Assembly (NCBI GenBank): GCA_016790515.1
Contig: JAEUOY010000114.1
Location: 1 to 63,767, forward strand
Source: Burkholderiaceae bacterium
GTDB taxonomy: Bacteria > Pseudomonadota > Gammaproteobacteria > Burkholderiales > Burkholderiaceae_C
DNA: 63,767 bases
Direction: 5' to 3'
Under the pieces are notes generated by a model that saw only the letters and a list, made by a program, of their open reading frames with translations, was not told the origin of the DNA and searched no databases. This document shows, in pieces, positions 1 to 63,767 of this stretch. Within the stretch, counting starts at the first letter, position 1. Each line of letters opens with the position of its first letter. Made by a program: the position numbers and the translations under genes.

Positions 1-87
1 AAGAAGGCGCCCCAAAAGGGCGTCGTCAGCGCGGCAAAATAGCGTCGTCCACAGGGTGCTTCGAGATGCCCTTCGGCGCCACGCCAA

Positions 88-810
88 GTGGCGGGCATAT
101 GCCGACTCCGGGTGGCCGGATTACGCCGACTCCTGACAGCACCCAAGCCGATCACCGTGGCCTACCACCGCGGCGTGCTTCGCCCCGGCGACCCGCTGCC
201 GGCCAGCGAAGCGGAGTCCGTGGTGGTCTGCGGCTTCATCGCCTGCGACCTGAGGCCGTTCAACCCGTTGATCGCGTCGCTGCCGAGGCTCCTGCACATT
301 CCGTCGACGGGTGTCGGACATTGGGTGGCCCAGCTGCTCGACCAGGCGGTCGCGGAATCGCGCGGTCGCCGCGCCGGCAGTGCCGTGGTGCTCGAGCGCG
401 TCAGTGAGGTCGTCTTCATCGACGCGGCGCGGCAGTACCTCGAGTCGCTGCCGGAGGACGCACTGAGCTGGCTGGCTGCACTGCGTGACCGCCATGTGGG
501 CCGAGTGATCAGCCTGCTCCACGAAATGCCGGCCGAGCCCTGGACGGTCGATGAGCTCGGGCAGCGCGTGGGTCTCTCGCGCTCGGCGTTGCACGAACGC
601 TTCGTCCAGTTGGTGGGGCTGCCACCGATGCAGTACCTGACCAACTGGCGCATGCAGCTCGGAGCGGGCCTGCTGCGCAACGGCGAGGCCAAGGTGGCCG
701 CCGTGGCGCAGGAGATCGGCTACGACTCGGAAGCAGCGTTCTCACGCGCCTTCAAGCGAGCCGTTGGCATTCCGCCCGCCGCCTGGCGCAAGGAGCAGCG
801 CAGGGCCTAG
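88..810 (+). CDS. AraC-family transcriptional regulator, probably 5'-truncated
   Basis: The last ~100 residues carry the two helix-turn-helix units of an AraC/XylS DNA-binding domain (WTVDELGQRVGLSRSALHERF and a second helix pair around AAVAQEIGYDSEAAFSRAFK), with the usual GIPPAAWR ending. Residues ~20-110 match the C-terminal half of the cupin-type sensor domain of this subfamily (VCGFIACDLRPFNPLI). Family members are usually near 300 residues; this one is 240 at most. In the same frame a stop (TAG) lies at 40-42, so the N-terminal sensor half is missing. The only starts are weak (GTG at 88). It is read here as a decayed or recombined gene that may still give a DNA-binding fragment. Its effector is unknown. 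Confidence 0.7.
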   Translation: MAGICRLRVAGLRRLLTAPKPITVAYHRGVLRPGDPLPASEAESVVVCGFIACDLRPFNPLIASLPRLLHIPSTGVGHWVAQLLDQAVAESRGRRAGSAVVLERVSEVVFIDAARQYLESLPEDALSWLAALRDRHVGRVISLLHEMPAEPWTVDELGQRVGLSRSALHERFVQLVGLPPMQYLTNWRMQLGAGLLRNGEAKVAAVAQEIGYDSEAAFSRAFKRAVGIPPAAWRKEQRRA

Positions 811-921
811 GTTCGCGAAGGCGCCATTCACACGGTGGGTCTTCGGGACGCCTGCACCCAGTACAACGTGTGCTTCACACCGGCCACTCCCGACTCCGGC
901 AAACCCAGCAGCACAAGCACC

Positions 922-1683
922 ATGGAACGAATCACCCCCGCAGCATCACCTTACCCTCCTGAGGTTCAAGCCTGGCTGGATCGCACGATGCCGGCAGGAA
1001 AACCCCCGCTGAGGCTGTTTGCGATCCTTGCCCGTGACCCTCGACTCTTCGCGAAGTTCTTTTCCGGCGGCCTGCTCGATCGGGGTCACCTGAGCTTGCG
1101 CCAGCGCGAACTGGTCATTGACCGAACCACGGCCTTGCACCGCTCTGAGTACGAGTGGGGCGTGCACGTTGCCATCTTTGGCGAGAAGGTGGGGCTGACC
1201 GACAGCCAGGTCGCATCACTTGCCCAGGGCTCTCCCGACGACCCCTGCTGGAGTGATGGTGATCGCCCGCTGCTGCGCCTGTGCGACGAGCTCCATGCCG
1301 GCAGCGATGTGAGCGATGCCACCTGGGACAGCCTCAAACGCCTCTTCAGCGACGAGGCGGTGATCGAACTGCTGTTGCTGGCGGGGTTCTACACGACGGT
1401 GAGCTACCTGACGAACGCGCTGCGCGTGCGATTGGAGCCGGACGGCGTGCGATTTCCCTCAGCGATCGAGGGGCCGGCCCGCACCCAGAGTCCCGCGCAT
1501 GAGGCTGCGGCCGACGGGTTGCCGAGCGGGGCCACTGCTTCGGTCGAGCAAGGTGGGGTCGGGCACCGCCCCCAGATCCGCAGTCTTGGAGACTTGCCGC
1601 CGGCTTGCCGCGTCCATGGCAAGCTGCGGGCAGGTGAAGCCGCGCAAGATGAAGCCGGCGACTGCATTGGAGAAGGGCGATGA
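922..1683 (+). CDS. Carboxymuconolactone decarboxylase family protein (AhpD-like) with atypical C-terminal extension
   Basis: Residues ~10-185 resemble stand-alone carboxymuconolactone decarboxylase-family proteins: a helical protein with a conserved RQRELVIDRTTALHRSEYEWGVHV segment where AhpD-type enzymes keep catalytic His/Glu residues. The redox CxxC of true AhpD is absent, so it is not an obvious peroxidase partner. ATG 922 is preferred to an in-frame GTG at 835 because family similarity begins at MERITP. The family normally ends near VRFPS; here ~70 further residues of different composition follow, possibly after a frameshift or deletion. The stop overlaps the ATG of the next gene (ATGA at 1680), so the two are translationally coupled. 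The substrate is unknown. Confidence 0.75.
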   Translation: MERITPAASPYPPEVQAWLDRTMPAGKPPLRLFAILARDPRLFAKFFSGGLLDRGHLSLRQRELVIDRTTALHRSEYEWGVHVAIFGEKVGLTDSQVASLAQGSPDDPCWSDGDRPLLRLCDELHAGSDVSDATWDSLKRLFSDEAVIELLLLAGFYTTVSYLTNALRVRLEPDGVRFPSAIEGPARTQSPAHEAAADGLPSGATASVEQGGVGHRPQIRSLGDLPPACRVHGKLRAGEAAQDEAGDCIGEGR

Positions 1684-2081
1684 GTGCGCCGATGACCAGC
1701 GGAACGCACCATATCGGCCTGACCGTATCGAGGCTCGACGAAAGCGCGGACTTCTTCACCTCCACGCTGGGCTGGAAGGAAGTCAAGAGGAACGCACAGT
1801 ACCCGGCCGTCTATGTCAGCGACGGCAGGATCATGCTCTCTCTCTGGGCGATCAAGAAGGAGCCGTCAATCCCCTTCGACCGGGCGAGAAACGTCGGACT
1901 GCATCACCTGGCCCTGCTGGTTGAACGTGAGGATGTCCTGGACACCCTCCATGACCGGCTCGCGAGCAGCGGGATCGAGATCGAGTTCTCGCCAGAGCCA
2001 CTGGGGAGCGGGCCGGCAAGACACATGATGTGCCGCGAGCCCAGTGGGGTTCGCGTGGAATTCATCTGGCCGGGAAGTTGA
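1680..2081 (+). CDS. VOC (glyoxalase/bleomycin resistance) family protein
   Basis: The 133-residue protein has one full vicinal-oxygen-chelate module of two beta-alpha-beta-beta-beta units. Candidate metal ligands are the His in THHIGLTV near the N-terminus, the His pair in GLHHLALLV mid-protein, and the final Glu in VRVEFIWPG. Such proteins act as lyases, dioxygenases or drug-binding resistance proteins; nothing here fixes the substrate. It overlaps the upstream decarboxylase-like gene by 4 nt, suggesting one small degradative or detoxification operon. Confidence 0.82.
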   Translation: MSAPMTSGTHHIGLTVSRLDESADFFTSTLGWKEVKRNAQYPAVYVSDGRIMLSLWAIKKEPSIPFDRARNVGLHHLALLVEREDVLDTLHDRLASSGIEIEFSPEPLGSGPARHMMCREPSGVRVEFIWPGS

Positions 2082-2133
2082 GGCGGCTCCGCACGCAGGA
2101 AGGGGCCGCCGCAAGAGCGCGGCAGGCCCTCGC

Positions 2134-3036
2134 TCACTCCGGTGTGCCGCGTCGCCTTGCCAAGACGCCACTGCCAATCAGGACACCGCCGATCACCAGC
2201 AACAAGCCCACGATCAACTGCGGCGTGACTCGTTCTCCCAGCACGGCCACGCCCAGCGCCATCGCGCTGACCGGGTTGAGCATCAGATAGAGCACGGTGG
2301 TCGAAGGCGGCAGCCAGCGCAGTGCCCACATGAACAGCGAGAACTGCAGCGCGCCCGCGACCGAGCCGAGGAACAGGACAGCGAACCATCCCTTCGCGGT
2401 CAGATGCGGGAGCAGCGTATCGGTGTTCGTCAGCGCTACTGCAGGCAGCAACACCGCAACGGAAGATGCCATGCCCAGCGCTGTCACGAAGATCGGGCCG
2501 TGCTCCCTGAGGATGCCGCGACTGAAGACCGAGTACGTCGCCGCGCACGTGGCGCCAAGAAGCATCAGTGCGTCGCCGGCAAGGTAGTCTCCTGCTCCAC
2601 CATCGGACGCGGCGATTCCATAAGCGACCACGATGCCAGCGAATGCAATCGCTGCACCCATGACCTTGCCTGCCGTGGCCCGTTCCCGCCCGAACAGCGC
2701 GGCGACCAGCATGGTCTGGATCGGGATGCTGGCCAGGCCCACCGCACCTCGTGCCGCGGGAACATACTGGAGCGATGCGTTGAACGCCCAGGGAAACAAC
2801 ACGAAGAAGAGCAGGCCGAACGCGGCCACCTTCGCAGCTTCGACCATCGTCAAGCCACCCTTCGGCCACATCCCCGGCAGGAACGGCAGGAAGCACGCCA
2901 CGGCAATGGCGTAGCGATACAGCACCAGCGAAACGGGGTCGGCCTCGCCGATCACGAAGCGTGTGGCCACGACAGCCGCACCGGCACTGAGCGCCGAGGC
3001 AGCCGCAGCGCCATGGGCAAGCAAGAGCTTGCTCAT
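2134..3036 (-). CDS. EamA/DMT-superfamily transporter
   Basis: The 300-residue protein has ten predicted hydrophobic segments in two EamA repeats, as in drug/metabolite transporters (RhtA/YdcZ-like); the second repeat contains the typical ALQFSLFMWALRWLPPSTT...LMLNPVSAMALGVAVLGE pattern. It is likely an inner-membrane exporter of amino acids or small metabolites. The ATG at 3036 overlaps the stop of the upstream SRPBCC gene by 4 nt (ATGA), so it is the last gene of a three-gene minus-strand operon with SRPBCC and SnoaL-like proteins. The substrate cannot be inferred. Confidence 0.87.
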   Translation of the reverse strand: MSKLLLAHGAAAASALSAGAAVVATRFVIGEADPVSLVLYRYAIAVACFLPFLPGMWPKGGLTMVEAAKVAAFGLLFFVLFPWAFNASLQYVPAARGAVGLASIPIQTMLVAALFGRERATAGKVMGAAIAFAGIVVAYGIAASDGGAGDYLAGDALMLLGATCAATYSVFSRGILREHGPIFVTALGMASSVAVLLPAVALTNTDTLLPHLTAKGWFAVLFLGSVAGALQFSLFMWALRWLPPSTTVLYLMLNPVSAMALGVAVLGERVTPQLIVGLLLVIGGVLIGSGVLARRRGTPE

Positions 3037-3521
3037 GGCGCAGCCACGACTTCCAGTCTGAGGTGGCCCCCTGGATCGCCCGCTTCCGAGACTTGGCGCA
3101 GGCTTGCAGCTTCCGTGGCGAGGTACTTCCTGGTGAGGCTGCCCAGAATGACACCGAAGACGACACCCACGATCCCATGGAACCGGAAGACCAGCGAGAC
3201 CCGACAGGACATGGGCCCCGTCGGGATGACGGTGTGCGAGGCGACGAGCAGGGTTCCGGGGCTCCCGGCCTCCCAGGTGAAGGACTTGCCGGGCTGAATG
3301 TCCGTGACAGTCCAGACCTGTGGCTTCAGTCGTGGCTGCCGAATCAGGAACCGGGATCCGGGATTCAGTGCAGCGCCGCGCACGGCATCTACGGCGCTGA
3401 CCGTCGGCAACCACTTCGGCCAGTCCAGGACATCGGACAGGTGCATCCACACCGTCTCGTGTGTCGCGCGTATGTCGAGCGAGGCTGCGTAGCGTGGCAT
3501 TTCGGACACTTCCGGGTGCAT
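3033..3521 (-). CDS. SRPBCC (START-like) family protein
   Basis: The 162-residue protein starts with MPRYAASLDI-type strands followed by ATHETVWMHLSDVLDWPKWLPTV, the classic START/Bet v1-like opening, and continues with the strand-rich body of polyketide-cyclase/dehydrase-like proteins. ATG 3521 overlaps the upstream stop by 1 nt (TGATG); an internal ATG eight codons later is possible. These proteins bind hydrophobic ligands; the partner is unknown. Encoded between the SnoaL-like gene and the EamA exporter, it probably serves the same pathway. Confidence 0.8.
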   Translation of the reverse strand: MHPEVSEMPRYAASLDIRATHETVWMHLSDVLDWPKWLPTVSAVDAVRGAALNPGSRFLIRQPRLKPQVWTVTDIQPGKSFTWEAGSPGTLLVASHTVIPTGPMSCRVSLVFRFHGIVGVVFGVILGSLTRKYLATEAASLRQVSEAGDPGGHLRLEVVAAP

Positions 3522-3871
3522 CAGCCCTTCGACCCGGTCCGGGCGGCGAAGGACTGGACCGCGATCCTGCCGTCCTGGATGAAGAAGGTGTCGGTGCCCA
3601 GTTCGTAGACCTGGTCGGCAGTCTCTGCCTTCCACAGGATGTAGCCGTGGTCACCGTCGACGGCGCGCTTCTCGAGTTCGAAGCGTGTGCCGGGCTGGCC
3701 GAACTCGCCCAGCATGGCGACAAACAGATCGCGAATCGCACCGTGCCCGCGCAGCGTCGCCTCGGGCGTGAACAAGACGGCACCGGGTGCGTAGTCGGCC
3801 AGGATGCCGTCGAGGTCGCCGTCATTGAAGCACTTCAGATGGTTGTCGATCACTTGGGTCGTCGTGCGCAT
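3521..3871 (-). CDS. SnoaL-like / nuclear transport factor 2-fold protein
   Basis: The 116-residue NTF2-like protein reads HLKCFNDGDLDGILADYAPGAVLFTPEATLRGHGAIRDLF, typical of SnoaL-like polyketide cyclases and ketosteroid-isomerase relatives. The small alpha+beta cone usually binds a hydrophobic ligand; no decisive catalytic pair can be assigned. ATG 3871 gives the family's usual length; the open frame continues upstream through decayed sequence and does not resemble the family there. It is the first gene of the overlapping operon SnoaL-SRPBCC-EamA. Confidence 0.82.
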   Translation of the reverse strand: MRTTTQVIDNHLKCFNDGDLDGILADYAPGAVLFTPEATLRGHGAIRDLFVAMLGEFGQPGTRFELEKRAVDGDHGYILWKAETADQVYELGTDTFFIQDGRIAVQSFAARTGSKG

Positions 3872-3990
3872 GGTCAGGATCCTTGGGGTGTTGTGGAAGA
3901 GTCGATTCTTTCCACACCGCGCGGTGCGCGCTTCACCGGGTGTCCGCAAAGCTTGCTCCCAAGTCCGAAGGAGCGATGCGGTCGTCGTTT

Positions 3991-4155
3991 TCAGGCGCTC
4001 GCCTGAAGCGCGCGCGCACTGCGGCCCGTGCGCCGCGGCAACGGGTTGCGAAGCGTCACGCCATCCGCGTAGCCGACCAGCGCGGCGATCAGCCCGAGGC
4101 TCCTGCTGCTCGTCTCGAGCAGGTGCGCGGCTCGCTCGACCCGCAGGTCCTTGGC
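3991..4155 (-). pseudogene. C-terminal fragment of an AraC/GlxA-type regulator
   Basis: Read on the minus strand, 4155 to 3991 encodes a C-terminal AraC-type helix-turn-helix with no start of its own: RVERAAHLLETSSRSL is followed by GLIAALVGYADGVTLRN and an RRRTGRS-like end, with a TGA stop at 3991. Only the second HTH of the domain is present. Similarity stops abruptly at the junction with the urtE remnant, so this is the broken end of a regulator whose body was lost. It is distinct from the AraC gene at 88-810. Confidence 0.6.
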
Positions 4156-4157
4156 GC

Positions 4158-4363
4158 ATGGGCCTGGCCGTCAAGCCCGGCGGCACGGCGATCCCGGCCG
4201 AGCTGTTCGAGCTGTTCCCGGTGCTCAGACAGATGCTCGAGCCTACGACTTCGCCGCCGAGCTGGCCGACCAATACCTGGTGATGGAGCGCGGCGAGATC
4301 ATCGCCCGCGGCCGCGGCGCCGACATGGAAGCCGACGGCGTGCGCCAGCGCGTCGCAATCTGA
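4158..4363 (+). pseudogene. urtE: urtE remnant (urea ABC transporter ATPase) with internal deletion
   Basis: Two pieces of a UrtE-like ATPase lie in different frames. From 4161 the sequence reads AVKPGGTAIPAELFELFPVLRQML, matching the segment just before the ABC signature; from about 4244 it resumes one frame over with YDFAAELADQYLVMERGEI and ends QRVAI at a stop, matching the UrtE C-terminus. The signature motif, Walker B and switch region (roughly 75 residues) are missing and the frame is broken, so it cannot work as an ATPase. It marks a former urea-uptake (urt) locus. Confidence 0.7.
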
Positions 4364-4427
4364 GCCTGCCGTCCGCGAGCGGGTCGGGGACGGGCACCAG
4401 CCAGCCCGGTGCCGGCCCGGCGCCCGC

Positions 4428-6542
4428 TCAGAACCCCAGCCTCAGCGTCAGCCGCAGCGTGCGCGGCTCGGCGGCGTGCACGTGCCGGTCGTCGACACCG
4501 CCCGCCGGTTCGCCGGGCAGCCGCGAGGTGTAGAAGTATTCGATGTCGTTGACCTGGCGGTCGAACAGGTTGAAGACGTCGAGCGTCAGCTCGCTGTCGC
4601 GTGCGAACCGGTAGCCCGCGCGCAGGTTGGTCGTCAGCGACGCGTTCGAGCGCACGCTGTCGTCCTCGATCAGCGCGCCGGCGCCGAGGTAGCGCCACTG
4701 CAGGCTGGCCGACCAGGGCCCGCGGTCGCGCAGCGTGACGGCCACCGAGGCCACCTTCTCGACGCTGTTCGGAATGAAGTCGCCCGCCGGGTCGGGCGTC
4801 GCGAAGCGGGCATGGGTCCAGGCCAGGTCGGCGTCGACCAGCAGCCAGGGTGTCGGCACCCAGCGGTTGTTCCATTCGACGCCGCGCCGCGTGCTGGGCC
4901 GGTTCGGCTCGGTGCTGCCGGCGTCGCCGACGTAGACCAGCTCGGAGTCGAAGTCGAGCCGCCACAGCGCCAGCGAAGTCTGCAGCCCCGGGATCCACTC
5001 GCTGCGCGCGCCGACTTCGAAGCCGCGCGAGGCGACCAGCCCCGGCACCTTGTCGACCGGCTCGCCGCTGCGCGGGTCGATGCTGGCGGTGGTGCCGCGC
5101 GCGTCGTTGCTGTGAAAGCCCCGGCCGGCGTTGAAGAACAGCTCGCTGCGGGCCCAGGGGCCGGCGACCAGCGACAGCTTCGGGCTCAGCAGCTGGTCGT
5201 TCGCCTGGCCCGAGTTGGCTGCCAGCGACAGGCTGTCGACCCGGAAGCGCGCGGCGTCGGCGCGCAGCCCGGCGATGCCGCGCAGCCAGGGCGTCAGCTC
5301 GACCGCGGTCTGGCCGTACAGGCCCAGCATCGTCTCGCGCACCTGGTCGTCGCGGGTCGTGGCGCTGATCTGCCGCGCCACCGAATCGAACAGGCCGACG
5401 CGGATGCGGTCCTGCCTGAGCTGCAGGCCGAGCTCGCTGCGCGCCGGCAGCCCGGCCAGGCCATGGTCGAAGCTGTGGCTGGCCTTCAGCCCGTAGACCC
5501 TGCGCCGGTCCTGCTGCGAGAACTGGTCGCCGTCGGCCGGGCGCTCCAGCGCGTAGGTGAAGTTCGAGAACAGCTTCATCCGGTAGTCGATCGCATAGGC
5601 CAGCAGCCGCGTCGTGCCGGCCTCGTCCTGGCGGTGCCATTCGCCCGACAGGCAGCTGCGCCGGGTGTCGCCGCCGTCGGTCGGGTCCAGCGAGTCGAAG
5701 CGGCCGAAGGGCTGGCCCTGCCAGGTACCGGCGTCGATCAGCCGCTGCGGCACCTGGTCGGTCGCCGTCCAGCGCGCCTGGTAGGCCATCAGGCTGGCGC
5801 TGAAGCCCTGCGCGGCATCGCCGCCGCTCAGGCGCAGCACCGCGTTGGTCTTGTGCAGGCCCTCGGGCACGGTCCAGGGGCCGTCGTTGCGCTGCAGTTC
5901 CAGGGCACCCAGCAGCTGCAGCCCGGGCGCCGGCGAGGTGGATGCCGCGGCAACACCGCGGGCATAGCCGCGCTGGCCCGCGCTCAGCTGGACCACCGGC
6001 GCGTCGAGCCGCCGGCGGTAGGCGATGTCGGCCGAGCCGGCCGACGCGAAATCGCCGTTGCGCGCGAAGTACGGCCCCTTGCTGTAGGCGATGCGGTCGA
6101 CCAGTTCGGGAATCAGGAAGTTCAGGTCGGTGTAGCCCTGGCCATGGGCATGGCTGGGCATGTTGACCGGCAGGCCGTCGATGGTGGTCGCGAAGTCGGT
6201 GCCGTGGTCGAGGTTGAAGCCGCGCAGGAAGTACTGGTTGGCCTTGCCGTCGCCCGAGTGCTGGGTGACGATCATGCCGGGGACGAATTCCAGCACCTCG
6301 GCGGGGCGCAGTGCCGGCCGGCTCTTCAGCAATTCGGCGCGGATCACGCCCTGCGAGGCGGCGTCGGAACTGCCGACCGCGTTGTCGTAGTGGCGGCCGG
6401 TGATCTCGATCCGATCGACGGCGGCCGATGGCGGTGCGGTGCCACCGGGCAGCGGGCCGGGGGCTTGTTGGGTCTGCGCGGGCGCCGCGGTGGCGGCGCA
6501 AAGCAGGGCAGCGGCCATCGCCAGGCCGGGTTCGGGTTTCAT
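4428..6542 (-). CDS. TonB-dependent outer-membrane receptor
   Basis: The 704-residue protein begins with a signal peptide (MKPEPGLAMAAALLCAATAAPAQ). A plug domain follows: VDRIEITGRHYDN, then ELLKSRPALRPAEVLEFVPGMIVTQHSGDGKANQYFLRGFNLDHGTDFATTIDGLPVNM. A beta-barrel ends in the aromatic RLTLRLGF. The HAHGQGYTDLNFLIPELV segment is typical of one receptor subfamily. It imports a TonB-powered ligand (metal chelate, vitamin or similar). ATG 6542 is chosen because the signal peptide starts there. The upstream same-strand gene encodes a histidine-rich membrane protein, which hints at a metal; that part is inference. No ferric or cobalamin control site was recognised. Confidence 0.93.
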   Translation of the reverse strand: MKPEPGLAMAAALLCAATAAPAQTQQAPGPLPGGTAPPSAAVDRIEITGRHYDNAVGSSDAASQGVIRAELLKSRPALRPAEVLEFVPGMIVTQHSGDGKANQYFLRGFNLDHGTDFATTIDGLPVNMPSHAHGQGYTDLNFLIPELVDRIAYSKGPYFARNGDFASAGSADIAYRRRLDAPVVQLSAGQRGYARGVAAASTSPAPGLQLLGALELQRNDGPWTVPEGLHKTNAVLRLSGGDAAQGFSASLMAYQARWTATDQVPQRLIDAGTWQGQPFGRFDSLDPTDGGDTRRSCLSGEWHRQDEAGTTRLLAYAIDYRMKLFSNFTYALERPADGDQFSQQDRRRVYGLKASHSFDHGLAGLPARSELGLQLRQDRIRVGLFDSVARQISATTRDDQVRETMLGLYGQTAVELTPWLRGIAGLRADAARFRVDSLSLAANSGQANDQLLSPKLSLVAGPWARSELFFNAGRGFHSNDARGTTASIDPRSGEPVDKVPGLVASRGFEVGARSEWIPGLQTSLALWRLDFDSELVYVGDAGSTEPNRPSTRRGVEWNNRWVPTPWLLVDADLAWTHARFATPDPAGDFIPNSVEKVASVAVTLRDRGPWSASLQWRYLGAGALIEDDSVRSNASLTTNLRAGYRFARDSELTLDVFNLFDRQVNDIEYFYTSRLPGEPAGGVDDRHVHAAEPRTLRLTLRLGF

Positions 6543-6672
6543 GGGCAGGGTCCTGGTCCGTTGGCGCCCCCGGGCAGGCAGCCGTGGGCGCAGCAGCAAG
6601 GGGCGGCCCGGCGCTGCGCGCCAGGCCGGGTTCGTGCGACGGGTGGGGTCGGCGCGGGCAGTGCCCGCGGGC

Positions 6673-7194
6673 TCAGGCCGGCGGCGGGCGCTCGGGTCGC
6701 CGCGCTGCCGCGTCACGCCACGGCCGGGCCGATGCCGGCCGCGCCCAGCCTGCCTGGGTCGTCGCGGCGGGCAGGATCAGGCGCGCGGCCGGCCCGGACG
6801 GCGCGGTGAGGCTGCCCGCTGCCGCCGCGGAGGCGTCCTCGACGGCATCACCCGCCGCGCCGCCGTCGAGGGCGACCACGGTCGCGTCGCCGTGCGCGTG
6901 GTGATGGCGCTCGAACAGGCCGTGCGAATGCGTTGCGCCGCCGTGGCCCAGCAGGCCGGGCGCCACGCTGCGGGCCCGCAGGTCGCGCTGCCAGGCCTGG
7001 AGCGCATCCAGCCAGGCATGGAGCTGCTCGCCGACGCCGGCGACGGCTGCGGTGCCCGGGTCGTGGCGGTGCATCGGCCCGAGCAGCTGCACCAGCACCC
7101 CGGCATAGCCCTGGACCGCCAGCGCGAGCAGCAGCGTCCACACCAGCAAGCGGTGGGCTGCAGGGCGATCGTGGCGGGATCCGGTGGGAAGCAT
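6673..7194 (-). CDS. Histidine-rich membrane-anchored protein of unknown function
   Basis: The 173-residue protein has one N-terminal hydrophobic segment (LLVWTLLLALAVQGYAGVL) and then a periplasmic-looking region with clustered histidines (PMHRHDPG, ATHSHGLFERHHHAHGD), followed by an Ala/Arg/Pro-rich tail. I recognise no defined domain. It is encoded just upstream of the TonB-dependent receptor on the same strand, 130 bp apart. Histidine clusters of this kind commonly bind Zn, Ni, Co or Cu, so a role in metal sensing or buffering beside the receptor is plausible but unproven. Confidence 0.65.
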   Translation of the reverse strand: MLPTGSRHDRPAAHRLLVWTLLLALAVQGYAGVLVQLLGPMHRHDPGTAAVAGVGEQLHAWLDALQAWQRDLRARSVAPGLLGHGGATHSHGLFERHHHAHGDATVVALDGGAAGDAVEDASAAAAGSLTAPSGPAARLILPAATTQAGWARPASARPWRDAAARRPERPPPA

Positions 7195-7296
7195 CGGTTG
7201 AACCTCGACTCTAAGCGTCCGTCATGTCGTGCCGACGAAAGGCCTTGCCCGGCCCGCCCTGCACGACCGGCGATCGAGCGACCTAGACTCGCCGGC

Positions 7297-8592
7297 ATGG
7301 GGACCGCCGAAACGCCAGCCGCTGCACCACCCTTGCCCGCCGCGTCCGGCGCGTTTCGGGTGGCCGTGGTCGGCGGCGGCCCGGCCGGGCTGATGGCCGC
7401 CGAGACGCTGCTGCACGCCGGCGCCCTTGTCGATCTGTACGACGCGATGCCCTCGGTTGGACGCAAATTCCTTCTTGCCGGCAGGGGCGGCCTCAACCTG
7501 ACCCACAGCGAGCCGTTCGAGGCCTTCGTCCAGCGCTACGGCGATCGCGGCCGCCAGGTCGCGCGCTGGCTCGAGGCCTTCGGTCCGCAGGCACTGCGCG
7601 ACTGGGCGGCGGGGCTGGGCGTCGACACCTTCGTCGGCAGCTCGGGCCGGGTGTTCCCGGCCGAAATGAAGGCCGCGCCGCTGCTGCGCGCCTGGCTGCA
7701 CCGGCTGCGCGGCCAGGGCCTGCGCCTGCACATGCGCCACCGCTGGCTGGGCTGGCAGACGGGCGATGCGCCGGCCTTGCTGCGCTTCGCGACGCCTGCC
7801 GGCGATCTGTCGCTGCAGCCCGACGCCGTGGTGCTCGCGCTCGGCGGCGCCAGCTGGCCGCAGCTCGGCAGCGATGCTGCCTGGGTGCCCTGGCTGCAGC
7901 AGCGCGGCGTCGCCATCGCGCCGCTGCGAAGCGCCAACTGCGGCTTCGAGGTCGGCTGGAGCGCCTACTTCGCGCAGCGGTTTGCCGGCGCGCCGATGAA
8001 GACGGTGCGGCTGCACTTCGACGACGGTCACGGCCCGGCCTTCGACCGCGCCGGCGAGTTCGTCGTCACCACCTACGGCATCGAGGGCAGCCTGGTCTAC
8101 GCGGTGTCGGCGCGGCTGCGCGAGGCCATCGCCCGCGACGGCGCGGCCACGCTGCAGCTCGACCTGCTGCCCGGCCGGTCGGCGGCCCAGCTGGCGCGCG
8201 CACTGGCCCAGGGCCGCGGTGCCCGCTCGCTGCCCAACCACCTGAAGGCCCAGGCAGGGCTCGACGGCGTCAAGGCGGCGCTGCTGCGCGAGCGATTCAG
8301 CGCCGAGGAACTCGGCGCGCTGCTCGCGCGCGAGCCGACCGCGCTGGCCGGGTCGCTGAAGGCCTGGCCGCTGACGGTGCGCGGCGTGCGCCCGGTCGCC
8401 GAGGCGATCAGCACCGCCGGAGGCGTCCGCTTCGAGGCCTTGGACGAGCACGGCATGCTGACCGCGCTGCCCGGCGTGTTCTGCGCCGGCGAGATGATCG
8501 ACTGGGAGGCGCCGACCGGCGGCTACCTGCTCAGCGCCTGCTTCGCCAGCGGCCGCGCCGCTGCGGCCGGGGTGCTGGCATCGCGGCATTGA
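7297..8592 (+). CDS. FAD-dependent oxidoreductase, TIGR03862 (PP_4765) / HI0933-like family
   Basis: The 431-residue protein has an FAD-binding Rossmann start (VAVVGGGPAGLMAAETLLHAGALVDLYD), the family-specific VGRKFLLAGRGGLNLTHSEP segment, and the closing FAD motif GVFCAGEMIDWEAPTGGYLLSACFASG. This matches the HI0933/BaiN-like flavoprotein group, subfamily TIGR03862, whose physiological substrate is not established. ATG 7297 places the dinucleotide fold at residues ~20-50, as usual. It is divergent from the histidine-rich protein gene and appears monocistronic. Confidence 0.88.
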   Translation: MGTAETPAAAPPLPAASGAFRVAVVGGGPAGLMAAETLLHAGALVDLYDAMPSVGRKFLLAGRGGLNLTHSEPFEAFVQRYGDRGRQVARWLEAFGPQALRDWAAGLGVDTFVGSSGRVFPAEMKAAPLLRAWLHRLRGQGLRLHMRHRWLGWQTGDAPALLRFATPAGDLSLQPDAVVLALGGASWPQLGSDAAWVPWLQQRGVAIAPLRSANCGFEVGWSAYFAQRFAGAPMKTVRLHFDDGHGPAFDRAGEFVVTTYGIEGSLVYAVSARLREAIARDGAATLQLDLLPGRSAAQLARALAQGRGARSLPNHLKAQAGLDGVKAALLRERFSAEELGALLAREPTALAGSLKAWPLTVRGVRPVAEAISTAGGVRFEALDEHGMLTALPGVFCAGEMIDWEAPTGGYLLSACFASGRAAAAGVLASRH

Positions 8593-8677
8593 TCCCGGCG
8601 GCTGGAACGCCGCTTGCTCGGCGGGCGACACAATGCAGGCTCCGCGGCAGCGCCGCCCACCGCCCCGATCCCCCACG

Positions 8678-9346
8678 ATGCTGGTCGTCCACCACCTGAA
8701 CAATTCGCGCTCGCAGCGCATCCTCTGGCTGCTGGAGGAGTTGGGTCTGCCCTACGACATCCAGCGCTACCAGCGCGACCCCGAGACCCAGCTCGCGCCG
8801 CCCGAACTGCGCGCGGTGCACCCGCTGGGCAAGTCACCGGTGATCACCGACGGCCAGGTCACCGTCGCCGAGACCGGCGCGATCGTCGAGTACCTGCTCG
8901 ACACCTACGGACAGGGCCGGCTGCGGCCGGCGCCGGGCACGCCCGAGGCATTGCGCTACCGCTACTGGCTGCATTTCGCCGAGGGCTCGGCGATGCCGCC
9001 GCTGCTGCTGACGCTGATCTTCGACCGCATCGCCAACGGCCCGATGCCGTTCATCGTGCGCCCGGTGGCGCGGGCGATCAGCGGCAAGGTGATGGACCTG
9101 CTGGTGCGGCCCAACATCGCGCGCCAGCTCGACTTCATGGAGGCCGAGCTCGGCCGCAGCCCGTGGTTCGCCGGCGACGAACTGACCGGCGCCGACATCA
9201 TGATGAGCTTCCCGCTCGAGGCCGCGGCGCAGCGCGCCGGGCTCGACGCCCGCCGGCCCAGGCTGATGGCCTTCCTCGACCGCATCCACGCCCGCCCCGC
9301 GTACAAGCAGGCGCTGGCGCGCGGCGGCCGCTACGACTTCGCCTGA
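8678..9346 (+). CDS. Glutathione S-transferase family protein
   Basis: The 222-residue protein has a thioredoxin-like GST N-domain (MLVVHHLNNSRSQRILWLLEELGLPYDIQRY, with the Ser-Arg active-site region), then the cis-Pro/Glu-Thr glutathione-binding segment (GKSPVITDGQVTVAETGAIVEYLL), and an all-helical C-domain containing GDELTGADIMMSFPLE. It is a cytosolic glutathione-conjugating or glutathione-dependent enzyme. ATG 8678 is chosen over an upstream in-frame ATG (8633) because the fold begins there. It is a single gene between the flavoprotein and the AI-2E-type transporter; no substrate can be assigned. Confidence 0.9.
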   Translation: MLVVHHLNNSRSQRILWLLEELGLPYDIQRYQRDPETQLAPPELRAVHPLGKSPVITDGQVTVAETGAIVEYLLDTYGQGRLRPAPGTPEALRYRYWLHFAEGSAMPPLLLTLIFDRIANGPMPFIVRPVARAISGKVMDLLVRPNIARQLDFMEAELGRSPWFAGDELTGADIMMSFPLEAAAQRAGLDARRPRLMAFLDRIHARPAYKQALARGGRYDFA

Positions 9347-9534
9347 GACCGTGACTCGTTCGATCATGCCCGCTCGACACCCCCAAACACCCCCGCTCGT
9401 CGCCGCAAATGCTCGCCATGGCCCGAGCCATGGCTGCGCCTTGCGCCTCGATCGGAGGCGTTTGGGGGCGCCGCTCTGGCAGGCTCGAATTCATCACAGC
9501 CGCTGACCGGCCCGCCGGCCCCTGGAGCCTTTGC

Positions 9535-10596
9535 ATGACCCAACCCCGTTCCGACCTGGCCCGCAGCACGCTGGGCGTGCTGATCATCGGCGGCCTGATC
9601 CTGGCCGCGTTCTGGGTGCTGCGGCCGTTCATCGGCCCGGCGATCTGGGCCACGACGATCGTCGTCGCGACCTGGCCGCTGATGCTGCGCCTGCAGGCGC
9701 TGCTGCTGCACCGCCGCAGCCTGGCCGTGCTGGTGATGACGCTGGTGCTGCTGCTGGTGTTCGTGCTGCCGATCGTGCTGGCGGTGATCACGCTGGTCGA
9801 GAACGTCGACGAGATCGTCGCCGCCGGCCGCCGCCTGGCCGGCCTTCGGATCAGCACGCCGCCGGACTGGGTGGTCGGCTTGCCGCTGGTCGGGCCGAAG
9901 CTGCAGGCGCTGTGGCTGCAACTGGTGGCCGCCGGCGGCGAGGGCCTGGTCGCCAAGGTGCTGCCGTATGCCGGCGAAGCGACCAAGTGGGTCGCCTCCC
10001 AGGTCGGCTCGGTCGGCGTGCTGGTCGTCAACGCGATGCTGGTGGTCGGCCTGTCGGCACTGATGTACGCCGAGGGCGAGGTGGCAGCGGCGATGCTCAT
10101 CCGCGTCGGGCGGCGTCTGGCCGGCGCCGCCGGCGAGGCGGTGGTGGTGCTGGCCGGCCAGGCGATCCGCGGCGTCGCGATGGGCGTCGGTGTCACCGCG
10201 CTGGTGCAGTCGGTGCTCGGCGGCCTGGGGCTGGCGCTGACCGGCGTGCCCTATGCGGGGCTGCTGACCGTGCTGATGTTCATGCTGTGCATCGCCCAGC
10301 TCGGACCGATCCTGGTGCTGGCGCCGGCAGTCGCCTGGCTGTACTGGAGCGGCGACCCGACCTGGGGCACCGTGCTGCTGGTGATCACGCTGGTCGTCGG
10401 CACGCTGGACAATTTCCTGCGGCCGTTCCTGATCCGCATGGGCGCCGACCTGCCGCTGCTGCTGATCTTCTCCGGCGTGATCGGCGGCCTGCTGGCCTTC
10501 GGCCTGGTCGGCATCTTCATCGGGCCGGTGGTGCTCGCGGTGTGCTACCGGCTGATGCAGGCCTGGGTGGCCGAGGGTCAGCGGCCGGACGCGTGA
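9535..10596 (+). CDS. AI-2E family transporter (PerM/UPF0118)
   Basis: The 353-residue membrane protein has about seven to eight transmembrane segments, an extended soluble region after TM3, and the conserved C-terminal FLRPFLIRMGADLPLLLIFSGVIGGLLAFGLVGIFIGPVVLAV block of the AI-2E transporter (TqsA/PerM/YdiK) family. Members have been linked to autoinducer-2 export or to Na+(Li+)/H+ antiport; the function here is not set by sequence. ATG 9535 is where the first hydrophobic segment and family similarity begin. Confidence 0.88.
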   Translation: MTQPRSDLARSTLGVLIIGGLILAAFWVLRPFIGPAIWATTIVVATWPLMLRLQALLLHRRSLAVLVMTLVLLLVFVLPIVLAVITLVENVDEIVAAGRRLAGLRISTPPDWVVGLPLVGPKLQALWLQLVAAGGEGLVAKVLPYAGEATKWVASQVGSVGVLVVNAMLVVGLSALMYAEGEVAAAMLIRVGRRLAGAAGEAVVVLAGQAIRGVAMGVGVTALVQSVLGGLGLALTGVPYAGLLTVLMFMLCIAQLGPILVLAPAVAWLYWSGDPTWGTVLLVITLVVGTLDNFLRPFLIRMGADLPLLLIFSGVIGGLLAFGLVGIFIGPVVLAVCYRLMQAWVAEGQRPDA

Positions 10597-10614
10597 TGCG
10601 CCCGGCCGTGCCGA

Positions 10615-11514
10615 TCAGGGCTTGACCGGCTGCCAGCCCTCGGCGGGGTCGAAGACCTTGATCGCCGCGACCGCCTCGGCCGTGCCAGGGCCGAGGTCGC
10701 GCTCGTAGATCGTGCCGGCCTGGTTAGCGATGAAGCTCATCACGCCGCTGCTGCCGTACTTGACCGGCCAGGCGATCACCGCGAAGCCGCTGACCAGGCG
10801 CGGCCCGATCATGTAGCTGCGTGCACCGCCGGGGGCCGCCGGCCCCTGGCCGGTGAGGATGCGGAAACGGTAGCCGTGGTAGCCCAGGCCGGGCTTGGCC
10901 GGCGCGAAGGCCGGGCCCAGCGGGCTTTCGTCGCCGAGCTTGGGGTCCCAGATCAGGCCATCGCGTTTGCCGGGGCGGCTGACGAACTTCTGCGCGTACT
11001 CGAGCAGGCCGTCGCCGTTGCGGTCGGCCAGCGCATAGTCGCGCTGCGCGTCCAGGTAGGCCAGCACCGCCTGCATCGCCGAGAGCTCGTTGTTGCCGAT
11101 GTGGCGCTCGAGCAGCGCCTGGCGGCCGCCGCTCGGGTCGAAGCGCCATTGCCCGTCGCTGCCTTGCTGCAGCGGGATCGGCAGCGGCCAGGCATCGGCG
11201 CCGACGACCAGTTCGCCGCGCTGGCCGTCGACCTGCACCTTGCGCGACTCGCCGGCCTTCTGGACAAACAGCCTCGCGTTGTCGCCGGCCAGGGCCGTCG
11301 GTGGGATCAATTCCTGCCAGGTCGGGCCGAGCAGGCGCTTCATCGCCGGCTGGTCCTTCTTCGCCAGCGCGTCGACGAAGGCATCGGCGGCGGCTTCGGC
11401 GCTGGCGAACGGCACCTGGGCCAGGGCGGCGCCAGGCAGCGCCAGCGCAGCCGCCAGCAGCAGCGCCGGCAGCAGGCCGGGCTTCGGACCGGACTTGTGG
11501 ATTTCGAGCTTCAT
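10615..11514 (-). CDS. DUF2950 family exported protein
   Basis: The 299-residue protein has a clear signal peptide ending ALPGAALAQ and then the DUF2950 body, recognisable by ADAFVDALAKKD, the NNELSAMQAVLAYLDAQRDYA segment and YHGYRFRILTGQGPAAPGGARSYM. Function is unknown; it is probably periplasmic. It lies 15 bp downstream of the DUF3300 gene on the same strand; DUF3300-DUF2950 pairs recur in proteobacteria, so the two likely act together in the envelope. Confidence 0.88.
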   Translation of the reverse strand: MKLEIHKSGPKPGLLPALLLAAALALPGAALAQVPFASAEAAADAFVDALAKKDQPAMKRLLGPTWQELIPPTALAGDNARLFVQKAGESRKVQVDGQRGELVVGADAWPLPIPLQQGSDGQWRFDPSGGRQALLERHIGNNELSAMQAVLAYLDAQRDYALADRNGDGLLEYAQKFVSRPGKRDGLIWDPKLGDESPLGPAFAPAKPGLGYHGYRFRILTGQGPAAPGGARSYMIGPRLVSGFAVIAWPVKYGSSGVMSFIANQAGTIYERDLGPGTAEAVAAIKVFDPAEGWQPVKP

Positions 11515-11529
11515 GCAGGACTCCTGAAC

Positions 11530-13026
11530 TCAGCGGCGGCCGCCGCCGCCGCGGGCACCGCCGCCAGCACGCCCGGCCGGCGCCGAGCGCTGCATCGACT
11601 GCGTGCTGCTGCGGCCGCGGTCGGCATTGGCGCGGCTGGCACTGGCGTTGTTGACGCCGGAGAAGGCCCCGGTATCGCGGGTGCCGGCGCTGGCGCCGCC
11701 ACGATCACCGCCGACATCGCGGGTCGAGGCAGAGGCGCCACCGCGGTCGCCGCCGACGTCGCGGGTCGACGCACTGGCACCGCCCCGGTCGCCACCACGA
11801 TCGCCGCCGACATCGCGGGTCGAGGCACCGGCGCCGTCGCGGCCGCCCGCTGCCTCGCGCGAGCGGTCGGCCTCGCGCACCGCGTTGTCGATCTTCGCGC
11901 GGTCGGCGCCCTGCAACTGCTCGCGGCCGGCGGCCGGGTCGGCGCCGCGCTGCTTCAGCGTCTGCTCGGCGCGGGCGCGGTCGGCGTCGCGGCCGGCAGC
12001 ACCGTCCTTGCCGCCGTCCTTGCCACGATAGGCCTCGCGGTCGCGGGCGCCGTCGGCGCCAGCGCGATTGCCGTACTGCTCGCGGCTCTTGCTGTCGCGG
12101 TAGGGCACGTCGCGCCGGCCCTCGGGGTTGTGCTTGAAGCTGTTGTCGCCGGTGTTGATCCGGTTGCCGGCGTTGACGTTGTTGTACTTGTTGACGTTGA
12201 TGTTGACGTTGCCGCCGCCCCAGTTGCAGCCGCCCCACAGGCCGTTGGCGATGCCGACGATCGCCGCGCCCCAGAGCACGCCGCCGACGAACGCCGCGCC
12301 GGGGTAGTAATAGGCCGGCGGCGGCCAGTAGTACGGCGGGTACGACGGGTACGGCCAGGTGCCGTAGACCACGCTGGGCTGGTAGACCGGCACGTACACC
12401 GTCTCGGACTGCGCCGGCTCGATCACGATGACCTGCTTGCTGGCCTCGGTCTGGGTGGTGACCTTCTGCTGCTCGTTGCTCTTCAGGTTGCCGGTGTCCT
12501 GTGCCCTCTTGCGCAGGCCCTGCACCCGGTCCATCACCCGCGCCGGGTCGGCCAGGAAGGCGTCGCCCATGCGCTGCACGTCACCGGGCTTCTCGCGCAT
12601 CATCGCCAGCACCTGCGGGAAGGCGACCAGCGACTTCACCGACGGCTCCCAGGCCTGCCCTTCGACCGCCTTGATGCCCTCGTCACCCTTGACGTCGGGG
12701 TGGGCCTTGGACCAGTCGGCGGCTTCCTTGACCTGGGCCGGGTAGGTCGAGGCCATCAGGATCTGGGCCAGCAGCGCGTCGGGGTACAGCGCGATCGGCG
12801 CCAGCATCTGGTCGAGCTCTTCGTCCTTGAACACCGCGCTCGGCGCCGCCGCCTGGGCCTGGGCCGGTGCGGAGGCCGGCGACTGGGCCTGGGCTTGCGC
12901 CTGCACCGGCGATTGCGCCACCAGTGCTGCCGACAGCAGGGCCGACAAGGCCGTCCCGCCGCGGCGGCGCCACATGGGCACGCCCGATCGGGTGCCGCCA
13001 CTCGGGCCATGCTTGGATTGCTTCAT
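11530..13026 (-). CDS. DUF3300 domain-containing exported protein with repetitive Gly/Asp/Arg-rich tail
   Basis: The 498-residue protein has a signal peptide (to about AQSPVQAQ) followed by a DUF3300 domain at roughly residues 65-250 (FKDEELDQMLAPIALYPDALLAQILMASTYPAQVKEAADW). A Tyr/Pro-rich stretch (YPSYPPYYWPPPAYYYPG), a Gly-rich hydrophobic patch and a long low-complexity tail with ASTRDVGGDRGG repeats follow. It is envelope-located and of unknown function, probably linked to the DUF2950 protein encoded 15 bp downstream. The tail is likely disordered and may vary in length between strains through its DNA repeats. Confidence 0.88.
   Translation of the reverse strand: MKQSKHGPSGGTRSGVPMWRRRGGTALSALLSAALVAQSPVQAQAQAQSPASAPAQAQAAAPSAVFKDEELDQMLAPIALYPDALLAQILMASTYPAQVKEAADWSKAHPDVKGDEGIKAVEGQAWEPSVKSLVAFPQVLAMMREKPGDVQRMGDAFLADPARVMDRVQGLRKRAQDTGNLKSNEQQKVTTQTEASKQVIVIEPAQSETVYVPVYQPSVVYGTWPYPSYPPYYWPPPAYYYPGAAFVGGVLWGAAIVGIANGLWGGCNWGGGNVNINVNKYNNVNAGNRINTGDNSFKHNPEGRRDVPYRDSKSREQYGNRAGADGARDREAYRGKDGGKDGAAGRDADRARAEQTLKQRGADPAAGREQLQGADRAKIDNAVREADRSREAAGGRDGAGASTRDVGGDRGGDRGGASASTRDVGGDRGGASASTRDVGGDRGGASAGTRDTGAFSGVNNASASRANADRGRSSTQSMQRSAPAGRAGGGARGGGGRR
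11690..11830 (-). repeat. In-frame tandem repeats in the DUF3300 tail
   Basis: Repeated units of about 36 bp, with an extra GDRGG insertion in one copy, encode successive ASTRDVGGDRGG-type dodecapeptides within the DUF3300 gene. Three near-identical copies and one degenerate copy are visible. The repeat stays in frame, so copy-number change would alter protein length without breaking it. Confidence 0.75.
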
Positions 13027-13083
13027 GCCATGCTCCTTGACCGATTGATTCTAGGGCGCCCGCAGACTGCAGCTTGCGCCGGG

Positions 13084-13914
13084 TCAGGTGCGCCACACCC
13101 GCGGCGGGCTGGGCGCCAGCCCCCAGTGCAGCGGCCGCCAGGCTGCCCAGACCGCCTGCAGCAGCGTCATCGCCGGCTCGACCCGCTGCGCCAGCGCGCG
13201 CAGCACCAGCAGCGAGGGGTGCGGCGCGCTGATCCCGGCGGTGGCCGCCAGCGCGCTGGCCTCGATCAGCGCACGGGCCGTGTCGATCAGCGCTTCGCTG
13301 CGCTCGCGGCCCAGCGCCGCGCCGTCGGCCAGCCACAGCGTGGCCAACACGCCGTGCCCGGCCAGCCCCAGCGGAGATTCGAGCAGCGCGCGGTCGGCGC
13401 CGTCGATGCGGCCGCGCTCGAGCCACAGGCCGGGCAGCTCCAACTGCTGCAGCACGCGGCCGGCGTCGAACGGCTGGCCGGCGGCCGGCAGGCCCAGCGC
13501 CAGCAGGTCCCAGCCGATCATCTGCGCCTGCGGCGCCAGCGTGAAGCGCAGCCGGTTCTCGGCCTCGCAGCCGCGGTAGGCGATCGCCTCCATCGGCAGC
13601 CATTCGAGCCGGGCGCCATCGGCCAGCCGCGCATGCACCTGCTGCACGGCCGGCGCGCCGCTGCTGCGGTAGAAGCGGGCGGCGCCGGGCGTGGTGATCA
13701 CCGCGTGGCAGCCCGGCGCGAGCGTCGCATCGACGGTCAGCCGGTCGCCGCCGACCAGGCCGCCCGGCGGGTGCACCAACACATGGTGGCAGACCGCGTC
13801 GCCCTCGGGATACAGGCGTTGCAGCACGCGCAGCGGGCCGTGGTGGCGGTCCAGCGCGATCGTGCGAACGCCGTCGCGCCGGTAATCGAGTTGCAGATGG
13901 CCGTGCCAGCCCAT
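13084..13914 (-). CDS. ureD: Urease accessory protein UreD, orphan
   Basis: The 276-residue protein is a recognisable UreD/UreH: GHLQLDYRRDGVRTIAL, the conserved HHVLVHPPGGLVGGDRLTVDATLAPGCHAVITTPGAARFYRS core and the WLPMEAIAYRGCEAE segment. UreD is the scaffold onto which UreF and UreG assemble to load Ni2+ and CO2 into urease. Normally ureABC and ureEFG follow directly; here the next gene downstream encodes DUF3300 and no other urease gene lies in the window, so the urease operon must be elsewhere or lost. With the urtE remnant at 4.2 kb this suggests a rearranged urea locus. Confidence 0.92.
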   Translation of the reverse strand: MGWHGHLQLDYRRDGVRTIALDRHHGPLRVLQRLYPEGDAVCHHVLVHPPGGLVGGDRLTVDATLAPGCHAVITTPGAARFYRSSGAPAVQQVHARLADGARLEWLPMEAIAYRGCEAENRLRFTLAPQAQMIGWDLLALGLPAAGQPFDAGRVLQQLELPGLWLERGRIDGADRALLESPLGLAGHGVLATLWLADGAALGRERSEALIDTARALIEASALAATAGISAPHPSLLVLRALAQRVEPAMTLLQAVWAAWRPLHWGLAPSPPRVWRT

Positions 13915-14022
13915 GGTGTCAGCGGGGCGGCGGGTGCCGCTGCGGTCGGGGTCCGCGAGTGTAGGGCGCGTACAACGGTCGAAGCCCGTGCCGGGGCCGC
14001 ACGATAGAGTGTGGCGCCACCG

Positions 14023-15504
14023 ATGCCGCTGCCTGACGCACCCCCCGCCCCGCCGCCGGTCACTCCCTCGATCGTCGACATCGCCGTCACGACCGAGCGC
14101 GTCGGCGTCACCGCCGGCGCGACGATGGGCATGACGGGTCTGCACTACTCGCGCCCGCTGACGCCGCGGCTGTCGCTCGGGGCGTCGGTGTTCGGCGCCA
14201 CCTCGGGCGATCGCGGCGGCTTCTTCGCCTGGGGCGTCACCGGGCTGTACCGCTGGCGCGACGGGCCCTGGTCGGCCGAGGCCGGGCTGTTCGCCGGCGG
14301 CGGCGGCGGCAGCCCGGTCTGGATCGGCGGCGGCCTGATGCTGCGCCCGCATGCGGCACTGCAGCGCGACGTCGGCCCGCTGCGCCTGGGCCTGGGCGTG
14401 TCGCGGGTGAACTTCCCGAACGGCCGGGTCGACAGCACGCAGCCGTTCGCGACGCTGGCCTGGACGGGCGACGCGCTGTACGGCCCGCCCGGCGGCGGGC
14501 CGGGCCCGGCGACCGGCGACTGGGCGGCACAGGCCTGGCCGACCGAGACGGTGGCCAGCTTCACCCAGTACACGATGCGCGACGGCTCGGCGCGGCGGGA
14601 CGGCCAGGGCCACGGCCCGCCGCTGCGCACCGCCGGGCTGATGCTGCGCCGCGACCTGCCCGGCGACTGGCAGGGGGTGCGGCCGTACTGGCTGCTCGGC
14701 GCCGCCGGATCGCTGACCGGTGACTACGCCGGCTATGCCGAGTTGCTCGCCGGCCTGGGCGCGCGCTGGGCGCTGCCGGCCTACCGGCCGCTGGCGCTGC
14801 GCATCGAAGCGGCCTTGGGCTCGGGCGGCGGCGGCATCGCGCTCGACACCGCCGGCGGCCTGCTGCGCAAGCTCGACCTCGGCGTGTCGTGGCGGCCCGG
14901 GGGCCCGTGGCAGTTGTCGGCATTGGCCGGGCGCATCGACAGCAACGGCCGCTTCAGCGCCAACGAGGCCCGGCTCGAACTCGCCTGGCTGGGCTGGGAC
15001 GTGGTGCCCGGCCCGGCGCGCTCGCCCGAGCCGCCCGATGCCCCGCTGAACTGGCAGCCCTGGACCGCTTCGGCCGGCTGGGCCCATTACCCGCAGGTGC
15101 GGCGCGACGACAGCAGGGAGCCCGCGCTCGACCTGGCGCTGCTGAAGCTCGAGCGCGAGATCGGACCGCACTGGCGCCTGGTCGGCCAGGCCGGCATCGC
15201 CACCCACGGCAACGCCGGCGGCTACGCCACCGGCCAGGTCGGTGTCGGCTGGCTGACCCACCGCAACGCCGCCAGCGGCTGGCGATTCGGCGGCGAGTTC
15301 ACGCTGGGCGCCGCCGGCGGTGGTGGGGTGCGGGTCAACGACGGATTGATCGTTCAGGCCCAGGCCCAGGCCCGCTACGAGTTCACGCCGGCCTGGAGCC
15401 TGCAACTCGATGCCGGCTGGCTGCGCAACCACGACGGCAGCCTGTCGACACCCTTCGCCGGCCTCAGCGCGGTCGTCTCGTTCTCGCGCCTGCAGGCGCC
15501 GTGA
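14023..15504 (+). CDS. Hypothetical beta-barrel-like protein
   Basis: The 493-residue protein opens with a Pro-rich leader (LPDAPPAPPPVTPS) and continues with alternating polar/hydrophobic strands rich in Gly, Trp and Tyr (SLGASVFGATSGDRGGFFAWGVTGLYRWRDGPWSAEAGLF), like an outer-membrane barrel or porin-like protein. It ends in strands near AVVSFSRLQAP. No cleavable signal peptide is visible from either start (ATG 14023 or GTG 14011), and an in-frame stop at 14005 rules out an extension. I recognise no family. It is divergent from ureD and upstream of another barrel-like gene. Confidence 0.7.
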   Translation: MPLPDAPPAPPPVTPSIVDIAVTTERVGVTAGATMGMTGLHYSRPLTPRLSLGASVFGATSGDRGGFFAWGVTGLYRWRDGPWSAEAGLFAGGGGGSPVWIGGGLMLRPHAALQRDVGPLRLGLGVSRVNFPNGRVDSTQPFATLAWTGDALYGPPGGGPGPATGDWAAQAWPTETVASFTQYTMRDGSARRDGQGHGPPLRTAGLMLRRDLPGDWQGVRPYWLLGAAGSLTGDYAGYAELLAGLGARWALPAYRPLALRIEAALGSGGGGIALDTAGGLLRKLDLGVSWRPGGPWQLSALAGRIDSNGRFSANEARLELAWLGWDVVPGPARSPEPPDAPLNWQPWTASAGWAHYPQVRRDDSREPALDLALLKLEREIGPHWRLVGQAGIATHGNAGGYATGQVGVGWLTHRNAASGWRFGGEFTLGAAGGGGVRVNDGLIVQAQAQARYEFTPAWSLQLDAGWLRNHDGSLSTPFAGLSAVVSFSRLQAP

Positions 15505-15630
15505 TCGAGGAAGATCTGCAGCCGCCGCTTCGCGCCACCGCAGATTCCGCCAGGCCTTCAGGAACCTGCTTCCGCGCGGCCGGTTCACCTGGCTCACACC
15601 ACGGCCCCAGGGCTGAAGCAGGAGAAGACG

Positions 15631-16452
15631 ATGACGAGACCGACGACCTGGATGCGCCACAGCCTCGCGGCGCTGGGCCTGCTGGCCCTGGGCGAGGCAG
15701 CCTGGGCGCAGGACGGCGGCTGGCAGTTCTCGCTGACGCCCTACCTGTGGCTGCCCAACGTCAACGGCACGCTGCGGGTCAGCCTGCCGCCCGCGCTGGG
15801 TGACCGGCTGGATGTCGAGGCCGGCCCGAACAGCTACCTGGAGAACCTCTCCGGCGTGCTGATGCTCGCCGGCGAGGCCCGCAAGGGGCCGTGGGCAGTG
15901 TTCACCGATCTGATCTACCTGAAGTTCGACGCCGAGAAGAGCAAGGTCCGCAGCGTCGGCTCGGGCCCCGTCGACGCGACCCTCGACCTCGGCACGACCT
16001 CGCAGCTCGAAGGCTGGTCGTGGACGCTGGGGGCGAGCCATACCCTGGTCGACACGCCGCGCGGCACGCTCGACGCCGTTGCCGGCCTGCGCTACCTGGA
16101 CGTCGACGCCGCCGTCGACTGGCGCCTGGGCGCAGCGGTCAACCGTCCCGGCGGCGCGGTGCTGCCGGCGTCGGGACGCGCGACGGCCGGCACGACCCAG
16201 TGGGACGGCATCGTCGGCGTGCGCGGCGGCCTGAAGCTCGGCGAGGGCAAGTGGTCGCTGCCGTACTACCTCGACGTCGGCGCCGGGTCGTCCGATCTCA
16301 CCTGGCAGGCGCTGGCGGGCATCGCCTACCGCTTCTCCTGGGGCGAACTGAAGCTGGTCTACCGACACCTCGCCTACGACCAGGGTGCGGACAAGACGAT
16401 GCGGGACTTCTCGTTCAGCGGCCCCGCGCTCGGCGCGACGTTCAGGTTCTGA
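15631..16452 (+). CDS. Outer-membrane beta-barrel protein, hypothetical
   Basis: The 273-residue protein has a signal peptide (cleavage near GEAAWA/Q) and amphipathic strands such as WQFSLTPYLWLPNVNGTLRV and ELKLVYRHLAYDQ, ending in the C-terminal phenylalanine (ALGATFRF) typical of BAM-inserted barrels. Similar proteins in Burkholderiales and Pseudomonas are annotated only as hypothetical. An AGGAG-like element (GAGAAG) precedes ATG 15631. Its role is unknown; it may share a transcript with the upstream barrel-like gene. Confidence 0.75.
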   Translation: MTRPTTWMRHSLAALGLLALGEAAWAQDGGWQFSLTPYLWLPNVNGTLRVSLPPALGDRLDVEAGPNSYLENLSGVLMLAGEARKGPWAVFTDLIYLKFDAEKSKVRSVGSGPVDATLDLGTTSQLEGWSWTLGASHTLVDTPRGTLDAVAGLRYLDVDAAVDWRLGAAVNRPGGAVLPASGRATAGTTQWDGIVGVRGGLKLGEGKWSLPYYLDVGAGSSDLTWQALAGIAYRFSWGELKLVYRHLAYDQGADKTMRDFSFSGPALGATFRF

Positions 16453-16520
16453 CGCCCGATTCGCTCGGCGAGGATCGATCGGGCGGGCTGGCGGCAGCGG
16501 TCTCGTAGAATGGCCGGGTC

Positions 16521-16682
16521 ACTGGGGAGTAGCCGCCCTGCGCCATGCAGGGGCCCGCGTCAACACACTTGGCCTTCGGGCCATGGCACGGGCAGCTCCG
16601 ATGCCTGGCAAGACCTTTGACCACACAGCCTCTCGGTGCGGGCCGGGGATGCGGTGTGGTCATCGGAATCCGCCGGCCCGTT
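16521..16682 (+). promoter_or_regulatory. yybP-ykoY manganese riboswitch upstream of the GDT1-family exporter gene
   Basis: The leader contains the hallmark elements of the yybP-ykoY Mn2+ riboswitch in order: GGGGAGTAGC (16524-16533), GCGTCAACACACTTGGCC (16557-16574) and GGCAAGACCTTTGACC (16607-16622). A perfect GACCACAC/GTGTGGTC stem (16619-16626 with 16654-16661) and a GGGCCGG/CCGGCCC stem (16640-16646 with 16673-16679) follow. The second stem ends just before the GGAG ribosome-binding site at 16683, a likely expression platform. Mn2+ binding should raise expression of the downstream exporter. Confidence 0.88.
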
Positions 16683-16692
16683 GGAGACCCCT

Positions 16693-17265
16693 TTGGAAGC
16701 TTTCCTCGTGTCCACCGGCGTGGTCGTGCTCGGTGAAATGGGCGACAAGACCCAGCTGCTGGCCATCGTACTGGCCGCTACGTTCCGTCGGCCTTGGCCC
16801 ATCGTCGCCGGCATCCTCGTCGCCACGCTCGCCAACCACGCCGCAGCCGGGGCGCTCGGTGGCTGGGTGGCCCAGGCGCTCGGGCCCGACGTGCTGCGCT
16901 GGGCCATCGGCCTGTCGTTTCTCGCGATGGCCGGCTGGATGCTGGTACCCGACGCGATCGACGGCGACGCGGCGGCCGGCAGGCAGCGCTTCGGCGTGTT
17001 CGGAACGACCGTCATTGCGTTCTTCCTCGCGGAGATGGGCGACAAGACGCAGATCGCCACCGTCGCGCTGGCGGCGCGCTATGCCGATGTGGTGCAGGTC
17101 GTGCTGGGGACCACCCTCGGCATGATGCTGGCCAACATCCCGGCGGTCTTCCTGGGCGACAGGATCGCCCAGAGGGTTTCCATGCGGCTGGTGCACGGCA
17201 TCGCCGCGGTCGTCTTCGCCGTCCTGGGCGTGCTGACGCTGCTCAAGGTCGGCGAGCTGTTCTGA
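16693..17265 (+). CDS. TMEM165/GDT1 family manganese exporter
   Basis: The 190-residue protein has two UPF0016 repeats, each with the signature EMGDKTQ (Glu at ~15 and ~114), and about six transmembrane helices. Bacterial members preceded by this riboswitch (MneA/MntX type) export Mn2+. A TTG start at 16693 is chosen: it gives the conserved N-terminus EAFLVSTGVVV, and GGAG lies 6 nt upstream at 16683-16686. A GTG at 16636 is also in frame but falls inside the riboswitch. Control by the Mn2+ riboswitch is expected. Confidence 0.93.
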   Translation: MEAFLVSTGVVVLGEMGDKTQLLAIVLAATFRRPWPIVAGILVATLANHAAAGALGGWVAQALGPDVLRWAIGLSFLAMAGWMLVPDAIDGDAAAGRQRFGVFGTTVIAFFLAEMGDKTQIATVALAARYADVVQVVLGTTLGMMLANIPAVFLGDRIAQRVSMRLVHGIAAVVFAVLGVLTLLKVGELF

Positions 17266-17762
17266 TCACCGCGACGCCGTGCGCCATCGTCCTCGGCGTC
17301 GCTGACCGGCGCCGCGTGCCGTCTTGCGCGTCCGCCGGCACGCCGCCGTGGGTCAACCGCGACGCCGACGGTCCGGCCTGTGCCTTCCTCGCGCACGGCC
17401 CGATGCGGCTCGACGCTGCGGGCAACGGCTACCTCGCGGCCAGCAACCTGTCGCAGATGGGCAGATGGCGGTGACGCGCGTCGACGCTGACGCCAGCACC
17501 GGCTGGTCGGTGCTGGCGCCGTTCGGCCACGACGTTGCGCCGGCCTGCGGCGTGCAGAGCCAGGCGGTCAACGTCGAAGGCGGTCAGACGGCGCGCGTCG
17601 ACCAGGGCCACTGCCGCGACGACGACCCACGAACCGCTGACGGCGAACAACTCGGCGACGGCGACGCTGCGGCTCCGCTGAGCCGCAGGCTGGCGCCGGC
17701 CACCGGCGCGCCGCACCGGTCTTGTGCAGGCAGTGGCCGCCGAACGCAGACCGCCGGGGCCC
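17266..17762. other. 497-bp stretch without a recognisable gene
   Basis: The interval between the convergent GDT1-family and lectin-like genes holds a short plus-strand piece with coding-like composition (RLDAAGNGYLAASN around 17400-17455) and open frames on both strands, but no recognisable family, start site or ribosome-binding site. It may be decayed coding sequence. No terminator with a clear T-run was seen. Confidence 0.5.
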
Positions 17763-18440
17763 TCAGTTGCCGGCGAAGCAGTACAGGCGTCCAGAGCCGC
17801 CGGTGCGCACGAGTGCCTCCTGGCTGCAGCCGGCCGACTGGTGCGAGAAGTTCCAGCTCTTCGCCCAGTTCTCGGGCAGGGGGCCGATGCGGTCATGGTG
17901 ACCGACGATGGCCGAGCCGTCAGTGCTGCTCGTCCAGCCCTTGCAGGTGGTGTCGGTCTGCGGTGCAAAGGCGGTGCCGTCGGCGCGCGAACCGGTGAGG
18001 ATGTCGTGCTCGTTCGGCGTGTCGCCACGGCCCTTGACCAGATTGCCCTTCTCGTCGAGCGCCGTCTCCTTGCTGATCAGGTTGCCGTCGTGCAGATGGT
18101 TCAGGTCGCGCGCGATCAGCTGCCCCTTGGCGTTGTGCCAGGGACCCTGCCCGATGCGGTCGCGTGCGTTCACCGACGCCACGCCCTGCGCGTTGGCCTG
18201 CGACGGGAACGCGCCGGGCACGCTGAGATAGGCGCGCCAGGCCTTGCCGCCGGCCCCGGCGGCCGTGGCCAGGCGCTGGCAAAGCGCGTCGGCGCCGGCC
18301 AGTCCGCCGAAGTCGGCGCCCTTGCCGCTGCCGGTGCTGCTGACGAAGAAGGTCATCGGCTCGCGCGGCGACGGCGTCGCGCAGGCGGCAAGCAATACGG
18401 TGGCGCTGGCGGCCAGCGACAGGGCAGGGGCGTGACGCAT
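17763..18440 (-). CDS. Lipoprotein with DUF1554/C-type-lectin-like domain
   Basis: The 225-residue protein has a lipoprotein signal (MRHAPALSLAASATVLLAAC, lipobox LAAC at ~17-20). A C-type-lectin-like fold typical of DUF1554 proteins follows: MTFFVSSTGSGKGADFGGLAGADALCQRLA near the start, and TCKGWTSS, SHQSAGCSQEAL and LYCF, carrying conserved cysteines, near the end. Probably anchored to the outer membrane facing periplasm or surface, it may bind glycans or other ligands; none can be named. ATG 18440 is chosen for the lipobox spacing. Confidence 0.83.
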   Translation of the reverse strand: MRHAPALSLAASATVLLAACATPSPREPMTFFVSSTGSGKGADFGGLAGADALCQRLATAAGAGGKAWRAYLSVPGAFPSQANAQGVASVNARDRIGQGPWHNAKGQLIARDLNHLHDGNLISKETALDEKGNLVKGRGDTPNEHDILTGSRADGTAFAPQTDTTCKGWTSSTDGSAIVGHHDRIGPLPENWAKSWNFSHQSAGCSQEALVRTGGSGRLYCFAGN

Positions 18441-18589
18441 CGGGGGACTCTCCGGGTTGGGTGGAAGCGGTGAAGGATCGCGCATGCACACGCGGCTGCA
18501 CACCTCGGGTTTTGCCGGTGTGTCGCACATCGTACAGGCCGTCCTCGGTTCGCGATTGCCCCTGCCATCTCGGCGCCAGTGACGCCGCC

Positions 18590-18770
18590 GACCACGCGCC
18601 GGTCGGTCCTGCATCGGGCCGATCTGCCGGCCACCATCGACCTCGATGAGTCCGCCCGCCCCGGTGGCCAGCTCCATGATGGTGCTCTTGCCGGTGCTCC
18701 TGCCGCAGCCTGGGGCCCGGCGATGGCGGCGAACTCGCCGTGCTCGGGCAGACGGTCGTCACGGGCGAGC
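18590..18770 (-). pseudogene. ABC-transporter ATPase fragment around Walker A (decayed)
   Basis: On the minus strand two frames together resemble the N-terminal part of an SsuB/TauB/NrtD-type ABC ATPase: EHGEFAAIAGP in one frame, then GCGRSTGKSTIMELATG and GLIEVDGGRQIGP in another. The Walker A lysine region is recognisable but is split by a frameshift and disturbed by an extra RST insertion. No signature or Walker B follows. It lies between the lectin-like and hydrolase genes and looks like a dead fragment. Confidence 0.5.
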
Positions 18771-18798
18771 CCGGCCTGGCCGTAGCCGGCGCGCGCGG

Positions 18799-19755
18799 TC
18801 AGGGCCCGGGCTGCGCTGGCGGCGCTGAGGGCGGCAACTTGGGTGGAAGATGGGGCGGAAGATGGGGCGGCGGTGCCGACAGCCCGGTGCCCGCAACCAG
18901 GCTGACCTGCAGCTCGCGAAAGGTCTGGGTGTACAGCGTCGGCGCGTACTCGTGCAGCCGGCTGTGCGGGCCGCCGGGCACCTCGGTCCAGTGCACGCCG
19001 GGCGGCGCGGCGTCGCGCAGGCGCCGGCCGAGCACGATCGGCACGGTCTTGTCGGCGTCGCCGTGCAGCATCCAGATCGGCGCGTCGACCGCGCCGATGC
19101 GGCCGATGGCATCGAACTGCAGCGTCGTGATCGAGGCGCCGATGCGGCCCCAGAAGCCGGCTTCGGCGGCGACGTCGGGCAGGCGGGTGATCGCCGATTC
19201 GAGCGCCAGCGCGCCGTAGTCGACGCCGTGGCGCAGCTGGCTGGCCAGGATCACCGCCACCGCGCTGCCCATCGAGTGGCCGTAGATCACCCGCCGCCGC
19301 GGATCGCGCTGGCGCTGCTGCAGCAGCGCCCAGGCCTGCCAGGCATCGGCGACGATGGTTTCTTCCGACGGCACGATGGTCGTGCTGTCGCCCCAGCCGC
19401 GGTAGTCGACCGCCAGGATCGCGAAGCCGGTGCGCCGCAGCGCGTCGATCTTCGGCGCGTTGCCGTACAGCGAGCGCAGCGTGCCGTGCAGGTACAGCAG
19501 CGTCGCGGCCTGCGGGTCGGGCTGGGGCAGCCACCAGATCGCCAGGCGCTGGCCGGGCGCGGCGGCCGAGGGCACGGTGAAGACCTGGTCGCCCGTGCGC
19601 CAGGCCATCACCGCGTCGGGGTTGGCCGGCGCGCCGGGCGTCGGGCGCAGCGCGAGCCGTCGCTCCTGGGTTTGCAGCCAGGCGCAGCCGCCCAGCGCGC
19701 CGCCGGCGGCCAGCGCGGCGAGCGGCGCGGCCACCCGGACGCGGTAGGCGCGCAC
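18799..19755 (-). CDS. Alpha/beta hydrolase lipoprotein
   Basis: From a GTG at 19755 the 318-residue protein begins with a lipoprotein signal ending GGALGGC. The alpha/beta-hydrolase body has LLYLHGT, AVDYRGWGDS, the nucleophile elbow GHSMGSA, an acid-region WMLHGDADKTVP and a catalytic-His region GGPHSRLHEY. It belongs to the BEM46/FrsA-like esterase group; substrate unknown. The C-terminus is a Pro-rich tail (PPPHLPPHLPPKLPP). ATG 19803 is an alternative start, but it would overlap the divergent outer-membrane protein gene and bury the signal peptide. Confidence 0.85.
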   Translation of the reverse strand: MRAYRVRVAAPLAALAAGGALGGCAWLQTQERRLALRPTPGAPANPDAVMAWRTGDQVFTVPSAAAPGQRLAIWWLPQPDPQAATLLYLHGTLRSLYGNAPKIDALRRTGFAILAVDYRGWGDSTTIVPSEETIVADAWQAWALLQQRQRDPRRRVIYGHSMGSAVAVILASQLRHGVDYGALALESAITRLPDVAAEAGFWGRIGASITTLQFDAIGRIGAVDAPIWMLHGDADKTVPIVLGRRLRDAAPPGVHWTEVPGGPHSRLHEYAPTLYTQTFRELQVSLVAGTGLSAPPPHLPPHLPPKLPPSAPPAQPGP

Positions 19756-19789
19756 GGGGTCATGGCCGCCTGCGGCGACAATGGCGCCG

Positions 19790-20425
19790 ATGCGTCCTTC
19801 CATCGCCTGGCCCTCGCGGGCCATTTTGTCGTCTGCCGTCGGCGTTGCCGCGTTGGCGGCCATGCCGTCAGCCATCGCGCAGTCCTCGGCGGCCCCCGAC
19901 GCTGCGCCCGCCGGGCAGCCCGCCGCGGCGAACGGCGAAGAGCCCTCGATGCTGGCGTCGGCCCAGGCGACGGCCTCGTCGACCTGGGAGCGGGTCAGCG
20001 ACCTGGACGCCTGGCGCGGCCCGGCGTACTGGCGCATCGTGGCGTCGCCCTACACCTACCACTGGCGCTACAGCCCCGAGCACAAGGACGTCTACGCGCT
20101 CGGGATGGAGCGGCAGTACACCGATCGCTGGCTGCTCGGCGGCGCCTTCTTCACCAATTCCTTCGGCCAGCCCAGCGCCTACGCCTACATCGGCCAGCGC
20201 TACGACAACCTGCTCGACCAGCCGCCGCTGTTCTTCCAGTGGTCGTTCGGCATCCTGTACGGCTACACCGGCAAGTACGCGAGCAAGGTGCCGATGAACG
20301 TCCAGGGCTTCTCGCCCGGGGCCCTGGTGGGGCTGGGCTGGCAGTTCGACCGCAACGCGTCGGTGGCCTTCCATTTGCTGGGCGACGCGGGGGTGATGCT
20401 CCAGTTCGCCTACGACCTGCGCTGA
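19790..20425 (+). CDS. Small outer-membrane beta-barrel-like protein
   Basis: The 211-residue protein has a signal peptide (to MPSAIAQ) and then WRGPAYWRIVASPYTYHWRYSPEHKDVYALGMER and strand-rich segments (WLLGGAFFTNSFGQPSAYAYIG) that suggest an eight-stranded barrel similar in style to PagP or lipid-A-modifying barrels. Burkholderiales homologues are often labelled sn-glycerol-3-phosphate transporter without evidence. No catalytic residues can be assigned. Start ATG 19790 or 19781; the former is preferred for the signal peptide. It is divergent from the hydrolase gene with only ~34 bp between starts. Confidence 0.75.
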   Translation: MRPSIAWPSRAILSSAVGVAALAAMPSAIAQSSAAPDAAPAGQPAAANGEEPSMLASAQATASSTWERVSDLDAWRGPAYWRIVASPYTYHWRYSPEHKDVYALGMERQYTDRWLLGGAFFTNSFGQPSAYAYIGQRYDNLLDQPPLFFQWSFGILYGYTGKYASKVPMNVQGFSPGALVGLGWQFDRNASVAFHLLGDAGVMLQFAYDLR

Positions 20426-20644
20426 GCGCTGCGGCCCGGCCCGTCCCGGCGCGGCGCCCGGGCCGGCTAGCCAAGCCCTCGAGCCAGGGATATTCGTCGC
20501 GGGCAAGGTCGCGTGGCACTGGGCGGGGTGGCCGCGGCGTGGCAAGCTGGGCGCCCGCGCCGGGCACGTTCGTTGCAGAGTCTGGGCCGTCATCCGCCGA
20601 TTGTGTCGCTGATCCTGCAGCGTCACCTGCCTCAGGAGATCCCG

Positions 20645-21646
20645 ATGTCGCTTCGCCAACCCGTCCCGCAGCGTAGTGCCGCTGCGCTGTGCCGTCGGCT
20701 CGGCTGGTTGCTGGCGCTGCCGGCGCTGCTGGCGGCGCCGGCGGCCCAGTCCGCCTGGCCCGAGAAGCCGGTGCGCATCGTCGTCACCTTCGCGTCGGGC
20801 GGTGCCAGCGACATCGTCGCGAGAACGATCTCCGAGCCGCTGGCCAAGGCGCTGGGTCAGCCGGTGGTCGTCGACAACAAGCCGGGCGCCGGCGGCACGA
20901 TCGGCGGCACCGAGGTGGTGCGCGCGGCACCCGACGGCTACACGCTGATGCTGAGCAACAGCACGCCGCTGTCGATCGGCCCCTGGGCGGTGCCCAAGCT
21001 CCCCTACGACCCGGTCAAGCAGTTCAGCCATGTCGCGATGCTGGGCATCGCGCCGGTGGCGATCCTGGCCAATCCGAAGACCGGCCCGGCCAGCCTGAAG
21101 GACCTGCCCAAGGCGGCGGTGGGCGCCAACGGCTACAGCTTCGGCAGCGGTGGGCCCGGCTCGATCGGCCACATCGTCGGCGAGATGATCAAGCACGAGA
21201 TGAAGTTCCCGATGACCCACGTGCCCTACCGCGGCGGCGCGCCGATGACCACCGACCTGATCGCCGGCACGATTCCGGTGGGCATCGACGTCATCACCGC
21301 CTACGTGCCGATGATGAAGAGCGGGCAGCTGAAGGGCCTGGCCGTGACTTCGCGCAGCCGTTCGCCGCTGGCGCCCGAGGTGCCCACCGTCGTCGAACTG
21401 GGCCTGCCCAACCTGGTGGCCGAGAACTACTTCGGCGTCAGCGGCCCGGCCGGGCTGCCGAAGGAGGTGAGCGACAAGCTGGCCGCCGCGCTGGCCGCGA
21501 TCGTCGCCGACCCGGCGGTGGTCAAGCGCTTCGAGGAACTGGGCATCACGCCGGTGAAGATGAGCTCGGCGCAGTTCGCCGACTTCGTCGCCAAGCAGAT
21601 CGCCGACTGGGCGCCGGCGATCAAGGCGGCCGACCTCAAGCCCTGA
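20645..21646 (+). CDS. Bug-family (tripartite tricarboxylate transporter) substrate-binding protein
   Basis: The 333-residue protein has a signal peptide (to AAQS) and then the Bug signature WPEKPVRIVVTFASGGASDIVARTISEPLAKALGQPVVVDNKPGAGGTIGG. The VPYRGGAPMTTDLIAGTIPVGID and AFGVSGPAGLPKE-like segments are also typical. Periplasmic Bug proteins bind carboxylates, amides or aromatic acids for TctAB uptake or signalling; the ligand is unknown and no tctAB genes are adjacent, as is common for Burkholderiales orphan Bug genes. AGGAG at 20634-20638 precedes ATG 20645. Confidence 0.92.
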   Translation: MSLRQPVPQRSAAALCRRLGWLLALPALLAAPAAQSAWPEKPVRIVVTFASGGASDIVARTISEPLAKALGQPVVVDNKPGAGGTIGGTEVVRAAPDGYTLMLSNSTPLSIGPWAVPKLPYDPVKQFSHVAMLGIAPVAILANPKTGPASLKDLPKAAVGANGYSFGSGGPGSIGHIVGEMIKHEMKFPMTHVPYRGGAPMTTDLIAGTIPVGIDVITAYVPMMKSGQLKGLAVTSRSRSPLAPEVPTVVELGLPNLVAENYFGVSGPAGLPKEVSDKLAAALAAIVADPAVVKRFEELGITPVKMSSAQFADFVAKQIADWAPAIKAADLKP

Positions 21647-22288
21647 TCAGGCGGCCCGGGCGATCTGCCGCAGCGCCCGCTCGAACAGCTCGACCGGCTG
21701 GCCGCCGGTGATCAGGTGGCGGTCGTCGATGATGATGGCCGGCACCGAGGCGATGCCTTGCTGGTGGTAGAAGGCCTCGGCCTCTCGCACCTCGGCGGCG
21801 TAGCGGTCACTCGACAGCACCGCGCGGGCGCCGGCCTCGTCGAGCCCGGCCGCGACCGCGGCGGCGGCGAGCACGTCGTGATCGGCCGGGCTCAGGCCGT
21901 CGGTGAAATAGGCCCCGAGCAGCGCGTGCTTCAGCGCGCGCTGCGCCGCCTCGCCCTGCAGCCCGGCCCAGTGCAGCAGCCGGTGGGCGTCGAAGGTGTT
22001 GTAGATGCGGCGGCGTTTGCCGACGCCGAACTCGAAACCGACCGACGCGCCGCGCTGGCGGATCGCCTCGGTGTTGGCCGCCGCCTGCGCCGCGCTGATG
22101 CCGTACTTCTGGGTGATGTGCTCGACGATGTCCTGGCCCTCGGGGGCCATCTGCGGGTTCAGCTCGAAGGGCTGGAAGTGCAGCGTCGCGGTGATCTCGG
22201 GCGCGACGCGCTCGAGCGCCTGTTCCAGCGCATTGAGCCCGATCGCGCACCAGGGGCAGGAGACGTCGGAGACGAAGTCGATCTTCAT
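21647..22288 (-). CDS. DsbA-family oxidoreductase (FrnE-like)
   Basis: The 213-residue thioredoxin-fold protein has the FrnE-type start MKIDFVSDVSCPWCAIGLNALEQAL (CPWC active site at residues ~11-14) and the cis-Pro loop IASVPAIIIDD near the C-terminus. There is no signal peptide, so it is a cytoplasmic dithiol-disulfide isomerase or 2-hydroxychromene-2-carboxylate-isomerase-like enzyme. The stop abuts the convergent Bug gene stop in a shared TGATCA palindrome (21644-21649). Confidence 0.9.
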   Translation of the reverse strand: MKIDFVSDVSCPWCAIGLNALEQALERVAPEITATLHFQPFELNPQMAPEGQDIVEHITQKYGISAAQAAANTEAIRQRGASVGFEFGVGKRRRIYNTFDAHRLLHWAGLQGEAAQRALKHALLGAYFTDGLSPADHDVLAAAAVAAGLDEAGARAVLSSDRYAAEVREAEAFYHQQGIASVPAIIIDDRHLITGGQPVELFERALRQIARAA

Positions 22289-22337
22289 GCAGGGCTCCAC
22301 TCGGCCGTTGTGTCGGGCCTGCCAGTCTGCCAGCCCT

Positions 22338-23312
22338 TCACGGCCACAGTGCGGCGAGGACTTGCGCCAGCCGCGCGCCGGCCTTGACGAGCTGCGCCTG
22401 CTGCAGCGCCTCGCGCCGCTGGCGGTAGCCGGTTTCGTCGGCGCGTGCCGGCCAGCCGGCGCCGGCGCGGGGCTCGAACTGCAGGCCGTCGAACGCCTGG
22501 CGGGCGGCGGCCAGCGTGTCGTCGGCCCAGGCGGCGGGCCAGCGGTCCAGCGGCCCGGCGGTCGGCGGCACCTGGCGCGCGCGGGCCAGGCCGGCGGACG
22601 ACGCCAGCGCCGACGACAGCGCATCGGGGGTGTCGTCCCAGGTGGCGTGCAGGTTGCGGCCGTCCAGCGTGATCAGGTTGCCGCCGGCGTTGGCCTGGGC
22701 CGCCGCCTGCTGCGCGGTCGTCGGGTCGATCGGCTGGCCGGCATCGCCCAGGTAGATCGAGCCGACATGCAGCGGCTGGTGCAGGTCACCGACGAAATGT
22801 GCCAGCAGCCGCAGCGCCTCGCGCGCTCCGGCGATGTCGAACGGCGGCGGCGACCGGCCGCCCTGCAGCACGGCCAGCGCCGCGCCGATGGCCTGCACCA
22901 GGTCGGCCGGCCGGGCGCCGGGCAAGGCCGCGTCGTAGCGTGGCTGCGCGATCGAGATGTCGGTGTAGTGCCAGCTGCGGTGGCGCTCGTTGCGGGCGAC
23001 GAAGTCGACCAGCCCGGAGCGGCCGTCGGCGGTCTCGAACGGCGCGCAGGCGGCCTGGCTGCCGGCGTTGGCGTAGCGCCAGCCGTCGGGGGTGGCCGCC
23101 ACCGCGCGGGCGCAATCGGCCCAGACCGAGGCGGTCTGCAGGTCGCCGGCCAGCAGCTCGCGCACCCGGGCGGCGGCGGGTGTGCCGGCGATCAGCCGGT
23201 CGGCGATCGAGCCGATCGCCTGGTGGCCGCGGTGGTCCCAGGCCCGGGCCGGCGCGGCGGCCAGCGCCAGCATCGGCAGCAGAACCAGCCAGGCGAACCG
23301 CAGGCGGGGCAT
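22338..23312 (-). CDS. S1/P1-type nuclease, zinc-dependent
   Basis: The 324-residue exported enzyme has a signal peptide ending APARA just before the invariant mature N-terminal WDHRGHQ (Trp and His ligands). All other zinc ligands of the S1/P1 family are visible: Asp in SVWADCA, His in SWHYTDI, the HFVGDLHQPLHVG block with three ligands, and HATWDD with His and Asp. It hydrolyses single-stranded RNA and DNA in the periplasm or medium. It sits 18 bp downstream of the 8-oxoguanine deaminase gene, so nucleic-acid scavenging and purine salvage may be co-expressed (inference). Confidence 0.92.
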   Translation of the reverse strand: MPRLRFAWLVLLPMLALAAAPARAWDHRGHQAIGSIADRLIAGTPAAARVRELLAGDLQTASVWADCARAVAATPDGWRYANAGSQAACAPFETADGRSGLVDFVARNERHRSWHYTDISIAQPRYDAALPGARPADLVQAIGAALAVLQGGRSPPPFDIAGAREALRLLAHFVGDLHQPLHVGSIYLGDAGQPIDPTTAQQAAAQANAGGNLITLDGRNLHATWDDTPDALSSALASSAGLARARQVPPTAGPLDRWPAAWADDTLAAARQAFDGLQFEPRAGAGWPARADETGYRQRREALQQAQLVKAGARLAQVLAALWP

Positions 23313-23330
23313 CGTGCGGGCGCCGGACGA

Positions 23331-24728
23331 TCAGCCGCCGGCGAGCTGCCGCGCCAGCCGGTTGTGGCGCTCGACCAGCGGCCCCAGCTCGACGCTGGCC
23401 AGCCGGCCTTCGCGCACCACCACCCGGCCGTCGACGATGGTGAAGGCGGCGTTGGCCGGCGTGCACAGCAGCAGCGAGGCCACCGGATCGTGCACCGCGC
23501 CGCCGGCGAAGCCCAGGCTGCGCAGGTCGAACAGCGCCAGGTCGGCGGCCATGCCGGGCGCCAGTTGGCCGATGTCGTCGCGGCCCAGCACCCGGGCGCC
23601 GCCGCGGGTGGCGACTTCCAGCATGCCGCGCGCGGTCATCTCGGCCGGGCCGTGGTCGCAGCCGAACGATTCGAGCGCCCGCCCGACCCGCGCCAGCAGC
23701 ATCGCTGTCCTGGCCTCGCCGAGCAGGTGCGCGCCGTCGTTGCTGGCGCTGCCGTCGACGCCCAGGCCGACCGGCACGCCGGCGTCGAGCATGCGGCGCA
23801 CCGGTGCGATGCCCGAGGCCAGCCGCATGTTGCTGCAGGGGCAGTGCGCGACGCCGGTGCCGGTGGCGGCAAAGCGGGCGATGCCGGCGGCGTCGAGCTT
23901 GACGCAGTGGGCGTGCCAGACATCGTCGCCGAGCCAGCCGACGCTTTCGGCATATTCGGCCGGCGTCATGCCGAACCTGTCGCGGCTGTAGGCGATGTCG
24001 TGGTCGTTCTCGGCCAGGTGGGTGTGCAGCCGGGTGCCCAGCGATCGTGCCAGCGCGGCCGCATCGCGCATCAGCCCCGGGCTGACCGAGAACGGCGAGC
24101 AGGGCGCCGCCACCACCCGCAGCATCGCGCAGCGGCCGCTGTCGTGGTAGGTCTCGATCAGCCGCCGGGTGTCGGACAGGATCGCCGCCTCGTCCTCGAC
24201 CAGCGCATCGGGCGGCAGCCCGCCGGCGCTCTCGCCGACGCTCATGCTGCCGCGCGCGGCATGGAAGCGCATGCCGATCTGTTGCGCCGCCGCTATGCTG
24301 TCGTCCAGCCGCACGCCGTTGGGGTAGAGGTAGAGGTGGTCCGCGCTGGTGGTGCAGCCCGACAGCAGCAGCTCGGCCATCGCGACCTGGGTGCTGACCT
24401 GCACCATCTCGGGCGTCAGCCCGGCCCAGATCGGGTACAGCGTCTTCAGCCAGCCGAACAGCTCGGCGTCCTGCGCCGCGGGAATCGCCCGCGTCAGCGA
24501 CTGGAACATGTGGTGGTGGGTGTTGACCAGCCCCGGCAGCACCGCGTGGCCGCGGGCGTCGATCAACTCGTCGGCGCGGGTGCCCGGCGGCCTCCCGCCG
24601 GCCGGCCAGACCGCCTCGATCCGCCCGCCGCGCAGCATCAGGCTGCCACCGCGCAGTTCGCGCCGGGCATCGTCCATCGTCACGACGACCTCGGCGTCGG
24701 CGATCAGCAGGCTGCGTTCTCGGGTCAT
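23331..24728 (-). CDS. 8-oxoguanine deaminase (amidohydrolase)
   Basis: The 465-residue amidohydrolase has the metal-binding GLVNTHHHMFQSLTRA near residue 70, HTHLAEN mid-protein, AHCVKLD, and GVDGSASNDGAHLLGE with the catalytic Asp. The SASNDG and LYPNGVRLDDSI segments mark the subfamily typified by P. aeruginosa PA0142, shown to deaminate 8-oxoguanine to urate. ATG 24728 gives the usual length. It belongs functionally with the XDH/guanine deaminase locus 10 kb away. It is divergent from the glycerate kinase gene (50 bp between starts). Confidence 0.88.
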   Translation of the reverse strand: MTRERSLLIADAEVVVTMDDARRELRGGSLMLRGGRIEAVWPAGGRPPGTRADELIDARGHAVLPGLVNTHHHMFQSLTRAIPAAQDAELFGWLKTLYPIWAGLTPEMVQVSTQVAMAELLLSGCTTSADHLYLYPNGVRLDDSIAAAQQIGMRFHAARGSMSVGESAGGLPPDALVEDEAAILSDTRRLIETYHDSGRCAMLRVVAAPCSPFSVSPGLMRDAAALARSLGTRLHTHLAENDHDIAYSRDRFGMTPAEYAESVGWLGDDVWHAHCVKLDAAGIARFAATGTGVAHCPCSNMRLASGIAPVRRMLDAGVPVGLGVDGSASNDGAHLLGEARTAMLLARVGRALESFGCDHGPAEMTARGMLEVATRGGARVLGRDDIGQLAPGMAADLALFDLRSLGFAGGAVHDPVASLLLCTPANAAFTIVDGRVVVREGRLASVELGPLVERHNRLARQLAGG

Positions 24729-24778
24729 GGGCGGGGGCTTGCAAGAAGGGTGCTCGGGCGGCGCTCGATAATGATCCC

Positions 24779-26089
24779 ATGTCGATGCCCGCACCGTCCG
24801 CCGATCCCCGTGCCTTCCTGCGCGCGCTCTATGCCGCCGCGGTGTCGCGGGCGCTGCCCGCCGACGTGATCGGCGCGCACCTGCCGCCGCCGCCCGAACC
24901 GGCCCGTGGCCGCACGCTGGTGCTCGGCGCCGGCAAGGCCGGCGGCGCGATGGCCGCGGCGGTCGACGCGCTGTGGCCGGCCGATGCGCCGCTGTCGGGC
25001 CTGGTCGTCACCCGCTACGACCATGTGCCGCCGGCCTATCGAGCGCAGCCCGGCCGCATCGAGGTCGTCGAGGCCCGCCACCCGGTGCCCGACGAGGCCG
25101 GCCGCCGCGCCGCGCAGCGCATCGTCGAGCTGACCCGCGGCCTCACGGCCGACGACCTGGTACTGTGCCTGATCTCCGGCGGCGGCTCGGCGCTGCTGGC
25201 GATGCCGGCCGACGGCCTGGCCTTCGAGGACAAGCAGGCGATCAACCGCGCGCTGCTGAACAGCGGCGCGGCGATCGACGAGATGAACACCGTGCGCAAG
25301 CACCTGTCGGCGATCAAGGGCGGCCGGCTGGCGGGGCTGTGCGCCCCGGCGCGGGTGGTCACGCTGCTGATCAGCGACGTGCCCGGCGACGACCCCTCGG
25401 TGATCGCCAGCGGGCCCACGGTGCCCGACGCCAGCACCTGCGCCGACGCGCTGCGCATCCTGGCGCGCTACGGCATCGCCGTCCCCGACGCTGCCCGCGC
25501 CGGCCTGGAGAGCGGCGCCTTCGAGACCCCCAAGCCCGGCGATGCCTGCTTCGCCGGCCACGAGCTGCGGATGATCGCGACCCCGCAGGCCAGCCTGGAG
25601 GCCGCGGCGGCGCTGGCGCGCAGCGCCGGCCTGGCCGCGCACATCCTCAGCGACGAGATCGAAGGCGAGAGCCGCGAGGTCGGCAAGGTGCATGCGGCGC
25701 TGGCGCGCGCGGTGGCGCGGCGCGGTGAACCCTTCGAGCGGCCCTGCGTGATCCTGTCGGGCGGCGAGACCACGGTCACCGTCAAGGCCAAGGGCGGCCG
25801 CGGCGGGCGGGCCAGCGAGTTCCTGCTCGGCTGCACGATCGCGCTGCAAGGCCAGGACGGCGTCTGGGCGCTGTCGGCCGACACCGACGGCATCGACGGC
25901 ATCGAGGACAACGCCGGCGCGCTGGCCGGCCCCGACACGCTGGCGCGCGCCGCGGCGCTGGGGCTGAAGCCGGCCGATTTCCTCGACCGCAACGACGCCT
26001 ACAGCTTCTTCCAGGCGCTCGGCGACCTGCTGGTGCCGGGGCCCACCTTCACCAACGTCAACGACTTCCGCGCGCTGCTGGTGCTGTAG
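24779..26089 (+). CDS. Glycerate 2-kinase (MOFRL family; TtuD/hydroxypyruvate-reductase-like)
   Basis: The 436-residue protein has the DUF4147 N-domain (RTLVLGAGKAGGAMAAAVD, LCLISGGGSALL, LNSGAAIDEMNTVRKHLSAIKGGRLA, LLISDVPGDDPSVIASGPTVPD) and the C-terminal MOFRL domain (CVILSGGETTVTVK, GRGGRASEFLL, ADTDGIDG). These enzymes phosphorylate D-glycerate to 2-phosphoglycerate; older annotations call them hydroxypyruvate reductase. In purine-degrading bacteria this step follows the glyoxylate/tartronate-semialdehyde branch after allantoin, which fits the wider locus. That link is inference. Confidence 0.9.
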   Translation: MSMPAPSADPRAFLRALYAAAVSRALPADVIGAHLPPPPEPARGRTLVLGAGKAGGAMAAAVDALWPADAPLSGLVVTRYDHVPPAYRAQPGRIEVVEARHPVPDEAGRRAAQRIVELTRGLTADDLVLCLISGGGSALLAMPADGLAFEDKQAINRALLNSGAAIDEMNTVRKHLSAIKGGRLAGLCAPARVVTLLISDVPGDDPSVIASGPTVPDASTCADALRILARYGIAVPDAARAGLESGAFETPKPGDACFAGHELRMIATPQASLEAAAALARSAGLAAHILSDEIEGESREVGKVHAALARAVARRGEPFERPCVILSGGETTVTVKAKGGRGGRASEFLLGCTIALQGQDGVWALSADTDGIDGIEDNAGALAGPDTLARAAALGLKPADFLDRNDAYSFFQALGDLLVPGPTFTNVNDFRALLVL

Positions 26090-26235
26090 CCGCGGCGGCG
26101 ACCGACCCCCGCACTGCGGGGCTGCGGGCGGCCAGCGGGCCGCCGTTGGCACGGCTCGTGCACTTCTGCCCTTCAATTCCCGGCTTTGCCTGCCATTGGG
26201 GCGCGTATCTTGGCCTGGAACGTCAGGAGCCGACG

Positions 26236-26979
26236 ATGCGACGCTTGTTCTTGGTGGGGTGCCTGTGTCTGGCTGCGGCCGTCCGGGCCGAGGGTCTTGC
26301 CGTTCCCACGGCGGCGCCCGGGCCGGCGACGAGCACCGCCGCGCCCGCGGTGACGATCACCGAGGTGCTGCAGCGCTCGCAGCAGCAGCGGCTGGCACAG
26401 CGTGGCGCCGCCGACCCGCTCAGCGCAGCGTCGCAGCGGGTGCAGGCCAGCTTCGACCGACTGGTCGCGATGCTGCCCCCGGGCGAACCGGCGCGGCTGG
26501 TGCTGGTCGGCGGCGACCTCTTCGCCGAGGCCCAGTTCGACGGCCGCAGCGTCGCCGTCAGCGAGGCGGTGGGCGACCTGCCCGAGGGCGAGCGCCTGCT
26601 GATGCTGGCGCACGAACTGGGCCATGTCAGGCTGGAACACTGGGCGGCGCTGGACGGCCTGTACCGCCGCTTCATCCCGGGCGAGGTGCGGCCCGAGACC
26701 ACCGATCCGGTCGCCGCGGCGCTGGGCGCCCAGGCCCATGCGCTGTCGCACCGGCATGAGTTCGAGGCCGATGCCTTCGGCTTCACGCTGGTGCGCAAGC
26801 TCGGTTTCGGCGTCGAGAACGCGCTGCGCCTGCTCACCCGCCAGGGCCAGCAGCCCGATGGTGCGACGCACCCCGGCACGCGCCGCCGGCTGGCGCAGCT
26901 GCGCAGCCTCGACGCCCAGCTCGGCCATGCACTGGTGAGCCCGGCCGCCGACATCGCCGTGGCCGCCGGCACGCGCTGA
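26236..26979 (+). CDS. M48-like metallopeptidase, exported
   Basis: The 247-residue protein has a signal peptide (MRRLFLVGCLCLAAAVRAE) and a zinc-metalloprotease motif HELGH in MLAHELGHVRLEH (about residues 133-145). A downstream Glu-rich ligand segment, HRHEFEADAFGFTLVRK, is typical of gluzincin M48 peptidases. AGGAG (26224-26228) precedes ATG 26236. It is likely periplasmic. It lacks the multi-pass membrane region of HtpX, so it resembles small stand-alone M48 proteins; substrate unknown. Confidence 0.83.
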   Translation: MRRLFLVGCLCLAAAVRAEGLAVPTAAPGPATSTAAPAVTITEVLQRSQQQRLAQRGAADPLSAASQRVQASFDRLVAMLPPGEPARLVLVGGDLFAEAQFDGRSVAVSEAVGDLPEGERLLMLAHELGHVRLEHWAALDGLYRRFIPGEVRPETTDPVAAALGAQAHALSHRHEFEADAFGFTLVRKLGFGVENALRLLTRQGQQPDGATHPGTRRRLAQLRSLDAQLGHALVSPAADIAVAAGTR

Positions 26980-27091
26980 ACCGCGCGGGCTGCCGACGCC
27001 GCCGATTGACTTGGCTCGGGGTTCGCCACGCGCGCCTGGGTTAGCCTTGTTGCGATGGGCCGTGACCCGATCGGCCGCCAGCGAGGCGCAA

Positions 27092-28561
27092 ATGAAGACC
27101 CTGAGTGGAGTGGATGGCGCGTTCCTGCACCTGGAAACGCCCGAGACGCCGATGCATGTCGCGTCGCTGCACCTGTTCGACCTGCCCGCCGGCTACCGGG
27201 GCGATTTCCATGCCGACGTCAAGCGGCAGATGCGCAAGCGCCTGCATGTCGCGCCGGTGTTCACCCGCAAGCTCGCGCCGATGCCGCTGCAGTTCGCCAA
27301 CCCGGTGTGGGTCGAGGACGACGCCGTCGACCTGGACCATCACGTCCAGCGCGTGACGCTGCCTGCCCCCGGCACGCAGGCCCAGTTCGAGGATTGCGCC
27401 GGCGAGCTGCATTCGCAGCTGCTCGACCGCAGCCGGCCGCTGTGGCGGCTGACGATCATCGACGGGTTGCAGAGCGGCCAGGTCGGCTACTACATCAAGG
27501 TCCACCACGCGGTGGTCGACGGCCTCGCCGGCGTGATGCTGGCGCAGGCGCTGTTCGACATCGACCCGACGCCGCGGCGCATCCCGCGCCAGCCCGCGCC
27601 GCCGGCCGAGCACCCCGGCGCGGCCGAACTGGCCACCGCGGCGCTGCGCCACGACGCCGGGCAGCTCGTCAAGCTGCTGCGCCACCTGCCCGATGTCGCG
27701 AAGACGCTCACCGGCCTGTTCGGTGCGCGCGCCGAGCCGGCCCCGGGCGGCAGCCCGGCGCCGAAGAACTTCGCGTTCGGCCCGAAGACGCCGATCAACG
27801 TGCCGATCGGCGGCGAGCGCGGCTTCGCCGCGGTGTCGGTGCCGCTGGACACGCTCAAGCAGCTGGCCGCGGCGCACGAGGCCAAGCTCAACGACATCGT
27901 GCTGGCGCTGTGCAGCGGCGCGCTGCGGCGCTACCTGGCGCGGCATGGCGGCATCCCGAAGAAGCCGCTGATCGCGACGATGCCGATCTCGCTGCGCGCG
28001 CCCGGCAACACCGAGTACCGCACCCAGGCCACGCTGAGCCTGGTCAACCTGAACACCCAGATCGCCGACCCGGTGAAGCGGCTGCGCGCGATCCGCGACG
28101 CAGCCGGCGCGGTCAAGGCCATGGCCAGCCGCGCCAAGCAGGTGATCCCGACCGACTTCCCGTCGATCGGCACGCCCTGGCTGCTGCACGGGCTGGCCAC
28201 GCTGTACGGCCGCTTGGGGCTGACCCGGGCGATGCCGCCGATCGCCAACCTGGTGATCTCCAACGTGCCGGGGCCCACGGTGCCGCTGTACGTGGCCGGC
28301 GCCCGCATGGCCACCTACTGGCCGATGTCGATCGTCGAGCATGGCGTCGGGCTGAACGTCACCGTGATGAGCTACGCCGGCGCGATGGGCTTCGGCTTCA
28401 CCACCGCACGCAATGCGGTGCCCGATGCGCGCGAGCTGTCGCAGGCGCTGCTGGAGGCGCTGGACGAACTGGTGGCCCGGGGGCTGCCGGCGGCGCGCAA
28501 GAAGGCGAAGCCGGCCGCGGCGCCAGCGGCCCGGCGACGGGCAGGCGCGGCGCCGGCCTGA
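27092..28561 (+). CDS. Wax ester synthase/diacylglycerol acyltransferase (WS/DGAT)
   Basis: The 489-residue protein starts MKTLSGVDGAFLHLETPETPMHV, characteristic of the WS/DGAT family, with the catalytic HHxxxDG motif at residues 138-144 (KVHHAVVDG). The second-half signatures PLIATMPISLR, NLVISNVPGP and GLNVTVMSYAG are present. It esterifies fatty-acyl-CoA to alcohols or diacylglycerol at the inner membrane to make storage lipid. The Ala/Lys/Arg-rich tail is dispensable in appearance. It is convergent with the TRAFs-binding gene (11 bp apart). Confidence 0.93.
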   Translation: MKTLSGVDGAFLHLETPETPMHVASLHLFDLPAGYRGDFHADVKRQMRKRLHVAPVFTRKLAPMPLQFANPVWVEDDAVDLDHHVQRVTLPAPGTQAQFEDCAGELHSQLLDRSRPLWRLTIIDGLQSGQVGYYIKVHHAVVDGLAGVMLAQALFDIDPTPRRIPRQPAPPAEHPGAAELATAALRHDAGQLVKLLRHLPDVAKTLTGLFGARAEPAPGGSPAPKNFAFGPKTPINVPIGGERGFAAVSVPLDTLKQLAAAHEAKLNDIVLALCSGALRRYLARHGGIPKKPLIATMPISLRAPGNTEYRTQATLSLVNLNTQIADPVKRLRAIRDAAGAVKAMASRAKQVIPTDFPSIGTPWLLHGLATLYGRLGLTRAMPPIANLVISNVPGPTVPLYVAGARMATYWPMSIVEHGVGLNVTVMSYAGAMGFGFTTARNAVPDARELSQALLEALDELVARGLPAARKKAKPAAAPAARRRAGAAPA

Positions 28562-28572
28562 GTCGGGGCCGC

Positions 28573-30180
28573 CTACAGGTACTCGATCTTGCAGCTGACC
28601 TCGATAGACCTGACCTGCCGGCCCGGCGCGATGTCGGCGTCGATGGTGATCGGATGCCTGTCGCCTGCAGCTTGCGCGGCCGGGGTGGCCGCCGGAGTCT
28701 CGGCAGCGGCAGCGCCCGAAGGCGCTGCGCTGAGCTCATCGGGGCGGACACGCTGCCTGAACTGGTCGATCGCCGCCTGCAGCTTGGCGCGCTGCTGCGT
28801 GTAGGTCTCCTTGCCGAAGGCGCTGGCCACGAGTTCGATCTTCGGTGCCAGGCGCACTTCGTCGGCGTTGCGCCCCAGGCCGTGGAAGGCCTCGGCCAGC
28901 GTCAGGTAGACCCATTCCTGGTCGCCGCGGTTGGCGAAGGCGGCTTCGTCGGCGATCAGTTCCTCGCAGATCTCGACCACCAGGCGGCGGATCATGTTGG
29001 CGTGGCCGTAGTTGACGATGGCCTCGAAGCGGTCGTCGATCAGGTTGGCGCGCAGGTTGTACATGTAGGCGACGTTGATGCCGTTGTAATAGTCCTGCTT
29101 GACGTAGAAGCCGCGCTCGTAGAAGCGGATCGCCCGGTCCAGGTAGGCGCGGTCGCCGCTCAGTTCGAACAGCCGCTTGTTGATCGCGCCGGACAGGCCC
29201 AGCGTCTCGGGGTCGTTCGAGATCTTCGGCTCGCAGTACTTCGCCAGGATCTGTTCGGCGGCGATCAGCGCCTCGGTCGCGACCTTCGGGTCGATCTGGC
29301 CGTCGGCCCCCTTGCGTTCGCCGTGCTTGTAGGTCACCAGCGCCAGCCGCTGGGCGAGGAACACGTCGGGCTTGCGACCGGCCTGGCCCCCGGTCTGCCG
29401 CTCGATCGCCAGGCCGAACAGGCGGATCGCCTCGGCGAAGTCCTTCGTCTTCTTGGCGGCCTCGGCGGCGTCGATGATGCTGGCCAGCGATTCGCCCTGC
29501 TGGACCTCCTTCTTGTGGCGTTCGGCGGGCGGCACGTAGGCCGGCGGCTCGACGTAACTCTCCGCCTCGTAGGCGGGCGGCGTCATGCCGTTGAGGAACT
29601 TGTAGACCGGGCTGTCGGTCTCGCGCCCGATCTGCGGTGCCTGCTGCTGGCGACGCTGTTCGATCGCGATGATCTTGCCGAGCACCTCGGCCAGGTGGCC
29701 GACGAAGCGCTGCTGTTCGGCCGCGCTGATGGCCTCGCCGCCATGCACGTACTTGTGCACGACGAACGAGCTCAGGTCGAACGGGATGCGCTGCACCAGC
29801 ACCGATTCGGCGATGATGATCGTCGTGTTCGGGCGCTGGGCGTGGCGCACGCCGAGTTCGTAGAAGACGTTGGCGTTCAGCGTCGACAGGTCGGCGATGA
29901 CGATGTCCGCCTGGTAGATCCAGCGGTACATGATCGAATCGATGCTGCCGGTCAGGTTGGCATCGATCGCGCGGAAGCAGTTGACGTCGACCGCATCGCA
30001 GGCCGGCTGGATCAGCTGCTCGTAGGTCTTGTCCAGGTTCAGCACGCGGCCGGTCGAGTAGTCGGTCTTGTTGCCGAAGCCGGTGACGACGAAGCAGGTC
30101 AGCTGCCGCGGCGCGCCCGGGTCCTCGGCGGCCGGCACCGCGCGCGCCGCCTTCTTGCCTGTTCTCGAAGCCATCGCCAT
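28573..30180 (-). CDS. TRAFs-binding (DUF4071/ASK1-like) protein with N-terminal deoxyribosyltransferase-like domain and TPR region
   Basis: The 535-residue soluble protein has an N-terminal alpha/beta domain at ~27-175 (CFVVTGFGNKTD, then ADIVIADLSTLNANVFYELGVRHA, the conserved Asp/Asn/Glu pattern of nucleoside-deoxyribosyltransferase- or TIR-like folds). A linker with a Pro-rich stretch follows, then a TPR-like helical region at ~225-480 of the type called the TRAFs-binding domain in animal MAP3K5/ASK kinases (INKRLFELSGDRAYLDRAIRFYERGFYVKQDYYNGINVAYM). An Ala-rich linker and a short beta-rich tail end the protein. No kinase or membrane segment is fused. Related bacterial proteins have been linked to signalling or conflict systems; here it appears monocistronic. 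Its biochemical role is unknown. Confidence 0.82.
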   Translation of the reverse strand: MAMASRTGKKAARAVPAAEDPGAPRQLTCFVVTGFGNKTDYSTGRVLNLDKTYEQLIQPACDAVDVNCFRAIDANLTGSIDSIMYRWIYQADIVIADLSTLNANVFYELGVRHAQRPNTTIIIAESVLVQRIPFDLSSFVVHKYVHGGEAISAAEQQRFVGHLAEVLGKIIAIEQRRQQQAPQIGRETDSPVYKFLNGMTPPAYEAESYVEPPAYVPPAERHKKEVQQGESLASIIDAAEAAKKTKDFAEAIRLFGLAIERQTGGQAGRKPDVFLAQRLALVTYKHGERKGADGQIDPKVATEALIAAEQILAKYCEPKISNDPETLGLSGAINKRLFELSGDRAYLDRAIRFYERGFYVKQDYYNGINVAYMYNLRANLIDDRFEAIVNYGHANMIRRLVVEICEELIADEAAFANRGDQEWVYLTLAEAFHGLGRNADEVRLAPKIELVASAFGKETYTQQRAKLQAAIDQFRQRVRPDELSAAPSGAAAAETPAATPAAQAAGDRHPITIDADIAPGRQVRSIEVSCKIEYL

Positions 30181-30277
30181 CCCCCTGAGCTTTTGGACCG
30201 GGCCGGTCCGGTGGCGCAGCCTAGCAAAGAAGTCGCCAGGCGGGCAGGCCCGCGGTGGCGCGACCGGCCGGTGGTGC

Positions 30278-31450
30278 TCAGTGCCCCGGCGCGGCCGGGC
30301 CGCCTCGAGGCTTCGGGCGCGTGAGCGGCGCCGTGTCGAAGCTCAGCATGTGCCCCAGCCGCGGATCGGCCCGGCCGCCCAGCACCGTGGCGTAGGCTGC
30401 CGTCACCGCGCTGGCGCCGCGATGCCACTGCGGAACCAGCCAGGGCGCCGCCGGGTCGCCGAGCTGCGCCCGGAAGCCGTGCCAGGCGGCCACCAGGCGG
30501 CGGTTGAACTCGGCCGCGCCCCAGTCGGCGTGGCGCTTCTTGACCTGCGCCGGCGCGAAGAACAGCGTGGCGCGCGGGCCGGGCAGGTCTTTCGCGCCGC
30601 CCAGCTGCTCGACATGCGTGCCGCCGATCGAGCAGCTGTAGGCCAGCCGGGCGAAGCGGCCGTGGATCGCCTGTCGCAGCGCAGCGTTGCCGGCGAAGTC
30701 GACGTAGACGCAGGGCGTGTCGGCGGGCAGCGCGTCGAGCTGGTCGTAGCTCAGCACCCGGTGGTAGATGCCCAGGCTCTCGCAGAAGGCGGCGTTGCCC
30801 GTCGAGGTGAGGCCCACCACCTCGACGTCCTGGCGCTTCGCCAGTTGCGCTGCGGTCGCGTACGCGGTCTTGCTGGACGCCGACGACAACAGCATCACGC
30901 CACGCTGGCCGGCGCTGGCGGTGCCGAAGAAGGCGTTGTCGGCCAGGAAGTCGTCGATCAGCCAGGCGGTCAGGAACAGCGGCCGCAGCAGCGCCTGCTG
31001 GGCCTCGCTGTCGGGGGTGTAGAACGGGTCGGCGCTGCAGCGCTGGTACTGGTTGTAGACCGCATGCAGCGCGGCGCGGTGCGGCGTGCCGTCGCTGAAG
31101 TGCCCCGGCGACAGCCGCACCGGCTGCAGCAACGCGTGCGAGGCCATCGGCCAGTAGCCATACAGCCGCTCGCCCACCGCCACGCCCGGGTGCAGCGACT
31201 GCAGCACGTCGCCGAAGCCCCACACCGGGATGCAGCCCCAGGCCGTGCCGTCGGCATCGGCGGGCACCGGGAAGAACTGCCAGTAGTTCATCGCCTCGCC
31301 GAAGGCGGCGTAGGTGATGTTGTTGGCGGTCAGCGCGAAGTGGGCGATGCGAACGCGCACCTGGCCGTCGGCCAATGGCCTGTCGGTGGCGGTCTGCAGC
31401 CGGGTGGTGGCGAGCTGGCCCCTGCGGACTTCGAACGTGGTGAGGGTCAT
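30278..31450 (-). CDS. DUF2855 family protein (MDR-like)
   Basis: The 390-residue protein shows a degenerate medium-chain dehydrogenase layout. VRVRIAHFALTANNITYAAFG is the GroES-like strand set, CIPVWGFGDVLQSLHPGVAVGERLYGYWPMA follows, and a Rossmann-like half starts near VMLLSSASSKTAYATA. It lacks the catalytic zinc Cys/His set of alcohol dehydrogenases and a clean GxGxxG. DUF2855 members have no established activity. Start ATG 31450. No operon partner is evident; the upstream MATE gene is on the same strand 128 bp away. Confidence 0.85.
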   Translation of the reverse strand: MTLTTFEVRRGQLATTRLQTATDRPLADGQVRVRIAHFALTANNITYAAFGEAMNYWQFFPVPADADGTAWGCIPVWGFGDVLQSLHPGVAVGERLYGYWPMASHALLQPVRLSPGHFSDGTPHRAALHAVYNQYQRCSADPFYTPDSEAQQALLRPLFLTAWLIDDFLADNAFFGTASAGQRGVMLLSSASSKTAYATAAQLAKRQDVEVVGLTSTGNAAFCESLGIYHRVLSYDQLDALPADTPCVYVDFAGNAALRQAIHGRFARLAYSCSIGGTHVEQLGGAKDLPGPRATLFFAPAQVKKRHADWGAAEFNRRLVAAWHGFRAQLGDPAAPWLVPQWHRGASAVTAAYATVLGGRADPRLGHMLSFDTAPLTRPKPRGGPAAPGH

Positions 31451-31578
31451 GGCGCCACCGTAGGGCAAAGGCGGCGCGGGCGCAATCCGGTGAAGCGGCG
31501 TGACCATCGGCCGCCCTGCCGACCCCGGAACCTCGACCGGCGGAAACCCGGCCACCGCCGCCGCGGTGCCGGTTGGGC

Positions 31579-32952
31579 CTACCGGGCCGATGGGGGCCTG
31601 GCCTGCCAGACTGCGCCGCGCACCCCGCTGGCGGTGATCAGGCCATAGGCCGCGAGCCCCAGCGCGACGCCCAGGAAATGGCCCTCGGTGCCCAGGCCGG
31701 GCCAGCCGCCCAGGCCCCAGGCGCCGTGCGCCAGCAGCCAGCCGCCGCCGGTGGCGATGCCCAGCCGGGCGCAGCCGGCGATCACCGGCGTGCCCATGCG
31801 CTGCGCGCCCATCGACGCGAAGTACATCGCCATGCCCAGGCCGAAGAAGCCGAAGGCCGGGCCGGTGTAGCGCAGGGCCTGCGCGGCCAGCGTGGCCACC
31901 GCGGCGTCGTCGGTGAACAGCCCGGCGAAGGCCAGCGGCAGCGCGCCGACCGTGATGCCGATCGCCGCGGTGGCGCCGAACGCCATCCGGCCGCCGATCC
32001 ACGCGGTGCGCCGCGCGCAGGGCCAGTCGCCGGCGCCCACCGCGCGGCCGACCAGCGCGGTCAGCGCCGACCCGACGCCCCAGGCCAGCGGGATGATCAG
32101 GAATTCCAGCCGCGCCGCGATGCCGTAGGCGGCCACCGCGACCGGCCCCAGGTGGCGCAGCTGTGCGGTGACGACGACTGTCGTCAGGTTCGACAAGGCG
32201 GCCAGCGCCGAGGCCACCGCGCCGACCTGCAGGATGCGGACGAACAAGGCGCGCTGCGGCCGGGCGCGCCAGCCCGGCACGAAGCCGGCCTGGCCCTGGC
32301 GCACCACCCGCAGCATCGCCCACGCCGCGACACCGTTGACCGCCGCGAACGCCGCGCCGACCCCGCTGAGCCCGAAGCCCAGCGGCTCGGCCAGGGCCCA
32401 GGCCAGCAGCGGCAGCGCCAGCCATTGCAGGGCCTGGATCCGCGCCACCAGCGCATGCCGGCCGCCGCCGCGCAGCACCGAGGCCAGCGTGTTGGTCCAC
32501 CAGGCCGGCACCGCGCCGGCGCCGAACAGCCACCAGGCGTAGGGCACGGCGGCCGCGGCTGCCGCGGGGCCGGCCACCGCCTGCAGCAGCGGCGCGGCGG
32601 CCAGCGAGACGCCGACCGCGAACAGCAGGCCGAAGGCGGTGGCGATCAGCATCGCATGCAGCACCAGCGCCGAGGCCTCGTCGCGGCGCTGCGCGCCGAG
32701 CGCGCGCGCGACCGCCGAGACCACGCCGCCGCCCATCGCACCGGTGGACATCTGCGCCAGCAGCAGCGCGAACGGCAGCATCACCGCCCAGCCGGCCAGC
32801 GCCGCGGTGCCCTGGCGCGCGGCCAGCACCGTCTCGACCAGCTGCGCCGCCACCTGCAGCATCGACAGCGCGGTGGTCGGTGCCGCCAGCGCGACGATGC
32901 GCCGCAGCAGCGCTGCGGTGGCAGGTGGCGGGTCGTGGCTCGGGCGGGTCAT
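31579..32952 (-). CDS. MATE-family efflux transporter
   Basis: The 457-residue protein has 12 predicted transmembrane helices in two six-helix halves; LAAPTTALSMLQVAAQLVETVLAARQGTAALAGWAV is the usual MATE N-terminal helix and its counterpart in the second half is AYGIAARLEFLIIPLAWGVGSALTALVGRAVGAGD. It uses H+ or Na+ to export cationic drugs or metabolites across the inner membrane. It is divergent from the Crp/Fnr regulator gene (271 bp between starts). No specificity can be inferred. Confidence 0.92.
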   Translation of the reverse strand: MTRPSHDPPPATAALLRRIVALAAPTTALSMLQVAAQLVETVLAARQGTAALAGWAVMLPFALLLAQMSTGAMGGGVVSAVARALGAQRRDEASALVLHAMLIATAFGLLFAVGVSLAAAPLLQAVAGPAAAAAAVPYAWWLFGAGAVPAWWTNTLASVLRGGGRHALVARIQALQWLALPLLAWALAEPLGFGLSGVGAAFAAVNGVAAWAMLRVVRQGQAGFVPGWRARPQRALFVRILQVGAVASALAALSNLTTVVVTAQLRHLGPVAVAAYGIAARLEFLIIPLAWGVGSALTALVGRAVGAGDWPCARRTAWIGGRMAFGATAAIGITVGALPLAFAGLFTDDAAVATLAAQALRYTGPAFGFFGLGMAMYFASMGAQRMGTPVIAGCARLGIATGGGWLLAHGAWGLGGWPGLGTEGHFLGVALGLAAYGLITASGVRGAVWQARPPSAR

Positions 32953-33223
32953 CGGTGCTGGGCGCTCGCCGGCAGTCTCACAGAACCAGTGCGCCGCGGC
33001 GCGGTGGCGAACCCTGTCACCGCGGCGACGCGGCGGCCCCGCCGCAGCCGCCGAGGGCCGCCGCGTCCACGCCGGGACTGGCGGGCAGCAGCCCGGTCGT
33101 GCACCAGCGCGCGCCGTTGATCCAACGCAAGCCGGTCCGGCACCGGCTGGCGGACATTTGGCGTCAGAAGGTCATCGTTTCCACCGTTCAGCCGACTACC
33201 GCAGGCCAACACTGCCGACTCGC

Positions 33224-34012
33224 ATGGAACACCACCACGCTGCCCCGTCCGGCCTTGCCGTGCTGTCCGAACGCAGCCCGGTTGCCAGGCCGATCGAACC
33301 GGAGGTCAGCCCGCGCAATCGTCAACCGTCGCAGGGCGATGCGGCCGTGTGGAACACGCTGTTCGGCGGGCCCGGGCTGGCCGCCGCCGATCTGGCCGAA
33401 CTGGCCCGCATCGCGCAGACCCGCAGCGTGGAGGCCGGGCAGACCGTGCTTGCCCGTGCCAGCCCGGCCGATGCGCTGGTGGCGCTGCGCAGCGGCGAGG
33501 TGGCGCTGGGTTTCCGCACCGCCGACGGCACCTTCCGCACCGAGCGCATCGTGCGCGGGCCGGCCTGGCTGGACCTGGGCTCGGCCTGGCTGGCGGCGCC
33601 GCATGCGATGGACGCCCAGGCGCTGGGCGCGTCCACGGTGATCGAGCTGCCGCGCCAGGCCGTGGCTGCCGCGCTGCCCGAGCACCCGGATCTGGCGCAA
33701 CGGCTGATCCAGGGACTGGCGCGCGAGGTGCAGGCGCTGACCGCCAACACCCATGAATTGATGCACAAGGACGCGCCGGCGCGGCTGGCGCAGTGGCTGC
33801 ACCATCGCTGCGAGCCGCTGGACGGCGTGGTCGGCCAGGCGGTGGTCAGGCTGCACGAGCGCAAGCGCGACGTGGCCTCGCAGTTGGCGATCACGCCGGA
33901 GACCTTGTCGCGGCTGATGCGCAGCTTCACGCGGCAGGGCGTGATCGAGGTCAGCGGCTACAGTGTGCGGGTGATCGATCCGCCGGCGCTGGAGCGCCTG
34001 GCCCAGGTCTGA
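33224..34012 (+). CDS. Crp/Fnr-family transcriptional regulator
   Basis: The 262-residue protein has a cyclic-nucleotide-binding-like beta-roll at ~55-160 (LAELARIAQTRSVEAGQTVLARASPADALVALRSGEVALGF) and a C-terminal winged helix (KRDVASQLAITPETLSRLMRSFTRQGVIEVSGYSVRVID). It has no Fnr-type N-terminal cysteine cluster, so oxygen sensing by [4Fe-4S] is unlikely. The first ~45 residues are low-complexity; an internal start is possible. Located between the divergent MATE gene and convergent xdhC, it could govern either side; targets are unknown. Confidence 0.88.
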   Translation: MEHHHAAPSGLAVLSERSPVARPIEPEVSPRNRQPSQGDAAVWNTLFGGPGLAAADLAELARIAQTRSVEAGQTVLARASPADALVALRSGEVALGFRTADGTFRTERIVRGPAWLDLGSAWLAAPHAMDAQALGASTVIELPRQAVAAALPEHPDLAQRLIQGLAREVQALTANTHELMHKDAPARLAQWLHHRCEPLDGVVGQAVVRLHERKRDVASQLAITPETLSRLMRSFTRQGVIEVSGYSVRVIDPPALERLAQV

Positions 34013-34015
34013 GCC

Positions 34016-34825
34016 TCAGGCCGCGCCAGGCGCTGCGCGCTGCAGCAGCTGCGCCACCACCGCCACCGCGATCGCCGCCGGCTGCTTGCCGGGAATGCCT
34101 GGAACGCCGATCGGGCAGGTCAGACGTTCGAGGGTCTCGGCCGGCACCCCGCGCTGCTCGAAGCGGTGCAGGAAGCGCGAGCGCTTGGTCGCCGACCCGA
34201 TCAGCCCGAGAAAGCCGAAATCGCCGCGCCGCAGGATCGCCTCGGTGATCGCCTGGTCCAGGTCGTGGCTGTGCGTCAACACCAGGTAGAACGCGCCCGG
34301 CGGGGCCTGCCGCACCTCGGCCTGCGGCGGCTCGACGCACAGCCGTTCGACCTGCGGCGCCGACGGTTCGGCCGGGAATTCGCCCTCGCGCTCGTCGATC
34401 CACTGCACCCGGCAGGGCAGCGTCTCGAGCAGCGCGACGATCGCCCGCCCGACATGGCCGGCGCCGTAGAGCTGCAGGTGGAACAGCGCCGGCTCGTCGG
34501 CCCAGCCGGCCAGCGCGGCGGCGTCCAGCGGCGCTGTGCGCAGCGTCAGCGCGCCGCCGCAGCACTGGCCCAGCGTCGGGCCCAGCGCAATCGGCTGGTC
34601 GACCGGGGCCGTGGCGCCGGCGGCCAGCAGCGTGCGGGCCCGCGCGATCGCCTGCAGTTCGAGGTGGCCGCCGCCGATCGTGCCGGCCACCGCGTCGGCG
34701 GCCACCAGCATGCGGGTGCCGGCCTCGCGCGGCACCGAGCCGCGGGTCTCGAGCACCTGCACCAGCATCGCCGGCCGAGCTGCCGCCAGCCAGGCGGCGG
34801 CGCTGCGTCTGATCGCATCGATCAT
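34016..34825 (-). CDS. xdhC: Xanthine dehydrogenase accessory protein XdhC
   Basis: The 269-residue protein has the N-terminal XdhC/CoxI domain (MLVQVLETRGSVPREAGTRMLVAADAVAGTIGGGHLE) and the C-terminal Rossmann-like XdhC domain (LQLYGAGHVGRAIVALLETLPCRVQWIDERE, LTHSHDLDQAITEAILRRGDFGFLGLIGSATKRSRF). XdhC binds molybdenum cofactor, promotes its sulfuration and inserts it into XdhB. ATG 34825 overlaps the xdhB stop (TGATG), the usual end of a xdhABC operon. Confidence 0.95.
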   Translation of the reverse strand: MIDAIRRSAAAWLAAARPAMLVQVLETRGSVPREAGTRMLVAADAVAGTIGGGHLELQAIARARTLLAAGATAPVDQPIALGPTLGQCCGGALTLRTAPLDAAALAGWADEPALFHLQLYGAGHVGRAIVALLETLPCRVQWIDEREGEFPAEPSAPQVERLCVEPPQAEVRQAPPGAFYLVLTHSHDLDQAITEAILRRGDFGFLGLIGSATKRSRFLHRFEQRGVPAETLERLTCPIGVPGIPGKQPAAIAVAVVAQLLQRAAPGAA

Positions 34826-37188
34826 CAGGCCGGAGCGCCGCGCACCGCGTCGAGCGCGTCGAGCACCGCCTCGGGCGTGGCCGGCGCGCGCAGCGGCGGG
34901 TCGACGCGGTGGCCGCCGACCGCCGACACCGCGTCGCGGATCGCCAGGAACACCGAGAACGGCAACAGCAGCGGCGGCTCGCCGACCGCCTTGCTGCGGT
35001 GGACCGTCTCGGCCGGGTTGGCCTCGCCGTACAGCCGCACGTCGAAATGCGCCGGGCAGTCGTTGGCGGTGGGAATCTTGTAGGTGCTCGGCGCGTGGGT
35101 CATCAGCTTGCCACTCTGCGGGTGCCACCACAGTTCTTCCATCGTCAGCCAGCCCATGCCCTGGATGAACGCGCCCTCGACCTGGCCGATGTCGATCGCC
35201 GGATTCAGCGAGGCGCCGACGTCGTGCAGCAGGTCGGCCCGCAGCAGCCTGTGCTCGCCGGTCAGCGTGTCAACCATCACCTCGGAGCAGGCCGCACCGT
35301 AGGCGAAGTAGTGGAACGGCCTGCCCTTCAGCCGCTGGCGGTCCCAGTGCAGGCCCGGGGTCGCGTAGAAGCCGTCGCTCCACAGCTGCACGCGCTCGGT
35401 GTAGGCCCGCGCGACCAGCGCGTCGAAGCCGATGCGGTGGGCGCCGGCAACCACCTCGCCGCCGCCGAAGCGCACCGCGGACGCGTCGATGCCGGGTTGG
35501 GCCGGCAGGGTCGAGACGAACAGCGCCGCCAGCCGCTCGCGGACCTGCCGCGCCGCGTCCTGCGCCGCCTTGCCGTTCAGGTCGGCGCCGGTCGACGCCG
35601 CGGTGGCCGAGGTGTTGGCGATCTTCTGCGTGTCGGTCGCGGTGACCCGCACGCGGCCGAGGCCGACGCCGAGCTCATGGGCGACGACCTGCGCCACCTT
35701 GGTGTTCAGGCCCTGGCCCATCTCGGTGCCGCCGTGGTTGACCAGGATCGAGCCGTCGGCATAGACATGCACCAGGGCGCCGGCCTGGTTGTAGTGCGCG
35801 ACGTTGAACGAGATGCCGAACTTCACCGGCGTCAGCGCCAGCCCGCGCTTGAGCACCGGGCTGCCGGCGTTGAACGCGGCGATCGCCGCGCGGCGCTCGC
35901 CGTAGTCGCACTGCGCCTGGAGCTGCGCCACCAAGGGCTCGATGATGTTGTCGTCGACGACCTGCTCGTAGGGCGTGACGTTGTTCGACAGCGTGCCGTA
36001 GAAGTTGGCGCGGCGCACCGCCAGCGGGTCGCGGCCGAGCCGGCGCGCGACGCTGTCCAGGATCAGCTCGATCGCCAGCGCGCCCTGCGGTCCGCCGAAG
36101 CCGCGGAACGCCGTGTTGCTCTGGGTGTTGGTCTTCGCGCAGTAGCCGTGCATCGCCACTGCGGGAAGCCAGTAGGCGTTGTCGAAGTGGCACAGCGCGC
36201 GGGTCAGCACCGGCGGCGACAGGTCGGCCGAATGGCCGGCGTTGGCGACCATCTCGACCGTGACGCCGGCGATGCGGCCGTCGTCGTCGAAGCCGACGTC
36301 CCATTCGAACTCGAAGCCGTGGCGGCGGCCGGTGATCAACATGTCGTCGTCGCGGTCGGGCCGCAGCTTGACCGGCCGCTGCAGCCGCCGCGCCGCCAGT
36401 GCCGCGACGCAGGCGAACAGCGCGCTCTGGCTCTCCTTGCCGCCGAAGCCGCCGCCCATGCGCCGGCATTGCACCTGCACCCGGTGCGCCGCCAGGCCCA
36501 GCGCGTGGGCGACCACCTGCTGCATCTCGCTGGGGTGCTGGGTGCTGCAATGCACCAGCAGGCCGCCGTCTTCCTGCGGCAGCGCATAGCTGATCTGGCC
36601 TTCGAGGTAGAACTGTTCCTGGCCGCCGAGGCTGAACGTGCCCTGCAGCCGGTGCGGCGCGGCGGCCAGCGCGGCATCGGCATCGCCGCGCAGCAGGTGC
36701 ATGGGCGGCACCACGTACTGCTGCTTCGCATGGGCGTCGAGCGCGGTCAGCACCGCCGGCAGCGGCTCGACCTGCAGCACCTGGCGGGCCAGCGCGGCGG
36801 CGCGGCGCGCGGCGTCGCGGTCGGTGGCGATGACCGCGAACACCGGCTGGCCCAGGTAGCGCAGCGTGCCGTCGGCGAGGATCGGGTCGTCGTGCACGAT
36901 CGGCCCGCAGTCGTTGGGGCCGGGGATGTCGGCGGCGGTCAGCACCGCGACGACGCCGGGCTGGGCCTGCAACCGGGCCAGATCGATGCCCAGCAGCCGG
37001 CCATGCGCGACCGGCGACAGGCCCAGCGCCGCATGCAGCGTGCCGGCGGTCTCGGGCAGGTCGTCGATGTAGGGCGCGGCGCCGGCCACGTGCAGGTGGG
37101 CCGATTCATGCGGCAGCGGCACGCCGACGCCGGCCGCCACACCGGCCTCGGCACCGGCGGGCAGGAAGGGTTCACGAAGCTGGTTCAT
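34825..37188 (-). CDS. xdhB: Xanthine dehydrogenase molybdopterin-binding subunit XdhB
   Basis: The 787-residue large subunit has an N-terminal Ald_Xan_dh domain (SAHLHVAGAAPYIDDLPE, LRYLGQPVFAVIA) and Mo-pterin-binding segments: RMGGGFGGKESQ, NTAFRGFGGPQGALAIE with the substrate-positioning Arg, and HGGTEMGQGLNTKVAQV. The catalytic Glu is near 737 in KAVGEPPLLLPFSVF. It hydroxylates hypoxanthine to xanthine and urate together with XdhA. Translation is nearly continuous with xdhA (1-nt gap) and xdhC (1-nt overlap). Confidence 0.96.
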   Translation of the reverse strand: MNQLREPFLPAGAEAGVAAGVGVPLPHESAHLHVAGAAPYIDDLPETAGTLHAALGLSPVAHGRLLGIDLARLQAQPGVVAVLTAADIPGPNDCGPIVHDDPILADGTLRYLGQPVFAVIATDRDAARRAAALARQVLQVEPLPAVLTALDAHAKQQYVVPPMHLLRGDADAALAAAPHRLQGTFSLGGQEQFYLEGQISYALPQEDGGLLVHCSTQHPSEMQQVVAHALGLAAHRVQVQCRRMGGGFGGKESQSALFACVAALAARRLQRPVKLRPDRDDDMLITGRRHGFEFEWDVGFDDDGRIAGVTVEMVANAGHSADLSPPVLTRALCHFDNAYWLPAVAMHGYCAKTNTQSNTAFRGFGGPQGALAIELILDSVARRLGRDPLAVRRANFYGTLSNNVTPYEQVVDDNIIEPLVAQLQAQCDYGERRAAIAAFNAGSPVLKRGLALTPVKFGISFNVAHYNQAGALVHVYADGSILVNHGGTEMGQGLNTKVAQVVAHELGVGLGRVRVTATDTQKIANTSATAASTGADLNGKAAQDAARQVRERLAALFVSTLPAQPGIDASAVRFGGGEVVAGAHRIGFDALVARAYTERVQLWSDGFYATPGLHWDRQRLKGRPFHYFAYGAACSEVMVDTLTGEHRLLRADLLHDVGASLNPAIDIGQVEGAFIQGMGWLTMEELWWHPQSGKLMTHAPSTYKIPTANDCPAHFDVRLYGEANPAETVHRSKAVGEPPLLLPFSVFLAIRDAVSAVGGHRVDPPLRAPATPEAVLDALDAVRGAPA

Positions 37189-37189
37189 C

Positions 37190-38698
37190 TCATGCGCTCC
37201 ACACGGAAATCCGGTCGGCCGCCAGCGGCTCGGCGGCGCGCGTCTCCAGCCACAGCCGCTGCAGCAGGTTGCGGGCCGCGCGCCGGCGGTAGCCGGCACT
37301 GGCGCGCAGGTCGCTCAAGGGCTGGAAGTCATGGTCCAGCGCGGTCATCGCCGCCTGCACCGTGGACTCGGTCCAGCGCTGGCCGCGCACCGCGGCCTCG
37401 GCGCCGGCGGCACGCCTGACGATAGCGGCCATGCCGCCGAAGGCGAAGCGCGCGTCGACCACCGTGTCGTCCGTGCGCTTCAGCCACAGCCCGGCGGCCA
37501 GGCCGGAGATGTCGCAGTCGTAGCGCTTGCTCAGCTTGTAGACCCGCAGCGTCTCGTCGGCCGCCGGCAGCGGCACGCGCAGCGCCTCGACGAACTCGCC
37601 CGGCTGGAGCTGGTTCTTCATGTAGTCGAGGTAGAAGTCCTGCAGCGCCAGCGTGCGCTGAACCTCGCCGCGGCGCAGCACGACCTGCGCGCCGAGTGCG
37701 ATCAGCACCGGCGCGCTGTCGCCGATCGGCGAGCCGTTGGCGACGTTGCCGCCCATCGTGCCGGCCTCGCGGATCGGCCGCGACGCGAAGCGCAGGCCCA
37801 TCTCGCGGGCGGCAGGCCAGTGGCGGGCGAGCGCGTCCCAGGCGGCCTCGAGCGACGCACCGGCGCCGATCTGCAGCCAGCCGCCGGCCTCGCCGATGCG
37901 CTTGAGCTCGGCGACCTCGCCCAGGTAGACGATCTCGCCGAGTTCGCGGAACTGCTTGTTGACCCACAGCCCGATGTCGGTGCAGCCGGCCAGCAGCCGG
38001 GCCTGCGGCCTGGCGGCCAGCAGCGCCGCCAGCGCCTCGACGCTGCGCGGCGCTTGGAATGGCCGGTGAGGCGGCGTGGCGGCCGGGTCGTGCAGCGGTG
38101 CATCGGCCTGCAGCGCGGCCAGCGCCATCGCGGTGGGCGAATCGGCCGCGCTGTCGAGCTGCTGCGACCGCGAGCGCTCGAACATCTGCTGGCCGGCGTC
38201 GAGGATCGGCCGGTAGCCGGTGCAGCGGCAGAGGTTGCCCGACAGGTCGTCGGCGATCTGCCGCCGGCTGGGCGTGGTGCCCGCTGCGGCGTGGCGCTGG
38301 TGGCAGGCCGCCAGCGACATCACGAAGCCGGGCGTGCAGAAGCCGCACTGCGAGCCATGGCAGGCCACCAGGGCCTGCTGCGCCGGGTGGCCGCCGCCCA
38401 GGTCCTCGACCGTCACCAGCGCCTTGCCGTCGAGCGTCGGCAGGAACTGGATGCAGCTGTTGATCGGCTGCCAGCCGACCGTGCCGTCGGCCTGCAGGTT
38501 GCCGACCAGCACCGTGCAGGCACCGCAGTCGCCTTCGTTGCAGCCCTCCTTGGTGCCGGTGCAGCGGGCCTGCTCGCGCAGCCAGGCCAGCACCGAGGTC
38601 GTGGCGGGCAGACCGTCGACCGAGACCGTGCGGCCCTGGTGGACGAAGCGGATCGGCCGCATGGGGAGGTCGGCCGTGTCGGTAGGGGCTTGGGACAT
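37190..38698 (-). CDS. xdhA: Xanthine dehydrogenase small subunit XdhA (FeS/FAD)
   Basis: The 502-residue subunit has a plant-type [2Fe-2S] cluster (Cys 53, 58, 61 and 82; motif GCNEGDCGACTVL) and a second [2Fe-2S] cluster (Cys 118, 121, 157, 159; CGFCTPGF and NLCRCTGYRPI). The FAD-binding domain includes FASRPIREAGTMGGNVANGSPIGDSAPVL and a C-terminal CO-dehydrogenase-flavoprotein-like domain. It passes electrons from the Mo site of XdhB to NAD+. It is the first gene of xdhABC, divergent from the LysR regulator across 70 bp. Confidence 0.96.
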   Translation of the reverse strand: MSQAPTDTADLPMRPIRFVHQGRTVSVDGLPATTSVLAWLREQARCTGTKEGCNEGDCGACTVLVGNLQADGTVGWQPINSCIQFLPTLDGKALVTVEDLGGGHPAQQALVACHGSQCGFCTPGFVMSLAACHQRHAAAGTTPSRRQIADDLSGNLCRCTGYRPILDAGQQMFERSRSQQLDSAADSPTAMALAALQADAPLHDPAATPPHRPFQAPRSVEALAALLAARPQARLLAGCTDIGLWVNKQFRELGEIVYLGEVAELKRIGEAGGWLQIGAGASLEAAWDALARHWPAAREMGLRFASRPIREAGTMGGNVANGSPIGDSAPVLIALGAQVVLRRGEVQRTLALQDFYLDYMKNQLQPGEFVEALRVPLPAADETLRVYKLSKRYDCDISGLAAGLWLKRTDDTVVDARFAFGGMAAIVRRAAGAEAAVRGQRWTESTVQAAMTALDHDFQPLSDLRASAGYRRRAARNLLQRLWLETRAAEPLAADRISVWSA

Positions 38699-38768
38699 AC
38701 CCGTAAGGTAGCCGCTCCAGCGGGCAGTGGTATATCGGCTGCGGAATAACGTCTATAAGATCGGCGGT
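38699..38768. promoter_or_regulatory. Divergent xdhA / LysR-regulator intergenic control region
   Basis: The 70-bp gap between divergent starts is AT-rich compared with its surroundings, with two TATA elements (about 38732-38735 and 38754-38757) flanking a GC-rich core and an AATAACG stretch. This is the expected position for an autoregulating LysR protein that also controls xdhABC. I cannot define the operator or -35/-10 boxes with confidence. Confidence 0.4.
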
Positions 38769-39722
38769 ATGGCGCCCGGGTCGGCATTCGACAAGATCGA
38801 GCTCTCACTCATCCGGGCCTTCCACACCGTGATCACCGAGCGCAGTGTCTCGCGCGCCGCCCTCCAGCTCAACAGCAGCCAGCCTGCCGTGTCGGCGCAG
38901 CTCAAGCGCCTGCGCGGGCTGATCGGCGATCCGCTGCTGGTGCGCGCCGGCAGCGGCATGGCGCCCACCGCGGTGGCGCTGTCGCTGCTGCCGGCGGCGC
39001 AGCAGGTGCTGCAGGGCGCGCGGGCGATCTTCGGCGGCCATGCCGCGGCGCTGGGCTTCGCGCCGCAGGCGGCGGCGCAGACCTTCCGCATCGCCGCCAG
39101 CGACTACCTCGACCCGCTGTTCCTGCCCGAGCTGGTGGCGCGGGTGCGCGTACAGGCGCCCGGCGTGCAGCTCGACCTGCTGCCGCTGACGCGCGACTAC
39201 GACTACCGCGGCCACCTGGCGCGCGGCGAGGTCGACCTGGTGATCGGCAACTGGCTGGCGCCGCCGGCCGAGCTGCACCTGGGCCGGCTGGTCAGCGACG
39301 AGATCGCCTGCCTGGTCGGGCTGGATCACCCGGCGCTGCGCAGCCCGCGGCAGTGGACGGTCGAGCGCTACCTGGCCAGCGACCACATCGCGCCGACCCC
39401 GCTGCACGCCGGCGGTGTCGGCGTGGTCGACGAGCACCTGCGCATCCAGGGCCTGCAGCGCCACATCGTGGTGCGCACGCCGCACTTCGGGCTCGCGCCG
39501 GCGATGGTCGCGCGCTCGTCGCTGGTGCTGACCACCGGACGCCAGTTCTGTGCCCGCTACATCGGCAGCCTGCCGGTGCGCATCGTGCGCTGCCCGGTCG
39601 AGTTCCCGCCGCTGACCTACTACCAGCTGTGGCACGACCTGACCCATGCGTCGGCCGCGGTGCGCTGGCTGCGCGAGCAGGTGCGCGACGTGGCCCGGGG
39701 GTTGCTGGAGGTGAAGGGATGA
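38769..39722 (+). CDS. LysR-family transcriptional regulator, likely of purine catabolism
   Basis: The 317-residue protein has the LysR winged HTH at residues ~10-65 (LSLIRAFHTVITERSVSRAALQLNSSQPAVSAQLKRLR) and a substrate-binding-fold effector domain from ~95 (FRIAASDYLDPLFLPELVARVR). ATG 38769 is preferred to an ATG at 38727 within the intergenic region. It is divergent from xdhABC and overlaps guanine deaminase by 4 nt (ATGA), so it is probably the purine-responsive regulator of both sides (inference from position). The effector is unknown. Confidence 0.9.
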   Translation: MAPGSAFDKIELSLIRAFHTVITERSVSRAALQLNSSQPAVSAQLKRLRGLIGDPLLVRAGSGMAPTAVALSLLPAAQQVLQGARAIFGGHAAALGFAPQAAAQTFRIAASDYLDPLFLPELVARVRVQAPGVQLDLLPLTRDYDYRGHLARGEVDLVIGNWLAPPAELHLGRLVSDEIACLVGLDHPALRSPRQWTVERYLASDHIAPTPLHAGGVGVVDEHLRIQGLQRHIVVRTPHFGLAPAMVARSSLVLTTGRQFCARYIGSLPVRIVRCPVEFPPLTYYQLWHDLTHASAAVRWLREQVRDVARGLLEVKG

Positions 39723-41020
39723 CTTCAGCGATCCCGACCGCGATCCTTGCGGATCTGCTCGACTTCACCGGCGATCCCGGGCTGGGCGACCGGACCAGCC
39801 CCGCGGTGCGCTTCCGCCCCGGCCACTGGCTGCTGATCGGCGCCGACGGCCGCATCGCCGCGGTGCAGCCCGACGCCCCCGGCGACGACTGGCGCAAGCT
39901 CGACCGCCGCGGCCAGCTGCTGCTGCCCGGCTTCATCGACACCCATGTGCACTGCCCGCAGGTCGACGTGATCGCCTCCTGGGGCGCCGAACTGCTCGAC
40001 TGGCTGAACACCTACACCTTCCCGGCCGAGGCCCGCCATGCCGACCCGGCCGTGGCCCAGGCCGCGGCCGAGTTGTTCCTCGATGCGTTGCTGGCCCACG
40101 GCAGCACCGCGGCGGTGGTCTTCCCGACGGTGCACCCGGCCAGCTGCGAGGCGCTGTTCGGCGCCGCCCAGGCCCGCGGCATGCGCCTGATCGCCGGCAA
40201 GGTGCTGATGGACCGCCATGCGCCCGACGACCTGCGCGACGACGTGGTGCAGGCCGAACGCGACTGCACTGCGCTGATCGAGCGCTGGCACGGCCGCGGC
40301 CGCATCGCCTGCGCGGTGACGCCGCGCTTCGCCGCCACCAGCACGCCGGCGCAACTGGCGATGGCCGGCCGGCTGCTGGCGAACCACCCCGGCCTGTACA
40401 TGCAGACGCATGTCGCCGAGAACCGCGCCGAGGTCGCCTGGATCGCCGAGCTGTTCCCCGAGGCGCGCAGCTACCTCGATGTCTACGCCCGGCATGGGCT
40501 GCTCAATGAACGCGCGGTGCTGGCCCACGGCATCTGGCTCGACGACATCGACCGCGCGCTGATGCACGACCGCGGCGCGCAGATCGCGTTCTGCCCGTCG
40601 TCGAACCTGTTCCTCGGCAGTGGTCTGTTCGGCTGGCAGCAGGCCGCCGCCGCGGGCGTGAACGTCAGCCTGGCGTCGGACGTCGGCGGCGGCACCTCGC
40701 TGAGCATGCACCGCACGATGGCCGACGGCTACAAGGTCCAGGCGCTGGCCGGCAACCGGCTGACCGCCTGGGCGCTGCTGCATGCTGCGACCCGCGGCGC
40801 GGCGCAGGCGCTGCGGCTGGGCGACGAGATCGGCTCGCTCGAACCCGGTGCGATGGCCGACCTGTGCCTGTGGGACTACGCGGTGGGCGCGGTGGCGCAG
40901 CGCCGCGACAGCCTGACCCGCGAACTCCACGAACGGCTGTTCGCCTGGCTGACGCTGGGCGACGAGCGCAACCTCGCCGAGACCTGGATTGCTGGCGTGC
41001 GCCGCTTCGCCCGCGCCTGA
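39719..41020 (+). CDS. guaD: Guanine deaminase
   Basis: The 433-residue amidohydrolase has LLPGFIDTHVHCPQVDVI (metal-binding HxH), AVTPRFAATSTPAQLA, MQTHVAEN, AVLAHGIWLDDID, AFCPSSNLFLGSGLF and ASDVGGGTSLSM with the catalytic Asp, all typical of bacterial guanine deaminase. It converts guanine to xanthine, the substrate of XDH encoded next door. Its ATG overlaps the LysR stop (ATGA at 39719), and the transporter genes follow on the same strand after 29 bp. Confidence 0.95.
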   Translation: MTSAIPTAILADLLDFTGDPGLGDRTSPAVRFRPGHWLLIGADGRIAAVQPDAPGDDWRKLDRRGQLLLPGFIDTHVHCPQVDVIASWGAELLDWLNTYTFPAEARHADPAVAQAAAELFLDALLAHGSTAAVVFPTVHPASCEALFGAAQARGMRLIAGKVLMDRHAPDDLRDDVVQAERDCTALIERWHGRGRIACAVTPRFAATSTPAQLAMAGRLLANHPGLYMQTHVAENRAEVAWIAELFPEARSYLDVYARHGLLNERAVLAHGIWLDDIDRALMHDRGAQIAFCPSSNLFLGSGLFGWQQAAAAGVNVSLASDVGGGTSLSMHRTMADGYKVQALAGNRLTAWALLHAATRGAAQALRLGDEIGSLEPGAMADLCLWDYAVGAVAQRRDSLTRELHERLFAWLTLGDERNLAETWIAGVRRFARA

Positions 41021-41049
41021 TCAACCGCCCCAACACGGATCGACCGCCC

Positions 41050-42573
41050 ATGCTCCGACTCGAACTCGCCGGCATCAGCAAGCAATACCCGGCGGTGCGC
41101 GCCAACGACAAGGTGTCGCTGAACGTCGCCCCCGGCCAGATCCACGCGGTGCTCGGCGAGAACGGCGCCGGCAAGAGCACGCTGATGAAGATCATCTACG
41201 GCGCGGTGCGGCCCGACGAGGGCGAGATCTACTGGAACGGCCGCCAGGTCAACATCGCCAGCCCGAAGATCGCCCGCGCGCTGGGCATCGCGATGGTGTT
41301 CCAGCATTTCTCGCTGTTCGACACGCTGAGCACGGCCGAGAACGTCTGGCTCGGGCTCGACAAGGCGATGGCGCTGCCGGCGGTGACCGAGCGCATCCGT
41401 GCGGTGTCGCGCGAATACGGGCTCGAGGTCGACCCGCTGCGCCCGGTGCACACGCTGAGCGTCGGCGAGCGCCAGCGGGTCGAGATCGTGCGTGCGCTGC
41501 TGACCGACCCGCAACTCCTGATCCTCGACGAGCCGACCTCGGTGCTGACGCCGCAGGCGGTCGAGAAGATGTTCGTCACGCTGCGCCAGCTCGCCGCCAA
41601 GGGCTGCTCGATCCTCTACATCAGCCACAAGCTCGACGAGATCCGCGCGCTGTGCCACCACTGCACGGTGCTGCGCGGCGGCAAGGTCACCGGCGAGGTC
41701 GACCCGACCCAGGAGACCAACGCCAGCCTGTCGAAGCTGATGATCGGCAGCGAGCCGCCCGAGCTCGCGCACCGGCCGGCCAAGCCCGGCGCCGTGGGCC
41801 TGAGCGTGCGCCGGCTGTCGCTGCCGAAGCAGAACCCGTTCGGCACCACGCTGGTCGACATCGATTTCGAGGTGCGTGCCGGCGAGATCGTCGGCATCGC
41901 CGGCGTCTCGGGCAACGGCCAGCAGGAGCTGATGGCCGCGCTGTCGGGCGAGGACCCGCGCGCCGAACCCGGCAGCGTCACGCTGTTCGGCACCGACATC
42001 GCCCGCGCGTCGCCACGACGGCGAAGGCGCCTGGGGCTGAACTTCGTGCCCGAGGAGCGGCTGGGACGCGGCGCGGTGCCGACGATGAGCCTGGCGCAGA
42101 ACACGCTGCTGACGCGCACCGAGGCGGTGGCCGGCAGCGGCTGGATCGACCTGCGGGCGGTCACGCACCTGGCGCAGCGGCTGATCGCCGACTACAACGT
42201 CAAGGCCGGCGGCCCGGGCGCGGCCGCCAAGAGCCTGTCGGGCGGCAACCTGCAGAAGTTCATCGTCGGCCGCGAGATCGACGCGCGACCGAAGTCGCTG
42301 ATCGTCTCGCAGCCGACCTGGGGCGTCGACGTCGGCGCCGCGGCGCAGATCCGCGGCGCGCTGCTGAGGCTGCGCGACGACGGCTGCGCGATCCTGGTCG
42401 TCAGCGAGGAACTCGACGAACTGTTCGAGATCAGCGACCGGCTGCTGGTCATCGCCCAGGGCCGCGTCTCGCCCAGCCTGGCGGTGGCCGAGGCCACCGT
42501 GACGCAGATCGGCGAATGGATGTCGGGGCTGTGGCGCTCGACCATGCCGTCGCAGGAGGTGGCCCATGCTTAG
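41050..42573 (+). CDS. ABC transporter ATPase, BMP/nucleoside-type (YufO/NupB-like)
   Basis: The 507-residue double ATPase has a first half with Walker A GENGAGKST (~36-44), signature LSVGERQRVEI and Walker B LLILDEPTSVLT. The second half has a degenerate Walker A (GVSGNGQQEL), signature LSGGNLQKFIVGREI and altered Walker B (SLIVSQPTWGVD). This is the pattern of RbsA-like and BMP-type nucleoside importers. It powers the permease pair encoded next and overlaps the first permease gene by 8 nt. The substrate is inferred to be purine bases or nucleosides from the surrounding genes. Confidence 0.93.
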   Translation: MLRLELAGISKQYPAVRANDKVSLNVAPGQIHAVLGENGAGKSTLMKIIYGAVRPDEGEIYWNGRQVNIASPKIARALGIAMVFQHFSLFDTLSTAENVWLGLDKAMALPAVTERIRAVSREYGLEVDPLRPVHTLSVGERQRVEIVRALLTDPQLLILDEPTSVLTPQAVEKMFVTLRQLAAKGCSILYISHKLDEIRALCHHCTVLRGGKVTGEVDPTQETNASLSKLMIGSEPPELAHRPAKPGAVGLSVRRLSLPKQNPFGTTLVDIDFEVRAGEIVGIAGVSGNGQQELMAALSGEDPRAEPGSVTLFGTDIARASPRRRRRLGLNFVPEERLGRGAVPTMSLAQNTLLTRTEAVAGSGWIDLRAVTHLAQRLIADYNVKAGGPGAAAKSLSGGNLQKFIVGREIDARPKSLIVSQPTWGVDVGAAAQIRGALLRLRDDGCAILVVSEELDELFEISDRLLVIAQGRVSPSLAVAEATVTQIGEWMSGLWRSTMPSQEVAHA

Positions 42574-43663
42574 GCTCGAAGCCCGCCCGGCACCGTCGAA
42601 GTTCTTCGCCTGGGCCTCGCCGCTGCTGTCGCTGGCGATCACCATCGTCGTCGCGACGATCCTGTTCGCCGCGCTCGGCAAGGACCCGGTCAGGAGCCTC
42701 AGCGTGTTCCTGTTCGAGCCGTTCAACGGCCTGCGCGCGATCACCGAACTGGGGCTGAAGGCGACACCGCTGATCCTCTGCGCGCTCGGGCTGGCGCTGT
42801 GCTTCCGCTCCAACGTCTGGAACATCGGCGCCGAAGGCCAGTTCCTGGTCGGCGCGATCGCCGCCGGGGGCCTGGCGCTGTGGGTGACCGGTGCGCAGGT
42901 CGCGATCAACCGCTGGGCCTTCCTGCCGCTGGCGATCATCGCCGGCGCGCTGGGCGGCGCGCTGTGGGCGTCGATCGTCGCGCTGCTGCGCGACCGCTTC
43001 AACGCCAACGAGATCCTGGTCAGCCTGATGCTGGTCTACGTCGCCAACCTGTTCCTCAGCTGGCTGGTCTTCGGGCCCTGGAAGGACCCGCGCGGCTTCA
43101 ACTTCCCGCAGAGCGTCAGCTTCGCCGACGGCGCCGGCATGCCGCGCATCATCACCGGCATGCGGCTGCACTGGGGCTTTGCCGTCGCGCTGCTCGCGGC
43201 ACTGGGCATGTGGCTGTTCATGTCGCGCTTCTACCGCGGCTACCAGATGACGGTCGGCGGGCTGGCACCGGCGGCATCGCGCTACGCCGGCTTCTCCGGC
43301 CGCGCCTCGCTGTGGACCGCGCTGCTGAGCTCGGGCGCGCTGGCCGGCGTGGCCGGCGCCTTCGAAGTCACCGGGCCGATGGGCCAGCTGACGCCGTATG
43401 TGTCGAACAACTACGGCTTCACCGCGATCATCGTCGCCTTCGTCGGCCGGCTGCACCCGCTGGGCTGCGTGTTCGGCAGCGTGCTGCTGTCGATGTTCCT
43501 GATCGGCGGCGAGCTGGCGCAGTCGCGCGTCGGCCTGCCGGCGGCGCTGTCGGGCGTGTTCCAGGGCGTGCTGCTGTTCTCGCTGCTGGCTTGCGACACC
43601 TTGATCCACTACCGGCTGCGGCGCTTGCGCCCGGCCATCCACGCGACGGGAGCTGCGCGATGA
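42566..43663 (+). CDS. ABC transporter permease, BMP/nucleoside-type (YufP/NupP-like)
   Basis: The 365-residue membrane protein has about ten hydrophobic segments and the BPD_transp_2 signature region ALGLALCFRSNVWNIGAEGQFLVGAIAAGGLAL (residues ~72-104). This first, longer permease pairs with the second permease to form the channel. ATG 42566 lies inside the ATPase gene's last codons and the stop overlaps the next gene (ATGA). Confidence 0.93.
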   Translation: MLRLEARPAPSKFFAWASPLLSLAITIVVATILFAALGKDPVRSLSVFLFEPFNGLRAITELGLKATPLILCALGLALCFRSNVWNIGAEGQFLVGAIAAGGLALWVTGAQVAINRWAFLPLAIIAGALGGALWASIVALLRDRFNANEILVSLMLVYVANLFLSWLVFGPWKDPRGFNFPQSVSFADGAGMPRIITGMRLHWGFAVALLAALGMWLFMSRFYRGYQMTVGGLAPAASRYAGFSGRASLWTALLSSGALAGVAGAFEVTGPMGQLTPYVSNNYGFTAIIVAFVGRLHPLGCVFGSVLLSMFLIGGELAQSRVGLPAALSGVFQGVLLFSLLACDTLIHYRLRRLRPAIHATGAAR

Positions 43664-44580
43664 ACGAGACGGCGCTGCTGATCGCCGCGATGCTGGCCTC
43701 GGGCACGCCGCTGGCGATCGCCGGGCTGGGCCTGCTGATCAACGAGAAGGCCGGGGTGCTGAACCTCGGCGCCGAGGGCATGCTGCTGGTCGGCGCCGTC
43801 AGCGGCTTCGCGGTGGCCTTCCACAGCCACAGCGTGGTGCTGGCGCTGCTCGGCGGCGCCGCGGCCGCCGCGGTGGTGGCCGCGGTGTTCGGCTGGCTGG
43901 TGATCTGGATCAACGCCAACCAGTACGCCACCGGGCTGGCGGTCAGCCTGTTCGGCGGCGGCTTCTCGGCCTTCGTCGGCGTGCGCTACGTCGGGCAGAA
44001 GCTGGGCGACCCGGTGACCCATTCGATCCCGCTGCTCGGCGACCTGCCGTTCATCGGCCCGGCGCTGTTCCGCCAGCACCCGGTGGTCTACCTGACGATC
44101 GCCGCGGTCGCCGTGGTGGCCTGGTTCTTCTACCGCACCCGCGCCGGGCTGGTGATCCGCGCCATCGGCGAAGCGCCCGAATCGGCGCATGCGCTGGGCT
44201 ACAAGGTGCGGCTGCTGCGGCTGGCCGCGGTGCTGGCCGGCGGCGCGCTGTGCGGCGTCGCCGGGGCCTATCTGTCGACCGTCTACACCCCGCTGTGGGT
44301 CGAGGGCATGGTCGCCGGCCGCGGCTGGATCGCGCTGGCGCTGACGGTGTTTGCCACCTGGCGGCCGGCGCGGATCCTGCTCGGTGCCTACCTGTTCGGC
44401 GGCGTCACGATGCTGCAGCTGCACCTGCAGGGGCTGGGGGTCGAGGTGCCGAGCCAGTTCCTGAGCATGCTGCCCTACCTGGCGACCATCGTCGTGCTGG
44501 TGCTGATCTCGCGCAACCCGATATGGCTGCGGGCTAACATGCCGGCCTCGCTGGGCAAACCCTTCCACCCCGGCGGCTGA
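43660..44580 (+). CDS. ABC transporter permease, BMP/nucleoside-type (YufQ/NupQ-like)
   Basis: The 306-residue permease has the conserved LLINEKAGVLNLGAEGMLLVGAVSGF segment and eight to nine hydrophobic helices. The late RSLGYKVxxLRLAAVLAGG-type loop appears here as HALGYKVRLLRLAAVLAGGALCGVAGAYLS. It partners the preceding permease and ATPase. The start overlaps the upstream stop by 4 nt; the binding-protein gene follows after 52 bp with its own AGGAG site. Confidence 0.93.
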   Translation: MNETALLIAAMLASGTPLAIAGLGLLINEKAGVLNLGAEGMLLVGAVSGFAVAFHSHSVVLALLGGAAAAAVVAAVFGWLVIWINANQYATGLAVSLFGGGFSAFVGVRYVGQKLGDPVTHSIPLLGDLPFIGPALFRQHPVVYLTIAAVAVVAWFFYRTRAGLVIRAIGEAPESAHALGYKVRLLRLAAVLAGGALCGVAGAYLSTVYTPLWVEGMVAGRGWIALALTVFATWRPARILLGAYLFGGVTMLQLHLQGLGVEVPSQFLSMLPYLATIVVLVLISRNPIWLRANMPASLGKPFHPGG

Positions 44581-44632
44581 GCAGATCCTGCTGCACCCGT
44601 TCGATCTCAAACCAACCTTTGTAGGAGTCCCG

Positions 44633-45796
44633 ATGACCGATCGTTCCAAGCGCCTGCTGCTGAAGTGGGCCTCGCTGGCCGCCGTGTCCGGCGCCTCGCT
44701 GCTCGCCGGCTGCGGCAAGAAGGAAGAGGCCGCACCGGCGGCGCCCGCGGCATCGGCCGCCGCGGCGCCGGCCTCGGTGGCCGCGCCCGAGCCGCTGAAG
44801 ATCGGCTTCATCTACGTCGGCCCGGTCGGCGATGCCGGCTGGACCTTCGCGCACGACAACGGCCGCAAGCACATCGAGGCCAAGTTCGGCGACAAGATCA
44901 AGACCAGCTTCGTCGAGAAGGTGCCCGAGGGCCCCGACGCCGAGCGCGTGATCCGCGACCTGGTCGCGCAGGGCAACAAGCTGATCTTCGCGACCAGCTT
45001 CGGCTACGGCGACGCGATGGAGAAGGTCGCCAAGGACCACCCCGACGTCTTCTTCGAGCACGCCACCGGCTACAAGACGCTGCCCAACCTGCGCGTCTAC
45101 GAGGGCCGCTTCTACGAGGACGCCTACCTCGCCGGCATCGTCGCCGGCAAGATGACCAAGAGCAACACGCTGGGCTTCGTCGGCTCGTTCCCGATTCCCG
45201 AAGTGATGCGCAACCTCAACGCCTACCTGCTGGGCGCGCAGAGCGTGAACCCGAAGGCCAGGCTGAAGGTCGTGTGGGTGTCGAGCTGGTTCGACCCGCC
45301 GAAGGAGACCGAGGCCGCGACCACGCTGCTCAACGGCGGCGCCGACGTGCTGCTGCAGAACACCGACTCGTCGGCGGTGCTGCAGGCCGCCGAGAAGGCC
45401 GGCAAGTATGCCTTCGGCTGGGACAGCGACATGAGCGCCTACGCGCCCAAGGCGCACCTGGGATCGGCGGTGCTGAACTGGGGCGTCTACTACGAGAAGG
45501 CGGTCAACGACGTGCTCAACAAGACCTGGAAGACCGAAGACACCAAGTGGGGCACCAAGGAGGGCATGAACGACTTCGTCAAGATCAACGAGGTGGTGCC
45601 CGAGGACGTCAAGAAGCTGGTCGAGACCGCCAAGGCCGGCCTGAAGGACGGCAGCGTCGCGGTGTTCAAGGGCCCGCTGGTCGACAACACCGGCAAGGAG
45701 GTGCTGGCCAAGGACGTCGTCGCCGACGACGCCTGGAACAGCAAGGTCAACTTCTTCCTGAAGGGCGTCGAGGGCAAGCCCCCCGCGGGCAAGTGA
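44633..45796 (+). CDS. BMP-family ABC transporter substrate-binding lipoprotein (purine/nucleoside)
   Basis: The 387-residue protein has a lipoprotein signal with lipobox LLAGC and a Glu/Ala-rich spacer, then a Bmp/PnrA-type fold (LKIGFIYVGPVGDAGWTFAHDNGRKHIEAKFGD, FATSFGYGDAMEKVAKDHPDVFFEHATG, FGWDSDMSAYAPKAHLGSAVLNWG). PnrA-like proteins bind purine nucleosides; relatives next to guanine deaminase are thought to bind purine bases. An AGGAG site (44623-44627) precedes ATG 44633. The stop overlaps the GTG of the Rieske oxygenase gene (GTGA at 45793). Confidence 0.93.
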   Translation: MTDRSKRLLLKWASLAAVSGASLLAGCGKKEEAAPAAPAASAAAAPASVAAPEPLKIGFIYVGPVGDAGWTFAHDNGRKHIEAKFGDKIKTSFVEKVPEGPDAERVIRDLVAQGNKLIFATSFGYGDAMEKVAKDHPDVFFEHATGYKTLPNLRVYEGRFYEDAYLAGIVAGKMTKSNTLGFVGSFPIPEVMRNLNAYLLGAQSVNPKARLKVVWVSSWFDPPKETEAATTLLNGGADVLLQNTDSSAVLQAAEKAGKYAFGWDSDMSAYAPKAHLGSAVLNWGVYYEKAVNDVLNKTWKTEDTKWGTKEGMNDFVKINEVVPEDVKKLVETAKAGLKDGSVAVFKGPLVDNTGKEVLAKDVVADDAWNSKVNFFLKGVEGKPPAGK

Positions 45797-46800
45797 GCCC
45801 GGCGCCGGCGATGGTCGAGCAGCGCTGCTGGCACCCGGTGGCGCTGGCGGCCGAGGTCGGCGCGGCGCCGATGGCGGCGCGGCTGCTCGGCGAACCGCTG
45901 GTGCTGTGGCGCGACGCCGGCGGTGCCGTGCAGGCCTGGGCCGACCGCTGCCCGCACCGCGGCGCGCAGCTGTCGATGGGCTGTGTTCGAGGCGGCCAGC
46001 TCGAATGCCGCTACCACGGCTGGCGTTTCGACCCCGGCGGCCAGGCGGCGGTGGTGCCGGCGCTGCCCGGCTTCGTGCCGCCGGCCACCCATCGCGCGAC
46101 GGTCTTCGCGGCCGTCGAACACTGCGGCCTGGTCTGGGTGCGGCTGGCGGCCGACGGCGAGGCCGCGCCGCCGGCCTTCGTCGCCGAGCACGAGCCGCGG
46201 CTGCGGAAAGTCAACTGCGGCCCCTACGACGTCGCCGCCAGCGCGCCGCGCATCGTCGAGAACTTCCTCGACATGGCGCATTTCGGCTTCGTGCACGAGG
46301 GCTGGCTCGGCGACCGCGACCACACCGCGCTGGCCGACTACCGCATCGCCACGACGCCGACCGGCTTCGTCGCCAGCGGCTGCCAGGCCTGGCAGCCGAA
46401 GTCCAGCGTGCACGCGCAGGGCGGTGCCGACGTCGAATACAGCTACGAGGTCAACGCGCCGTACACGGCCATCCTCACCAAGGTGCCCGACGCCGCCAGC
46501 GTTGCGGTGGCCGACTTCCGCGAGTCGATCGCGCTGTTCATCGCCCCGCTGACCCCGGAATCGAGCCGGGTCTGGTTCCGGCTGGCGATGAACGACTTCG
46601 AGTCGCCCGACGAGCGGCTGCAGGCCTTCCAGCACACGATCTTCACGCAGGACCAGCCGGTGCTCGAATCGCAGCGCCCGAAGTGCCTGCCGATCAGCGA
46701 CACCGCGCCGGTGCGCGAGCTGCACTGCGCCGCCGACCGCAGCGCCGCGGCCTACCGGCGCTACCTGCGCGAGCGCGGCGTCACCTACGGCACCTGTTGA
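45793..46800 (+). CDS. Rieske non-haem iron oxygenase, candidate purine-active enzyme
   Basis: The 335-residue protein has a Rieske [2Fe-2S] site CPHRG...CRYHGW (Cys53, His55, Cys72, His75). The catalytic domain has the mononuclear-iron motif NFLDMAHFGFVH (bridging Asp160, ligands His163 and His168). The CWHPVAL start and the QDQPVLESQRPK ending resemble the group containing the methylxanthine N-demethylases NdmA/NdmB and vanillate/phenylpropionate-type oxygenases. A GTG start overlaps the binding-protein stop (GTGA); ATG 45811 is an alternative. No reductase gene is nearby. Position in the purine operon suggests hydroxylation or N-demethylation of a purine; this is inference. The 3' end overlaps the convergent GGDEF-EAL gene by 16 nt. 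Confidence 0.88.
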   Translation: MSPAPAMVEQRCWHPVALAAEVGAAPMAARLLGEPLVLWRDAGGAVQAWADRCPHRGAQLSMGCVRGGQLECRYHGWRFDPGGQAAVVPALPGFVPPATHRATVFAAVEHCGLVWVRLAADGEAAPPAFVAEHEPRLRKVNCGPYDVAASAPRIVENFLDMAHFGFVHEGWLGDRDHTALADYRIATTPTGFVASGCQAWQPKSSVHAQGGADVEYSYEVNAPYTAILTKVPDAASVAVADFRESIALFIAPLTPESSRVWFRLAMNDFESPDERLQAFQHTIFTQDQPVLESQRPKCLPISDTAPVRELHCAADRSAAAYRRYLRERGVTYGTC

Positions 46801-49313
46801 CCGGGCTCGGTCACGCTCGCATCGAACAGCGAGGGCACCTGCTCGGCGCGCAGCGGCCGCGACAGCAGGTAGCCCTGGCCGACCGGCACGCCCATGGCCT
46901 TCAGCGTGGCCAGTTGCGCCACCGTCTCGATGCCCTCGGCGATGACCTTCTTGCCCAGCGAGCGGCCGAGCTCGAGCACCGCGCGCACGATCTCGACGTT
47001 CTGCGGCTGCTCGCTCATGCCCATCACGAACGAGCGGTCGATCTTCAGGCTGTCGATCGGCAGGGTGCTCAGGTAGGCCAGCGACGAATAGCCGGTGCCG
47101 AAATCGTCGATGCTGAACTTCACGCCCAGCTTGCGCAGCGCGTTCAGCGCGTTCAGCGCCGTCTGCAGCTTGCCCATCAGCGTGGTCTCGGTGATCTCCA
47201 GCGTCAGGCAGCGCGGTCGCAGGCCGTGGCGCAGCAGCACCTCGCGCACCAACGGCACCAGCGCCGGGTTCGCCAGGTCGCGGCCGGAGATGTTGACATG
47301 CATGTCCAGTGCCGCACCCCGCGGATGGCAGGCCTGCCACTGCGCCAGCTGGCCTGCGGCCTGGTCGATCACCCAGGCCGTCAGCGCCTCGATATGGCCG
47401 CTCTCCTCGGCCAGCCCGATGAAGACCGCCGGACTGATCGGCCCGCGCTCGGGGTGCACCCAGCGCGCCAGCGCCTCGAAGCCGCTGAGCTGGTACGGCT
47501 CGAGCTCGAACAGCGGCTGGTAGACCAGGGTCAGCTGGCCCTCGCCGATCGCATGCCGCAGGTCGCTCTCCAGCCGCAGCTTGTCGGCGATGCGCTCGTG
47601 CATGCTCTGGTCGAACAGCCTGACGCGGTGCCGGCCATCGGCCTTGGCCGCGTACATCGCCAGGTCGGCGTCGCGCAGCACCTCGTCAGCGCTGCGGTAG
47701 CCCAGGTCGCTCAAGGTGATGCCGATGCTCGCGCCGGGCTGCACCTCGGTGCCGTCGATCATCAGCGGCGTGGCCAGCGTCTCCAGCAGCCGCTGCGCCA
47801 GCGCCATCGCATCCTCCGGCGCATGCACCTGTTCGAGCAGCACCGCGAATTCGTCGCCGCCCAGCCGCGCCACCAGGTCGCCCGGCCGCACGCTGGCCGC
47901 CAGCCGCCGCGCCACTTCCTGCAGCAGTTCGTTGCCGGCCAGGTGGCCCAGGCTGTCGTTGATCACCTTGAAGCGGTCGAGGTCGAGGAACATCACCGCG
48001 AAGCGCTCGCCCGGGTCGGTGCGGCTGTGCTCCACGGCCACGTCCAGCCGCTCGACGAAGCAATTGCGGTTGGCCAGGTCGGTCAGGCTGTCGTGGTGCG
48101 CGGTGTGGTGCAGCCGGTCCTCGGCCAGCCGGCGCGAGGTGATGTCGTGCAGCTGGTAGATCAACCCGCTCAGGTTGTTGTCGGGATCGATGAAGCGGCC
48201 GCAGTGCAGCGACACCCAGATCTCGGCACCGCCGTGCTGGCGGCAGCGCAGTTCCATCGAGATCGCCTCGCCGTTGCGGCTGGCCGCCGATTCCCTGCGG
48301 CGGCGAAACAGCGCGGCATCGCCCGGGTGCAGCAGCTCGCTGAACGGCTGCAGCAGCAGCTCGGCCTCGCTGCGGCCCAGCAGCGTGCACAGCGCCTGGT
48401 TGACCTGCAGCACCACGCCGTCGGGCCGCACGATGGCCATGCCGATCGCGGCGTGCGTGAAGGCGGCGGTGAAGCGCTGCTGGCTGGCGATCGCCTCGCG
48501 TTCGGCCTCGGCGATGCGCGCTTCCTGGGCCTGGCGATCGGCCTCGTGGCGATGCAGCGAGACGCGGATCAGCGCCACCACCGCGGCGGCCACGGCGGCG
48601 GCGACGACGATGACCGACGCCCCGAACTGCCGTGCGTTCATCACCAGCACCCCGGCCACGGCGGCCGACATCAGGTAGATCGCGGCCAGCCAGCTGTAGT
48701 TCTGCGACCAGTCGAGCAGCGACAGGCGCTGCCCGTTCTTGGCCGCCACCACTGCCAGCAGCGGCAGCGTGGAGCCGGCGAAGTAGGGCAGCGACATCGC
48801 GCACAGCGCGGCCAGCATCGCGGTCGCCGCCGGCCAGCCGGCGGCCAGCAGCGCGTGGTGCAGCGCCTCGTAGCCCAGGCCGCACAGCGCCGTCGTCGCC
48901 GCCGCAGCCGCTGGCGTGCTGACCCGGCTGGTCAGGCGCTTGCTGCTGCGCCAGGCGCCGACCAGGCCTTCGGCGCCGGCGGCCAGCGCGGCTGCGGGCG
49001 CGCCGTGCAGCGCCAGCAGCGCGAAGACGAAGACGTCGCCGACGCCGATCGAGTACTTGGTGCGCGGGATGTGCACCGGGAACAGCGCCGCCCCGGCGAC
49101 AAAGGCCAGCCCCAGCTGGACCTGGCCCAGCGCGACCCAGGACAGGCTGCCCAGCTGCACCGCGGCCCACAGCGCGGCCAGCACGCCTGCGGCGGCCAGT
49201 GCCAGCCAGCGCCGCGTGGCGGCCGCGTTGTAGTCGAACAGGTGCCGCCGCGCGAAGCGTGCCCAGGGGCCTGCGGGCGCCTCGGCGGTGGCGTCTGCGC
49301 GGCGGGAGCTCAT
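46785..49313 (-). CDS. Membrane-bound PAS-GGDEF-EAL c-di-GMP protein
   Basis: The 842-residue protein has an N-terminal membrane region (residues ~35-260, about eight hydrophobic segments) and a PAS domain (~275-395, ending YQLHDITSRRLAEDRL). The GGDEF domain has an intact LGGDEFAVLLE and LDLDRFKVINDSLGH; the EAL domain has FEALARWVHPERG, MHVNISGRDL, LEITETTLM, IDDFGTGYSSLAYL and the late AEGIET. Both catalytic motifs look active, so it may make or break c-di-GMP in response to an unknown signal. It appears monocistronic. Confidence 0.94.
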   Translation of the reverse strand: MSSRRADATAEAPAGPWARFARRHLFDYNAAATRRWLALAAAGVLAALWAAVQLGSLSWVALGQVQLGLAFVAGAALFPVHIPRTKYSIGVGDVFVFALLALHGAPAAALAAGAEGLVGAWRSSKRLTSRVSTPAAAAATTALCGLGYEALHHALLAAGWPAATAMLAALCAMSLPYFAGSTLPLLAVVAAKNGQRLSLLDWSQNYSWLAAIYLMSAAVAGVLVMNARQFGASVIVVAAAVAAAVVALIRVSLHRHEADRQAQEARIAEAEREAIASQQRFTAAFTHAAIGMAIVRPDGVVLQVNQALCTLLGRSEAELLLQPFSELLHPGDAALFRRRRESAASRNGEAISMELRCRQHGGAEIWVSLHCGRFIDPDNNLSGLIYQLHDITSRRLAEDRLHHTAHHDSLTDLANRNCFVERLDVAVEHSRTDPGERFAVMFLDLDRFKVINDSLGHLAGNELLQEVARRLAASVRPGDLVARLGGDEFAVLLEQVHAPEDAMALAQRLLETLATPLMIDGTEVQPGASIGITLSDLGYRSADEVLRDADLAMYAAKADGRHRVRLFDQSMHERIADKLRLESDLRHAIGEGQLTLVYQPLFELEPYQLSGFEALARWVHPERGPISPAVFIGLAEESGHIEALTAWVIDQAAGQLAQWQACHPRGAALDMHVNISGRDLANPALVPLVREVLLRHGLRPRCLTLEITETTLMGKLQTALNALNALRKLGVKFSIDDFGTGYSSLAYLSTLPIDSLKIDRSFVMGMSEQPQNVEIVRAVLELGRSLGKKVIAEGIETVAQLATLKAMGVPVGQGYLLSRPLRAEQVPSLFDASVTEPGQQVP

Positions 49314-49365
49314 CCGTGGGATATCGACCGCGGCGCGGCCGACCTGAGCCCGATCGGCCCGCCGG

Positions 49366-51687
49366 TCAGCGCTCGCCGAGCAGGCTGCCGCCGCCGGCCG
49401 CCCGGCCCCGGTCGGCCACCGATTCGCCCAGGATGAAGCCTTCGCCGAGGATGAAACCCTCGCCCAGGATGAAGCCTTCGCCGAGGATGAAGCCGCTGCC
49501 CAGCGTCAGGCCCTCCGCGAGGATGAAGCCCTCGCCGAGGATGAAGCCATCGCTGAGGATGAAGCCGCTGCCCAGCAGCCGCTGCTGCGCCACCGTCAGG
49601 CCCTCGGCCAGGATGAAGCCCTCGCCGAGGATGAAGCCGTCGCTCATCACCCGGCCGCCGCCGGCCGCCGCGCGGCTCGACACGGTGGCGGTGGGCGTGA
49701 ACAGCCCGCTGGCCTGCGGCGCCGAATTGGGGCCGGCCAGGCCGTCGAGCAGCAGCACCTGCGGCGTCAACAGCGTCTGCGCGGCGGCGTTGGTCTCGAC
49801 CACCGACTCGACCACCGTGTTGGTCAGGATCGCCCGGCCCGCGCTGCGGTACTGCACCGTGTTGCGCAGCGCCACCTGGCGAACCCAGGTCAGGCCCGGG
49901 TCGTAGATCGGCTGGAAACTGGTGAACAGCGCGTCGCCGCTGACCAGGTGGCCGCCACCGGCGTAGACGATGCGGCCCCAGTGGAAGGCCTGGCCGTTGA
50001 GCGTCGACCAGGGCGCCGGCAGCAGCTTGCCGGGCGCCAGCAGCGGGTCGCCGGCCTTGATCCAGCCGGCGGCCAGCGCCCAGCGGATATCCTTGCGCAG
50101 CGCCTTGGCCAGCCGTACCGCGCCCTCGACGTTCAACTGCCCCGCGCCCTGCTGCAGCAGGTTGGCGTCGGCCAGCGGCTGAGCGGTGTACTGCAGGATC
50201 GCCTTGACCAGCGGCGGCGTCAGCCCCGGGTTGACCTGCAGCAGAATCGCCGCGGCGCCGGCCACCGCCGGGGCCGAGACCGAGGTGCCGCTGAGCTGCA
50301 TCAGCGCCTGGCCCGGTGCCTGCGCCGCGCCCATGTCGCGGGCGTCCTGCATCAGCGACGGGTAGAGCGTGGCGAGCAGGTTGCCGGTGGGTGCTGCCTC
50401 GCCGGCCTGCGCCGCCGCCGCGCCGAGCAGCCGGTTGCCCGGGGCCACCAGGTCGGGCTTGAGCAGGTTGTCGGTCCAGCGGCTGCCGGCCGCGCCGTTC
50501 GGCGGCAGCAGGCTGCCGCGGGTCGGCCCGCGCGAGCTGAAGCCGGCCAGCAGGTCGTCGCTGCGCAGCGCGGAGGCCCTGGAATTGACCGCGCCGACGG
50601 TGATCACCGACGGCTCGTGGCCCGGCGAGCCGATCGCGCCGTAGACCTCGACGCCGGCCTCGTTCTTGCCGGCGTTGCCGGCTGCAGCCACCACCACCAG
50701 GCCCGAGGCCACCGCGCTGCGCGCGGCACGGGCCAGCGGATCGACCAGGAACGAATCGGTCGAGTTGGCCGCCAGGCTCAGGTTCATCACCCGGATGTTG
50801 CAGGCGCGGGCGCGCTGCACTACCCAGTCGATGCCGGCCAGCAGGTCGGTGGTGTCGCCCACGCCGCGCTCGTCGAGCACCCGCACGTCGTAGAGCAGCG
50901 CCCCCGGCGCGACACCGGAGCTGTCGGGCAGCTGGTAGGCGCCGGCACCGGCGGCGATCGACGCCACATGGGTGCCATGGCCATAGGGGTCGGGCAGCTT
51001 GGCGTCGGGGGCCTTGGCGCAGACCAGCTTGTCGCCGACGCGGATCTGCGCGGCGGCCTTCTCGCTGTTGTCCTTGCCGCGGCTCCAGCCGTCGCCGTTG
51101 ATCGTCTTGCTCAGCGCGACGATGTCGACCGCCTGCACCACGCGCGAGCGGCCCGCCGGGCCCTGCAGGCTGCGATGGCGCCAGTCGATGCCCGAGTCGA
51201 GGACGGCGATGCCCACGCCGCTGCCGTCGGCGGCGGCGTAGCCGCCCAGCGGCGGCACCGCCGAGCTGCCGGTGGCGTCGGCCAGCAGGCTGCCCGAGCG
51301 CGAGATGGCCCGGTTCGGCGCGATCGCCAGCACGTCGGCGCGGCCGGCCAGCGCATCCAGCGCGGCCACCGGCACCAGCGCGGCCATCGCCCGCACCGAC
51401 AGGCCGACGTAGTAGACCGAGCCACCCTGCGCGAGGATGGCCTGGCGCAGCGAGGCCAGCGAGGGGTCGGTGCTCGAGGCGACGATCAGCACCTTGGCAT
51501 ACAGCTGACTGCCGACCTTCCTGGCCCAGGTGACGCTGGGCTTGGCGCTGCTGCCCATCAGCGCCGCGAGCTCGCTCGAAACCTTCGGGTGCGTGGCCTG
51601 GGCCGCGCCGGGGCCGGCGGCAGCCAGCGCGGCCACGCAGGCGGCCATCGAGATCAGGTGCTTCAGCTTCATTCGGCTGTTCGTCAT
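49366..51687 (-). CDS. S8 (subtilisin-like) serine peptidase with C-terminal GFIL hexapeptide repeats
   Basis: The 773-residue exported protease has a signal peptide (to GPGAAQ) and a short propeptide-like region. The catalytic domain has Asp164 (VLDSGID), His237 (YGHGTHVA), Asn338 (AAGN) and Ser469 (SGTSVSAP), with the peptidase insert DPYGHG. A ~150-residue linker follows, then a C-terminal array of nine GFIL[GAS][ED]-type hexapeptides at about residues 680-755 and a short tail LLGER. It is likely secreted or surface-held. ATG 51687 gives the signal peptide; a longer frame upstream does not resemble a leader. It is divergent from the adenine deaminase gene. Confidence 0.92.
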   Translation of the reverse strand: MTNSRMKLKHLISMAACVAALAAAGPGAAQATHPKVSSELAALMGSSAKPSVTWARKVGSQLYAKVLIVASSTDPSLASLRQAILAQGGSVYYVGLSVRAMAALVPVAALDALAGRADVLAIAPNRAISRSGSLLADATGSSAVPPLGGYAAADGSGVGIAVLDSGIDWRHRSLQGPAGRSRVVQAVDIVALSKTINGDGWSRGKDNSEKAAAQIRVGDKLVCAKAPDAKLPDPYGHGTHVASIAAGAGAYQLPDSSGVAPGALLYDVRVLDERGVGDTTDLLAGIDWVVQRARACNIRVMNLSLAANSTDSFLVDPLARAARSAVASGLVVVAAAGNAGKNEAGVEVYGAIGSPGHEPSVITVGAVNSRASALRSDDLLAGFSSRGPTRGSLLPPNGAAGSRWTDNLLKPDLVAPGNRLLGAAAAQAGEAAPTGNLLATLYPSLMQDARDMGAAQAPGQALMQLSGTSVSAPAVAGAAAILLQVNPGLTPPLVKAILQYTAQPLADANLLQQGAGQLNVEGAVRLAKALRKDIRWALAAGWIKAGDPLLAPGKLLPAPWSTLNGQAFHWGRIVYAGGGHLVSGDALFTSFQPIYDPGLTWVRQVALRNTVQYRSAGRAILTNTVVESVVETNAAAQTLLTPQVLLLDGLAGPNSAPQASGLFTPTATVSSRAAAGGGRVMSDGFILGEGFILAEGLTVAQQRLLGSGFILSDGFILGEGFILAEGLTLGSGFILGEGFILGEGFILGEGFILGESVADRGRAAGGGSLLGER
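49424..49647 (-). repeat. Hexapeptide-coding DNA repeats in the subtilase tail
   Basis: Eighteen-bp units coding GFIL plus a Gly/Ala/Ser and an acidic residue recur nine times in three groups of two, three and four copies, separated by LTVAQQRLLGS- and LTLGS-type spacers. The plus strand shows runs of GAGGATGAAGCC and CAGGATGAAGCC. The units stay in frame, so slippage would change protein length without a frameshift. Confidence 0.85.
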
Positions 51688-51890
51688 GAGGGGTCTCGGG
51701 GTTGATGAGCGGCGAACGGCGACATCCGGTACAGCCAGGGCCGGACGCACTTCGCCCGTCAGTGACATCGTCGGCGCCGGCGGTTTCTTGAGCGCCATTC
51801 GGACCGGGAGGGGTCCGAAGCGGTACTAGTTGGCAGAATCCTTGCGAGTTGCCGGCCTCCCGGCCTTCAGCCGCCCCCCAGGAGCCCCCG

Positions 51891-52949
51891 ATGACCGCTG
51901 CCTTGCCCCCGATGCCCCGCCACCTGCCGCCCGACCGACTCGCGTCACTGCTGCGCAGCGCGCCCAAGTCCGAGCTGCACATCCACATCGAAGGCTCGCT
52001 CGAGCCCGAGCTGATCTTCCGGCTGGCGCAGCGCAACGGCGTCGCGCTGGCCTACCCCAGCGTCGAGGCGCTGCGCGCGGCCTATGCCTTCGCCGACCTG
52101 CAGAGCTTCCTCGACATCTACTACGCCGGCGCCAGCGTGCTGATCGAGGAGCAGGACTTCTTCGACATGGCCTGGGCCTACTTCGAGCGCGCCGCCGCCG
52201 ACCAGGTCGTGCATGCCGAGCTGTTCTTCGACCCGCAGACCCACACCGCGCGCGGCATCGACATCGGCGTCGTGATCGGCGGCCTGCACCGGGCCTGCGA
52301 GCAGGCGCGCTCGGCGCTGGGCATCGACGCCAGCCTGATCCTGTGTTTCCTGCGCCACCTGAGCGAGGACGAGGCGCTGGCCACGCTGCAGGCCGCGCTG
52401 CCCTACCGCACGATGTTCATCGGCGTCGGTCTGGACAGCAGCGAGCGCGGCCATCCGCCGCAGAAGTTCGCCCGCGTCTTTGCCGAGGCCGGTGCGCTGG
52501 GGCTGCATCGCGTCGCCCATGCCGGCGAGGAGGGGCCGCCGGCCTACATCGAAGGCGCGCTCGACGTGCTGCAGGTCGAGCGCATCGATCACGGCGTGCG
52601 CTGCGTCGAGAACCCGGCGCTGGTCGCGCGGCTGGCTGCCTCGCGCATGCCGCTGACGGTGTGCCCGCTGTCGAACGTCAAGCTCCGCGTGTTCGCCACG
52701 CTGGCCGAGCACAACCTGCCCGCGCTGCTGGCGGCCGGCCTGTGCGCCACCGTCAACAGCGACGACCCGGCCTACTTCGGCGGCTACCTGAACGACAACC
52801 TCGTCGCCAGCTTTGCCGCGCTGCCGCAGCTGGGCGTGGCCGAGGCGTACCGGCTGCTGCGCAACGGCTTCGAGGCCAGCTTCGCGCCGGACGCCGACAA
52901 GGCCGGCTGGATCGCCCGCCTGGATGCGGCGTTCGCCGCGGCCGCCTGA
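51891..52949 (+). CDS. Adenine deaminase (adenosine-deaminase-fold type)
   Basis: The 352-residue protein of the Add superfamily has the metal ligands of ELHIHIEGSLEPE (residues ~28-34), HAGEEGPPAYIEGALDVLQVERIDHGVRCVE and VNSDDPAYFGGY. The HAGEEGPP-type segment and the PLSNVKLRVF ending are those of the bacterial subgroup that includes P. aeruginosa PA0148, characterised as an adenine rather than adenosine deaminase. It yields hypoxanthine for XDH. AGGAG (51880-51884) precedes ATG 51891. It is divergent from the subtilase gene, 203 bp apart. Confidence 0.9.
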   Translation: MTAALPPMPRHLPPDRLASLLRSAPKSELHIHIEGSLEPELIFRLAQRNGVALAYPSVEALRAAYAFADLQSFLDIYYAGASVLIEEQDFFDMAWAYFERAAADQVVHAELFFDPQTHTARGIDIGVVIGGLHRACEQARSALGIDASLILCFLRHLSEDEALATLQAALPYRTMFIGVGLDSSERGHPPQKFARVFAEAGALGLHRVAHAGEEGPPAYIEGALDVLQVERIDHGVRCVENPALVARLAASRMPLTVCPLSNVKLRVFATLAEHNLPALLAAGLCATVNSDDPAYFGGYLNDNLVASFAALPQLGVAEAYRLLRNGFEASFAPDADKAGWIARLDAAFAAAA

Positions 52950-53012
52950 AGCTTGCAGGCGCGGCCGCCGGGCGCTTGCGGTGCCGCCGCGGCTGCGCAC
53001 AATCGGGCCCCG

Positions 53013-55799
53013 ATGAGCATCATCGCTGCCGCCCACCCGGCCCACCCGGCCCACCCGGCCGCGCCGGCCGCGCCGGGCTTTGCGCTGACCAAGATCCAGC
53101 CGCCGCGCCCGCGCGGCCGGCTGATCGCCCGGCCGCGCCTCGAGCAGCAGCTGGCGCAGGCGCTGGCCATGCTGCCGCTGGTGCTGGTCAGCGCGCCGGC
53201 GGGCTTCGGCAAGACCGCCGCGATCGCGCGCCAGGTCGGCCAGCTGGGCGCCGGCACCGCGCTGGCCTGGATCGCCGTCGACGAGGACGACGACCTCGGC
53301 CGCCTGGCGGCCTGCGTGGTTGCCGCGCTGGAACCGTTCGACCTGCCCTGGCGCACCTCGCCCGAGGCGCTGGTGGCGATGCAGGACGGCCAGCGCGAAG
53401 CGCGCCAGGTGCTGGCCAGCGAACTGCTGAACGCGCTGGCGGCCACCGATGTGCCGCGCGGGCTGATCGTGTTCGACGACCTGCACCGTGTCACCGACCC
53501 TGCGGTGTTCGAGTGGCTGGATGCGCTGCTCGAGCGCCTGCCGCCGCATTGGGGGCTGCTGATCGCCGGCCGCGCCGACCCGCCGCTGGCGCTGGCCCGG
53601 CTGCGCGCGCGCGGCGAGCTGGCCGAGTTCCGCCAGGACGCGCTGCGCTTCGACGACGACGAGGTCGCCGACCTGGTGCGCCTGCGCGCCCAGGGCCTGC
53701 CCGCTGGCGCCGGCGATGCGGCGCTGCCCGAGGCGGCGCGTGCGCTGCTGGGGCGCACCCAGGGCTGGCCGGCCGGCATCAACCTGGCGCTGGCGCACAG
53801 CGGCCGGCCCGGCGCGGCCGGCCAGCCGGCACCGGCGGGCAGCCTGCTCGAACGCCATGTCTTCGACTACCTGACCGTCGAGGTGCTCGACAACCTCGAG
53901 CCGGCGCTGCGCGACTTCCTGCTGCGCTGCGCGGTGCTGCCCGAGCTCAGCCTGTCGCGCTGCGTCGCGGTCTCGGGCCATAGCCCGGCGCAGGCGGCGC
54001 GGCAACTGGAGGAGATCGAACGCCGCGGCCTGTTCGTCTCGGTGCGGGGGGCCGATGCGGGCAGCGAGACCGTGCTGTGCCTGCACGACCTGTTCCGCGA
54101 CTGCCTGGCACAACGCCTGCGCAGCGAGCTGCCCGGTGAATGGCCGCGCCTGCAGCGCCTGGCCGCCGACAGCGAGCCCGACCTGGTGCGCCGGGTCGGC
54201 CACCTGGCGCGCGCCGCCGACTGGCCCGCTGCCGAGGCCGCGCTGTATGCGCAGGGCCCCAGCCTGCTGGCGCGCGGCGCGGTGCAGCCGCTGCTGCGGC
54301 TGATCGAGCAGTTTCCGGCCGCCGTGCGCGAGGCCTCGCCGCGGCTGGCCCACCTGCGCGGCCTGTGTGCCTGGGCGCACTGGGACATCCTGACGATGTG
54401 CCAGTGCCTGGCCCAGGCCGCCGACGGCCATCAGCGGCACGGCGACCTGGCCGCCGCCCAGCGGGCGCGCTCGCTGCTGGTGCTGGGCCTGTCGGCCGGT
54501 GGCCAGGTGCCACGCTCGGTGGCGCTGCTGGCGCAGCTGCGCCGGCAGACCATGGACCTCGACGCCGAGGTCACCGCCTGGCAGGCCGAGAGCTGGCATG
54601 CGCTGGCCGCTTCGCGCACCGGCGACGTCGCCGCGCCGCTGGGCCGGACGATGGAACTGCTGGCGCGCAGCGACGACCCGGTGCTGTGGCTGCAGGCGGT
54701 GCCGCTGACCTCGTTCGTCGGCCTGCCCGGCACCGCGCCGGCGATCCAGCGCTACATCGACGGCGCGCTGCGGCTGATGCCGGAGGAGCCGCCGTCGACG
54801 CTGCGCGTGATGGCGCACGCGCTGCAGGCCGGGTTGTGGCTGGGGCAGGGCCGGGTCGAGGAGGCCGCGTCAGGGCTCGCCCGCGTCGATGCCGACCGGC
54901 GCTGGCTGAACCGGCCACCCAACCTGAGCGGCTACTACCACCTGTTCCTCGGCCTGACCCAGGCGGTGCTGGGCCGGCGCGAGGCCGCGCTGGCGGCCGC
55001 GCAGGCGCGGCTGGACGGCCTCGACGACGAGCGCACCAGCGGCCGCCGCGAGGTCTGGCTGAACCATTTCCTCTATGCCCGCCTGCGCCTGGCGATGATG
55101 CTCGACGACGCCGCCACGGTGCAGGCGATGGCCGACGCGCTGGCGCTGCGCGCATCGCCCCAGGAGCTGCCGTTCTTCGTGCGCGAGCGCCGGCCGCTGG
55201 CCGGCCACCAGGCGGCGCTGGCCGGCCATTGGGCCGACGCGGCGCTGCACTACGCCCGGGCGCTGGACGACGAGCCGGGCATCGACCTGTACGGCCAGGT
55301 GATCGAGACCCGGCTGCGCTGCGCGCACGCGCTGGTCATGACCCGCCGTCTCGACGAGGCCGCCGCGGTGCTGCGGCCCTTGCCCGGCCGCCTGGCTGCG
55401 GCCGGCGGCCACGGCGCGGTGTTCTTCGCCGGCAGCCGGGTGCTCGCGGGCCTGGCCGCCGTGCCCTGGGGGGCGCGGCTCGCCGCCGGCGAGGCGCAGG
55501 CCTTGCAGCATTGGTCGCGGCAGTTGCACGGGCTGCGCGGCCGGCCCGACGCCCGGCCCGAGGTGCCGCCGGCGTCGGCCGGCGCGCGGCCCGAGGCCGG
55601 GCCGGTGCTGAGCCCGCGCGAGGCCGAGGTGCTGGCGCGCATGGCCGCCGGCGACAGCAACAAGCTGATCGCCCGCGCCTTCGACCTGAGCCCGCACACC
55701 GTCAAGCGGCACGTGGCCAACATCCTCGACAAGCTGGGCCTGAGCTCGCGCGGCCAGGCGGCGGCCTGGTACCGGGGCCAGCGCAGCGGGAACGGCTAG
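53013..55799 (+). CDS. MalT-like STAND/LuxR transcriptional regulator (copy 1)
   Basis: The 928-residue protein opens with AHPAHPAHPAAP-type repeats, then a MalT-like NTPase with Walker A APAGFGKTAA (~61-70) and Walker B GLIVFDDLH. Winged-helix and helical arm regions (FVSVRGADAGSETVLCLHDLFRDCL) and a TPR-like region follow. The C-terminal LuxR HTH is SPREAEVLARMAAGDSNKLIARAFDLSPHTVKRHVANILDKL. It binds ATP and an inducer, then activates promoters; inducer and targets are unknown. Its HTH-coding DNA is identical over 111 bp to that of the convergent second regulator. The stop overlaps the 96-aa gene's stop. Confidence 0.92.
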   Translation: MSIIAAAHPAHPAHPAAPAAPGFALTKIQPPRPRGRLIARPRLEQQLAQALAMLPLVLVSAPAGFGKTAAIARQVGQLGAGTALAWIAVDEDDDLGRLAACVVAALEPFDLPWRTSPEALVAMQDGQREARQVLASELLNALAATDVPRGLIVFDDLHRVTDPAVFEWLDALLERLPPHWGLLIAGRADPPLALARLRARGELAEFRQDALRFDDDEVADLVRLRAQGLPAGAGDAALPEAARALLGRTQGWPAGINLALAHSGRPGAAGQPAPAGSLLERHVFDYLTVEVLDNLEPALRDFLLRCAVLPELSLSRCVAVSGHSPAQAARQLEEIERRGLFVSVRGADAGSETVLCLHDLFRDCLAQRLRSELPGEWPRLQRLAADSEPDLVRRVGHLARAADWPAAEAALYAQGPSLLARGAVQPLLRLIEQFPAAVREASPRLAHLRGLCAWAHWDILTMCQCLAQAADGHQRHGDLAAAQRARSLLVLGLSAGGQVPRSVALLAQLRRQTMDLDAEVTAWQAESWHALAASRTGDVAAPLGRTMELLARSDDPVLWLQAVPLTSFVGLPGTAPAIQRYIDGALRLMPEEPPSTLRVMAHALQAGLWLGQGRVEEAASGLARVDADRRWLNRPPNLSGYYHLFLGLTQAVLGRREAALAAAQARLDGLDDERTSGRREVWLNHFLYARLRLAMMLDDAATVQAMADALALRASPQELPFFVRERRPLAGHQAALAGHWADAALHYARALDDEPGIDLYGQVIETRLRCAHALVMTRRLDEAAAVLRPLPGRLAAAGGHGAVFFAGSRVLAGLAAVPWGARLAAGEAQALQHWSRQLHGLRGRPDARPEVPPASAGARPEAGPVLSPREAEVLARMAAGDSNKLIARAFDLSPHTVKRHVANILDKLGLSSRGQAAAWYRGQRSGNG

Positions 55800-56324
55800 A
55801 CCGGAAGCGTGTAGACGTCGGCGGCGCTGCGCTCGGCAGCGCTGTGGCCTTCGAGCGCGCGGTCCCATTCGGGGCCGCTGGCACCGGTGGTCGGCACCAG
55901 GCCGGCCGTCATCTGCGCCGTCTCCTCGGTGCCGGCGTCGAACTCGGCCACCGGTTCGCGCGTCTCGAGGAACAGCCGCGAGACGGTGGTCCCGCCCGAG
56001 TCGATCACCACCAGGTAGCGCGCCGGCCGGCGATGCGGGGTCAGGGTGTGGGGGCGGGGCGACTCGCCGCCGAAGACTTGGCTCATGGGCCGATCTTGCC
56101 ATGCCGGGCCGGCTTGCCGGAAGGGCGGGCGCGCCACAGCGGCGCGCGCCCGGCGTCAGCCGCCGACCATTTCACGCCAGCGGGCGGCGGCCTGGCCGCG
56201 GGTGTCGACGCCGAGCTTGTCGAGGATGTTGGCCACGTGCCGCTTGACGGTGTGCGGGCTCAGGTCGAAGGCGCGGGCGATCAGCTTGTTGCTGTCGCCG
56301 GCGGCCATGCGCGCCAGCACCTCG
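55625..56324. repeat. 111-bp perfect inverted repeat joining the two LuxR genes
   Basis: Bases 55625-55735 (plus strand) are the exact reverse complement of 56214-56324, by base-by-base reading. Each copy encodes the same ~37 residues (EVLARMAAGDSNKLIARAFD onward to DKL) at the same reading phase, in the HTH of regulator 1 and regulator 2. The 478 bp between the arms (55736-56213) hold the last ~20 codons of each regulator and the whole 96-aa gene. The rest of the two proteins differs widely, so the identity points to recent gene conversion or duplication of this segment. See findings for a possible inversion switch. Confidence 0.92.
55796..56086 (-). CDS. Small hypothetical protein between the two regulators
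   Basis: The 96-residue protein reads RYLVVIDSGGTTVSRLFLETREPVAEFDAGTEETAQMTAGLVP with an acidic, Ala-rich C-terminus. I recognise no domain beyond a conserved-looking small soluble protein; similar short proteins occur in Burkholderiales as hypothetical. ATG 56086 is preferred over 56137. It is transcribed in the direction of the second LuxR gene, 69 bp downstream of it, and lies inside the segment flanked by the 111-bp inverted repeat. Stops of this gene and of regulator 1 overlap (CTAG). Confidence 0.68.
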   Translation of the reverse strand: MSQVFGGESPRPHTLTPHRRPARYLVVIDSGGTTVSRLFLETREPVAEFDAGTEETAQMTAGLVPTTGASGPEWDRALEGHSAAERSAADVYTLPV

Positions 56325-58846
56325 CGTTCGCGCTCGGTCAGGCCGGACAGGCGCTCGCCGGCCGGAGCGTTGCGGCCTGGGGCGCCGCCAGCGGCCGCCG
56401 GCGGCGCCGGCGCGGTGCCGCCGGCCGCCGCCAGACGCTCCAGGCGTGCCAGCAGCGCCTGCTCGTCGTCGCCCAGCCGGCGTCCCCAGCCGGCGCCGGC
56501 CAGGCGCTGCAGCACCGGCCGGCCGGCCAGCAGCGCGCCGCCGACATCGCCGCCGTCCAGCGCCGCGGCCAGCCAGGGTTGCAGCGTCGCCGCGGCGTCG
56601 TCGATCGCGCCGCGCCGGACCTGCACGTCGGCCAGCATCAGCCGCGCCTGCGCCGCCGGGAAAAAGCAGGACCGTTCGAGGTCGGCCGCCAGCGGCTGCA
56701 GCAAGGCCTGCGCGTCGGCCAGGCGGCCGTCCAGCAGCGCCAGCATCGCCCGGGCGAACGCCCGGTCGGATTCGGCGGCGGCCCATTCGAAGGGGTTGCC
56801 GGTGCGCTCGAGCGCCGGCGCCAGGGCGCGCAGCAGGGTCTCGTCGCCCAGCACCCAGGCGGCGCGGAGGAAGGTGAACAGCTCCTCGTACTCGTGCGTC
56901 AGCCGGTTGGCACGCAGCGCATGCTCCTCGAGGTCGCGCTTGTTGTCCTGCGCCGCGGCATAGCTGGCGGTGCGGTCGCCACGCACCGCGTCGATCAGCG
57001 TGTGCGCCATCCAGTTCTCGGTCATCAGGCTGCGCGGGCGGCCGAGCCAGCGGCAGTCGTCGTCGGCGCGCGCCAGCCAGACGGCGGCTTCGTCGATGCC
57101 GCCCTGCGAGAACGCCAGCCAGGCGCGGATGTGCATCACGCCGGCGCGCAGCTGGGTCGGCTGCTCGCCGGTCAGCCGCATCGCGCCGTCGGCAAAGCGC
57201 TCGAGCAGCGGCCGCAGGCCGGGCAGGCCGGTGAGGATCGACAGGAAGAAGCAGCGGTCCCAGTCCTGCACGTCGTCGGCGGTCTCCAGCGCGTCGAGCA
57301 TCGCCGCCACATGCTGCGCGACGTCCTCGCCGCGGCCCTGGGCGTAGGCGCCCCAGGCATTGCAGAAGCCCACGAAGGCGCGCACGCCGTCGGCCAGCGG
57401 CTGTTCGCGCAGCCGCGCCAGCGCGGCCACGCTCTCGGCCAGCGCGCCGGTGTTCTGCCGGCCCAGGCTGGCGTAGGCCCGGGCCAGCGCCGCCAGCGCG
57501 GCCTCGCCGGCAGCGGCGTAGCCGTCGGCGGCGCGCTGCATGCCGTCGACCATGGTCTCGAAATCGAAGCGCGGGAACGCCGCGCCGCCGCGCAGCAGCT
57601 GCAGCCCCGGCCGCGTCGCGACCTGCTCGGGCGGGAACTGCGCCAGCATCTGCTCGACCGCCGGCCCGCCGCCGCGGGTGATCAGCGCCGCGCCGCGCTC
57701 GACCAGCAGCCGCGTCGCCTCGTCCCAGGCGCCGGCGCGGGTCAGGTAGCCGACCGCGCGCACCAGGTCGCCTTCGTGGTCGGCCGCGCGGCGCAGCAGG
57801 TAGGGCAGCTCGCCGGGAAAGTCGCGCTGCAGCCGGCTCTCGAGGAAGTCGCGAAACAGGTCGTGCAGCCGCAGCGTCAGCTCGTCGGCGTCGAGGGTGG
57901 CGACGAACAGGCCGCGGCGTTCGACCTCGTCGAGCAGCCGCGCGGTGTTCGGCAGCCGCGCGACATGCTCGCAGCGCGCCACGCTCAGCTCGGGCAGCAC
58001 CGAGCAGCGCAGCAGGAACCAGCGCAGGTCGGCCGGCATGTCGGCCAGCACCTCGCTGGCCAGGTAGTCGAACAGGTGGCGCTGGGCCGGCCCGCCGGCG
58101 CCGCGCGTGCGCCCTGCGCCGGCCTGGGCCGACAGGCTCAGCCGCAGCCCGGCAGCCCAGCCATCGGTCAGCGCCAGCAGCTCGCGCGCCGACGGCGCCG
58201 AGGCTTCCAGGCCGCTGCCGCGCAGCAGCGCGCCGACCTCGGCCTCGCTGAAGCGCAGGTCGTACTGGCGGAACTCGGCCAGGTCGCCGCTGGCCCGCCA
58301 GCGGGCCAGCGACAGCGGCGGGTCGACCCGGCTGGCGATCGCCACGCCCCAGTGCTCGGGCAGGCGCTCGATCACCGCCTGCAGCAGTTCGAAGACCTGC
58401 GGGTCGGCCAGCCGGTGGGCGTCGTCGATCACGATCAGCCCGCGCGCGACCTCGGTGGCCGCCAGCGCGTTGACCAGCTCGCGGGCGACGTCGCGCAGCC
58501 CGTGCTCGGCCTGCGCCAGCGTGCCCAGCGCCTCGGGCGAGACGCGCCAGGGCAGGTCGTGCGGCTCCAGCGCCGTCGTCAGGCAGGCCAGGAAGCGCTG
58601 CAGCCGGTCGTCCTCGTCGACCGACACCCAGGCCAGCGCACTGCCGTCGCCGAGGCGCCGGATCTGCCGCGTCAGCGCGGCGGTCTTGCCATAGCCGGCC
58701 GGGGCCACCAGCAACGTCAGCCGGTGGTGGCGCAGCGCGATGTCCAGCGCCTGCTCCAGCGTCGGGCGTTCGACCAGGCTGGTGCGCGATCGCGGCGGCT
58801 GGATCTTGGCCAGCGCGAACGCGGTGGGCGAGTCCATCGACAGCAT
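56156..58846 (-). CDS. MalT-like STAND/LuxR transcriptional regulator (copy 2)
   Basis: The 896-residue paralogue of the protein at 53.0 kb has Walker A APAGYGKTAA (~48-57), Walker B GLIVIDDAHRL, a MalT-like winged-helix region (LRLHDLFRDFLESRL) and a long TPR-like region. A LuxR HTH at the C-terminus follows TEREREV. ATG 58846 (MLSM) or the internal ATG 58837 are both plausible. It is divergent from the hemerythrin gene by 205 bp, so that operon may be its target (inference). Confidence 0.92.
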   Translation of the reverse strand: MLSMDSPTAFALAKIQPPRSRTSLVERPTLEQALDIALRHHRLTLLVAPAGYGKTAALTRQIRRLGDGSALAWVSVDEDDRLQRFLACLTTALEPHDLPWRVSPEALGTLAQAEHGLRDVARELVNALAATEVARGLIVIDDAHRLADPQVFELLQAVIERLPEHWGVAIASRVDPPLSLARWRASGDLAEFRQYDLRFSEAEVGALLRGSGLEASAPSARELLALTDGWAAGLRLSLSAQAGAGRTRGAGGPAQRHLFDYLASEVLADMPADLRWFLLRCSVLPELSVARCEHVARLPNTARLLDEVERRGLFVATLDADELTLRLHDLFRDFLESRLQRDFPGELPYLLRRAADHEGDLVRAVGYLTRAGAWDEATRLLVERGAALITRGGGPAVEQMLAQFPPEQVATRPGLQLLRGGAAFPRFDFETMVDGMQRAADGYAAAGEAALAALARAYASLGRQNTGALAESVAALARLREQPLADGVRAFVGFCNAWGAYAQGRGEDVAQHVAAMLDALETADDVQDWDRCFFLSILTGLPGLRPLLERFADGAMRLTGEQPTQLRAGVMHIRAWLAFSQGGIDEAAVWLARADDDCRWLGRPRSLMTENWMAHTLIDAVRGDRTASYAAAQDNKRDLEEHALRANRLTHEYEELFTFLRAAWVLGDETLLRALAPALERTGNPFEWAAAESDRAFARAMLALLDGRLADAQALLQPLAADLERSCFFPAAQARLMLADVQVRRGAIDDAAATLQPWLAAALDGGDVGGALLAGRPVLQRLAGAGWGRRLGDDEQALLARLERLAAAGGTAPAPPAAAGGAPGRNAPAGERLSGLTEREREVLARMAAGDSNKLIARAFDLSPHTVKRHVANILDKLGVDTRGQAAARWREMVGG

Positions 58847-59028
58847 GGGCCGATTCTGCAGCAGTGCCGGCCGCGCCGAAGCGCCGGTCGCGCAGCTCGC
58901 CGGGGAGGGTCCATGGCCCATCCCCCCGAACGGGGTGGCCCTGCGCCGGCAGCGCGGCTGGCTCCTTCGGGCGATGTGCCGGGGCGGGGCGTTTTCGACA
59001 CTGAAGGCCTTCCCACCACCGACCCGAA

Positions 59029-59046
59029 CCCCCCCCCCCGAAGGAG
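59029..59046 (+). promoter_or_regulatory. Poly-C tract adjoining the hemerythrin ribosome-binding site
   Basis: Eleven consecutive C residues (59029-59039) directly precede GAAGGAG (59040-59046), the ribosome-binding site of the gene starting at 59052. Homopolymeric C tracts of this length can slip during replication; here slippage would change leader length and spacing but not the reading frame. Confidence 0.7.
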
Positions 59047-59051
59047 CCGAG

Positions 59052-59789
59052 ATGACCACCGCCACCCTGACCCGCGACCCTGCCGTCACCCGCACCGCGC
59101 CGCGGCTCGACCTCTATGCGCCGATCCACAAGGCGCTGCGCAGCTGCATGATGGACACGCTGATGCGCATCGGCCGGCTCGACGTCGGCGACGCTGCCGA
59201 GATGCAGGCCACGCTGGGCCAGTTCGACGCGCTGCTGCAGCTGTGCAGGTCGCACCTGCAGCACGAGAACGAATTCGTGCACCCGGCGATCGAGGCCCGC
59301 GAAGGCGGCCGCTCGCGGCGCATCGCCGGCGAGCATGTCGAGCACCTGGCCCACATCGACGCGCTGCGCGACGAGGCGACGGCGCTGCGCGCGGCCGAGG
59401 GCGAGCGGCGCCAGCTGCTGGCGCTGCGGCTGTACCGCCACCTGGCGCTGTTCGTCGCCGACAACTTCCAGCACATGCAGCTGGAGGAGACCGTGCACAA
59501 CGCCAGCCTCTGGGCGCACTACCGCGACGAGGAACTGGCCGCGCTGCACGACCGCCTGCTGGCCAGCGTGCCGCCGGTCGAGATGCTGAGGGTGCTGCGC
59601 TGGATGATCCCGGCACTGAACCCGGCCGAGCGCGCCGCGCTGGTCGGCGGCAGGAAGGCCGGGATGCCGCCCGAGGCGCTGTTCGGCCTGCTCGACCAGG
59701 TGCGTGCGCACCTGGACGAGCGCGGCTGGGACAAGCTGGCGCGTGCGATCGGCGTGCCGCAGCAGCCCGGGCTGGTCGAAGTCGCCTGA
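59052..59789 (+). CDS. Hemerythrin domain-containing protein
   Basis: The 245-residue helical protein has spaced His/Glu/Asp residues consistent with a di-iron hemerythrin-like four-helix bundle: HLQHENEFVHPAIEAR, GEHVEHLAHIDALRDE, FVADNFQHMQLEETVHN. The C-terminal part is a second helical region (LRWMIPALNPAERAALVGGRKAGMP), as in the hemerythrin-HHE proteins of Burkholderiales. Likely functions are O2, NO or redox sensing or iron handling; not settled. AGGAG (59042-59046) precedes ATG 59052. A cytochrome gene follows 45 bp downstream. Confidence 0.82.
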   Translation: MTTATLTRDPAVTRTAPRLDLYAPIHKALRSCMMDTLMRIGRLDVGDAAEMQATLGQFDALLQLCRSHLQHENEFVHPAIEAREGGRSRRIAGEHVEHLAHIDALRDEATALRAAEGERRQLLALRLYRHLALFVADNFQHMQLEETVHNASLWAHYRDEELAALHDRLLASVPPVEMLRVLRWMIPALNPAERAALVGGRKAGMPPEALFGLLDQVRAHLDERGWDKLARAIGVPQQPGLVEVA

Positions 59790-59805
59790 GCGCAGTCGCC
59801 GCCAT

Positions 59806-59815
59806 CCCCCCCCCC
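59806..59815 (+). promoter_or_regulatory. Poly-C tract upstream of the cytochrome c gene
   Basis: Ten consecutive C residues lie in the 45-bp gap between the hemerythrin and cytochrome genes, ahead of the GAGGAG site (59821-59826). With the tract at 59029 this is the second poly-C run in two successive leaders; both could vary by slippage. Confidence 0.65.
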
Positions 59816-59834
59816 ACGTCCGAGGAGCATCGAC

Positions 59835-60734
59835 ATGAAGCGCTGGATCAAGACCTCGCTGGCGGCCGTGGCCAGTCTCGCCGCACTCGGCGCCGCCACC
59901 CTGGCAACGGGCGCCTGGCTCGGCGAGCGCAAGGCCCAGCGCCGCATCGAGCTCGCCGTCGCGCCGGTGGCGGTGCCTGGCGACGCCGCCGCAATGGCCC
60001 GTGGCCGCTACCTGTTCGCCAGCCGCGGCTGCGTCGATTGCCACGGCGCCGACGGCGCCGGCCGCGCCTTCATCGACGCCGGCGGTTTCTACGTCAAGGC
60101 GCCGAACATCAGCCCCGGGCCGGGCAGCGTGGTCGCCGGCTACCGCGCCGAGGACTGGGTGCGCACCGTGCGCCACGGTGTCAAGCCCGACGGCCGGCCG
60201 CTGTTCATCATGCCCGCCGAGGACTACAGCCGCTGGAGCGATGCCGACCTCGGCGCGCTGGTGGCCTGGCTGCGGCAGATGCCGCCGGCCGCCGGCGGCG
60301 GCATGCAGGCGCGGGTGCCGGTGCTGGTGAAGGTGCTGTATGCGGTCGGCGTGATCCGCGACGCCGCCGAGAAGATCGACCATCGCCAGCGGGCGCCTGC
60401 GGTGGTGGCCGCCGACGGCTCACCGGCCCACGGCGCCTACGTCGCCGCGATGTGCGTCGGCTGCCACGGCGCGACGCTGACCGGCGGCAAGATTGCCGGC
60501 GCCCCCCCGGACTGGCCGGCCGCGGCCGACCTGACACCGGCCGGCAGCGCGATGGCCCGTTACCCCAGCGCCGAGGCCTTCATCGCGATGCTGCGCAGCG
60601 GCCGCCGCCCGGACGGCAGCGCCGTCAGCAAGGTGATGCCGTTCGAGTCGCTGCGCGAACTGGACGACGCCGACGCCCGGGCGCTGTACCGGCACCTGCG
60701 GCAGCTTGGGCCGGTGCAGGTGGCGGCGAACTGA
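59835..60734 (+). CDS. Di-haem c-type cytochrome
   Basis: The 299-residue protein has an N-terminal signal anchor (MKRWIKTSLAAVASLAALGAATLATG) and two CxxCH haem sites, CVDCH (Cys66-His70) and CVGCH (Cys207-His211). Each is followed by a candidate axial-Met region, IMPAEDYSRWSD and VMPFESLRELDD. The layout resembles the di-haem cytochrome subunits of alcohol/aldehyde dehydrogenase-type complexes and stand-alone periplasmic electron carriers. It is co-directional with the hemerythrin gene; the two probably form one operon. Its electron donor is unknown. Confidence 0.9.
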   Translation: MKRWIKTSLAAVASLAALGAATLATGAWLGERKAQRRIELAVAPVAVPGDAAAMARGRYLFASRGCVDCHGADGAGRAFIDAGGFYVKAPNISPGPGSVVAGYRAEDWVRTVRHGVKPDGRPLFIMPAEDYSRWSDADLGALVAWLRQMPPAAGGGMQARVPVLVKVLYAVGVIRDAAEKIDHRQRAPAVVAADGSPAHGAYVAAMCVGCHGATLTGGKIAGAPPDWPAAADLTPAGSAMARYPSAEAFIAMLRSGRRPDGSAVSKVMPFESLRELDDADARALYRHLRQLGPVQVAAN

Positions 60735-60737
60735 TGC

Positions 60738-61160
60738 TCAGGCCGCGGGCCTGCCGTACAGCACCATCTGGGTGCAGCGGAACAGCGCCAGCGTGCGGCC
60801 GCTCTCGCGGTGGCTGACGGCGGCATCCCAGACCTGCGTCGTGCGGCCGCGGTGCAGCGGCCGGGCGACGCATTCGATCGTGCCGTCGCGCGCCGTGCCC
60901 AGGTGGTTGGACTTCAGTTCCACCGTCGTGAAGCCGGCCGCGTCGGCCGGCAGGTTGTTGACGCAGCCGTAACCGCACAGCGTGTCGGCCAGCGTGATCA
61001 GGCTGCCGGCATGCAGGAAGCCGTTGGGCGCCATCAGCTCGGGCCGGAACGCCAGCTCGCCGCGCATCTCGTCGGTGCCGGACCGGGTCACGACCAGGCC
61101 CAGGTGGCCGGGCAGGCGGCCGATGCTGCGCTGGTTGAACTGCTCTGCGGTGATCGTCAT
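60738..61160 (-). CDS. PaaI-family hotdog-fold thioesterase
   Basis: The 140-residue protein has the PaaI/YbdB hotdog signature: ELMAPNGFLHAGSLITLADTLCGYGCVNNLP (Asn-Gly-Phe-Leu-His-Ala-Gly with the catalytic region) followed by FTTVELKSNHLGTARDGTIECVARPLHRGRTTQVWDAAV. It likely hydrolyses acyl-CoA thioesters. It is convergent with the cytochrome gene (3 bp between stops) and starts at ATG 61160, 100 bp from the divergent SulP transporter gene. Confidence 0.9.
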   Translation of the reverse strand: MTITAEQFNQRSIGRLPGHLGLVVTRSGTDEMRGELAFRPELMAPNGFLHAGSLITLADTLCGYGCVNNLPADAAGFTTVELKSNHLGTARDGTIECVARPLHRGRTTQVWDAAVSHRESGRTLALFRCTQMVLYGRPAA

Positions 61161-61260
61161 GGCGGCGCTCGCGGGCGGGGTCGAAGCGGACCATGATGCC
61201 GCAAGCCGCCCGCCCGCGCCGGCCTGGGGTGGCCGCCGGCGGCGCTGCTACCCTTGGCGC

Positions 61261-63090
61261 ATGCGCGACGAATCGCCGCTTCGCCGCCGGCTGGCCCGGC
61301 TGCTGGGCCCCTGGGTGCACGAGGTCGACGGCGAGACCTTGCGCGCCGACGGCCAGGCCGGGCTGCTCGGCGCGGTGCTGGTGCTGCCGCAGGGCATCGC
61401 CTTCGCCGCCCTGGCCGGCCTGCCGCCGGCGATGGGCCTGGCGGCGTCGGCGCTGCCCTGCGCGGTCGCGGCGCTGGCGGGATCGAGCCGGCACGTGATG
61501 TCCGGACCGACCAACGCGACCTCGCTGGCGCTGGGGGCGATGCTGCTGCCGCTGGCCGGCGGCGACCCCGGCCAGCTGCTGCCGCTGGCGCTGGCGCTGA
61601 CGCTGGGCGTCGGCCTGATGCAGATCGCGCTGGCGCTGGCGCGCCTGGGCGCATTGGCCAACTTCATCTCGCCGTCGGTGATGCTCGGCTTCACCACCGG
61701 CGCGGCGGGCCTGATCGCCTGGTATGCGCTGGCCGGCCTGCTGGGGGCGAGCGGCCGGGCGTCGCCGCTGCAGGCCTGGACGCAGGGCCTGTCGTGGCCG
61801 TCGATCGCGGTCGGCACGCTCACGCTGCTGCTGGCGATGGCCGGGCGGCGCTGGTGGCGGCGCGGCCCGCACCTGCTGGTGGCGCTCGCCGTCGGCGGCG
61901 TGCTGGGCTGGTGGCTGACGCAGCACGCGGCGGCGGGGGCGCCGGTGCCGCTGCGGGTCGGCAGCCCGCCGTCGGCCTGGCCGCATTGGCATGCGCCCTG
62001 GGACGACCTCGCCGTCCTGGTGGCGGTCGGTTCGCCGCTGCTGCAGGCCGCGCTGGCGCTGACCATCGTCGCGCTGGGCCAGTCGATGGCGATCGCCAAG
62101 GCGCTGGCCTCGCGCACCGGACAGGTGCTCGACGTCAACCGCGAATGCCTGGGCCAGGGCCTGGCCAACCTGAGCGCCGGCCTGGGCTCGGGCATGGTGG
62201 TCTGCGGCTCGCTGAACCGATCGATGCCCAACCTGGAGGCCGGTGCGCGCACCCCGCTGTCGGCCGTGGCGGCGACGCTGTTCCTGGTCGCGATGGCGGC
62301 CCTGGGCGGTCCGCTGCTGGCCTGGATCCCGCTGGCCGGCGTCAATGCGCTGCTGCTGATCGCCGCCTGGTCGCTGTGGGACCGCGCCGCCTGGCAGCGC
62401 GTGCGGACCCTGCACCGCAGCGAGTTCGCGATCGCGCTGGCCACCGCGTTCGCCACGCTGACGGTGCGGCTGGAGCTGGCCGTGCTGGCCGGCGTGATGC
62501 TGTCGCTGGTTGCCTACCTGTACCGCACCGCCCGGCCGGCGCTGCGCACGATGGGCTTCGACGCCCACCATCCCGGCCGGCCCTTCGTCGTGATCGACCC
62601 CACGCCCGAAGGCACGCCGCCGCCGGCCGCGCTGCCCGAGTGCCCGCAGCTGAAGCTGCTGCGGATGGAGGGGTCGGTCTGGTTCGGCGCGGTGGCGCAT
62701 GTCGCCGACCGCCTGCGCGGCCTGCGCCAGCGCGCCCGGGCCTCGCCCGAGGGCCAGCGCCACCTGCTGGTGATGGTCAAGAGCATGAACACGATCGACC
62801 TCGCCGGCGCCGACCTGTGGGACGAGGAGCGCGCGCGCCGCCGCGAGATTGGCGGCGACCTGTACTTCCACCGCCCGCGGCCGCAAGTGCTGGCGATGTG
62901 GCAGCGCACCGGCTTCCTCGACCGCCTGGGCGCGGACCATGTCTTCCCCGGCAAGCGCAGCGCGATCGCGACCATCGTGCCGAGGCTGGACGCCGAGGTG
63001 TGCGCGCGCTGCACTGCGCGGGTGTTCGGCGAGTGTGCGCAGCGCCCCGGCGGCGCCGCGGCAGCGCCGGCTGCGCAGCCGGCGCGATGA
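61261..63090 (+). CDS. SulP-family inorganic anion transporter
   Basis: The 609-residue protein has 10-12 transmembrane segments of a SulP (SLC26) transporter (GAVLVLPQGIAFAALAGLPPAMGLAASALPCAVAALAGSSRHVMSGPTNATSLALGAMLLPLAGG). The C-terminal cytoplasmic STAS domain (QLKLLRMEGSVWFGAVAHVADRL, LLVMVKSMNTIDLAGADLWDEE) and a short Cys-containing tail follow. Likely substrates are sulfate, bicarbonate or other anions. The stop overlaps the thpR start (ATGA at 63087). Confidence 0.92.
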   Translation: MRDESPLRRRLARLLGPWVHEVDGETLRADGQAGLLGAVLVLPQGIAFAALAGLPPAMGLAASALPCAVAALAGSSRHVMSGPTNATSLALGAMLLPLAGGDPGQLLPLALALTLGVGLMQIALALARLGALANFISPSVMLGFTTGAAGLIAWYALAGLLGASGRASPLQAWTQGLSWPSIAVGTLTLLLAMAGRRWWRRGPHLLVALAVGGVLGWWLTQHAAAGAPVPLRVGSPPSAWPHWHAPWDDLAVLVAVGSPLLQAALALTIVALGQSMAIAKALASRTGQVLDVNRECLGQGLANLSAGLGSGMVVCGSLNRSMPNLEAGARTPLSAVAATLFLVAMAALGGPLLAWIPLAGVNALLLIAAWSLWDRAAWQRVRTLHRSEFAIALATAFATLTVRLELAVLAGVMLSLVAYLYRTARPALRTMGFDAHHPGRPFVVIDPTPEGTPPPAALPECPQLKLLRMEGSVWFGAVAHVADRLRGLRQRARASPEGQRHLLVMVKSMNTIDLAGADLWDEERARRREIGGDLYFHRPRPQVLAMWQRTGFLDRLGADHVFPGKRSAIATIVPRLDAEVCARCTARVFGECAQRPGGAAAAPAAQPAR

Positions 63091-63629
63091 CCGGCATCGC
63101 CGTGCCGCCGCCGTGCGCCGACCGCGCCGCGCCCACGGCGCGGCTGTTCATCGCGCTGTGGCCGCCGCCGCGGGTGCGGCAGGCCCTGGCCGCCTGCCGC
63201 GACGCCACCGCCTGGCCGGCCGGCGCGGCGCCGACGGCCAGCGACAAGCTGCACCTGACGCTGCATTTCATCGGCAGCGTGGCGGCCGGCCGGGTGGACG
63301 CCATCGCCGCCGCGCTGCAGGTACCGGTGCAGGGCTTCGACCTGCAGCTCGACCTCGTCGAACGCTGGCGTGGCGGGCTCGCGGTGCTGCGGCCGCGGCA
63401 GCCGCCGCCGCGCCTGCTGCAGCTGCACGCCGAGCTGGCCGGGGTGCTGCAGCGGCTGGGGCTGCCGGTCGAGCCGCGTGGCTTTCGTCCCCATGTCACG
63501 CTGGCGCGGCGCGCCGCTGCAGCGGCGCCGGTGGCGCCGGCCGCGCCGCTGCATTGGCGCGCCAGCGGCTATGCGCTGGTGCAGTCCGGGCCCGATGGCC
63601 GGTACCGGGTGCTGCAGCGCTACCGCTGA
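63087..63629 (+). CDS. thpR: RNA 2',3'-cyclic phosphodiesterase (ThpR)
   Basis: The 180-residue 2H-phosphoesterase has both HxTx motifs: KLHLTLHFIG (about residues 55-64) and FRPHVTLARR (about 132-141). These are the catalytic histidines of LigT/ThpR proteins, which open 2',3'-cyclic phosphates on RNA ends. Its ATG overlaps the SulP stop by 4 nt, so it is co-translated with the transporter, although no functional link is obvious. Confidence 0.9.
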   Translation: MTGIAVPPPCADRAAPTARLFIALWPPPRVRQALAACRDATAWPAGAAPTASDKLHLTLHFIGSVAAGRVDAIAAALQVPVQGFDLQLDLVERWRGGLAVLRPRQPPPRLLQLHAELAGVLQRLGLPVEPRGFRPHVTLARRAAAAAPVAPAAPLHWRASGYALVQSGPDGRYRVLQRYR

Positions 63630-63648
63630 GCGCCGCTCGGGACACCCA

Positions 63649-63767
63649 TCAGGGCGCTGCCAGCCGCTGCGCCGCCTGGTGGATCGCCGCGCGCAGGCGC
63701 GGGTAGGTGCCGCAGCGGCACAGGTTGCCGTCCATCGCGGCGTCGATCTCGGCATCGGTCGGCCGCG
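63649..63767 (-). CDS. [2Fe-2S] subunit C-terminus (IorA-like), partial at window edge
   Basis: The minus-strand frame open to the right edge reads [31 protein letters not shown] and ends at a stop at 63649-63651. [10 protein letters not shown] is the second [2Fe-2S] binding loop of the small subunit of xanthine-oxidase-family enzymes, in the isoquinoline 1-oxidoreductase/aldehyde-oxidase subgroup (CGTY rather than the CTGY of XdhA). The N-terminal part lies beyond the window. A second molybdo-hydroxylase, distinct from XdhAB, is therefore likely just outside. Confidence 0.85.

Follow-up and report, generated by a model that had tools for sequence, protein, structure and literature searches.

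The DNA analysed here belongs to a Burkholderiaceae bacterium (GCA_016790515.1), whose genome is a draft assembly of 176 contigs that is 82% complete. The window, by which we mean the whole stretch under analysis, comprises positions 1 to 63,767 of the forward strand of contig JAEUOY010000114.1, and contains two convergent genes for LuxR-type regulators that share a perfect inverted repeat. The features of the locus are as follows.

51849..52949, forward strand: adenosine deaminase, upstream of regulator 1 (PF00962, 2e-86)
53013..55799, forward strand: regulator 1, predicted MalT-like LuxR-family regulator with a C-terminal GerE HTH (GerE, 4e-17)
55625..55735, forward strand: first arm of the inverted repeat, in the HTH codons of regulator 1; reverse complement of 56214-56324 without a mismatch
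55736..56213, unstranded: 478-bp spacer, containing both regulator tails and a small gene
55796..56086, reverse strand: the small gene, of 96 aa, with no Pfam match at 1e-3
56214..56324, reverse strand: second arm of the inverted repeat, in the HTH codons of regulator 2; exact reverse complement of the first arm
56156..58846, reverse strand: regulator 2, likewise predicted to be MalT-like and of the LuxR family, running towards regulator 1 (GerE, 1e-16; AAA_22, 5e-8)
59052-59789, forward strand: hemerythrin-domain protein, divergent from regulator 2 (PF01814, 9e-6)
59835-60734, forward strand: cytochrome c, divergent from regulator 2 (PF13442, 1e-16)

Both regulators have the LAL (large ATP-binding LuxR) architecture, being approximately 900 aa long with an N-terminal ATPase and a C-terminal GerE HTH. 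The models for both domains match regulator 2; regulator 1 is matched by GerE alone, with no ATPase model in the Pfam search at a cut of 1e-3, and aligns with regulator 2 over its full length, the nucleotide-binding loop PAGFGKT included. The start of regulator 1 was set at the ATG at 53013, and the mechanical list of open reading frames also offers a TTG upstream, at 52953. Further upstream, on the reverse strand, a large protein (49366-51798) carries repeated GFILGEGFILAEG-like units at its C-terminal end (49424-49638), which show up as direct repeats of 32 and 29 bp.

Only one relative with the same convergent regulator pair was found, Rubrivivax pictus W35 (G003, NZ_BJCL01000002.1). Its block has the same order of genes, namely adenosine deaminase (75% identity to the window protein), regulator 1 (69%), regulator 2 (68%), hemerythrin (68%) and cytochrome c (74%); orthologues of regulator 2 in five genomes of other genera are 61-71% identical. 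The first genome survey (29 genomes with matches) scored two candidates per genome and could have missed pairs. A second survey took in as many as 34 candidates per genome from 27 genomes, made up of 24 of those 29 genomes together with G005, G008 and G009. Side-by-side matches were present in R. pictus alone among these 27 genomes. In a tree of the N-terminal parts, each window regulator pairs with its own R. pictus orthologue (support 100/100 and 100/99), which places the duplication of the regulators before the split of the two species.

Regulators of this family are often found near hemerythrin and/or cytochrome c genes. Of the 40 distinct regulator loci compared, 12 gave hemerythrin matches and 13 gave matches to cytochrome c; the loci near one or both genes include window positions 58846-60734 and L097, L105, L116, L120, L125, L130, L135, L136 and L137, among others. 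This frequent proximity suggests that MalT-like regulators of the family may govern the hemerythrin/cytochrome c pair. Four contigs of another genome, G008, end at family regulators (L098, L099, L100 and L101), with 87-88% GC in the last 60 bases. Repeat collapse was rejected as the cause, since the longest exact match among these four ends and one end from G005 is only 23 bases; the breaks fall at GC-rich linkers just before the HTH and probably reflect coverage dropout, which would split such genes in draft assemblies.

The two arms of the inverted repeat are reverse complements at 111 of 111 bases, exactly as the initial annotation had placed them, and relaxed matching extends their similarity to 159 bp at 91%. 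No longer exact repeat exists in the window at a search length of at least 25 bp, where the only others found were the 32- and 29-bp direct repeats. Both arms lie in the same codon register within the C-terminal HTHs, so an inversion would swap the regulator tails in frame and bring the 96-aa gene onto the strand of regulator 1. The sequence thus bears out the geometry described in that annotation, and the arms bound a segment whose flip would alter genes, as in an invertible element.

An origin of the arm identity by chance in random sequence is excluded. The appropriate null is that of two paralogues sharing the constraint on the HTH and on codon usage, and measured against this the identity stands out as unusual. 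We compared the tract with the rest of the pair and with other pairs of the family. Upstream of the HTH the regulators are 41% identical (353 of 862 aligned residues), and equal residues are encoded by equal codons at 259 of 343 positions, with a longest run of seven identical codons. Inside the tract, codons are identical at all 35 testable positions. Sixteen other same-genome paralogue pairs, drawn from 31 family rows, served as controls; these share 369 of 459 tract codons, and the best of them reaches 28 of 31, so that local identity at the arms stands well above both the remainder of the pair and the controls. Apart from the arms, the longest exact run measures 65 nt among the 171 pairs of a 19-row set, and 83 nt, between close orthologues, among the 465 pairs of the 31-row set. 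The 31-row set, on which the 83-nt run, the position-specific codon test described below, the trees and the control pairs are based, lacks five members that were filtered out (G020C4, G001C41, G008C107, G005 and the fragment G008C96), all of which are in the 19-row set.

How significant the arm identity appears depends on the null, with P ranging from 1e-7 to 0.03, because constraint on the HTH is strong and some of its codons show little variation across the family. Window codon usage gives P = 1e-7, and position-specific codon usage of the family gives P = 8e-6, an estimate that takes related rows as independent. Permutation of same-codon runs along the regulator pair (20,000 shuffles) yields P = 0.005, against a lowest value of 0.08 among the 16 control pairs. 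The mean control rate raised to the 35th power is 5e-4, and the best control rate treated in the same way, the weakest yardstick, is 0.03.

Constraint on the HTH and on codons accounts for part of the match between the arms, and it is conceivable in principle that parallel constraint produced all of it, with purifying selection common to both HTHs and strong codon bias keeping the segments identical without any copying. The 73% GC content, the position of the tract in the HTH, where constraint on the protein is greatest and residues are near-invariant family-wide, the many tract codons that are almost fixed in the family and the performance of the best control pair all point in that direction. 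We nonetheless consider this unlikely, as approximately 12 positions of the tract vary synonymously in the family, with odds of a match of about one half, and the arms agree at every one of them; complete agreement was seen in none of the 16 control pairs. It is more improbable again that the identity is an artefact of assembly, in which two similar, non-identical arms were collapsed into one sequence. Such an error could occur in a draft of this fragmentation and completeness, but the contig runs on through both arms, and the equivalent segments in R. pictus differ at 15 of 111 bases. Fifteen differences in 111 bases are more than assemblers usually merge.

We read the arm identity as the probable result of recombination. 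Our favoured explanation, in which we have good though not complete confidence, is that a recent gene conversion of approximately 111 bp homogenized the HTH-coding segment of two anciently diverged, convergent MalT-like regulators. The initial annotation had interpreted the synonymous-site identity in this way, and the codon comparisons with the upstream region and with the controls uphold that interpretation. Exact identity is confined to the tract, with ordinary paralogue divergence on either side, and the bases just outside follow the lineage of each regulator. In the single outgroup that has both genes, R. pictus, the arms have diverged (96 of 111 bases matching, across a 132-bp spacer with no gene between the regulators), and the identity in the window is probably younger than the split from that species. 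From this pattern we infer copying, for which homologous recombination between the inverted paralogous segments would be one route, transferring one HTH segment onto the other; polymerase template switching between the two inverted segments would be an alternative.

The sites within the tract are divided as to the donor, 21 favouring the regulator-1 lineage vs 18 the regulator-2 lineage. The single tract closest to the arms is that of the regulator-2 orthologue of G230 (106 of 111), beside which the arms are also placed in the tract tree, with local support of 0.88. Conversion does not appear to be a recurrent habit of the family, as no sign of it was seen in the third family copy of the window genome (93 of 111 tract bases), in the R. 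pictus pair or in a Piscinibacter pair (94 of 111). The Piscinibacter pair, in a metagenome-assembled genome (L136:3466-9670), consists of two family regulators in tandem, in the same direction. The consequences of the conversion for the proteins and for DNA binding were probably small, because the residues of the recognition helix are almost invariant across the family; even without it, the sites bound by the two regulators should be similar.

The stop codon of the 96-aa gene overlaps the stop of regulator 1 on the opposite strand, as CTAG. Homologues of the gene occur in six of 21 genomes of the genus, the window genome counted, and in the other five the match and the regulators are on separate contigs or some 100 kb or more apart; none was found in R. 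pictus. Judged from this one outgroup, arrival of the gene between the regulators in the window lineage is more likely than its loss in R. pictus.

The initial annotation had proposed above all that recombination between the arms could flip the segment 55736-56213, swapping the regulator tails and changing which regulator's transcript includes the small gene. The tails themselves do not support this. Just after the tract, all six regulator-1 relatives compared read SRGQ, as does window regulator 1, and all six regulator-2 relatives read TRGQ, as does window regulator 2. These relatives were chosen, and G054, which branches outermost in the regulator-2 clade and reads SRTE, was omitted. Search identity (57% and 56%), not the tree, placed L135 and L136 with the regulator-1 relatives; the remainder of this group is joined with G081, G192 and G269 at a tree support of 86/95, which is not starred. 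Over 46 bases, the regulator-1 tail has 34-35 matches to regulator-1 relatives vs 27-30 to regulator-2 relatives, and the regulator-2 tail has 29-39 to its own relatives vs 25-31 to those of regulator 1, with a slight overlap. As each window regulator retains the tail mark of its own lineage, the assembled orientation is the ancestral one and no net exchange has taken place. The picture would be identical if the segment had flipped an even number of times, or flipped only in a minority of the cells.

The comparison with R. pictus also speaks against a flip, since its pair is ordered and directed as in the window. The pattern named beforehand as contradicting inversion, diverged arms with a single orientation in relatives, is shown by this one relative. 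Neither exchanged tails nor both orientations were found among the twelve tails compared and the single relative that has the pair. A search limited to two recombinase families, PF00589 and PF00239, found ten tyrosine recombinase matches (PF00589) in the 82% complete assembly, none of them on JAEUOY010000114.1, and no serine recombinase match (PF00239) anywhere in it. Inversion by RecA only would require no local recombinase.

We thus consider an invertible switch at this locus very unlikely, even though the geometry is in frame, the conversion would imply at least one past recombination between the arms, and the perfect arms exceed the 15, 85 and 33 bp repeats described for the inverting SpnD39III locus (PMC7394358). 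The lineage marks of the tails, the one fixed arrangement in R. pictus, where the arms have diverged and enclose no gene that could be switched, and the lack of PF00589 and PF00239 matches on the contig weigh more heavily. Very small, too, is the chance of a low-frequency switch, in which exchange between the arms would keep them identical and now and then invert the spacer, the 96-aa gene alternating between the regulator transcripts at the hemerythrin/cytochrome c locus. A perfect inverted repeat within paralogous genes is by itself no evidence for a switch, and tails marked by lineage offer a simple comparative test for inversion.

Gene conversion between paralogues is a known process of which the window locus is probably a new example, of the ordinary kind limited to one domain. 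A close parallel is provided by the mtrA-1 and mtrA-2 genes of methanogens, described as undergoing domain-limited gene conversion that recurs across two orders (PMC4632066); there, too, one conserved domain of diverged prokaryotic paralogues is homogenized while the remainder differs, whereas the window locus would represent a single event, confined to one species, and affects the DNA-binding domain of a convergent pair. Convergent and divergent gene pairs of Caenorhabditis are reported to maintain inverted repeats (PMC1803023), and likewise combine inverted homologous genes with similar arms, but in a eukaryote, in several species and with long arms into which entire intergenic sequences are drawn; the window arms are 111 bp long and are not kept in R. 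pictus. Template switching between imperfect inverted repeats, the subject of PMC8604942 and PMC7202029, also homogenizes inverted arms and would supply the alternative copying route, although PMC8604942 concerns short repeats and the window arm is 111 bp with a spacer of 478 bp (132 bp in R. pictus).

No invertible pair of LuxR-family regulators was described in the titles and abstract openings returned by our literature search, which does not prove that none has been published. The inverting type I hsdS loci, for example SpnD39III, resemble the window locus in having perfect inverted repeats inside paralogues and an in-frame swap on inversion, but are described as exchanging target-recognition domains, often with a recombinase (PMC7394358); an inversion in the window would change approximately 20 tail residues, with no recombinase match on the contig and no exchange seen. 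The locus would represent a compact bacterial case of one-domain conversion between convergent paralogues, and a syntenic relative without the conversion makes such an event between inverted genes both datable and testable.
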